Of a stretch of DNA of 34,157 nucleotides, positions 1-34,157 are shown piece after piece (the stretch's first letter is position 1; each line of letters opens with the position of its first letter). The notes under the pieces are model-generated. The model searched no databases and was not told the DNA's origin. It saw only the letters and a program-made list of their open reading frames with translations. Made by a program: the position numbers and the translations under genes. Origin of the DNA: Lachnospiraceae bacterium (lineage in GTDB: Bacteria > Bacillota > Clostridia > Lachnospirales > Lachnospiraceae); the NCBI GenBank assembly GCA_020860645.1, contig JAJBTX010000015.1, positions 1-34,157 on the forward strand, given 5' to 3'.

Positions 1-13
1 CTCTTATTGTTTT

Positions 14-1216
14 CTACAGATCCTCCACCACCTGAAAGATGTAAAATTTAAGATAATATGACTGCTCTGCGGCCCAGAGAATCGGGTGGTCGCAGGCCTG
101 TGTGCGGAACTCGACCTGGCGCAGGCGCCTGTGGGCGGCGCGGGCGGCTTCGCCCAGGGTCTTCGCGAAGAGCTCCGGATCCATGAAGTGGGAGCAGGAG
201 CAGGTAGCGAGGAAGCCGCCGTCCTTCACGAGACGCATGCCGCGCAGGTTGATCTCGCGGTAGCCCCTGACCGCGTTCTTGATGGAACTGCGGGATTTGG
301 TGAAGGCGGGCGGGTCGAGAATCACGATGTCGTAGCGCTCGCCGCGTCGCTCCAGTTCGGGAAGCAGTTCAAATACATCAGCACACTGAAAAGATACACG
401 ATCCTCCACGCCGTTCAGGCGTGCGTTTTCCCGCGCCTGCGCGCAGCCCAGCTCCGAGGCGTCCACACCGAGCACGCTTGTGGCTCCGCCGACTGCCGCA
501 TTCAGCGCGAAGGAGCCCGTGTGCGTGAAGCAGTCGAGCACCTTTTTGTCCTTGCAGAGATGCCGGATAGCGAGACGATTGTATTTCTGGTCAAGGAAAT
601 AGCCGGTCTTCTGGCCGTCCTGTACGTCCACCAGGAAGCGCACGCCATTTTCCACGATCTCTACCTTTGTGTCGAAGGGCTCTCCGATGAAGCCCTTGAA
701 GCGCTCCATGCCCTCCTGCTCGCGCACCTTCGCGTCGCTGCGCTCGTAGACGCCGCGGATGGCGACGCCGTCCTCGAGCAGCACCTTTTTCAGAATGTCC
801 AGAATGCGCGGCTTCAGCCGGTCGATGCCGAGCGCGAGCGATTCCACGACGAGCACGTCTGAAAATTTGTCAACCACCAGGCCGGGCAGAAAATCCGCCT
901 CCCCAAAGATTACGCGGCAGCAGCCGGTGTCGGTCGTGGCCTTGCGGTACTCCCAGGCGTCGCGCACACGCCGTTCCAGGAAAGTGTCGTCGATGACATG
1001 CTCGCGCTTTCTCGCCAGCAGACGCACCCGGATTTTGGAATGTCGGTTCAGAAAGCCGTATCCCAGAAAATAGCCGTCGAAATCGTGCACCTCCACGATA
1101 TCCCCGTCTTCGAAGTGTCCCGCGACGCTCTCGATCTCGTTATCGTAAATCCATGCGCCGCCCGCCTTGGCGGTGCGTCCTTCCCCTTTTTTCAGCGTTA
1201 CAATCGTGTGGTACAT
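14..1216 (-). CDS. Class I SAM-dependent rRNA methyltransferase (RlmI/RlmK-like)
   Basis: The 400-residue protein fits the RlmI family of cytosine-C5 23S rRNA methyltransferases in length and layout. A PUA-like RNA-binding domain covers about residues 1-75. A Rossmann methyltransferase domain follows, with the SAM-binding motif VLDCFTHTGSFAL (about 226-238) and the DPPAFTK motif (301-307). The cysteines in the late CSCSH motif are where the family carries its catalytic nucleophile. The ATG at 1214-1216 is supported by AGGAGG about 7 nt upstream. The gene is monocistronic and divergent from the spore-protein gene. E. coli RlmI modifies C1962; the exact target nucleotide here is inferred from the family only, so no symbol is given. 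Confidence 0.9.
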   Translation of the reverse strand: MYHTIVTLKKGEGRTAKAGGAWIYDNEIESVAGHFEDGDIVEVHDFDGYFLGYGFLNRHSKIRVRLLARKREHVIDDTFLERRVRDAWEYRKATTDTGCCRVIFGEADFLPGLVVDKFSDVLVVESLALGIDRLKPRILDILKKVLLEDGVAIRGVYERSDAKVREQEGMERFKGFIGEPFDTKVEIVENGVRFLVDVQDGQKTGYFLDQKYNRLAIRHLCKDKKVLDCFTHTGSFALNAAVGGATSVLGVDASELGCAQARENARLNGVEDRVSFQCADVFELLPELERRGERYDIVILDPPAFTKSRSSIKNAVRGYREINLRGMRLVKDGGFLATCSCSHFMDPELFAKTLGEAARAAHRRLRQVEFRTQACDHPILWAAEQSYYLKFYIFQVVEDL

Positions 1217-1367
1217 GATGCGCCTCCTGATTAGTAAAGAATCTTTGCATTACCTGGACATTTTGTCTGGTTGTTTCCCTGACGGTACAGGTCTGAAGCT
1301 TCCGATGAGCCTGAATCTTTGTCAAGTGTAGCTTTTGCGGGAAAATCTGTCAAGCGTTCGCAGGAAG

Positions 1368-1397
1368 GTATAAGGCCCTGAAAATCCGGTCATACTT
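1368..1397 (+). promoter_or_regulatory. Sigma-G-like promoter for the spore-protein gene
   Basis: GTATA (1368-1372) is separated by exactly 18 nt from CATACTT (1391-1397). This fits the forespore sigma-G consensus GHATR-N18-CATWHTA at every position except the last base of the -10. It lies about 30 nt upstream of the start codon of a gene whose family is normally sigma-G dependent. Assignment is by eye. Confidence 0.6.
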
Positions 1398-1428
1398 CCT
1401 GTAGAAAAAGGAAAAGGAGCAGATGACC

Positions 1429-1614
1429 ATGGATTTTGAAAAACTGGAATCGAACGACCGGATGAAATATGAAATTGCCGAGGAGCTGGGTCTGCTGGAA
1501 AAAGTGCGGGAGGGCGGCTGGAAAGCACTGTCCGCGCGGGAGACCGGGCGCATCGGAGGGATATTGAGCCGCAGAAAGAAAGCGTTGGAAACGGACGCAA
1601 CGTCTTCGAAATAA
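1429..1614 (+). CDS. Small acid-soluble spore protein, alpha/beta type
   Basis: This protein of about 61 residues carries the two conserved blocks of alpha/beta SASPs. One is KYEIAEELGL, which contains the GPR protease cleavage region. The other is the glycine-rich DNA-binding block GRIGGILSRRKK preceded by SARETG. Such proteins coat and protect DNA in dormant spores and are degraded at germination. The ORF track starts at 1423, but AGGAG at 1415-1419 is only 3 nt from that ATG and 9 nt from the ATG at 1429, so 1429 is preferred. The next gene, an S8 protease, begins 125 bp downstream on the same strand. The C-terminal tail is polar and variable. Confidence 0.85.
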   Translation: MDFEKLESNDRMKYEIAEELGLLEKVREGGWKALSARETGRIGGILSRRKKALETDATSSK

Positions 1615-1738
1615 TTTTTTCCTGCCTGTATTGCCCGGCTATTTACGAAATCCGCAATTTGCAAGGCTGTGTACTGGCACGAAAAAGGGGAAGCCGGAAT
1701 AGGCTGTAAGAAGAGAAAAACAGCCGGAGGAGTATGCA

Positions 1739-3424
1739 GTGGACAGCCAGAAGGCCGAAAATGAGCTGAACCTGGCGCTCGACGTGACCGGGCAGGAGCG
1801 GGAGCGCGCGCTTGGCTTAAGCGAGGGTTACGACCCGGAGGAGCAGACTTGGGAGCTGATCGTGAAATATTCCGGGAGTGCAAAGCGGCTGCGTGAGCTG
1901 GCGGAGCAGACGACGGAGCTTTCCGGCGGCTACGCGGTGCTGGTCGTGCGCGCGTCGAAACTGACCGCGCTGGAGGAACTGCCGGAGGTCGAATACATTG
2001 AGAAACCGCGGCGACTGTACTTCGCGCAGACGGAGGGGAAGCGGGCTTCCTGTATGAGTGCCGCGCAGCGCGCGCCGCTGAACCTCACCGGGCGGGGCGT
2101 GATTGTCGCCGTACTGGACTCCGGCGTCGACTGCCGTCATCCGGAATTTCGGAGGGCGGACGGGACGAGCCGGCTCCTGGCGCTCTGGGATCAGACGGGC
2201 GAGGGACCGCCGCCGGAGGGATTCCATATAGGAACTGAATATACGCGGGAGGAGCTGAACGAGGCGCTGCGGACGGGCGCGCCGCTTCCCGGCGACGCAA
2301 GCGGCCACGGTACCGGCGTACTCTCGATCGCTGCCGGAAATCAGGGCGTGGCCTGCGAGAGCGAGCTGCTGGTCGTGAAGCTGGGGACCGCGCGTGAGAA
2401 TGGCTTTCCACGGACGACAGAGCTGATGCAGGGCGTGGAGTATACGCTGCGCAGGGCGCGGGAGTACGGGCTGCCTTTGGCCGTGAACCTGAGCTTTGGC
2501 AATTCCTACGGTTCGCACACAGGACAGAGTCTTCTCGAAACCTGGCTGAATGCGGCGGGCAGGCAGGGCAGGACGGTGATCTGCGCGGGGAGTGGAAATG
2601 AGGGCGCGCGCGCCGGGCACGCGGCGGGAAATCTGCGGGATGCGAAAGAACAGAGAGTGGAAATTTCCATTGCGGACTACGAACCGTCGCTGAATCTGCA
2701 GATCTGGAAGAATTATGCGGACCGTCTCGATATTTATCTCGTGCACCCGCGGGGGCAGACGGCGGGGCCGCTGCATGAGAGTCCTCCGGCGCAGCGGTAT
2801 CTTCTGGGAGAGACGGAGCTCTTGATTTACTATGGAGAACCGCGCCCATACAGCGTGGAACAGGAAATTTTCGTGGAATGGATTGCGAAGGGAAGCTATA
2901 TCGACGCCGGGATCTGGAGTCTGCGTCTCGTCCCGCGAAAGATTGTGGATGGGAACTGGCAGATGTGGCTGCCGTCCGGCGAGGCAGTCGGGAGCGCGAC
3001 GCGATTCCTCGCGCCCACACCGGAAAATACGCTCACGATTCCTTCGACGGCTTCAGGCCTCATCACGGTCGGAGCCTACGACGACCGGACGGACGCGATC
3101 GCTGATTTTTCCGGCAGAGGAATGGCAGGCAGCGGCCTGCAGAAACCGGATCTGGTCGCACCGGGCGTGGAGATCACAGCAGCCGCGCCGGGCGGCACAT
3201 ACCAGAGCCATTCCGGAACCTCGTTCGCAACGCCTTTTGTTACCGGGGCAGCGGCGCTTCTCATGCAATATGGCGTCGTGGATGGTCGCGACGCGTTTCT
3301 CTACGGGGAAAAGGTGAAAGCGTATCTGAGGCGCGGCGCCCGTCCGCTGCCTGCTTTTTCTGATTATCCGAATACAGCGGCGGGCTATGGAAAACTGTGC
3401 GTGGAGGACAGTCTGGATCTATGA
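1739..3424 (+). CDS. S8 (subtilisin-family) serine peptidase, Csp-like
   Basis: The 561-residue protein has an intact subtilisin triad: Asp127 in AVLDSGVD, His190 in SGHGTGV and Ser495 in GTSFATP. About 115 N-terminal residues before the catalytic domain match a short propeptide. The long insert between the His and Ser blocks is typical of clostridial Csp germination proteases and related S8 proteins. No signal peptide is visible, which fits Csp-like proteins deposited in the spore. The start is GTG at 1739, with GGAGGAG 6 nt upstream; the ATG at 1734 is out of frame. It follows a SASP gene, so a spore role is plausible, but Lachnospiraceae encode several S8 paralogues and a vegetative role is not excluded. 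The 3' end overlaps the convergent lipoprotein gene by 6 bp. Confidence 0.85.
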   Translation: MDSQKAENELNLALDVTGQERERALGLSEGYDPEEQTWELIVKYSGSAKRLRELAEQTTELSGGYAVLVVRASKLTALEELPEVEYIEKPRRLYFAQTEGKRASCMSAAQRAPLNLTGRGVIVAVLDSGVDCRHPEFRRADGTSRLLALWDQTGEGPPPEGFHIGTEYTREELNEALRTGAPLPGDASGHGTGVLSIAAGNQGVACESELLVVKLGTARENGFPRTTELMQGVEYTLRRAREYGLPLAVNLSFGNSYGSHTGQSLLETWLNAAGRQGRTVICAGSGNEGARAGHAAGNLRDAKEQRVEISIADYEPSLNLQIWKNYADRLDIYLVHPRGQTAGPLHESPPAQRYLLGETELLIYYGEPRPYSVEQEIFVEWIAKGSYIDAGIWSLRLVPRKIVDGNWQMWLPSGEAVGSATRFLAPTPENTLTIPSTASGLITVGAYDDRTDAIADFSGRGMAGSGLQKPDLVAPGVEITAAAPGGTYQSHSGTSFATPFVTGAAALLMQYGVVDGRDAFLYGEKVKAYLRRGARPLPAFSDYPNTAAGYGKLCVEDSLDL

Positions 3425-4426
3425 GAGAGTGATGGTGATCGTGACGACGGCGTAGTCGGCAACCCCATATTCCACGCCCACCGCGATCTGCCCGGACAGA
3501 TGCAGTTCCTGCATCGCGTCCGACACGGCGCCAAGAACGAGATTCATTTTGTCCTCCGCCTGTTCCGCGGTGGCGTCACAGACGATCTGGAACTGATAGG
3601 TTCCGCCGGAGAGATAAGCCTGAACGGCGGAAGGAATCTCCTCATCGGAAGAGACGAAGCAGTACGGTTCCTCCAGATAAGGCTCGATGCTTAAGAGACG
3701 ATTGCTCTCTAAATAGCGTGTGTCGGAGCAGACATGTCGGTCCTCCGGCCCCTCAGCGAAATGCGTATCCTCGATGGAACTGTCCGGCACGAGAAAATAG
3801 TCGTAGATAATATTGGAGCCGTCTGTGACGAGCTCGTCGTTTACGAGCGGGTCGTCCCAGGTGACATCCACATTGAACCAGGCGCTGTCCACGCGGACCT
3901 GGTTCCAGGCGTGGGACAATACGGAAGTTCCGTCGTTGGCGCTTCCATAGACCATGAGACTCTCGATCCCGACCTGCTCACACAGGTAATTGAAGGCTCT
4001 TGCGTAGCCCTCGCAGACTGCGGAATGCAGAAGCAGCGCGCCCTCGGCGGTGTAAGCTGTCTCCGGCAGGGTGTCCGCGTAGAGATTTTCATAGTCGTAG
4101 TCCACGTTATACACGAGATAGTCGTGAATCGCCTTGACTGTCTCGTATTCGGACATGTCGGACGAGAGAATGGATGCGGCGATGGTCTCCATCTCGGGCG
4201 AGGACTCTTCGGAGTCCTCCGGGGCTGTTTCCATACTTTCTGGTTCCGGTTCCTCGACGGACGCTTCTGCGTCCTCTGACTCCGTCTGGTCAGAAACCCT
4301 TCGTTCCTGCGTCTCCTCTGTCTGCGTGTCGTTTCCCAGCATGCGCTGCACATATTCGGTAATGTCTGAAAGTCCGCAGCCGGTCAGCAGCAGGGCTGCG
4401 GCGAGTAAAATCATTAATCTCTTCAT
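3419..4426 (-). CDS. Transglutaminase-like domain lipoprotein
   Basis: The ORF-track version starts at a TTG at 4483. Beginning at the ATG at 4424-4426 gives a proper lipoprotein signal, MKRLM followed by a hydrophobic run and the lipobox LLTGC (Cys17), so 4426 is taken as the start; its ribosome binding site is weak. An acidic, Ser/Glu-rich linker covers about residues 40-80. A transglutaminase-like fold follows with Cys138 (AVCEGYA), His172 (SHAWNQV) and Asp187 (VDVTWDD), the order of a papain-like triad. The protein should be anchored to the outer face of the membrane. Its substrate cannot be read from sequence; related domains act as peptidases or in cell-wall remodelling. It is convergent with the S8 protease and divergent from ridA. 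Confidence 0.82.
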   Translation of the reverse strand: MKRLMILLAAALLLTGCGLSDITEYVQRMLGNDTQTEETQERRVSDQTESEDAEASVEEPEPESMETAPEDSEESSPEMETIAASILSSDMSEYETVKAIHDYLVYNVDYDYENLYADTLPETAYTAEGALLLHSAVCEGYARAFNYLCEQVGIESLMVYGSANDGTSVLSHAWNQVRVDSAWFNVDVTWDDPLVNDELVTDGSNIIYDYFLVPDSSIEDTHFAEGPEDRHVCSDTRYLESNRLLSIEPYLEEPYCFVSSDEEIPSAVQAYLSGGTYQFQIVCDATAEQAEDKMNLVLGAVSDAMQELHLSGQIAVGVEYGVADYAVVTITITLS

Positions 4427-4455
4427 ATCAACAGTATAAGGAAGAAAAGCATTTC

Positions 4456-4474
4456 CCGCAAGGAAAACTTGCGG
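4456..4474. repeat. 7-bp inverted repeat in the lipoprotein/ridA divergent region
   Basis: CCGCAAG (4456-4462) and CTTGCGG (4468-4474) form a perfect 7-bp stem with a 5-nt loop. It would lie in the 5' untranslated leader of the minus-strand lipoprotein gene, and its right arm overlaps the candidate -35 of ridA. It could be an operator or a leader hairpin. Confidence 0.45.
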
Positions 4475-4497
4475 AACTTTCAAAGCTGCGGTATCAT
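4469..4497 (+). promoter_or_regulatory. Candidate sigma-A promoter for ridA
   Basis: TTGCGG (4469-4474), a 17-nt spacer and TATCAT (4492-4497). The -10 is good and the -35 is weak, and no better candidate was seen before ridA. Confidence 0.4.
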
Positions 4498-4516
4498 GAA
4501 TCTATCAGTTCAGAGC

Positions 4517-4577
4517 AGCAGCAAAAAGAAAAGGAAGCTTTTGCAGGTTTATCTGCAAAAAGCAGCAAAAAGAAAAG
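4517..4577 (+). repeat. 17-bp direct repeats flanking a hairpin in the ridA leader
   Basis: AGCAGCAAAAAGAAAAG occurs exactly at 4517-4533 and 4561-4577, a 44-bp period of about four helical turns. Between the copies, TTTTGCAG (4539-4546) and CTGCAAAA (4553-4560) form a perfect 8-bp stem. The block ends just before the ridA ribosome binding site. Confidence 0.6.
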
Positions 4578-4596
4578 ATCACAGGAGGAACAGACT

Positions 4597-4965
4597 ATGA
4601 ACATCATTGCAACAGAAAAAGCCCCCGGGGCGATCGGCCCCTATTCGCAGGGATTTGAAGTAAACGGCCTGATTTTCAGCTCGGGTCAGATTCCGGTAGA
4701 CCCGGCTACGGGAAACATCCCGGAGGGTATCGCGGCGCAGGCGGAGCAGAGCTGCAAGAATGTCGGCGCGATTCTTGAAGCTGCGGGAAGCGGCTATAAT
4801 AAGGTAGTCAAGACGACCTGCTTCCTGGCGGACATCGCGGATTTCGCCGTTTTCAACGAAGTTTACGCGAAATATTTTATCTCCAAACCGGCCCGTAGCT
4901 GCGTGGCGGTACGTGATCTCCCCAAAGGAGTGCTCTGCGAGATAGAAGCGATCGCGGTGAAGTAG
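4597..4965 (+). CDS. ridA: RidA-family enamine/imine deaminase
   Basis: The 122-residue protein matches the RidA/YjgF family along its full length. It has the N-terminal block PGAIGPYSQ, the FSSGQIP segment, and the C-terminal block RSCVAVRDLPKG with the active-site arginine, followed by CEIEAIA. RidA proteins form cytosolic trimers that hydrolyse reactive 2-aminoacrylate-type enamines/imines made by PLP enzymes, protecting those enzymes. AGGAGG at 4583-4588 precedes the ATG. The stop codon is one base from that of the convergent dehydrogenase gene, so there is no room for a terminator between them. The repeat-containing leader suggests regulated expression. Confidence 0.95.
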   Translation: MNIIATEKAPGAIGPYSQGFEVNGLIFSSGQIPVDPATGNIPEGIAAQAEQSCKNVGAILEAAGSGYNKVVKTTCFLADIADFAVFNEVYAKYFISKPARSCVAVRDLPKGVLCEIEAIAVK

Positions 4966-4966
4966 G

Positions 4967-5956
4967 TTATCTCACTTCATTCGGCGAGCTGTCGCCACGC
5001 TCGAAGCTGCGTATATTTTCCAGCGTCGTCCGGGCGATGGCCGACAGTGCTTCCCGCGTGAAAAAGCCCTGGTGTGACGTGATCATCACGTTCGGGAAGG
5101 AGAGGAGCCTGGCGGTGACGGAGTGCTCCAGGATCTCATCGGAGCGGTCCTCGAAGACGTTCGGCCCCTCCTCCTCGTAGACGTCGAGTCCCACGCCAAA
5201 GAACTTGTGCGCGCGGATGCCCTCGACCAGGTCGTCGGTCTTTACCAGCGCGCCGCGGGAGGTGTTCACGAGGATCACACCGTCTTTCATCTTCCGGATG
5301 CTTTCCGTGTTGACCATATGGTAGGTGCTGTCCGTGAGCGGGCAGTGCAGGGAGATGAGATCGCTCGCGGCCAGCAGCTCGTCGAGCGCTACATAGGTCG
5401 TGAAATCCATAAGCTCCGGATTCTGGTACACATCATAGGCAATGACCTTCATGCCGAAGCCATGGCAGATTCTCGCCATAGCTGCGCCGATTTTTCCTGT
5501 GCCGACGATGCCTGCGGTTTTCCGGTAGAAATTGATGCCCATCAGGGCGCTGAGGCTGAAATCATTTTCCCGTACCTTCACATAGGCCTTGTGGAGGTGG
5601 CGGTTTACGCCCAGCGCGAGCGCCATCGCGTGTTCGGCGACTGCCTCGGGAGAGTAGCCCGGGACGCGGAAGATACGGATGCCGCAGTGTGCGGCCGCGG
5701 CGAGATTTACATTGTTGAAACCGGCGCAGCGCAGGAGTATCAGCTTTACATTGCAGCTGTGCAGCACTTCGATCGTCTCGCGGCTGATGTCCGCGTTGAC
5801 GAAGGCGCAGACGGCGTCGTAGCCCTGCGCGAGTCTGGCGGTGACGGGCGCGAGCTCCGTCTTCAGAAATTTCACTTCGATATCCGGATGGGTGGCAAGC
5901 TCCCTTGTGAAGGATTCACGGTCATAGTTTTTTGTGTCAAAGAAAAGAATCTTCAT
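4967..5956 (-). CDS. ldhA: D-2-hydroxyacid dehydrogenase, D-lactate dehydrogenase type
   Basis: The 329-residue protein has the same length as E. coli LdhA and the family's catalytic set: Arg234 in NTSRG, Glu263 in DVYEEE and His295 in SHQGF. The NAD-binding Rossmann motif is GTGKIG (152-157). SHQGFFT is characteristic of the fermentative D-lactate dehydrogenases rather than the phosphoglycerate or hydroxyisocaproate branches. The expected reaction is pyruvate plus NADH to D-lactate, a cytosolic redox-balancing step in fermentation. AAGGAG lies upstream of the start. Other D-2-hydroxyacid substrates cannot be excluded, so the symbol is a best guess. Confidence 0.85.
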   Translation of the reverse strand: MKILFFDTKNYDRESFTRELATHPDIEVKFLKTELAPVTARLAQGYDAVCAFVNADISRETIEVLHSCNVKLILLRCAGFNNVNLAAAAHCGIRIFRVPGYSPEAVAEHAMALALGVNRHLHKAYVKVRENDFSLSALMGINFYRKTAGIVGTGKIGAAMARICHGFGMKVIAYDVYQNPELMDFTTYVALDELLAASDLISLHCPLTDSTYHMVNTESIRKMKDGVILVNTSRGALVKTDDLVEGIRAHKFFGVGLDVYEEEGPNVFEDRSDEILEHSVTARLLSFPNVMITSHQGFFTREALSAIARTTLENIRSFERGDSSPNEVR

Positions 5957-6193
5957 ATCTTTCCATACTCCTTTCCATTCATGGAACAGTGTTCCCGAAA
6001 GGAAGTTTTTTATGGCTTTTCCATATAAAAAAATTGTGGTAACATATAAAAAGTTACGAATGGCCGCGATGTGTACGGCATACTCTGAAGAATTCGGCGC
6101 GCAGTTGGTAGCCTGAAGAGTTTAAATACTCTGAACAGGTTTCTGCATGTAGGGGTATGTAAGTCCTGGACGGATCAGGAGGAGGGCGAAGCC
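5957..6193. other. Divergent intergenic region between ldhA and the GH25 gene
   Basis: This 237-bp region contains a strongly AT-rich block at about 6009-6056 and a short direct repeat, ATACTCTGAA, seen near 6080 and 6126. It must hold promoters for both divergent genes, but no -35/-10 pair could be chosen with confidence. No small ORF with a good ribosome binding site was seen. Confidence 0.4.
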
Positions 6194-7606
6194 ATGTCGA
6201 GGAAAAAACAGCAGAGGCGTATGTTTCTGACCGCATTTCTGGCGGCGCTGGGAGCGCTGCTTCTGTTGCTTGCGGCCTGGTTCCTTTTCTTTGGCGGGAC
6301 GAAGGAGGAAGCCGTCGCGGAAGAGATGGAAATGCAGGAAGAAGAGGAAGAGACGGACCCGCAGACACTTGTCGAGGCGGAAGAAGGCGCGGAGACGGCG
6401 ATCAGCACCGTGAAGGAGATCGCCAGCGAGACGGACGAGATCACGGTGGGTATCGACGTGTCCGGGTATCAGGGGACGATCGACTGGGAACAGGTCGCGG
6501 CCTCCGGCGTTGATTTTGCCATGGTGCGCGTGGGCTACCGCACGCTGAGCGGCGGGGAGATCGCCGAGGACGCCTGCGCCCGCTATAATCTGCAGGAAGC
6601 GGCGGCAAACGGCATTCAGCTCGGCGCTTATTTCTTCTCGACCGCGGTGACGGAGGAGGAAGCAAGGGAGGAAGCTGAGTGGACGGCGGAGCTCCTGGCC
6701 GGTTACCCGATCACCTATCCGGTGGCCTACAACTGCGAGGGCTTTCAGAACGGGTCGAGCAGGCAGGCAGGGCTGAGCGTGGAGGAGCGCTCGGACCTCG
6801 CCGTCGTATTTCTGGATGAAATCGAGGAGCAGGGCTATACGGGCATGTTCTACGCGGCGCGCAATGAGCTTGCGGACAATCTGCTCTGGCAGACGGACGA
6901 GCTTGAACTGAAATACCGCATCTGGGTGGCGCAGTATTCTTCCTACACGACGGAGGTGCCGGACTATGACGGGGAATATGTGATGTGGCAGTACACGAAC
7001 ATGGGCTCCGTGCCGGGGATCGACGGTTATGTGGATCTCGATATCGCGTATTTTGGCTACAGTGAGTCCGCGGCTGCGCAGGATGAGAGTGCGGCGGAGT
7101 ATGTTGAGGCGGACCCGGAGGTTGGCGTGGATTTTGAGGAAGTGGACGAGCAGGTGACGGCGAAGGACGTGACGAACCTGCGCAGTACGATGGACCAGAC
7201 TGACAGCAGCAATATTGTGGCGCAGCTGCAGAACGGCGAGGTGGCAACGCGCACCGGAAAGGGTAATAACGGCTGGTCGCGTCTTACATATAATGGGGAG
7301 ACGCTCTATGCGGTGTCCAGCTACCTGACGACCGATCTCAGCTATACGCCGATATCGGAGGAAGAGGACGACGACGGCTTTAAGACGAAGTTTACGACGG
7401 TCAGCGAGTACGTGACGGCGAAGGATGTGACGAACCTCCGCAACCGCCCGAGTGTCGAGGAACCCTCGGAGGTTATCGTGCAGCTTTATAATGGAGAGGT
7501 GATCGTCCGCACGGGCGTCTCTGATGTGGGCTGGTCCAGAGTAGAATATAACGGGCAGACGCTGTATTGTATCAGCAGCTATCTGCAGGTGACAGAGCAG
7601 GAGTAA
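6194..7606 (+). CDS. Membrane-anchored GH25 muramidase with two SH3 domains
   Basis: The 470-residue protein starts with a basic N-terminus and one hydrophobic segment (about 12-33), then an acidic linker (38-80). The GH25 domain (about 84-290) starts at GIDVSGYQG (Asp88) and ends near VDLDIAYF (Asp283). Two bacterial SH3-type repeats follow at about 320-380 and 405-467; both contain VTAKDVTNLR and SSYL, so they look like a tandem duplication. GH25 enzymes cut the MurNAc-GlcNAc bond of peptidoglycan, and SH3 domains bind the wall. The usual DxE catalytic pair reads AYNCEGF, with Asn180 in place of Asp and Glu182 retained, so activity is uncertain. The start has a strong AGGAGGAGG site. It overlaps or abuts the DUF554 gene. 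Confidence 0.88.
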   Translation: MSRKKQQRRMFLTAFLAALGALLLLLAAWFLFFGGTKEEAVAEEMEMQEEEEETDPQTLVEAEEGAETAISTVKEIASETDEITVGIDVSGYQGTIDWEQVAASGVDFAMVRVGYRTLSGGEIAEDACARYNLQEAAANGIQLGAYFFSTAVTEEEAREEAEWTAELLAGYPITYPVAYNCEGFQNGSSRQAGLSVEERSDLAVVFLDEIEEQGYTGMFYAARNELADNLLWQTDELELKYRIWVAQYSSYTTEVPDYDGEYVMWQYTNMGSVPGIDGYVDLDIAYFGYSESAAAQDESAAEYVEADPEVGVDFEEVDEQVTAKDVTNLRSTMDQTDSSNIVAQLQNGEVATRTGKGNNGWSRLTYNGETLYAVSSYLTTDLSYTPISEEEDDDGFKTKFTTVSEYVTAKDVTNLRNRPSVEEPSEVIVQLYNGEVIVRTGVSDVGWSRVEYNGQTLYCISSYLQVTEQE

Positions 7607-7611
7607 TGGTT

Positions 7612-8328
7612 ATGAAAGGTTTGGGAACGATTATCAATGTGATTGCGGTGCTCGCGGGAGGCGGCATCGGCCTGGTCGTGCGCGGCGGCATGAAGCAGCG
7701 CTATCAGGATATTATGATGCAGGCGCTCGGCATGGCGACGATCTTTGTCGGCATCGTGGGCGCGCTGCAGGGCATGCTGACCATAGAGGACGGAGGCCTC
7801 GGCTCACAGGGGACGCTGCTGCTCGTGCTGTCGCTGACGCTCGGCGGCCTTGTCGGAGAATTTCTGAATATTGAGGAAAAGCTGGAGCAGTTCGGGGAAT
7901 GGCTGAAGCGAAAGGTGCACGCGGAGCAGAATGCACGCTTTGTGGAGGCCTTCGTGACGACCTCGCTCGTGGTCTGCGTAGGCGCGATGGCGATCGTCGG
8001 CGCGCTCGAGGACGGCCTGAATGGCGACGCGAGCATGCTGATCATCAAGTCGGCGCTGGACTTCGCGATCGTGATTGTCTTCGCCTCGACGCTCGGCGTC
8101 GGCAGCCTCTTCTCCGCGATTCCGATCGCGATCTGGGAGGGCGGCATCACGCTGGCCGCGACGCTGATCGCCCCATTCTTAAGCGATGCGCTGATCACGG
8201 ATCTGTCCGCGGTTGGCTCGGTGCTGATCTTCGGCGTGGGCGTAAACCTGCTCTTTGACCGGAAAATCAGGGTGGGCAACCTGCTGCCCGCCCTGTTAGG
8301 ACCGGTTCTGTACCACATCCTACTATAA
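7612..8328 (+). CDS. DUF554 family membrane protein (YdfK-like)
   Basis: The ORF track begins at a TTG at 7567 inside the upstream gene. AGGAG at 7599-7603 is 8 nt from the ATG at 7612, giving a 238-residue protein starting MKGLGTIIN. About seven hydrophobic segments fill most of the length. The glycine-rich first helix (AVLAGGGIGLVVRGG) and the central SLTLGGLVGE block are typical of DUF554. The biochemical role of the family is not established; transport has been suggested from topology only. It follows the GH25 gene by 5 bp and is probably cotranscribed with it. It is convergent with the next gene, 5 bp away. Confidence 0.85.
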   Translation: MKGLGTIINVIAVLAGGGIGLVVRGGMKQRYQDIMMQALGMATIFVGIVGALQGMLTIEDGGLGSQGTLLLVLSLTLGGLVGEFLNIEEKLEQFGEWLKRKVHAEQNARFVEAFVTTSLVVCVGAMAIVGALEDGLNGDASMLIIKSALDFAIVIVFASTLGVGSLFSAIPIAIWEGGITLAATLIAPFLSDALITDLSAVGSVLIFGVGVNLLFDRKIRVGNLLPALLGPVLYHILL

Positions 8329-8333
8329 AAGTC

Positions 8334-9926
8334 TTATCTATCCCACTTATCACACAGCGAGTTGATCTGTCCGGTGAATTTCGCGAGGTCCTTGTTCGCG
8401 CCGCCCTCGTTGTGGTAGATGACCTGCAAAAGCCGCTTGCCTGCTTCGAGGAGTCGTGCGTAGGCTTCGGACTTTCGCTTCGCAGCGGGCTTTGTCGCGA
8501 CGGGCACAGGCTCCGCCTCCCGCTCCCAGGCGTCTGTGGCCAGATCGAAGAGCGCGCCGGAGAAGGGTGCGCAGGCGGCGAGGCCGTATTCCCGGTTCAG
8601 ACTCTCGGCGAAGTGCTCGCACACCTCGTCGTCCCCGTGGACGACGAAGACCATCTTCGGCGCGGGCGAAAAGGCGCTCGCCCATTTCAGAAGGCCGTCC
8701 CGGTCGGCGTGTCCGCTGATTCCCTCCAGGTTCCGGATCTCGGCTTTCACCTCGATCGTCTCCCCGAAGAGCTTTACACGCTCCGCGCCCTCGCGCAGCG
8801 CGCGGCCCAGCGTGCCGTTCGCCTGATAGCCGACGAAGAGCACCGTGCTCTCCGGTCGCCAGAGATTGTGCTTCAGGTGGTGCTTGATGCGACCGGCCTC
8901 GCACATGCCAGAGGCGGAGATGATGACCTTCGGCGTCTTGTCAAAGTTGATCGCCTTGGACTCTTCGCTTGAGACCGCGAGGTGCAGACCCGCGAAGCGG
9001 ATCGGATTGATGCCCGCTCGAACGAGTGCCATCGCCTCCTCGTCGAAGCAGGACTGGTAATTTTTATTAAAAATGGAAGTGGCCTCGATCGCCAGCGGGC
9101 TGTCCACATAGACCGGAAAATCGATGTCCACAAGCTTCCGTTCCTTGATATCGCGGATAAAATAGAGCAGCTCCTGCGTCCGGCCGACCGCGAAGGCCGG
9201 GATGACAAGATTGCCGCCGCGTTTCAGCGTCCGGCTGATCACCGCTGCGAGCTCTGTGGCGTAGTCGGGCGGCGCGTTGTGGACGCGGTCCCCGTAGGTG
9301 GACTCCATGATCACGTAGTCTGCCGTCTCGGTGGGGAGTGGATCCCGGATCAGCGGCTGGTTGATATTTCCGATGTCGCCAGAGAAGACGAGCTTTCTCG
9401 AGACGTCTCCTTCGGTAATCCACAGTTCAACCGAGGAGGAGCCGAGCAGGTGTCCCACGTCGCGGAAGCGCGCCTGAATCCCGGGGCAGAGATCGATCTT
9501 CTGCTCATAGTCGCAGGGATGGAAGCGGCTGATCGCCCCGAGCGCGTCCTCCATCGTGTAGAGCGGTACATACTCCGGTTCGCCCGCGCGCTTTGCCTTG
9601 CGGTTGCGCCACTCTGCCTCAAACTCCTGGATGTGTGCGCTGTCACGCAGCATGATACTGCACAGGTCGCTGGTGGCGAAGGTGGAGATGATGTCCCCGC
9701 GGAAGCCCTCCTTGTATAAGAGCGGAAGCCGTCCCGAGTGGTCGATGTGCGCGTGCGTCAGCAGTACGTAGTCAATGTGGTGGATGGGAACCGGAATGTC
9801 CTGATTGACATAGGCGTCCCTCCCCTGTTCCATCCCGCAGTCGATCAGAATATTTTTCCCGCAGGCCTCCACGTAGTGGCAACTCCCGGTGACCTCGTGG
9901 TCGGCTCCGACAAAACCAAGCTTCAT
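8334..9926 (-). CDS. Metallo-beta-lactamase fold, beta-CASP RNA-processing nuclease-like protein
   Basis: Start moved from 9977 to the ATG at 9924-9926, which begins MKLGFVGADHEVTGS, the usual family start, with a purine-rich GGGGG site about 10 nt upstream. The product has 530 residues. The zinc-binding motif THAHIDH is at 57-63, followed by GDIG. The beta-CASP cap carries SASGMCEAGRIKHH and GISGHADRDG, and VVHGDDE comes near the C-terminus. This is the YSH1/CPSF-73-like bacterial group, predicted to be zinc-dependent RNA endo/exonucleases; the cellular substrate is unknown. The last 60 or so residues are lysine/alanine-rich and lie outside the catalytic core. It is divergent from the antiporter operon. 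Confidence 0.88.
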   Translation of the reverse strand: MKLGFVGADHEVTGSCHYVEACGKNILIDCGMEQGRDAYVNQDIPVPIHHIDYVLLTHAHIDHSGRLPLLYKEGFRGDIISTFATSDLCSIMLRDSAHIQEFEAEWRNRKAKRAGEPEYVPLYTMEDALGAISRFHPCDYEQKIDLCPGIQARFRDVGHLLGSSSVELWITEGDVSRKLVFSGDIGNINQPLIRDPLPTETADYVIMESTYGDRVHNAPPDYATELAAVISRTLKRGGNLVIPAFAVGRTQELLYFIRDIKERKLVDIDFPVYVDSPLAIEATSIFNKNYQSCFDEEAMALVRAGINPIRFAGLHLAVSSEESKAINFDKTPKVIISASGMCEAGRIKHHLKHNLWRPESTVLFVGYQANGTLGRALREGAERVKLFGETIEVKAEIRNLEGISGHADRDGLLKWASAFSPAPKMVFVVHGDDEVCEHFAESLNREYGLAACAPFSGALFDLATDAWEREAEPVPVATKPAAKRKSEAYARLLEAGKRLLQVIYHNEGGANKDLAKFTGQINSLCDKWDR

Positions 9927-9998
9927 GGTGTGTACCCCCTTTCCTCTCCTGTCATTATAGTAGCAAGATTTAAACAAAGATTCAACCGCAAAAGCGGA

Positions 9999-10027
9999 TT
10001 GCCTGTTTTGGAAAATCAGTATATAAT
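9999..10027 (+). promoter_or_regulatory. Sigma-A promoter of the antiporter operon
   Basis: TTGCCT (9999-10004), a 17-nt spacer and a perfect TATAAT (10022-10027). A small palindrome, CCGC-AAAA-GCGG (9986-9997), sits directly upstream of the -35 and could be an operator. Confidence 0.75.
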
Positions 10028-10060
10028 GAGCGCAAGCGAGAAGAATGGGGAGCGGCTCTT

Positions 10061-10525
10061 ATGTACATCGCGTTTCTGCTTTTGTGGGTTATTTTCAATG
10101 GAAGAGTGACTTTGGAGATCCTGCTGATCGGGATCATCCTTTGCAGCGCACTTTTTCTTTTTTGCTGCAGATTTCTCGGCTACAGCATGAAAAAAGATCT
10201 CCGTCTGCTGAAGCTGATGCCGCTGGCCGCAGAGTATATCGTCACGCTGATCGCCGAGATCCTGAAGGCGAACCGGCAGGTGCTGCACTACATTGTCACG
10301 CCGGTCTACCAGGTGGAGCCGCGGATCGTGCATTTTAAAACCGATCTGAAGACGGAGAGTGCGCGGGTCGTCCTGGCGAACTCGATTACGCTGACGCCGG
10401 GAACGATCACGGTTGGGCTCGAGGGAGCGGATTTCTATGTGCACTGTCTTGACTCCGATTTTGACACGGATCTGGAGACTTCCGTGTTTGTGAAGCTTCT
10501 GAAGAGGATGGAGGCGGTGGAATAG
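10061..10525 (+). CDS. mrpE: Na+/H+ antiporter subunit E (MrpE/MnhE/MbhA-like)
   Basis: The 154-residue protein has two or three N-terminal membrane helices. A cytoplasmic domain follows with the conserved segments ANSITLTPGTITV and YVHCLD, which define the MrpE (PF01899-type) family. It is a small accessory subunit of Mrp antiporters and of the antiporter half of Mbh hydrogenases. A GGGGAG site precedes the start. It is the first gene after the sigma-A promoter, and its stop codon abuts the ATG of the next gene, so translation is coupled. Confidence 0.92.
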   Translation: MYIAFLLLWVIFNGRVTLEILLIGIILCSALFLFCCRFLGYSMKKDLRLLKLMPLAAEYIVTLIAEILKANRQVLHYIVTPVYQVEPRIVHFKTDLKTESARVVLANSITLTPGTITVGLEGADFYVHCLDSDFDTDLETSVFVKLLKRMEAVE

Positions 10526-10867
10526 ATGTATGAGAAGGTTTATCACGGCTTTCTGCTGCTGTGCATGATCGTGATCGCCGTGCTGATTATCCTGTGTCTG
10601 CTGCGCGCGATTCTGGGACCGCGGCTCGGCGACCGGATCGTATCGATTAATATGATCGGAACCATGACGATCGTGGAGATCGCGATGCTGGCGCTCTATA
10701 TGCGGGAGAGTTATCTCTACGACGTCTGCCTGATCTACGCGATGATCAGCTTCCTGGCGGTTGTCGTGCTGACGAAAATTTATGAGGGGGCTTACCGCGA
10801 AAAGAAGCAGCGCGGCGAGCTGCTGATCAAGGAGACGGACGAGAGAAAGGAGGATGAGGACGAATGA
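10526..10867 (+). CDS. mrpF: Antiporter subunit F (MrpF/MnhF/MbhB-like)
   Basis: The 113-residue protein has three predicted membrane helices. The RAILGPRLGDRIVSINMIG block after the first helix is the signature of MrpF, a small membrane subunit. The C-terminal tail is highly charged and longer than in many MrpF proteins. The start codon directly follows the mrpE stop. The 3' end overlaps mrpG by 4 bp (ATGA), a classic coupled arrangement. Confidence 0.92.
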   Translation: MYEKVYHGFLLLCMIVIAVLIILCLLRAILGPRLGDRIVSINMIGTMTIVEIAMLALYMRESYLYDVCLIYAMISFLAVVVLTKIYEGAYREKKQRGELLIKETDERKEDEDE

Positions 10868-11196
10868 TTGCCTGGATACAGCTGGCGGTGGGCGGCATTT
10901 TTATCGTGATCGGTCTTCTGACGCTGTGCGTGGCGGTGTTCGGGGTCTACCGCTTTCACTATGTGCTGAACCGGATGCACGCCTCGGCGATGGGAGATTC
11001 GCTGGGTATTCTGTTCATCATCATCGGTCTGATGATCTTAAGCGGCTTGAATCTGGGGACGCTGAAGCTCGCGCTGATCATCGTCTTCTTCTGGCTGGCG
11101 GGACCGGTTTCGAGCCATATGATCGGACAGATGGAGGTGCTGACGAACGAGCATCTGGAGGAAGAATGTGAGGTGCCGGACGATGGAGACTTTTAA
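10864..11196 (+). CDS. mrpG: Antiporter subunit G (MrpG/MnhG/MbhC-like)
   Basis: The 110-residue protein has three hydrophobic segments. The FGVYRFHYVLNRMHASAMGDSLG stretch contains the family pattern in which an R-x-D/H-x-N-R-x-H-A region precedes helix 2. MrpG is a small membrane subunit needed for assembly and function of Mrp antiporters. It starts within the stop codon of mrpF (ATGA overlap) and overlaps the next gene by 14 bp. Position and order match both the Mrp and Mbh operons. Confidence 0.9.
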   Translation: MIAWIQLAVGGIFIVIGLLTLCVAVFGVYRFHYVLNRMHASAMGDSLGILFIIIGLMILSGLNLGTLKLALIIVFFWLAGPVSSHMIGQMEVLTNEHLEEECEVPDDGDF

Positions 11197-11458
11197 AATC
11201 ATTCTGCTGGTCTTTCTGATCCTCTGCGCGATCTCGGTCAGCCTCATCAAAAATTATCTGATATCGGTGATCGTCTTCATGTCCTACAGTCTGGTCATGT
11301 CGGTGATCTGGTTCCTGCTGGAGTCGCCGGATCTGGCGATCACGGAGGCAGCCGTCGGCGCGGGCGTGAGCAGTATTCTGTTCTTTGTGACGCTGCGCAA
11401 GATTCAGGCGCTGCATGACGCCGAGGGAGAGGAAAAGGATGAGCAGAGTCAGGGATAA
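11183..11458 (+). CDS. DUF4040/MbhD-like antiporter subunit (MrpA C-terminal equivalent)
   Basis: The protein has 91 residues from the ATG at 11183. A GAGGTG site about 7 nt upstream supports this over the GTG at 11168. It has three membrane helices and the diagnostic block ESPDLAITEAAVGAG, which in classical MrpA lies in the C-terminal extension and in Mbh hydrogenases is the separate subunit MbhD. Having it as its own small gene marks the cluster as Mbh-like in layout. The gene overlaps mrpG by 14 bp and the next gene by 20 bp. Confidence 0.88.
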   Translation: METFKIILLVFLILCAISVSLIKNYLISVIVFMSYSLVMSVIWFLLESPDLAITEAAVGAGVSSILFFVTLRKIQALHDAEGEEKDEQSQG

Positions 11459-12395
11459 TTATGAAAACAGCCGGTTCCGTCGTCTGCTTCGCTGGATAAA
11501 CGGAGAAACGGATCCGCTCGAAGGGAAGATGGAGATGAAGCCCCTGCGCGAGGAAGAGCTCAAGGGCGAGTCGGTCTACGATCCGGATCGGATCGACCGC
11601 GCGCGGGTCGAACGCTATCTCGACGATGTGGAGCGCAATACGGAGGTGAGAGCTTTCCGTGTGGTCTACCGGCTCGGCTCGGTGGCGCTCTGTCTTCTGC
11701 TGATCGCGGCGCTGCTGTATGCAGTGTCGTGGATGCCGGCTGTCGGCGACGCGAACGCCCCTGCGAACAATGAAGTCTCACAGCGCTACGTTGAGCAGGG
11801 CCTGGAGGAGGTCGGCGCAGTCAATATGGTTACGAATATGATTCTGAGCTACCGCGGTTTTGATACCTTTGGGGAGACCTGCGTGCTGTTTGTCGCGGCG
11901 ACCTGTGTGATCGTGCTGCTGCGCAGACGGCGCGACGACATCGAGAAGGCGAAGGAGACGGACTGGAAGTACGAGCCGAAGCCGGACGCGATCCTGCAGC
12001 AGGTCACGAAGGTCCTGACGCCGGTCATTTTCCTTTTTGGTGTCTACATTATTTTGAATGGGCATCTTTCGCCGGGCGGCGGCTTTTCCGGCGGCGCAGT
12101 GATCGGCGCGGGGCTGATCCTTTATGTGACGACTTTCGGTTTCCACCGGACGCAGCGTTTTTTTAATGAGAAGACCTACGACTGTGTAAAGGTCGGCGCG
12201 CTGACACTGTACAGCATCACGATGATTTATTATTTCTATACGGGGGCGAACGGGATCGCGAGCCTCTTTAGTACCGGCACGGCGGGAAATATCCTGAGCG
12301 CCGGCATGCTGTTGCCGATCAATATTTTCGTCGGACTCGAAGTGGCCTGTACGATGTACTGCTTTTTCGCGCTGTTTCGGAGAGGGGGAATGTGA
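11439..12395 (+). CDS. MbhE-MrpB fusion antiporter subunit
   Basis: The product has 318 residues from the ATG at 11439, supported by GGGAGAGG 6 nt upstream; the track start at 11415 lacks such a site. A charged cytosolic N-terminal region of about 70 residues comes first, then a helix. The segment VTNMILSYRGFDTFGET is the MbhE/MrpA-terminal signature. After a charged linker the second half carries LTPVIFLFGVYIILNGHLSPGGGFSGG, the MrpB/MbhF signature, with three more helices. In Mrp these parts are the MrpA tail plus MrpB, and in Mbh they are the separate subunits MbhE and MbhF; here one reading frame joins them. The gene is followed within 2 bp by mrpC. Confidence 0.87.
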   Translation: MSRVRDNYENSRFRRLLRWINGETDPLEGKMEMKPLREEELKGESVYDPDRIDRARVERYLDDVERNTEVRAFRVVYRLGSVALCLLLIAALLYAVSWMPAVGDANAPANNEVSQRYVEQGLEEVGAVNMVTNMILSYRGFDTFGETCVLFVAATCVIVLLRRRRDDIEKAKETDWKYEPKPDAILQQVTKVLTPVIFLFGVYIILNGHLSPGGGFSGGAVIGAGLILYVTTFGFHRTQRFFNEKTYDCVKVGALTLYSITMIYYFYTGANGIASLFSTGTAGNILSAGMLLPINIFVGLEVACTMYCFFALFRRGGM

Positions 12396-12396
12396 G

Positions 12397-12774
12397 ATGG
12401 GACCGAACCTTGCGCTGAATGTGGAGGAGGTCGCGGCGGTGATTCTCTTTGGCATCGGCTTCACGACGCTGCTGCTTCACCGGAATATGATCAAGAAGAT
12501 CATCGGCCTCAATATCATGGATACTTCGGTGTACCTTTTTCTGGCGGCGATGGGATATATCGAGGGGCGCGCGGCGCCGATCGTGGAGAACGGCGTGACC
12601 GACGTGGAATACTACATCAATCCGATCCCGAGCGGTCTGGTGCTGACCGGTATTGTCGTGTCCGTCAGTGTGACGGCGCTGATGCTGGTGCTGACGGTGC
12701 GCATGTACCGGCGTTATCACTCGCTGGATCTGGATGAGATCCTGATCCGGATGCAGAGGGAGGAGCTGAAATGA
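12397..12774 (+). CDS. mrpC: Antiporter subunit C (MrpC/MnhC, NuoK-like)
   Basis: The 125-residue protein has three helices and is homologous to NuoK. The key pattern is NPIPSGLVLTGIVVSVSVTAL before the last helix, as in MrpC (DPLPQALVLTAIV-type). NuoK-like subunits form part of the ion path next to the large antiporter-like subunits. The loop between helices 2 and 3 carries extra acidic residues. The stop overlaps the next ATG by 4 bp. Confidence 0.92.
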   Translation: MGPNLALNVEEVAAVILFGIGFTTLLLHRNMIKKIIGLNIMDTSVYLFLAAMGYIEGRAAPIVENGVTDVEYYINPIPSGLVLTGIVVSVSVTALMLVLTVRMYRRYHSLDLDEILIRMQREELK

Positions 12775-14270
12775 GCTTTGTTCAGAACTTCCCCTGTTTT
12801 TCGATCGTCCTGTGCATGGCCTCCGGGATTATCTCGACGCCGCTGAAGGGAAAAGGGGCGAAGCGCGTGACGCTGTTTGTCGTGTCGCTCGCGGCGCTTT
12901 TGTCCTTCGCGACGCTGCTCTATATCATTTCCACGGGCGCGGGCTTTACCTATACGATGGGGCGCTTCCCGGCTCCGTGGGGCAATGAGCTGCGGGCGGG
13001 CCTTCTGGAATCGCTGCTTGCGACGGTCTTTTCCCTGGTCGTGCTCTGCTCCCTGCTCGGCGGGATGGATCTCATTTTCACGGATGTCGCGGAGGACAAG
13101 GTAAATCTTTACTTTATCCTGGTCGATCTGCTGCTGAGCTCGCTGCTCGCGATTCTCTACACGAACGACCTTTTCACGGCCTATGTGTTTGTGGAGATCA
13201 ACACGATTTCGACCTGCGGCCTGATCATGATCCGGGAGAGTGGGCGTTCGCTGATCGCGGCAACGCGCTACATGGTCATGAGCCTGATCGGTTCCGGCCT
13301 CTTCCTGATCAGCATCGCGATGCTCTACGGCGTCACCGGAAATCTGCTGATGGAATATATTCATGTGGAGATTCTGGAGCTGGCGGCGAGCGGGCAGTAC
13401 CAGGTTCCGCTGCTCGTGATCATCAGCTTCTGCACGGTCGGCCTCGCGATCAAGAGTGGGCTCTACCCCTTCCACTCCTGGATGCCGGACGCCTACGGCT
13501 ACGCCACGATTTCGAGCAGCGCGATCCTGTCGTCGCTGGTGTCGAAGAGCTATATCTTCCTGCTGATCAAGATTTTTTACCGCGTGATCGGTTTCGATCT
13601 CATCGTGCAGAGTAAGATTGTGAACGTGCTGTTTGTCTTCGGCCTGATCGGCATGATCATGGGCTCTGTGTCCGCAATTATGGCAAAGGAAATCTACCGG
13701 ATGATCGCCTACTCGTCAGTCGCTCAGATCGGCTATGTCTATATGGGAATCGGCCTTGCGACGGAGGCGGGGATGGTCGCGGCGGTGTTCCATATTTTGA
13801 CGCACGCGGTCACGAAGTCGCTGCTTTTCCTCTCGGCGAAGGGTCTCAATGAAGCTTCGGGGAGAAAACGCGTCTACCCCGCGCTGCAGGGCGCGGCCTT
13901 CCGTAATCCGCTCGCCGGTGCGGCATTCCTGATCGGCAGCCTCTCGATGATTGGTATCCCGACGCTGGCCGGTTTTATCTCGAAGCTGCTCTTCGCGACG
14001 GCAGCGATCGACGGCTCTCAGAGAAAGATGCTGCCGACGCTGATCGTGCTGGCGGTCAGTACGATCCTGAACACGATCTATTTCCTGCACACGGTCGTGC
14101 GGATCTATACGCCGGTCGGCGCGCCGGAGGAATATAAGGATGTGCGCATTCACCCGACGCCCGGGAGAATCGGCGCGCTAGTAGCATTGATTCTGATGAA
14201 TTTTGGCCTGGGGCTTTTCTCCCAGCCGATTACCGACCTGATACGGGCCGGGATAGAGATGTTTGCATAA
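12771..14270 (+). CDS. Proton-pump-type antiporter subunit 1 (MrpD/MbhH, NuoN/M-like)
   Basis: The 499-residue, roughly 14-helix protein belongs to the proton_antipo_M family. Conserved functional residues are visible: the TM5-type glutamate in VFVEINTIST, the TM7-type lysine in AIKSGLYPFHSWMPDAY, and a histidine/lysine pair in ILTHAVTKSLL. The IPTLAGFISK motif is also present. It starts in ATGA overlap with mrpC, exactly where MrpD (or MbhH) is expected. It is the first of four paralogous large subunits in the operon. The next gene begins 15 bp downstream. Confidence 0.9.
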   Translation: MSFVQNFPCFSIVLCMASGIISTPLKGKGAKRVTLFVVSLAALLSFATLLYIISTGAGFTYTMGRFPAPWGNELRAGLLESLLATVFSLVVLCSLLGGMDLIFTDVAEDKVNLYFILVDLLLSSLLAILYTNDLFTAYVFVEINTISTCGLIMIRESGRSLIAATRYMVMSLIGSGLFLISIAMLYGVTGNLLMEYIHVEILELAASGQYQVPLLVIISFCTVGLAIKSGLYPFHSWMPDAYGYATISSSAILSSLVSKSYIFLLIKIFYRVIGFDLIVQSKIVNVLFVFGLIGMIMGSVSAIMAKEIYRMIAYSSVAQIGYVYMGIGLATEAGMVAAVFHILTHAVTKSLLFLSAKGLNEASGRKRVYPALQGAAFRNPLAGAAFLIGSLSMIGIPTLAGFISKLLFATAAIDGSQRKMLPTLIVLAVSTILNTIYFLHTVVRIYTPVGAPEEYKDVRIHPTPGRIGALVALILMNFGLGLFSQPITDLIRAGIEMFA

Positions 14271-14285
14271 GGAGGAACGAAGGAA

Positions 14286-15773
14286 ATGACGATTACATGG
14301 ATGTTTGGGGCGGCGATTCTGCTGCCGGTGCTGTCGGGCCTGTTTCTCCTGCTGCGACGGGGAAGGATAAAGAATCGCCGTCTGAAATGCGTCGGGATTT
14401 TCCTGGTGATGGCGCTGACCGCATTGCTGGCGATTGGTCTAATGTTCTCGCCGGATTATGAACTCACAGTCTGGCGGCTGACGGACACGATTTCGCTGAC
14501 TTTCCGTCTCGATGGCCTTGCGCGGCTCTTTATGGGGATGACCGTGGCGGCCTGGACACTGGGCGGTGTCTTTGCCTTCGAGTATATGAAGCATGAGGAG
14601 AATGAGGAACGCTATTTTGGCTTTTACCTGATCGTGCTGGGTGTGTTGCTCGCGCTCGACCAGGCGGGCAATCTGGTGACGCTGTATCTCTGCTTTGAGA
14701 TGATGACGCTGACCTCGCTGCCGCTCGTGCTGCACAATATGTCGCACGAGGCAGTCATGGCGGGACTGAAATACCTGTTTTACTCGATCGGCGGTGCCTT
14801 CACCGCGCTGTTCGGCATTTTTTACCTCTTCGCGAACGGGCTCACCGGCAGCTTCACGCCGGGCGGCTACCTGAGTGCGGGGACGGTTTCTTACACAGGA
14901 ACGACTGGGATGACGCTCTTTGTGCTGCTGCTGATCATCGTCGGCTTTGGAACGAAGGCCGGCATGTTTCCCATGCACGGCTGGCTGCCGACGGCCCATC
15001 CGGTCGCCCCGGCTCCGGCGAGCGCAGTGCTCTCCGGCGTGATCACGAAGGCCGGTGTGCTGGCGGTCGTGCGCGTGGTCTTCTATATGGTCGGCGCAGA
15101 TTTCCTGCGCGGCACCTGGGTGCAGTACACCTGGCTTACCCTGGCGCTGATCACGGTCTTCATGGGCTCCATGATGGCCTACAAGGAGCAGCTCCTGAAG
15201 AAACGTCTGGCCTACTCGTCGGTGAGCCAGGTTTCCTACATCATGTTCGGCCTGGCGACGCTGACGGCGGACGGCTTTGTCGGAGGACTCGCGCATTTTA
15301 TCTTTCACAGCGTGATCAAGGACTGCCTGTTCCTCTGCGCGGGCGCGATTATTTATAATACGCACCGGACGCGCGTCGACGAGCTGCGCGGCATCGGTAA
15401 GGAGATGCCCGTGACGATGTGGTGCTTTACGATCGTCTCGCTCGGCCTCGTCGGTATCCCGCCGCTCTCCGGCTTTGTCAGCAAATGGTATCTGGCTATG
15501 GGATCCCTTGGCTCCGGCACCGGCGTCTTTTCCTGGCTCGGACCGGTCGTATTGCTGCTGAGCGCGCTGCTGACGGCGGGGTATCTTCTGACGCTGTCGA
15601 TCCAGGCCTTCTTCCCGGGTGCGGACTTTGACTACGCGGGCGTGAAGAAGCATGAGGTGAACGCGCTGATGACGGTTCCGATGATCCTCTACGCGGCGGC
15701 GACACTGCTGCTCGGTATGTTCCCGGGCGCGCTGATCGGATTTATCCAGAATATTGCTTCCGCGGTTCTGTAA
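14286..15773 (+). CDS. Proton-pump-type antiporter subunit 2 (NuoM/MrpD-like)
   Basis: The 495-residue polytopic protein has the full ND4/ND5 core. The helix-5 glutamate is in CFEMMTLTSLP, the helix-7 lysine in GTKAGMFPMHGWLPTAHP, and APASAVLSGVITK and FHSVIKDCLFL carry the later lysines. The GIPPLSGFVSKW motif is intact. AAGGAGG precedes the ATG. Its two flanking genes are paralogues of similar length, suggesting serial duplication and divergence. Whether it moves H+ or Na+ cannot be told from sequence. Confidence 0.9.
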   Translation: MTITWMFGAAILLPVLSGLFLLLRRGRIKNRRLKCVGIFLVMALTALLAIGLMFSPDYELTVWRLTDTISLTFRLDGLARLFMGMTVAAWTLGGVFAFEYMKHEENEERYFGFYLIVLGVLLALDQAGNLVTLYLCFEMMTLTSLPLVLHNMSHEAVMAGLKYLFYSIGGAFTALFGIFYLFANGLTGSFTPGGYLSAGTVSYTGTTGMTLFVLLLIIVGFGTKAGMFPMHGWLPTAHPVAPAPASAVLSGVITKAGVLAVVRVVFYMVGADFLRGTWVQYTWLTLALITVFMGSMMAYKEQLLKKRLAYSSVSQVSYIMFGLATLTADGFVGGLAHFIFHSVIKDCLFLCAGAIIYNTHRTRVDELRGIGKEMPVTMWCFTIVSLGLVGIPPLSGFVSKWYLAMGSLGSGTGVFSWLGPVVLLLSALLTAGYLLTLSIQAFFPGADFDYAGVKKHEVNALMTVPMILYAAATLLLGMFPGALIGFIQNIASAVL

Positions 15774-15785
15774 GGAGGTGCGATG

Positions 15786-17261
15786 ATGAACAGTGCCTGT
15801 CTTGCGCTTGCGGTCGCGCTTCCGATCGTGGGCGGTGCGCTGATGCCGCTGCTGCGGCTGCCTGATAAAAAGAGAAATCTGCTGATCGAGCTCCTGGTGC
15901 TCGCCACCTCGGCGCTGGCCTTCGCCTGTGTCCTGCGGCGCCCGGAGACGAATTTTGTGCTGTTCCATCTGACCGGAAATATGACCTTTTCTCTCCGGCT
16001 CGACGGTCTGGGCTGTGTCTTCACCTGCCTGATTGCGGCGCTGTGGCCGCTCGCGACGCTCTATGCTTTTGAATATATGCGCCACGAGGAGCGCACGACC
16101 AGCTTTTTCTGCTGCTATACGATGACCTACGGGGTGACGCTCGGCGTCGCGATGTCGGAGGATCTCGTGACGATGTATCTGTTTTACGAGTTGCTGACGC
16201 TGGTGAGCGTCTACCTCGTGATGCATCCGATGACCAGAAAGGCGCTGCGCGCAAGCCGGACCTATCTCTACTACTCGATCGGCGGCGCGGCCTTTGCGTT
16301 CATCGGACTCGTATTTCTCATCCTGTATGGGACGACGACGAACTTCGTCCTGGGCGGCGTGCTCGATATGGAGAAGGTTGGCGGCAATGTCCAGCTGATT
16401 CTGCTCGTGTATGTGCTGGCCTTTCTCGGCTTCGGCGTCAAGGCCGCAATATTCCCCTTCTCGGGCTGGCTGCCGAAGGCCTCTGTGGCGCCGACGCCGG
16501 TGACCGCGCTGCTTCACGCTGTCGCGGTCGTGAAATCGGGCGCGTTCGCGCTGATGCGCCTGACTTACTACAGCTTCGGGACGGATTTCCTGCGCGGTAC
16601 CTGGGCGCACTTCGCGGTCATGAGCATCGCAATGATCAGTGTTGTCTACGGCTCGACGATGGCGGTCAGGGAGACGCACTTTAAGAGGCGGCTCGCCTAT
16701 TCAACGATCAGCAATCTGTCCTATGTTATCATGGCTGTGACGATGATGAGTCCGGCCGGGCTGCTGGCCGCCATGTGTCACATGGTTGTCCACGCGGTCA
16801 TGAAGATTGGGGCCTTTTTCTGCTCGGGCGCAGTCCTGCACCAGAGTGGCGTCGAGTACATCGATGAGCTGAATGGCCTGGGGCGGCGGATGCCCTTCAC
16901 TTTCGGCACCTTTGTCATCTTCGGTTGCTCCCTCGCGGGTATTCCCCTCTTCGGGGGCTTCATCAGTAAGTGGTGTATCGCGATGGCGGCCGTCGAGACC
17001 GCGCGCGAGATTCCCTACGCCTATGCCGTGGTCGGCGTTCTGCTCTACGCCGCGCTGATGACCGCGATCTATGTTTTCACGGTGGTCGTCCGTGCCTTTT
17101 TCCCGGACCTGGGCAGTGTCACTCCGCACCCGGAGGTCACCGATCCGAACTGGGAGATGTGCCTGCCGCTCGCGCTCTTTGCCGTCGCGACCCTGGTGCT
17201 CGGGCTGCAATCCGGGCCGCTGCTGGAGATCCTGCAAAGCATCGCAAGCGGGGGGTTCTAG
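15786..17261 (+). CDS. Proton-pump-type antiporter subunit 3 (NuoM/L-like)
   Basis: The protein has 491 residues from the ATG at 15786, which is 7 nt from AGGAGG; the adjacent ATG at 15783 is only 4 nt away but possible. The key residues are kept: glutamate in FYELLTLVS, lysine in GVKAAIFPFSGWLPKA, and lysine in MVVHAVMKIGAFF. It ends with GIPLFGGFISKW and two further helices. The helix-7/8 loop reads SVAPTPVTALLHAVAVVK, closer to the NuoL pattern than its neighbour. It is the last gene before the operon is broken by the 683-bp repeat-containing gap. Confidence 0.9.
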   Translation: MNSACLALAVALPIVGGALMPLLRLPDKKRNLLIELLVLATSALAFACVLRRPETNFVLFHLTGNMTFSLRLDGLGCVFTCLIAALWPLATLYAFEYMRHEERTTSFFCCYTMTYGVTLGVAMSEDLVTMYLFYELLTLVSVYLVMHPMTRKALRASRTYLYYSIGGAAFAFIGLVFLILYGTTTNFVLGGVLDMEKVGGNVQLILLVYVLAFLGFGVKAAIFPFSGWLPKASVAPTPVTALLHAVAVVKSGAFALMRLTYYSFGTDFLRGTWAHFAVMSIAMISVVYGSTMAVRETHFKRRLAYSTISNLSYVIMAVTMMSPAGLLAAMCHMVVHAVMKIGAFFCSGAVLHQSGVEYIDELNGLGRRMPFTFGTFVIFGCSLAGIPLFGGFISKWCIAMAAVETAREIPYAYAVVGVLLYAALMTAIYVFTVVVRAFFPDLGSVTPHPEVTDPNWEMCLPLALFAVATLVLGLQSGPLLEILQSIASGGF

Positions 17262-17325
17262 GCAAAGGGTTAGATACGTGTCGAAGGGACAGGTTGTGAC
17301 ACGGGGTCAGATACGTGGCAAAGGG
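17261..17325 (+). repeat. Imperfect tandem repeat at the start of the operon gap
   Basis: AGATACGTG occurs at 17272-17280 and 17309-17317, each followed by a near-identical GAAGGGAC or CAAAGGGAC stretch (37-bp period). GGCAAAGGG occurs at 17261-17269 and 17317-17325. The first copy starts on the stop codon of the preceding gene. It looks like decayed mobile intergenic repeat DNA. Confidence 0.5.
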
Positions 17326-17485
17326 ACGGCCCGGGGCAGGGATATATCTGTCCGGACTCGCTCCCGCTCAGTGTGCGGACGTAGCGGTACTAAGCTCAGT
17401 CGTCGCCTTACGGCTTGACTTCGCTAAGTGCCGACGCCGCACAATGGTCCGGTCAGATATATCCCGGACCCGGGCCTGGACTTTG
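17319..17485 (+). repeat. Long-hairpin repeat element, copy 1
   Basis: The core at 17352-17452 (101 nt) begins CCGGACTCGC and ends AATGGTCCGG. It is flanked by perfect 12-bp arms, GGGATATATCTG (17339-17350) and CAGATATATCCC (17454-17465), with a T/T mismatch at the junction. Outside a 3-nt internal loop the pairing resumes with GGCCCGGG (17328-17335) against CCCGGGCC (17469-17476), then CAAAG (17319-17323) against CTTTG (17481-17485). Inside the core, GTGCGG pairs with CCGCAC. The whole could fold as one long hairpin RNA or cruciform. It is non-coding and has no transposase nearby. Confidence 0.8.
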
Positions 17486-17764
17486 GAATGTGTCAGGACA
17501 AGGTCCTTGCATTTATCTGTAAAGGGGCATTTTGTATACTTTGCAAAGTGGAGCCAAGAGGAGTTGCATACCTGCATATGGTGCATATACAGATACAGTG
17601 CCAAGATGAGGGTATTTGCATTGTTGAAAAGGCAGGTTATGCCCTTTGTAGAAGTACAGCTGGAAGGCATAGTACTTGTAAATTGAGTTATGGTACAGAA
17701 GTTTCGTTATAGCCAGAGCGGACAGGGCGTAGTGGAGAAGGTTTTATCTCTTTGTAGAAGTGCA
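17486..17764. other. Spacer between the two hairpin elements
   Basis: No convincing gene is present; the ORFs listed here lack ribosome binding sites and run through the repeats. It contains an imperfect direct repeat, CTTTGTAGAAGTACAGC at 17644 and CTTTGTAGAAGTGCAGC at 17750. It is visibly less GC-rich than the flanking antiporter genes. No confident promoter was found. Confidence 0.5.
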
Positions 17765-17915
17765 GCCTGGCGTGGACAGATAGCTATTACCGGACCATTG
17801 TGCGGCGTCGGTACTTAATGAGAGCGAGCCGTCAGGCGAAGGTCGAATTTAGTACCGCTACGTCCGCACACTGAGCGGGAGCGAGTCCGGAAATAGCTAT
17901 CTGTCCGCACTAGGC
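17765..17915 (-). repeat. Long-hairpin repeat element, copy 2 (inverted)
   Basis: The core at 17790-17890 is the reverse complement of copy 1: also 101 nt, identical over the first 42 and last 20 positions, with all 14 differences in the apical 39 nt. The arms are a perfect 15-bp pair, GGACAGATAGCTATT (17774-17788) and AATAGCTATCTGTCC (17892-17906). They differ in sequence from copy 1, yet pairing and the single junction mismatch are conserved. A short outer stem, GCCT/AGGC, continues beyond. The element ends about 30 bp before the last antiporter gene. Confidence 0.8.
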
Positions 17916-17944
17916 GGGAACTAGCCAAGAAAAAGGAGAAGCCA

Positions 17945-20170
17945 ATGTCAGGAAACGTGATGTTATTTCATACGGTGTGGTTCCCCTTCGCGGCGGCCTT
18001 CGTCAGCTATCTGACGGGTCGGCGCAGCAAGGCTGCGCGCGACCGCGTCGTCCAGCTTGCAGTGGCAGCGGAATTTGGGTTGATGCTGGCGGCTGCGGCC
18101 ACATATTTCAGGGGCGGGGAGCAGGAGTTTCTGCTCGCGGGTTTCTGCGGACAGGGCATCTATCTGAAGCTGGACGGCTTCCGGGTGCTCTATGGCGTGA
18201 TTGCGGCTTTCATGTGGCTGGGGACGGGCGTATTTTCGCGGGAGTACTTCGGGCATTACCGGAATCGAAACCGTTATTACTTCTTCTATCTGCTGACACT
18301 TGGCGCGACCATGGGCGTGTTTCTGTCGGGGGATCTGTATACGACGTTTGTGTTCTTTGAGATGATGTCCCTGGCTTCTTATGTGTGGGTTGTCCACGAT
18401 GAGACGGAAAAGGCGATGAAGGCGGGCGAAATCTATCTCGCGATCGCGGTCATCGGCGGACTCGTCATGCTGATGGGGCTGCTTCTTCTCTACGACGCTG
18501 CGGGAACGCTCAGAATGTCGGAGCTTCATGATGCGGTGGCTGCGGTATGGCAGGAGAAGCGGATGCAGATCTACGCGGCGGGAGGCTGCCTTCTGTTCGG
18601 CTTCGGGGCGAAGGCGGGTATGTTTCCGCTGCATGTCTGGCTGCCGAAGGCACATCCGGTCGCGCCGGCGCCTGCGAGCGCATTGCTCTCCGGAATTTTG
18701 ACAAAGACCGGGGTATTTGGCATCCTGATTGTCTGCGCGGAGGTGTTTCGTTATGACGAGAACTGGGGGCTTCTGCTCCTCGGCTTTGGCGTCGTCACCA
18801 TGTTCGGCGGCGCTCTGCTCGCGGTCTTCTCGGTTGACCTTAAGCGGACGCTGGCCTGCTCGTCCATGTCGCAGATTGGATTTATTCTGGTCGGTACAGG
18901 GATGATGGAGCTGCTCGGAGAGGCGAACGCGCTCGCGGTGCGCGGGACGATTCTGCATATGGTCAATCACTCGACGATCAAGCTGATTCTTTTCATGGCG
19001 GCGGGCGTCGTCTACATGAACCTGCACAGGCTGAATCTCAATGAGATCCGCGGTTTTGGACGGAAAAAACCGGTGCTTGCCGGTGTTTTCCTGACGGGGG
19101 CGCTGAGCATCGGCGGCGTACCGGGCTTCAGCGGCTATGTCAGCAAGACGCTGCTGCACGAGAGTATTGTAGAATACGCGGAGGAGCTCGCGGAGCTTGG
19201 GCGCTCCGCCTTCTGGGTGCGCGGCGTCGAGTGGATTTTTCTGCTGACAGGCGGCATGACCGTCGCTTATATGACGAAGCTCTTTGTGGCGGTCTTCCTT
19301 GAGAAGAATCCGGAGAGACAGGCAGAGTATGATGAGAAGAAACATTACATGAACCGGGAGAGCGCGCTCGCGCTGCTCGTTCCGGCGGCTGTGCTTCTGG
19401 TTATGGGATTTTTCCCGTATCTTACGATGAACCGGATTGCGGATCTGGCGCAGGGTTTCCTGCACGGGACTTCGCCGGAGCATGCGGTGCACTATTTCTC
19501 CTGGACGAATCTGCAGGGAGCGCTCATTTCCCTGACGATCGGTGCCGTCGTCTATTTTGGAATAATCCGGAAGTTTCTGATGGGGAGGGACGAATCGGGG
19601 GAGACGTATTATAAGGATCTCTGGCCCGCGTGGCTCGATCTGGAGGACCGGGTGTACCGGCCGGTATTTCAGAAGGGAGCGGTGGCGGTCTGTGGCTTTA
19701 TCTGCGGCCTCATGGACCGGCTGACGCTGACGAAGACACTGCTGCGCGGAGCGACGAATCTGAGCGGCATTGCCTGCGGGATATTGGATCGTCTGTATCT
19801 GGTGAAAATGTTCCTGAAGGGGCTGATGAGTCTCGCGGCGCTGCTCAGCCGCGCCTGCGACTATCTGGTGGACTATGTGCTCGTATTTTTCCGGAGCACG
19901 ACGCACCGGAGTCGGACGGAGCGGCATGTCTATCTGATCGGTTCCCATCTCTCGCGCGTGGCGGGTACGCTGCTTGATCGCGTCGCCGCGGTGCTGAACC
20001 GCACGATTTTGCGGCGCAGGCCGATCCGAAGCTCCTTCGTCGTGCGCTTCGCGGAGTGGGAAGAGGTCCTGTTCAAGACGAGTCGCATGATCAGCGCGAG
20101 CCTCTCCTTTGGTCTGATGCTGGCGATCATCGGTCTTGGCCTGACGCTGGTCTATCTTCTGTGGTGGTAG
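17945..20170 (+). CDS. Proton-pump-type antiporter subunit 4, NuoL-like with long C-terminal extension
   Basis: The 741-residue protein has an ND5/NuoL core in roughly the first 520 residues: glutamate in FFEMMSLAS, lysine in GAKAGMFPLHVWLPKAHP, and histidine/lysine in MVNHSTIKLILF. The following 220 residues include long basic, amphipathic stretches and a final hydrophobic helix (about 717-740), resembling the NuoL lateral-helix plan. Two similar segments, CGLMDRLTLTKTLLRG (near 583) and CGILDRLYLVKMFLKG (near 608), look like an internal duplication. AAGGAGAAG precedes the ATG. It is separated from the other antiporter genes by the hairpin repeat array, but same-strand placement and family point to the same complex. 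Confidence 0.88.
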   Translation: MSGNVMLFHTVWFPFAAAFVSYLTGRRSKAARDRVVQLAVAAEFGLMLAAAATYFRGGEQEFLLAGFCGQGIYLKLDGFRVLYGVIAAFMWLGTGVFSREYFGHYRNRNRYYFFYLLTLGATMGVFLSGDLYTTFVFFEMMSLASYVWVVHDETEKAMKAGEIYLAIAVIGGLVMLMGLLLLYDAAGTLRMSELHDAVAAVWQEKRMQIYAAGGCLLFGFGAKAGMFPLHVWLPKAHPVAPAPASALLSGILTKTGVFGILIVCAEVFRYDENWGLLLLGFGVVTMFGGALLAVFSVDLKRTLACSSMSQIGFILVGTGMMELLGEANALAVRGTILHMVNHSTIKLILFMAAGVVYMNLHRLNLNEIRGFGRKKPVLAGVFLTGALSIGGVPGFSGYVSKTLLHESIVEYAEELAELGRSAFWVRGVEWIFLLTGGMTVAYMTKLFVAVFLEKNPERQAEYDEKKHYMNRESALALLVPAAVLLVMGFFPYLTMNRIADLAQGFLHGTSPEHAVHYFSWTNLQGALISLTIGAVVYFGIIRKFLMGRDESGETYYKDLWPAWLDLEDRVYRPVFQKGAVAVCGFICGLMDRLTLTKTLLRGATNLSGIACGILDRLYLVKMFLKGLMSLAALLSRACDYLVDYVLVFFRSTTHRSRTERHVYLIGSHLSRVAGTLLDRVAAVLNRTILRRRPIRSSFVVRFAEWEEVLFKTSRMISASLSFGLMLAIIGLGLTLVYLLWW

Positions 20171-20265
20171 GAGCGAATAGCCGCATGTAAGCGCGGAGTC
20201 ATCGGCTTTTCTGTGCAGCGGTGTCGGAATCAGTGTGTATGCTTGTTTGGAAAAGAGTTTAAGAC

Positions 20266-21243
20266 ATGAATAAGAGAAATGAATCAATAGACAGTTTAAA
20301 AGGGATCGCGATCCTGCTCGTGATGTTCGGCCATGTGCAGGTGCACAATCAGATGACCGATCCTTTCCTGTATGATATGATTAAATCCCTGCAGATGCCG
20401 CTGTTTTTCCTGATCAGCGGCTATCTCTGCGGTGTGGGAAGGAAGGTGAAGACGCTCTCTGAGCTGGGGAGACGCATCGGGAAGAGAGCGGTCGCCTATC
20501 TTCTGCCCTTCTTTTCCTGGCTGCTGCTGCAGCACATTACGAATGTGCCGGAAGCGCTGAAGACGGTTCTGTTTCAGCTCGACTATGGTCTCTGGTTCCT
20601 GATGGTATTGTTTCTCTTCACCGCGCTGGCATATATTGCCATGTGGGTGCAGGCGAAGGCCGGTGCCGAATGGGGTTTCTGGCTTGTCTGGCTGTCCGGC
20701 TGCCTGGCAGTGTTGCTCGCGTATCTGAAAGGGGTTGCATTCTTGAGTCCGTCGCTGCAGATCACCTATCTGCCTTACTATACAGCGGCGTATTTTGCGG
20801 GGGCGCATCCGGAAATCATGCGGCGCGTGATCCCAAGGTGGCGGCGCGCCACACTGGCATGGATCGGCGGCGGGATTTTCATCATGATGGCGGCGTCCTT
20901 TGATCTCGTGACCGTGACCGGCGCCGCCATGCTGGTGCTGCAGACCTTCGCTTCCTTTCTTGGCTGCTTCTGGCTTATTCAGATTGTGGTTGACTGGAAG
21001 CCCAACCTGCTCAAAACCAGGCTTGCATGGCTGGGGCAGTACACGCTGGAAATCTATGTGGTACACTACCATTTCGCAGCCATCCTGAACCGCTCCGGCG
21101 CCGTGTACAGCTTCTGGACCCTCAGCGGTCTGCTCTACAGTCTGGCGTCCTTCGCTGTGATGAGCGTGATCACGGCGGCGCTGATTGTGGTGATCCGGAA
21201 AATACCGGTGGTCAGGCTACTGCTGTTTGGAAAGCAAAGATAG
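20266..21243 (+). CDS. Acyltransferase family 3 integral membrane protein
   Basis: The 325-residue protein has about ten membrane helices and the acyltransferase-3 N-terminal signature. SIDSLKGIAILLVMFGHV carries the conserved histidine at the end of helix 1, and MPLFFLISGYL follows in the next helix region. Family members O-acylate sugars of cell-surface polysaccharides or peptidoglycan using acyl groups delivered across the membrane. The substrate here is unknown; its length and simple architecture resemble the fucose-4-O-acetylase-like group. The ribosome binding site is weak. It lies 95 bp downstream of the antiporter operon and its 3' end is 6 bp from convergent dapL. Confidence 0.87.
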   Translation: MNKRNESIDSLKGIAILLVMFGHVQVHNQMTDPFLYDMIKSLQMPLFFLISGYLCGVGRKVKTLSELGRRIGKRAVAYLLPFFSWLLLQHITNVPEALKTVLFQLDYGLWFLMVLFLFTALAYIAMWVQAKAGAEWGFWLVWLSGCLAVLLAYLKGVAFLSPSLQITYLPYYTAAYFAGAHPEIMRRVIPRWRRATLAWIGGGIFIMMAASFDLVTVTGAAMLVLQTFASFLGCFWLIQIVVDWKPNLLKTRLAWLGQYTLEIYVVHYHFAAILNRSGAVYSFWTLSGLLYSLASFAVMSVITAALIVVIRKIPVVRLLLFGKQR

Positions 21244-21249
21244 TCCCGC

Positions 21250-22458
21250 CTATTTCGCAAACAGCTTTTCAAAGCGCTGCATCGCCTCGACGGTCTTCTC
21301 ATAATTTCCGAACGAGGTCAGACGGAAGAAGTTCTTTCCATTTTCCCCAAATCCTGCGCCGGGTGTGCCGACGACCTGGATATTCTGAAGCAGGTAATCA
21401 AAGCATTCCCATGATTCCATGCCGTTCGGGCACTCGAACCAGATATAGGGCGAATTGATGCCGCCGTAGAAGCGGATGCCGAGGCGGCTCATCGTGTCGG
21501 CGATGACGCGCGCGTTCCTCTTATAATAATTGATATTCTCCTGACACTCCGCGATGCCTTCCTCAGAGAAGACGAGCTCGGCGCCCTTCTGCACGATGTA
21601 GGAGGCGCCGTTGAACTTCGTGGACTGGCGGCGGTTCCACATCGCGTTGAGCGACATCTCCTCGCCGGTCGAGGCGGTGAAGACGAGTTCCTTCGGAACG
21701 ACCGTGTAGCCGCAGCGCGTGCCGGTGAAGCCGGCGGTTTTCGAGAGGGAGCAGAACTCGATCGCGCATTTCTTCGCGCCTTCGATTGCGAAAATGCTCC
21801 GCGGAAGCTCCGGGTCGCTGATGAAGGCCTCATAGGCGGAGTCGAAGAGGATGACCGCCTCGTTCGCGAGCGCGTAGTCGACCCACTCTTTCAGCTGTGC
21901 TTTGTTATAGCAGGCGCCGGTGGGATTATTCGGCGAGCAGAGATAGATCACGTCCGCGTGCTGAGATTTGTCCGGCATCGGCAGGAAATCGTTGTCCGCG
22001 TTTCCGGAGAGATAGGTCACCTGATTGCCGCACATGATGTTCGTGTCGACATAGACCGGGTAAACCGGGTCGGGGACGAGCACAACATTGTCATGGCCGA
22101 AGAGGTCGGTGATATTGCCGGTATCGCTCTTGGCGCCGTCGGAGATGAAGATCGCATCCGGGTCGACCTCTACGCCGTTTTTGTGATAGTAAGCGGCGAC
22201 AGCATTTCTCGTCTCCTCATAGCCCTGCTCGGGACCATAGCCCCTGAAGGTCTCGGCGCTCGCCATCGCCTCGACGCCCTGATGGAGCGCGTCCACGACG
22301 ACCTTGCCGAGCGGCAGCGTCACGTCGCCGATACCAAGGCGGATAATCTGCGCGCCCTTCTCGGGATTGCTCTCTTTATACGCTGCTGTGCGGTGGGCAA
22401 TCTCGGAGAAGAGATAGCTGGCTTTCAGATTCAGATAATTTTCATTTAATTTTGGCAT
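21250..22458 (-). CDS. dapL: LL-diaminopimelate aminotransferase
   Basis: The 402-residue class I/II PLP aminotransferase has the DapL-specific N-terminus (MPKLNENYLNLKASYLFSEI) and RLGIGDVTLPL. It also has NNPTG (177-181) and the PLP lysine Lys240 in SLSKTAGFTGTRCG. DapL converts tetrahydrodipicolinate to LL-diaminopimelate with glutamate in one step, feeding lysine and meso-DAP peptidoglycan synthesis. An AAAGGAC-type site lies upstream. It sits 20 bp downstream of pyrG on the same strand and is probably cotranscribed with it. Confidence 0.96.
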   Translation of the reverse strand: MPKLNENYLNLKASYLFSEIAHRTAAYKESNPEKGAQIIRLGIGDVTLPLGKVVVDALHQGVEAMASAETFRGYGPEQGYEETRNAVAAYYHKNGVEVDPDAIFISDGAKSDTGNITDLFGHDNVVLVPDPVYPVYVDTNIMCGNQVTYLSGNADNDFLPMPDKSQHADVIYLCSPNNPTGACYNKAQLKEWVDYALANEAVILFDSAYEAFISDPELPRSIFAIEGAKKCAIEFCSLSKTAGFTGTRCGYTVVPKELVFTASTGEEMSLNAMWNRRQSTKFNGASYIVQKGAELVFSEEGIAECQENINYYKRNARVIADTMSRLGIRFYGGINSPYIWFECPNGMESWECFDYLLQNIQVVGTPGAGFGENGKNFFRLTSFGNYEKTVEAMQRFEKLFAK

Positions 22459-22478
22459 AACGGATGCAGCGTCCTTTC

Positions 22479-24089
22479 TTATATGGAATCTTTCGCCTTC
22501 AGCGCGGCCTCGATGAAGCCGCGGAACAGCGGATGCGGGCGGTTCGGCCTGGATTTCAGCTCCGGGTGCGCCTGGGTCGCGAGGAAGAAGGGATGATCCT
22601 TCAGCTCGATCATCTCCACGATGCGTCCATCCGGGGAAATGCCAGAGAGCACCATGCCGTGTTCGGTCAGTACCGAGCGGAAGTCATTGTTGACCTCATA
22701 GCGGTGGCGGTGGCGTTCGTGAATCAGTTCCTCGCCGTACAGCTCATAGGCCTTCGTGGACTTGTCGAGGACGCAGGGGCAGGAGCCGAGCCGCAGCGTG
22801 CCGCCGATGTCCTCCACGCCGTTCTGATCCGGCATCAGCGCGATGACCGGATAGCGCGTGTTCGGGTCGAGCTCGATGCTGTGCGCATCCTCCAGGCCGA
22901 CTACGTGGCGGGCGAACTCAATGATGGCCACCTGCATGCCGAGGCACAGGCCGAGATAAGGGACTTTATGTTCGCGTGCGTACTGTGCGGCCAGAATCTT
23001 TCCCTCGACGCCGCGGTGACCGAAGCCGCCGGGGACGAGAATGCCGCTGACGTCGCCGAGCAGCTCATCCACGGTCTCCTCGGTGACGGTCTCGGAATCA
23101 ATCCATTTGATATTGACGACCGCATGGTTCACAATGCCGCCGTGTTTGAGTGCCTCGACGACAGAAATGTAGGCGTCGTGGAGCTGGATATACTTGCCGA
23201 CGATCGCGACGCTCACCTCGGTCTGCGGATTGCGCAGCTTTTCGACCATCTCGATCCAGTCGGAGAGATCCGGCTCCGGACAGGGCAGCTTCAGACAGTC
23301 ACAGGCGGCCTGCGCCAGATGCTCGGCCTCCATCGCGAGCGGGGCTTCGTAGAGGTATTCCACGTCGAGGTTCTGGAGGACGTGCTCGCGCGGTACATTA
23401 CAGAAGAGCGCAATCTTTTCCTTGATGCCCTTCTCGAGCGGGTGCTCCGTGCGGCAGACGATGATGTCCGGCTGGATACCCATGCCCTGCAGTTCCTTGA
23501 CCGAGGCCTGCGTGGGCTTGGTCTTCATTTCCTGGGAGGCCTTCAGGTAGGGAATCAGCGTGACGTGAATGATGATCGCATTTTCATGGCCGACCTCGTG
23601 CTGGAACTGACGGATCGCCTCGATGAAGGGCTGTCCCTCGATGTCGCCGATCGTGCCGCCGATTTCGATGATAGCGATGTGTGTCTCCTCTGAAGTGTAA
23701 TTCCGGTAGAAGCGGCTCTTGATCTCGTTCGTGATGTGCGGGATGACCTGCACGGTGCCGCCGCCGTAGTCTCCGCGCCGCTCCTTCTGCAGGACAGTCC
23801 AGTAGACCTTTCCGGTCGTGACATTGGAGTTTTTATTCAGGCTCTCGTCGATGAAGCGCTCATAGTGTCCGAGGTCGAGATCGGTCTCCGCGCCGTCGTC
23901 GGTGACAAAGACCTCGCCGTGCTGCACCGGATTCATCGTGCCGGGGTCGATATTGATATAGGGGTCGAATTTCTGCATGGTCACCCGGTAGCCGCGCGCC
24001 TTGAGAAGCCGTCCGAGAGAGGCGGCCGTGATTCCCTTGCCGAGGCCGGATACGACGCCTCCTGTGACAAATACGTATTTTACTGGCAT
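22479..24089 (-). CDS. pyrG: CTP synthase
   Basis: The start was moved from 24170 to the ATG at 24087-24089, with AGGAGG upstream, giving 536 residues, the normal size. The N-terminal synthetase domain has [10 protein letters not shown] (10-19) and GGTIGDIEG (144-152). The C-terminal glutaminase domain has the nucleophile Cys382 in GLCLGMQ and the His508/Glu510 pair in QAHPE. It makes CTP from UTP, ATP and glutamine. It leads the pyrG-dapL pair. The transcript start does not show the GGGC tract known for CTP-sensing reiterative control in Bacillus. Confidence 0.97.
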
Positions 24090-24129
24090 AAGCTTTTGTC
24101 CTCCTGCTGCGTTTTGAAAAACTGTTTCC

Positions 24130-24135
24130 ATTATA
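24130..24135 (-). promoter_or_regulatory. Candidate -10 box for pyrG
   Basis: A perfect TATAAT on the minus strand lies about 40 nt upstream of the pyrG start. The -35 region at proper spacing (TCGCTT) is weak, so the promoter call is tentative. Confidence 0.45.
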
Positions 24136-24212
24136 GCCGATACGAATGGAAAAAGCGAGACATTCTTCACACTTATTTCAGAAAATCCCCTTAAATTTTA
24201 AAGTGAGGCGTA

Positions 24213-24241
24213 TTGATTTATCGGGGAAGGTTCACTATAAT
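24213..24241 (+). promoter_or_regulatory. Sigma-A promoter of ftsH
   Basis: TTGATT (24213-24218), a 17-nt spacer and a perfect TATAAT (24236-24241), followed after 16 nt by the ftsH ribosome binding site. Confidence 0.75.
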
Positions 24242-24269
24242 AGAAGTGTTACGTGCAAGGAGGAAAAAG

Positions 24270-26174
24270 ATGAGTGACAACAGAACTCCGAACAGGGGTG
24301 GAGATAATAAAAATAATGGTAAAATGCCGAAGAACACCCAGAACATGATGATGTTTCTGGTTTTTCTTATGGTTGGATTTATGCTCTGGAATATGGTGCG
24401 CACGCAGTACAGCTCTGCGACGACGCAGGAGGTCACCTACAATGAGTTCCTGACCATGCTCGAGGAGGACCGCGTCGCGACAGTCGAGGACACCGGTTAT
24501 ACCTGGGAGATCACGCTGAAGGAGGACGAGGACAGCGTCTATTCGGTGACCTATTATACGGGAAAGATGGACGACGACGATCTGCTCCCGCTCATGGTTG
24601 AGAAGGGCGTTGAGATTATCCCCTATGTGCAGGACACCTGGTCCGGGGTTTTGTGGAATATTCTGTCCATTCTGCTGCCGATTGTGCTGCTGTGGGTGGT
24701 CTTTGGCGTGCTGATGCGCCGCATGGGCGGAGCCGGCGGCATGATGGGAGTCGGCAAGAGCAAGGCCAAGGTCTACATTGAGAAGGAGACCGGCGTCACG
24801 TTCCAGGACGTGGCCGGAGAGGAGGAGGCGAAGGAGAGTCTCGTCGAGGTCGTGGACTTCCTTCACAATCCGACAAAGTATACGGAGATCGGCGCGAAGC
24901 TGCCGAAGGGCGCGCTGCTGGTCGGCCCTCCTGGTACCGGGAAGACGCTGCTGGCGAAGGCTGTGGCCGGGGAGGCGCATGTGCCCTTCTTCTCGCTGGC
25001 AGGTTCTGATTTCGTGGAAATGTTTGTGGGCGTCGGCGCGTCCCGTGTCCGCGACCTCTTTGAGGAGGCGAAGAAGAACGCGCCCTGTATCGTCTTTATC
25101 GATGAGATCGATGCGATCGGCAAGAGCCGCGACTCCCGGCTCGGCGGAAATGATGAGCGGGAGCAGACGCTGAACCAGCTTCTCGCGGAGATGGACGGCT
25201 TTGAGAGCAACCAGGCCTGCATTATCCTCGCGGCGACGAATCGCCCGGAGGTGCTCGACCAGGCGCTGCTGCGCCCGGGCCGTTTTGACCGGCGGATCAT
25301 CATGGAGCGCCCGGACCTGAAGGGACGCGAGGATATCCTGAAGGTTCATGCGAAAAATGTAAAGCTTGATGAGACCGTGGATCTGGCGGCGCTCGCGCTC
25401 GCCACGAGCGGCGCGGTGGGCGCAGATCTCGCGAATATGATCAATGAGGCCGCGATTCTCGCGGTGAAGAACGGACGCAAGGCGATCAGCCAGAAGGATC
25501 TGTTCAACGCGATGGAGCTCGTCATGATGGGCAAGGAGAAGAAGAACAAGATCCTGAGCGAGGAGGAGCGGAAGATCGCGTCCTATCACGAGGTCGGCCA
25601 TGCGCTGACGACGGCGCTGCAGAAGGATGCGGAGCCGGTGCAGAAGATCACGATCGTACCGCGCACCTCGGGTGTGCTGGGCTATGTGCTGCAGACGCCG
25701 GAGGAGGAGAAGAACATGATGACCCAGAAGGAGATGGAGGCCCGGCTCGTGACCTATATGGGCGGCAGGGCTGCGGAGGAGATCGTGTTCGACTCGGTGA
25801 CGAGCGGTGCGTCCAACGACATCCAGCAGGCAACGCGGCTCGCCCGGGCGATGGTGACGCAGTACGGCATGTCGAAGAAGTTCGGTCTGATGAACCTGGA
25901 ATCGCGTGAGAGCATGTATCTCGACAATGGAAGCGTGCTGAACTGCAGCGACGCGACGGCGGCGCAGGTGGATGCAGAGATCATGCGCATTCTCGGGGAA
26001 GCTTACGAGGAGGCGAAGCGGCTGCTGAACGAGAACCGCGAGTGCCTGGACAAAATTTCCGCTTTTCTGATAGAGAAGGAGACCATCACCGGCAAGGAAT
26101 TCATGGAGATCTTCCATCAGGTGAAGGATGCGCAGTCCGACTATCACCAGGAAGAGCTCATTTTCGCTGAGTAG
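24270..26174 (+). CDS. ftsH: ATP-dependent zinc metalloprotease FtsH
   Basis: The ATG at 24270, with AAGGAGG about 6 nt upstream, gives 634 residues; the track start at 24213 lies inside the promoter. Two membrane helices (about 26-42 and 127-149) flank an extracytoplasmic domain. The AAA+ domain has Walker A GPPGTGKT (219-226), Walker B IVFIDEID (274-281) and the second region of homology [21 protein letters not shown]. The zinc site HEVGH is at 440-444, with a later acidic ligand expected in the [10 protein letters not shown] region. FtsH hexamers degrade misfolded membrane proteins and some regulators. uvrC starts 5 bp after its stop. Confidence 0.97.
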
Positions 26175-26179
26175 CGCGT

Positions 26180-27997
26180 ATGGACTTTAATATCGAAGAG
26201 GAATTGAAAAAGCTGCCCGGAAAGCCGGGTGTCTATCTGATGCATGATGAGCGCGACGCGATCATCTATATCGGGAAGGCGATCTCCCTGAAAAACCGCG
26301 TGAAGCAGTATTTTCAGCCGAGTCGGAACCGGGGCGCGAAGATCGACCAGATGGTGACACACATCGCCCGTTTCGAGTACATTATCACGGATTCGGAGCT
26401 GGAGGCGCTCGTGCTCGAGTGCAATCTGATTAAAGAGCATCGTCCGAAGTACAACACGATGCTGATGGATGATAAGACCTATCCCTACATCAAGGTGACG
26501 GTGCAGGAGGATTTTCCTCGCGTGCTCTTCACGCGGAAGCTTCTCCGGGATCGCGCGAAATATTATGGCCCCTACACGAGCGCCGGGGCGGTGAAGGATA
26601 CCATTGATCTCATCCACAAGCTGTACGGGATACGCACCTGTAACAAGTCCCTGCCAAAGCAGCAGGGAAAGGAGCGCCCCTGCCTGAACTATCACATTCA
26701 TCAGTGCCCTGCGCCGTGTCAGGGTTATATTTCCAAAGAAGAATACGCCGTATCCGTGAAGAAGGCGCTCAGCTTTCTGAACGGAGATTATGAACCAATT
26801 TTAAAGGAGCTCCGCGGAAAAATGGAGCAGGCCGCGGAGGCAATGGAGTTCGAGAAGGCCATCGAGTACCGCGAGCTGCTCGAAAGCGTCAGCAAGATCG
26901 CGCAGAAGCAGAAGATCACGAGCAGCGGGATGGAAGACCGCGATGTGATCGCAATGGCGGTCGACAAGGAGGATGCGGTCGTGCAGGTCTTCTTCATCCG
27001 CGAGGGGCGGCTGATCGGAAGGGATCATTTCTGCCTGCACATCGCCGCGGACGACCGCGAAGAGGATATTCTGACCGCCTTTCTGAAGCAGTTTTATGCC
27101 GGGACGCCTTACATTCCACGTGAGTTGATGCTGCAGCACGAGGTTGCGGACGCGGAGCTGATCGAAGAGTGGCTGAGCGCCCGAAAAGGGCAGCGTGTCT
27201 ATTTGCGTGTGCCGAAGAAGGGCGAGAAGGAAAAGCTCGTGGAGCTGGCGCAGAAGAACGCGCAGATGGTGCTGACGCAGGATCGTGAGCGCATCCGCCG
27301 CGAGGAGGGGCGCACGATCGGAGCGATGAAGGAGCTCGCGAAGCTGCTGGGACTCCCGGAGCTGCGTCGCGTGGAGGCTTACGATATTTCCAATATCAGC
27401 GGTTATCAGACGGTCGGCTCGATGGTTGTGTTTGAGCGGGGACGGCCGAAGCGCTCGGATTACCGGAAATTCCGCATCCGGGGCGTGCAGGGTTCCGACG
27501 ACTATGCGAGCATGGAAGAGGTGCTGACGAGACGCCTGTCCCATTATGAAAATTATCCCGACCTGATCCTGATGGATGGCGGAAAGGGTCAGGTGAATGT
27601 GGCGCTGAAGGTCATGGAGCGCCTGGATGTACAGGTACCCGTCTGCGGCATGGTGAAGGACGACCGCCACAGAACGAGGGGTATCTATTATAACAACGTG
27701 GAGCAGCCGATCAACCGGGACAGCGAGGCTTTCAGGCTCGTGACAAGGATTCAGGATGAGGCGCACCGCTTCGCGATCGAGTACCATCGTTCGCTGCGCA
27801 GCAAAGAGCAGGTGCACTCGGTGCTGGACGATATTCCGGGCATCGGTCCGGCCAGGCGCAGGGCGCTGATGCGGGCTTTCCCGACGCTGGAGGCGATCCG
27901 CGGAGCCTCTCAGGAGGAGCTGGCGGCTGCCGAGGGCATGAACCGGCTCGCCGCGCGGCAGGTGTATGATTTTTTCCACGGAGGGGGAGCTAAGTAA
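26180..27997 (+). CDS. uvrC: Excinuclease ABC subunit C
   Basis: The 605-residue protein has all UvrC parts in order. The GIY-YIG nuclease at about 14-93 ([15 protein letters not shown]) makes the 3' incision. A cysteine cluster follows ([15 protein letters not shown]), then the UVR domain for UvrB binding (about 205-240). The RNase-H-like C-terminal nuclease (VEAYDISN to [10 protein letters not shown]) makes the 5' incision, and tandem HhH motifs ([16 protein letters not shown]) end the protein. It has no strong ribosome binding site and starts 5 bp after ftsH, so it is probably translationally coupled to that gene. Confidence 0.97.
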
Positions 27998-28074
27998 ACG
28001 GACATCACGAAACATAAAAGTCCACATAGCCGTTGTTCGGAAAAATTATAAAAAGATGCAGGAGGAGAACTACC

Positions 28075-29004
28075 ATGTCTACCGTAGCACTGAACAAAAT
28101 GATTGAAAAGCTGGAGCTGAAAAATCTGGTCCCGGAGGTCGACACGGACGGGATCGTGATCAGCAGTCCGGACATCAACCGCCCGTCCCTGCAGCTCGCG
28201 GGCTATTTTGAGCATTTCGCGAGCGAGCGCGTCCAGATCATTGGCTATGTGGAGTATACATATCTGAAGAGCCTCGACCGGGATGTGAAGGTACGAAACT
28301 ACGAACGCTTCATGTCCAGCGAAATCCCCTGCGTCATCTACGCGTCGCGGACGGAGCCGGACGAGGATATGCTCGAGATGGCCCGTAAATATAAGAAACC
28401 GATTCTGGCCAGCGCCAGGATGACGACCTCGCTGATGGCGGAGGTCATCCGCTGGCTCGGCGTGGAGCTCGCACCGACGATCTCCATCCACGGCGTGCTG
28501 GTCGACGTCTATGGCGAGGGCATTCTGATCATGGGAGAGAGCGGCATCGGCAAGAGCGAGGCGGCTCTGGAGCTGATCAAGCGCGGACATCGCCTGATCA
28601 CTGACGATGTGGTCGAGATTCACAAGGTCAGCGACGATACGCTCGTTGGAACCTCGCCGGAGATTACACGCCATTTCATTGAGCTGCGCGGTATCGGAAT
28701 TATCGATGTGAAGACCCTGTACGGCGTGGAGAGCGTGAAGGAGACGCAGGGCATCGACCTGGTCATCAAGCTCGAGGAGTGGGATAAGGATAAGGAATAT
28801 GATCGCCTTGGCCTCAATGAGGAGTATGTGGAATTCCTTGGGAATAAGGTCATGTGCCACTCGATTCCGATCCGGCCGGGCAGGAACCTCGCGGTCATCG
28901 TCGAGTCTGCTGCCGTGAATCATCGTCAGAAGAAGATGGGCTACAACGCGGCACAGGAGCTGTACCGCAGGGTGCAGGAGAGTATTGAGAGAAACAAACG
29001 CTAG
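28075..29004 (+). CDS. hprK: HPr kinase/phosphorylase
   Basis: The start was corrected to the ATG at 28075, preceded by AGGAGGAG, giving 309 residues. The N-terminal domain is followed by catalytic His140, the P-loop GESGIGKS (154-161) and the family signature IELRGIGIIDVKTLYG (202-217). The enzyme phosphorylates HPr at Ser46 in response to glycolytic intermediates, driving CcpA-dependent catabolite repression. It shares orientation with uvrC and glcK; uvrC-hprK adjacency is common in clostridia. Confidence 0.96.
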   Translation: MSTVALNKMIEKLELKNLVPEVDTDGIVISSPDINRPSLQLAGYFEHFASERVQIIGYVEYTYLKSLDRDVKVRNYERFMSSEIPCVIYASRTEPDEDMLEMARKYKKPILASARMTTSLMAEVIRWLGVELAPTISIHGVLVDVYGEGILIMGESGIGKSEAALELIKRGHRLITDDVVEIHKVSDDTLVGTSPEITRHFIELRGIGIIDVKTLYGVESVKETQGIDLVIKLEEWDKDKEYDRLGLNEEYVEFLGNKVMCHSIPIRPGRNLAVIVESAAVNHRQKKMGYNAAQELYRRVQESIERNKR

Positions 29005-29095
29005 TGAGGTGTTTTACTGACATGCAGGCATTATATGAATGATGCACGCGATTCAGGGAATATCGCGTCGGCATGAAAGAGGGAGTCTGGCCAGG

Positions 29096-30037
29096 ATGAA
29101 AAATTATTGTTTTGGAATCGATGTCGGCGGCACGAGCGTGAAGATGGGATTTTTCCGGACGGACGGCGAGCTGCTGGAGAAGTGGGAGATTCCGACGAGG
29201 ACAGAGAATGGGGGAGACGCGATTCTGCCGGATATCGCGGCCTCCGCGCTTGCGAAGCTTGATGCGAGCGGTATAGAGAAGTCCGAGGTCGTCGGCATGG
29301 GAATCGGTATCCCGGGTCCCATCAATGCGGCGGGCGTCGTGCCGCACACGGCGAATCTGGGCTGGGGTTATAAGGAAGTGACGCGGGAGCTTACGGAACT
29401 CACCGGTATCCCCTGCAAAGGCGGAAACGACGCCAACGTGGCTGCGCTCGGCGAGATGTGGAAGGGCGCGGCTGCCGGACATCGAAGCGGCGTGATGGTG
29501 ACGCTCGGCACCGGCGTGGGCGGCGGTATTATCGTCGAAGGAAAGATTCTGGCGGGCGCGAACGGCGCGGGCGGTGAGATCGGCCATATCCATGTGGACG
29601 ACCGCATTCCCGGCGTCTGCGGCTGTGGAAATCATGGCTGCCTCGAACAGGTGGCCTCGGCCAACGGTATCGTAAAGCTGGCCCGTTGGATGGCGCAGGA
29701 GCGCGGGGAAATCAGCACCTCTCTTAACATGGAGAATCTGAACAGCAAGCTTCTCTGGGACGCTGTGAAGGCCGGGGATGCCTTTGCCTGCGAGGTCGCG
29801 GAGCGCTTCGGGTACTATCTGGGGCTTGCACTCGCGAACGTCGCCGCAACCGTCGATCCGGAGGTCTTCATTATCGGCGGCGGCATGTCCAGGGCAGGGG
29901 AGATCATTCTTGATTACATACAGAAATATTATGTGCAGTATACCTTCAAGGCCTGCCGGGACGCGAGGTTTGTCCTTGCGAAGCTCGGAAACGACGCGGG
30001 CATCTATGGCTCGGCGAAGCTGGTGATTGAAGGCTAG
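29096..30037 (+). CDS. glcK: ROK-family glucokinase
   Basis: The 313-residue protein starts at the ATG at 29096, which begins MKNYCFGIDVGGT with a GAGGGAG site upstream. It has the ATP-binding DVGGTSVK (9-16), the catalytic aspartate in GNDAN (Asp112), and the ROK zinc site of His164 with CGCGNHGC (Cys175, 177, 182). It phosphorylates glucose to glucose-6-phosphate in the cytosol. Neighbouring hprK suggests a sugar-sensing group. A BlaI-like fragment begins right at its stop codon. Confidence 0.94.
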   Translation: MKNYCFGIDVGGTSVKMGFFRTDGELLEKWEIPTRTENGGDAILPDIAASALAKLDASGIEKSEVVGMGIGIPGPINAAGVVPHTANLGWGYKEVTRELTELTGIPCKGGNDANVAALGEMWKGAAAGHRSGVMVTLGTGVGGGIIVEGKILAGANGAGGEIGHIHVDDRIPGVCGCGNHGCLEQVASANGIVKLARWMAQERGEISTSLNMENLNSKLLWDAVKAGDAFACEVAERFGYYLGLALANVAATVDPEVFIIGGGMSRAGEIILDYIQKYYVQYTFKACRDARFVLAKLGNDAGIYGSAKLVIEG

Positions 30038-30038
30038 T

Positions 30039-30218
30039 GTGCAACTGTACCGTGCGCTGATTTCCCGGGAAGAGGTGCAGGCCGCTGAGACGGACGAGCT
30101 GATCGACAGGATTTATGACGGCTCCGTGGACAAACTGTTCGCGGCGCTGCTCGGCAGGAAGAAGCTCTCCTCGGAGCAGATCGAGCGCCTGAAGCAGCTG
30201 GTCGACGTGCTGGAATAA
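30039..30218 (+). pseudogene. Headless BlaI/MecI-family repressor fragment
   Basis: The reading frame gives about 59 residues from a GTG at 30039. They match only the C-terminal dimerisation half of BlaI/MecI regulators: LYRALISREEV, then a LIDRIYDGSVDKLFAALL helix and LSSEQIERLKQLVD. The DNA-binding winged helix that should precede it is absent, and the frame begins directly after the glcK stop. No good ribosome binding site is seen. It looks like the tail of a deleted regulator gene. A short expressed dimerisation peptide is a less likely alternative. Confidence 0.65.
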
Positions 30219-30228
30219 GGAGGCGTCT

Positions 30229-31734
30229 ATGAGTTTACTGCGAATGAGCCTCAAGGGGGCGGTATTAATTCTGGTGATTCTGGTTCTGGCACTGTTCGCC
30301 ACGTCGGCGGAAAAACAGGAGGAGCAGGCGGAGACGATGGCGATCGACTCCGGGCTGGAGCTTCGCGTCGACTTGAATGGGGATGGCGCGTCAATGGCTT
30401 CAATGGAACAGGGAACAGAGTCAGATGACGCTGAAAACAGTCTTTCGGCTGGCTCGCCGATCACAGTGGCAGGTTTAGAGGTTTCTATCAGGCATTCGGA
30501 AACGGACAGCACGTGGCAGGTCGTTGCCGAAGACGACGAGATGGGGCAGGAAACAAAGATCATGGAACTTGGCGACGATATCGATATCGCGCTGGAGGAT
30601 ATTGGAAAACTGATGGGGATGCCGGCATTCATGGTCCAGTATACCTATGCCGGCGGTTACTGTACCGATCGCCATTATTTCGGGATCTGGAACAGCGAAT
30701 GTGTGAATCTCGGGTACGGCGGCGGATATGAGAACTCGGCGGATTATATTCTGGATGTAGACGGCGACGGCGTCACAGAGCTGATCTGCAATTCCCTGTA
30801 CAGCGACGGAGGATGCTCTGCCACGATTTATCGGCGGGATGGAGAACGGGTCTTGTATGGCTCCTGTGGCGATCTGCGTACAGGAGAGTCGGATGCCTCA
30901 CTCAGCTCTTCCCATGCCGCATGGACTTCGTGGTATCTTCCGAGGGAAAATGTGGTGGTAGTTACCTACGAGAAAGATGGGATTTCTCAGACGGAAAAAT
31001 GTGAGATCGACATAAGCCGGATTACGATGTATGAGTATGTACATAACTATGGTGTGGAAGAGCTGCAAAACAGCGATCAGGCTTTCGGGAAGACGCTCTG
31101 GAATATTTATCTGTCCGGCGTCCTCACTGACGGGACGCAGTTAGCGTATATCAATATGGAAGCGGCCGAGGCCAGCAGTTTCGCGATCGCTGACGTGGAC
31201 GGCGACGGGATGGAGGAGCTGCTGCTCGACTGGGAGGACAGCACCATGGCCGGGATGGAGGAGCTCATCTTCGGTTATGACGGGGATGAGGTCTATGTGG
31301 AATTTGCGGCGTTCCCATCGCTGCGGATCTACGACAACGGCGTTATTGAGGCGGACTGGTCGCACAATCAGGGATTTTCGGGACGGTTCTGGCCTTACCA
31401 TGTCTACCTGTATGATGCGGAGACTGACGCGTATCAGTTCTCGTGCGGCGTGGAGGCCTGGGACTGGGAGGTAAGCCCGGAAAATGGGCTGGGGACATTT
31501 CCGGAGGACGTTGACATGGACGGAGACGGTCTCGTTTACTGCATCACCACGGACGAAGTCGATCCCTATGCCGATATCACATGGATCGATGGCGGCGCGT
31601 ATGAAGGCTGGCACGACTCCTGTGTCGGCGATGCGAAGGAGCTCAGCTTTTCCTGGCAGCAGCTGACGGAGGAGAATATTGCCGCACTGGGATATCCGAA
31701 GCCCGATGTGGAGATCGCGGAACCGGCGGGGTGA
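30229..31734 (+). CDS. Exported protein with VCBS/FG-GAP-like calcium loops
   Basis: The 501-residue protein follows AAGGAGG with good spacing. A single hydrophobic N-terminal segment (about 8-27) acts as a signal or anchor, followed by a Glu/Gln-rich stretch. The body has acidic DxDxDG loops (DVDGDGVTEL, DVDGDGMEEL, DVDMDGDGL), as in FG-GAP/VCBS beta-propeller or dockerin-like calcium sites. It is rich in aromatic and acidic residues and has few lysines. No catalytic motif is recognised. The first 20 residues, MSLLRMSLKGAVLILVILVL, resemble the start of BlaR1/M56 sensor proteins as I know them from Lachnospiraceae. With the BlaI fragment just upstream, a fusion arising by deletion is possible. 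Confidence 0.6.
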   Translation: MSLLRMSLKGAVLILVILVLALFATSAEKQEEQAETMAIDSGLELRVDLNGDGASMASMEQGTESDDAENSLSAGSPITVAGLEVSIRHSETDSTWQVVAEDDEMGQETKIMELGDDIDIALEDIGKLMGMPAFMVQYTYAGGYCTDRHYFGIWNSECVNLGYGGGYENSADYILDVDGDGVTELICNSLYSDGGCSATIYRRDGERVLYGSCGDLRTGESDASLSSSHAAWTSWYLPRENVVVVTYEKDGISQTEKCEIDISRITMYEYVHNYGVEELQNSDQAFGKTLWNIYLSGVLTDGTQLAYINMEAAEASSFAIADVDGDGMEELLLDWEDSTMAGMEELIFGYDGDEVYVEFAAFPSLRIYDNGVIEADWSHNQGFSGRFWPYHVYLYDAETDAYQFSCGVEAWDWEVSPENGLGTFPEDVDMDGDGLVYCITTDEVDPYADITWIDGGAYEGWHDSCVGDAKELSFSWQQLTEENIAALGYPKPDVEIAEPAG

Positions 31735-31874
31735 TGGCCTTTTGCGAGTTTCTTTTTGACCGGCTCTGTGAGTCTCCCGGCAAGACCCTTAGCGAGACCT
31801 TCGCGTTCAGGAAAGTGTAGCTCACATAGTTCGAATTGTCGAAATATTGTAATTGAAATGGAAGAGGTACGAAG
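31735..31874. other. Intergenic region with possible minus-strand remnant
   Basis: This 140-bp region has no intact gene. The minus strand reads REGLAKGLAG and KKKLAKG in one frame, like the repetitive tail of Rpn/PD-(D/E)XK family proteins, but no start or full domain exists. A short perfect palindrome, TTCGA-ATTG-TCGAA, lies near 31830 upstream of the hydrolase gene and may be an operator. Confidence 0.3.
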
Positions 31875-32423
31875 ATGAAGATTGCAGTTATATTTCCGGG
31901 CGTCGGTTATCATGTAGATAAGCCGTTGCTCTATCACAGCAAAAAGATCGCCGCCGCGCAGGGCTACGAGCTCAAGGACGTGCCTTATGGCGATTTTCCG
32001 TCCGGCGTCCGGGGCGACAGGGAGAAAATGAACGCCTGTTTTCTCACAGCGATCGAACAGGCGGAGGATATCCTGAAAGACGTTGATTTCTCGCGGTACG
32101 AGGAGATTCTCTTCCTGTCGAAGAGCATCGGCACGGCGATTGCCTCGGCATATGGAAGCAGGCATAAGCTGCGGACGCGAAACGTCTATTTCACACCGGT
32201 CGGGGAGTCCTTTCCCTTCATGGAGCAGCCGGGCATCGTGTTTCACGGAACTGCCGACAACTGGGTCGACACGGAGCTTATCCGGGCGGAGTGTGAAAAA
32301 CGAGGGCTGCCGCTTTACATTATTGAGGACGCCAATCATTCCCTGGAGACCGGAGACTGGGAGCAGGATCTGCAGAATTTGCAGAGGATTATGGCGGAGG
32401 TAGAACGGTATTTGCGGTCATAA
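31875..32423 (+). CDS. Small alpha/beta hydrolase
   Basis: The 182-residue protein is near the minimum for the alpha/beta-hydrolase fold. The nucleophile elbow reads LSKSIGT, a divergent form of GxSxG in which the first glycine is replaced. The acidic residue is in FHGTADNWVD and the catalytic histidine in ANHSLE, both in the right order. No signal peptide or lid insertion is seen, so it should be cytosolic; the substrate is unknown. Start ATG with an AAGAGG-type site. Confidence 0.75.
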   Translation: MKIAVIFPGVGYHVDKPLLYHSKKIAAAQGYELKDVPYGDFPSGVRGDREKMNACFLTAIEQAEDILKDVDFSRYEEILFLSKSIGTAIASAYGSRHKLRTRNVYFTPVGESFPFMEQPGIVFHGTADNWVDTELIRAECEKRGLPLYIIEDANHSLETGDWEQDLQNLQRIMAEVERYLRS

Positions 32424-32510
32424 AAGAGCAGCGAGGCGTTTCTTGAGTTCCTCATTCTCTGCAAGAGCCTTCTCTTTTGCCGCTCGCTCAGTTTCTCATG
32501 CTGCCTGTTC
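32418..32510 (-). pseudogene. C-terminal remnant of a coiled-coil nuclease/transposase-like gene
   Basis: The minus strand encodes ERAAKEKALAENEELKKRLAALL followed by a stop (32418-32495). This is a coiled-coil tail of the type ending Rpn, PD-(D/E)XK transposase-family or Uma2 proteins. Reading upstream in the same frame meets TGA and then TAA within a few codons. No intact ORF remains, so this is probably a decayed gene end. Family assignment is from pattern only. Confidence 0.4.
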
Positions 32511-32652
32511 TGAGGTTTATGATACGGAAAATTTCGAAATACGTCAAATCAGTGATATTTTGATTTAATGAAACTTACTCTTGCAAGAAGTAGTGCAGGC
32601 TGGTATTTACTTTTGCAAACTGGGAGGGTTAGAGTTTTTATAGATTTTTAAG

Positions 32653-32680
32653 TTTACAAACGCTGTATTTCATGTATAAT
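32653..32680 (+). promoter_or_regulatory. Sigma-A promoter of the type III toxin-antitoxin locus
   Basis: TTTACA (32653-32658), a 16-nt spacer and a perfect TATAAT (32675-32680). Transcription would start near 32687, about 26 nt before the first antitoxin repeat. Confidence 0.75.
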
Positions 32681-32712
32681 GTAGATAGAAATCATTCTGA
32701 TTTCTTCATCAC

Positions 32713-32814
32713 GAAGAGTCCTGTGACGGTTCCGACAGGACGGTAAAATAAAAGTGACCGGGTGAAGAGTCCTGTGACGGTTCCGACAGGACGGTAAAAT
32801 AAAAGTGACCGAGT
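32713..32814 (+). ncRNA. Putative type III antitoxin RNA, two 51-nt tandem repeats
   Basis: Two 51-bp units (32713-32763 and 32764-32814) are identical except for one base near the 3' end. Each has a 7-bp stem, GTCCTGT/ACAGGAC, with a 10-nt loop containing CGGT. A downstream ACCG could pair with that loop as an H-type pseudoknot. The array sits between a strong promoter and a terminator-like hairpin directly upstream of a ToxN-superfamily-like gene, which is the layout of ToxI/TenpI/CptI antitoxin RNAs. Both units lie on the coding strand of the toxin. Confidence 0.7.
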
Positions 32815-32825
32815 GATGAGAAACG

Positions 32826-32852
32826 GTGGGAGGAGTCTTTCCTCCCACTTTC
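32826..32852 (+). terminator. Rho-independent terminator between antitoxin and toxin
   Basis: GTGGGAGGA (32826-32834) and TCCTCCCAC (32840-32848) form a perfect 9-bp stem with a 5-nt loop, followed by TTTCT. In type III systems a leaky terminator here sets an excess of antitoxin RNA over toxin mRNA. The U-tract is short, so termination may be partial. Confidence 0.65.
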
Positions 32853-32868
32853 TACAGGGAAACGCACT

Positions 32869-33456
32869 ATGAAAATAAAAGACGAGTTTGATTATCAGGT
32901 ACTGAACCTGACAGATGCGTTTTTTGATGCCTATCCTGATCCCCCTTATAACGAAATTGCGAGAAAGAAAAATCGCCCATATGCCTGCCTGTTGATTCAG
33001 TCGCATTATGGTTATTTTATAGCCATTCCCTATCGAAGTCATATTAACCACAAATATGCGTACCGATTTAAAAAGAGCAGGCGTTCGCAAAGAGCCAGAT
33101 CAGGTTTGGACTACAGTAAAGTGGTCATCATCACAAATGTTGATCACATAGGGGCGGAAGACGCGATTATTGATCAGGATGAGTACAAGGAAACACGTGA
33201 CAATATAAAATACATACGAAATGATGTTGTTCGGTATATTGACAATTATGTCGATCATCTGAACGGTACTCGCATTGTCTACGATGAGATCGAATTTTCC
33301 CGTGTCTATCGGTTTTCCACATTGCCATATTTTCATAAAGAGCTGGGAATTGTGAAATTGCAGCCTCGTCTGGAAAGTGATATGATAAAACAAAATTCGA
33401 TCAAGGAGCAGTGGAACAGTTTATGCAGACAAAGCTTCTGGCATGCGCCACATTAA
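32869..33456 (+). CDS. Type III toxin-antitoxin endoribonuclease toxin (TenpN/CptN/ToxN-like)
   Basis: The 195-residue protein has AGGGA 8 nt before the ATG. Visible blocks are KNRPYACLLI near residue 35, then GYFIAIPYRSHINHKYAYRF and SGLDYSKVVII. This RPY...IPxRSHI.HKYA pattern matches toxins of the TenpIN/CptIN branch of the ToxN/AbiQ superfamily as I recall them. Such toxins cut RNA and are held inactive by their repeat RNA, often acting in phage defence. The tandem-repeat RNA and terminator upstream support the call. It is visibly AT-richer than the other genes here, suggesting transfer. The last 46 nt overlap the DUF1638 ORF in another frame, so the C-terminal tail may be read from host-gene DNA. 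Confidence 0.75.
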   Translation: MKIKDEFDYQVLNLTDAFFDAYPDPPYNEIARKKNRPYACLLIQSHYGYFIAIPYRSHINHKYAYRFKKSRRSQRARSGLDYSKVVIITNVDHIGAEDAIIDQDEYKETRDNIKYIRNDVVRYIDNYVDHLNGTRIVYDEIEFSRVYRFSTLPYFHKELGIVKLQPRLESDMIKQNSIKEQWNSLCRQSFWHAPH

Positions 33457-34046
33457 AAAACGAACTGGAGTTTCTGTGTCAGAGGATGCACATTTCCTAT
33501 GAGACGATCTGGATTGAATCCGGACTGCATAATCGCCCGGAGCTCCTTCACAAACGCATACAGACGGAGCTGGATCAGATCACAGACTGTGACCGTCTCC
33601 TTGTCGCGTTTGGAAACTGCGGGAATGCGCTGACAGACCTTCAGAAGGGAGATTATGAGATGATTATCCCGAGGGTGGATGACTGCATTTCTCTGTTTTT
33701 TGGATCCGATGCGGTTCGAAATGCTTATGGCAGAGAGCATGCGTCTATCTATCTGACGCAGGGCTGGATGGATGGCGAGAGCAATATTGTTGCGGAATAC
33801 CAGCATATGCTGGATAAGTATGGACAGGAAACCGCGGACAGTATTATAAAGATGATGTACGGACATTATAAAGAGCTGGCGCTGCTGGACACCGGTGTGA
33901 CGGATATACAATGTCTCGTTGACGAGACCGCGAAGGTGGAAGACATCGTCCATCTCACGAGGAGAGTTGTTCCGGTCGGGCTTGGTTATCTGGAAAGATT
34001 GCTGACCGGACCGTGGAGTGAGGAGGAATTTCGTATTTTCAGGTGA
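33423..34046 (+). CDS. DUF1638 domain-containing protein
   Basis: The protein has 207 residues from the ATG at 33423, starting MQTKLLACATLKNEL. A GTG at 33411 is possible, but AAGGAG at 33403-33408 is only 2 nt from it (and 14 nt from the ATG), so the start is not settled. DUF1638 hallmarks are present: ACATLKNEL, SGLHNRPELL, LLVAFGNCGNAL and IIPRVDDCISLFFGS. Family members commonly lie near corrinoid/methylamine-type methyltransferase genes, and their function is unknown. The conserved cysteines (CAT, NCGN, DDC) suggest metal or cofactor binding, an inference. It overlaps the toxin gene by 34 bp and probably depends partly on its transcript. Confidence 0.82.
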   Translation: MQTKLLACATLKNELEFLCQRMHISYETIWIESGLHNRPELLHKRIQTELDQITDCDRLLVAFGNCGNALTDLQKGDYEMIIPRVDDCISLFFGSDAVRNAYGREHASIYLTQGWMDGESNIVAEYQHMLDKYGQETADSIIKMMYGHYKELALLDTGVTDIQCLVDETAKVEDIVHLTRRVVPVGLGYLERLLTGPWSEEEFRIFR

Positions 34047-34157
34047 ACCGCCGAAATAAAGCCAGGAGGCAGAAACGTATGGATCATGGCGAATTTTCCG
34101 CATGCTGAAGTGAAAAGTTTACTTCCACTTTGAAAAGAGGGCCAAATGGAGTGGCAA
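34047..34157. other. Window end, no gene called
   Basis: CCAGGAGGC at about 34061-34069 is well placed for the ATG at 34079, but that frame stops after nine codons. It may be a leader peptide, a frameshifted start or chance. Nothing else is recognised before the window ends. Confidence 0.35.

Follow-up and report, generated by a model that had tools for sequence, protein, structure and literature searches.

The closest described systems are the BlaI/BlaR1 and MecI/MecR1 pairs of S. aureus and B. licheniformis, in which BlaR1 and MecR1 normally degrade their own repressor by proteolysis upon ligand sensing by the outside domain (PMC7593790). Decay within this regulator family is documented in the class B and class C mec complexes of SCCmec, where mecR1 is truncated by IS1272 or IS431 and the mecR1-mecI pair is incomplete (PMC8772726). 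Here, a locus is described from a 34,157-nucleotide stretch of a Lachnospiraceae genome (assembly GCA_020860645.1, contig JAJBTX010000015.1; hereafter the window), in which a blaI-M56 pair has very probably been eroded by deletions after glcK, so that it is dead as a signalling system while its ectodomain is still coding. The likeness to the classical systems lies in the relative G011, where genes for PF03965 and PF05569 proteins are adjacent with the repressor first; the window differs in that the DNA-binding and peptidase parts are both gone and in that the ectodomain is not a class-D beta-lactamase-like penicillin sensor. The mec complexes represent the closest documented analogue, although insertion sequences truncate the sensor there, whereas the window shows mid-gene deletions, a retained ectodomain and no insertion sequence.

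The BlaI remnant directly after glcK

The intact upstream neighbour glcK, a ROK-family gene (29039..30037, plus strand; PF00480, E 4.9e-63), is present in 17 of 17 genus genomes, and its TAG stop abuts BlaI debris without a gap. Positions 30041..30053 (plus strand) appear to be an out-of-frame relic of blaI codons 20-24 between two deletion junctions, and this copy has diverged from that of the relative G001, in which 14 nt, GCGACTGCACCGCG, are identical to codons 20-24 of G011 blaI before the sequence jumps to codon 66. Codons 66-119 plus the stop follow at 30054..30218 (plus strand), and 30054-30215 constitutes the coding part of the C-terminal half of a BlaI-type repressor, alone. This half matches Pfam PF03965 (Penicillinase_R) at profile positions 61-114 of 115 (E 1.4e-10; 42 bits against a cut-off of 22.6) and is 93% identical to residues 65-119 of G011 BlaI, a match that is not due to chance. 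The winged-helix DNA-binding part (profile positions 1-60) has no coding sequence at the locus, only the short out-of-frame relic. Among the BlaI matches in 17 genus genomes, C-terminal-only forms occur only in the window and G001, the others being nearly all full length. The fragment is a remnant and not a functional member of PF03965. A sequence-only reading of the window had described a BlaI C-terminal half lacking its DNA-binding domain and lying directly after glcK, and both points are borne out.

It is conceivable that the scrap is made as a protein and interferes with the genome's other BlaI by pairing with it in a dominant-negative fashion. The half that is retained is the dimerisation half in known BlaI proteins, and a GTG at 30039 follows GAAGG with 5-nt spacing, overlapping the glcK stop region. 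However, this possible start is absent from G001, and mixed dimers are doubtful because identity to the other BlaI is 35% in the C-terminal half; we regard such a role as highly improbable.

Composition of the 501-residue reading frame

The adjacent gene, a 501-aa reading frame at 30229-31734, has a ribosome-binding site (GGAGG) just 5' of its ATG. Its residues 1-20 (30229..30288, plus strand) comprise the start and first transmembrane segment (TM1) of an M56 gene, since MSLLRMSLKGAVLILVILV aligns with the G011 M56 start and with 14 M56 N-termini from the bacterial family (MSLLQMSxSGAVMIL...), in agreement with the earlier suggestion that these 20 residues begin an M56-type sensor. Residues 21-501 (30289..31734, plus strand) comprise the end of TM4 and the whole ectodomain, joined in frame to the gene start through the loss of 308 codons; they are 92% identical to residues 319-797 of G011 M56, its last 479 residues. 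At the junction between residues 20 and 21, TM1 DNA ATTCTGGTGATTCTGGTTCTG is joined to TM4-end DNA GCRCTGTTCGCCACG. The 92% identity over 479 residues at the same locus shows that the frame descends from an M56 gene. The interval first singled out, 30039-30320, does hold the fragment and the gene start, but the gene itself runs to 31734.

No Pfam family matches the 501-aa protein above its cut-off, and FG-GAP_3 falls below its own (E 0.0028). Four DxDGDG/DLNGDG loops are located at residues 48, 176, 322 and 429. The PF05569 peptidase core with HEXXH, present in G011, has no match in the window frame. The protein contains one continuous hydrophobic stretch, preceded by two basic residues and followed by ATSA, and AlphaFold (five sequences) predicts a single helix, spanning residues 2-25, in a model that is weak elsewhere (overall mean pLDDT 49) and with which a PDB fold search gave no match at E<=0.001. 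The TM1/TM4 hybrid, with R5/K9, a hydrophobic core and then ATSA, looks like a signal anchor, and the protein is most likely exported or N-terminally anchored.

The BlaR1 label proposed for the sensor holds only in part. M56 origin is supported by the 92% identity to G011, but a beta-lactam BlaR1 was rejected, as neither the window frame nor its undeleted G011 counterpart contains a penicillin-binding domain. Comparison of the 501-aa C-terminal part with BlaR1 extracellular domains, proposed as a check, revealed no class-D beta-lactamase-like penicillin-sensor match in Pfam, NCBIfam or PDB sequences; no PDB entry at all was significantly similar in sequence to the window frame, and the NCBIfam BlaR1/MecR1 models match G011 M56 only in its peptidase part. 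It is probable that the sensor never was a BlaR1 for beta-lactams; the pair at this locus is of BlaI-M56 type and has a different ectodomain, which is acidic and contains DxDGDG loops. Automatic annotation would label the long frame a hypothetical exported protein and the short one a BlaI family regulator, and neither is able to do the job of its family.

The undeleted pair in a close relative

A protein search with the 501-aa sequence across 61 genomes returned one strong, nearly full-length match outside the window's own genome, in the sister species G011, with 91% identity over residues 10-501 inside an 803-codon open frame. The G011 M56 gene has about 809 codons and the zinc motif HEYIH (PF05569, E 7.6e-44), and the BlaI encoded beside it is 119 aa long and covers PF03965 positions 3-115. 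Gene order is as in the window: uvrC, hprK, glcK, about 900 bp, blaI, M56 and a hydrolase-like gene. Examination of the region after glcK in relatives, as the sequence-only reading had advised, thus revealed an intact-type pair, and the proposed loss of repressor head and peptidase core is matched by the full G011 pair at the same locus, compared with which the window has 308 codons fewer. The roughly 900 bp include a DUF3791 gene (PF12668, E 1.4e-16), and broken reading frames flank this gene (L012, about 3579-4480, reverse strand).

From ATG to stop, the M56 gene spans 2431 nt in G011 versus 1506 nt in the window, a difference of 924 nt, or exactly 308 codons, after correction for the additional G that G011 has in a G6 tract. 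This tract follows codon 9 (L012, contig C219, reverse strand, near 3171-3208) and is G5 in the window; it would break the ATG-initiated G011 frame unless a TTG start is used or the base is an assembly error. It may represent a sequencing error, a variable tract or a first decay step, and even the apparently intact G011 copy may be damaged.

Decay states in other relatives and history of the locus

G001 has the glcK-TAG-blaI junction in common with the window. Two additional in-frame deletions have reduced its M56 gene to a 129-aa relic; the words GGGGC and CGGAGGA are common to their breakpoints, as is typical of short-homology deletion. The M56 junctions differ between the window and G001. 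In G008, three pieces survive, in this order: 46 bp from the blaI promoter region (89%, E 2e-12); 40 bp of M56 TM2, the stretch that codes for the TM2 motif of G011 (92%, E 8e-12); and the flank beyond the locus on its downstream side. The label of operator for the G011 and G008 DNA is putative, drawn from position and from similarity between these two genomes, and a search of their blaI promoter region for a dyad gave nothing clear. G016 carries a 254-bp piece (90%) of the insert beside the DUF3791 gene and no more, and after glcK in G013 no remnant of insert or pair was found. No blaI or M56 match follows glcK in the available sequence of the 13 other genus members; for G003 and G009, the contig stops 1.2-1.6 kb past glcK. 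Short forms conserved everywhere, with no intact pair, were not the state seen among the relatives compared. The locus, an ordinary case of gene erosion caught partway and unusually well documented, shows how repressor/sensor-protease pairs disappear: the close relatives range from a pair that is almost complete, through two that have partly collapsed and a relic of 100 bp, to sites with nothing left.

All genomes compared are drafts, at least G011 and G001 being metagenome-derived, and assembly artefact or strain mixture might therefore be considered as a source of the junctions. However, the BlaI junction recurs in the independent assembly of G001, and the M56 junction preserves the reading frame and falls within unique sequence, where any shared words are very short, leaving very little probability for an artefact.

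Under the preferred explanation of stepwise erosion, a repressor/sensor blaI-M56 pair would have sat downstream of glcK in the ancestors of a small clade. The window lineage would then have lost the promoter/operator of the pair, the DNA-binding part of BlaI (codons 1-19 and 25-65) and the M56 protease core (308 codons). The BlaI head was probably removed in two bites, from the glcK end to codon 20 and from codon 24 to codon 66, because G001 keeps 14 nt of codons 20-24 and then jumps to codon 66; the order of these events is a tentative reconstruction. A deletion had been anticipated, and the loss itself stands, but a single event does not: several deletions at different times are indicated, since the loss of the BlaI head is common to G001 and the M56 junctions are not. 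The remaining coding product consists of one N-terminal hydrophobic helix and an intact acidic ectodomain, and any transcription of its gene most likely comes from hprK-glcK read-through. Signalling at the window locus is dead, and a BlaR1-type mechanism cannot run there, because no helix-turn-helix DNA-binding repressor, no protease and no operator are left.

Relationships along the locus are discordant. In uvrC, hprK and most of glcK, the window clusters with G011 (uvrC identity 96.7%, versus 92.0% to G001). The BlaI fragment and M56 start, by contrast, place it with G001, with which it shares both the deletion and the R5/K9 changes, and towards the end of glcK the signals are mixed. Simple descent fails, because the core genes are near those of G011 but the BlaI-head deletion is common to G001, and allele exchange between close species at the locus, with either genome as recipient, is the likeliest explanation.

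A paralogue within the window's genome was also considered as a source and rejected. Elsewhere in that genome, BlaI and M56 genes occur only as a separate, apparently intact adjacent pair (contig C117, 7501-8719; L001, L003), a different pair with 35% identity over the BlaI half. Adjacent pairs similar to it occur in G008, G013 and G016, and the corresponding M56 match lies within a frame of only 259 aa in G001 and at a contig end in G011. BlaI matches number 1-2 per genome in the window's genome, G001, G008, G011, G013 and G016, versus 3-12 in most other genus members, a contrast that suggests general loss of such pairs in the window's close relatives or gain in the others.

Coding status of the 501-residue protein

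Omega between the window and G011 is 0.17 (0.10-0.25) for the ectodomain and 0.09 (0.04-0.15) for the C-domain, values that include time before the deletion, while glcK gives 0.11 and hprK and uvrC give 0.03-0.04 for the same pair. No stop or indel relative to G011 was found in 479 codons. Over about 100 codons shared with G001, synonymous/nonsynonymous singleton changes, few in all, number 5/2 in the window, 13/0 in G011 and 6/5 in G001. A promoter and terminator scan around the frame detected nothing above chance.

These data can be read in two ways. The deletion between transmembrane segments may have yielded a working product, a selected signal-anchored or secreted ligand-binding protein, with the BlaI scrap as junk carrying its ribosome-binding site; this account refines the erosion hypothesis and is not an alternative origin. 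The frame is kept across a 924-nt deletion, C-domain omega is 0.09, GGAGG precedes the ATG, and the N-terminus carries R5/K9 where other M56 proteins have Q5 and a neutral residue 9, which makes the n-region positive. Related C-domains also stand alone in lipoprotein-like proteins (L014 2464-3342, L015 4723-5658 and L053 5833-6672; about 37-43% identity, roughly over residues 280-490), which, judging by their signal sequences, are exported without an M56 core as proposed for the window protein, but carry their own signal sequences and not a TM1/TM4 fusion; the L014 gene sits directly after a blaI-M56 pair. Yet R5/K9 are present in G001 too, whose relic has no transmembrane helix; the old promoter region is gone with no new one evident, most or all of the ectodomain is lost in G001 and G008, and the deletion may simply be recent. 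We place a selected product slightly short of an even chance.

Alternatively, both remnants may be unselected debris, to be lost as in G008. The decay series in G001 and G008, the loss of promoter/operator and divergence of the scrap's start codon region between the window and G001 all favour such an outcome, against which stand the lack of any inactivating change in 481 codons and the low omega; its probability likewise approaches, without reaching, one half. It is about even whether the protein is alive or debris: it may have been cut too recently for decay, or the ectodomain may still act by itself, in which case function would continue. On the best reading, the ectodomain of the collapsed pair survives, if expressed, by read-through from glcK, and the suggestion of a secreted protein under new control is plausible. 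Should the short form prove to be exported and retained, it would show how a sensor's outer portion can persist after its signalling machinery has gone. A stronger version, in which one deletion between transmembrane segments converted the signalling protease in a single step into an independent, exported protein that binds ligand, with R5/K9 suiting the inverted topology, seems unlikely; if true, it would represent a natural path by which a membrane sensor becomes a secreted protein.

Neighbouring features

The right flank in both the window and G011 is a hydrolase-like gene (31875..32423, plus strand), 96% identical in G011 and weakly similar to Abhydrolase_11, below the cut-off. Between it and the 501-aa frame, positions 31735-31830 on the minus strand hold a short C-terminal scrap resembling a PD-(D/E)XK transposase-family gene, which is full length in G001 (L006 2010-2861; PF12784, E 1.6e-8); the scrap is a second truncated gene beside the BlaI-M56 debris. 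Further downstream, 32713-32820 comprises a 51-bp tandem repeat of 2.1 copies with 96% matches.
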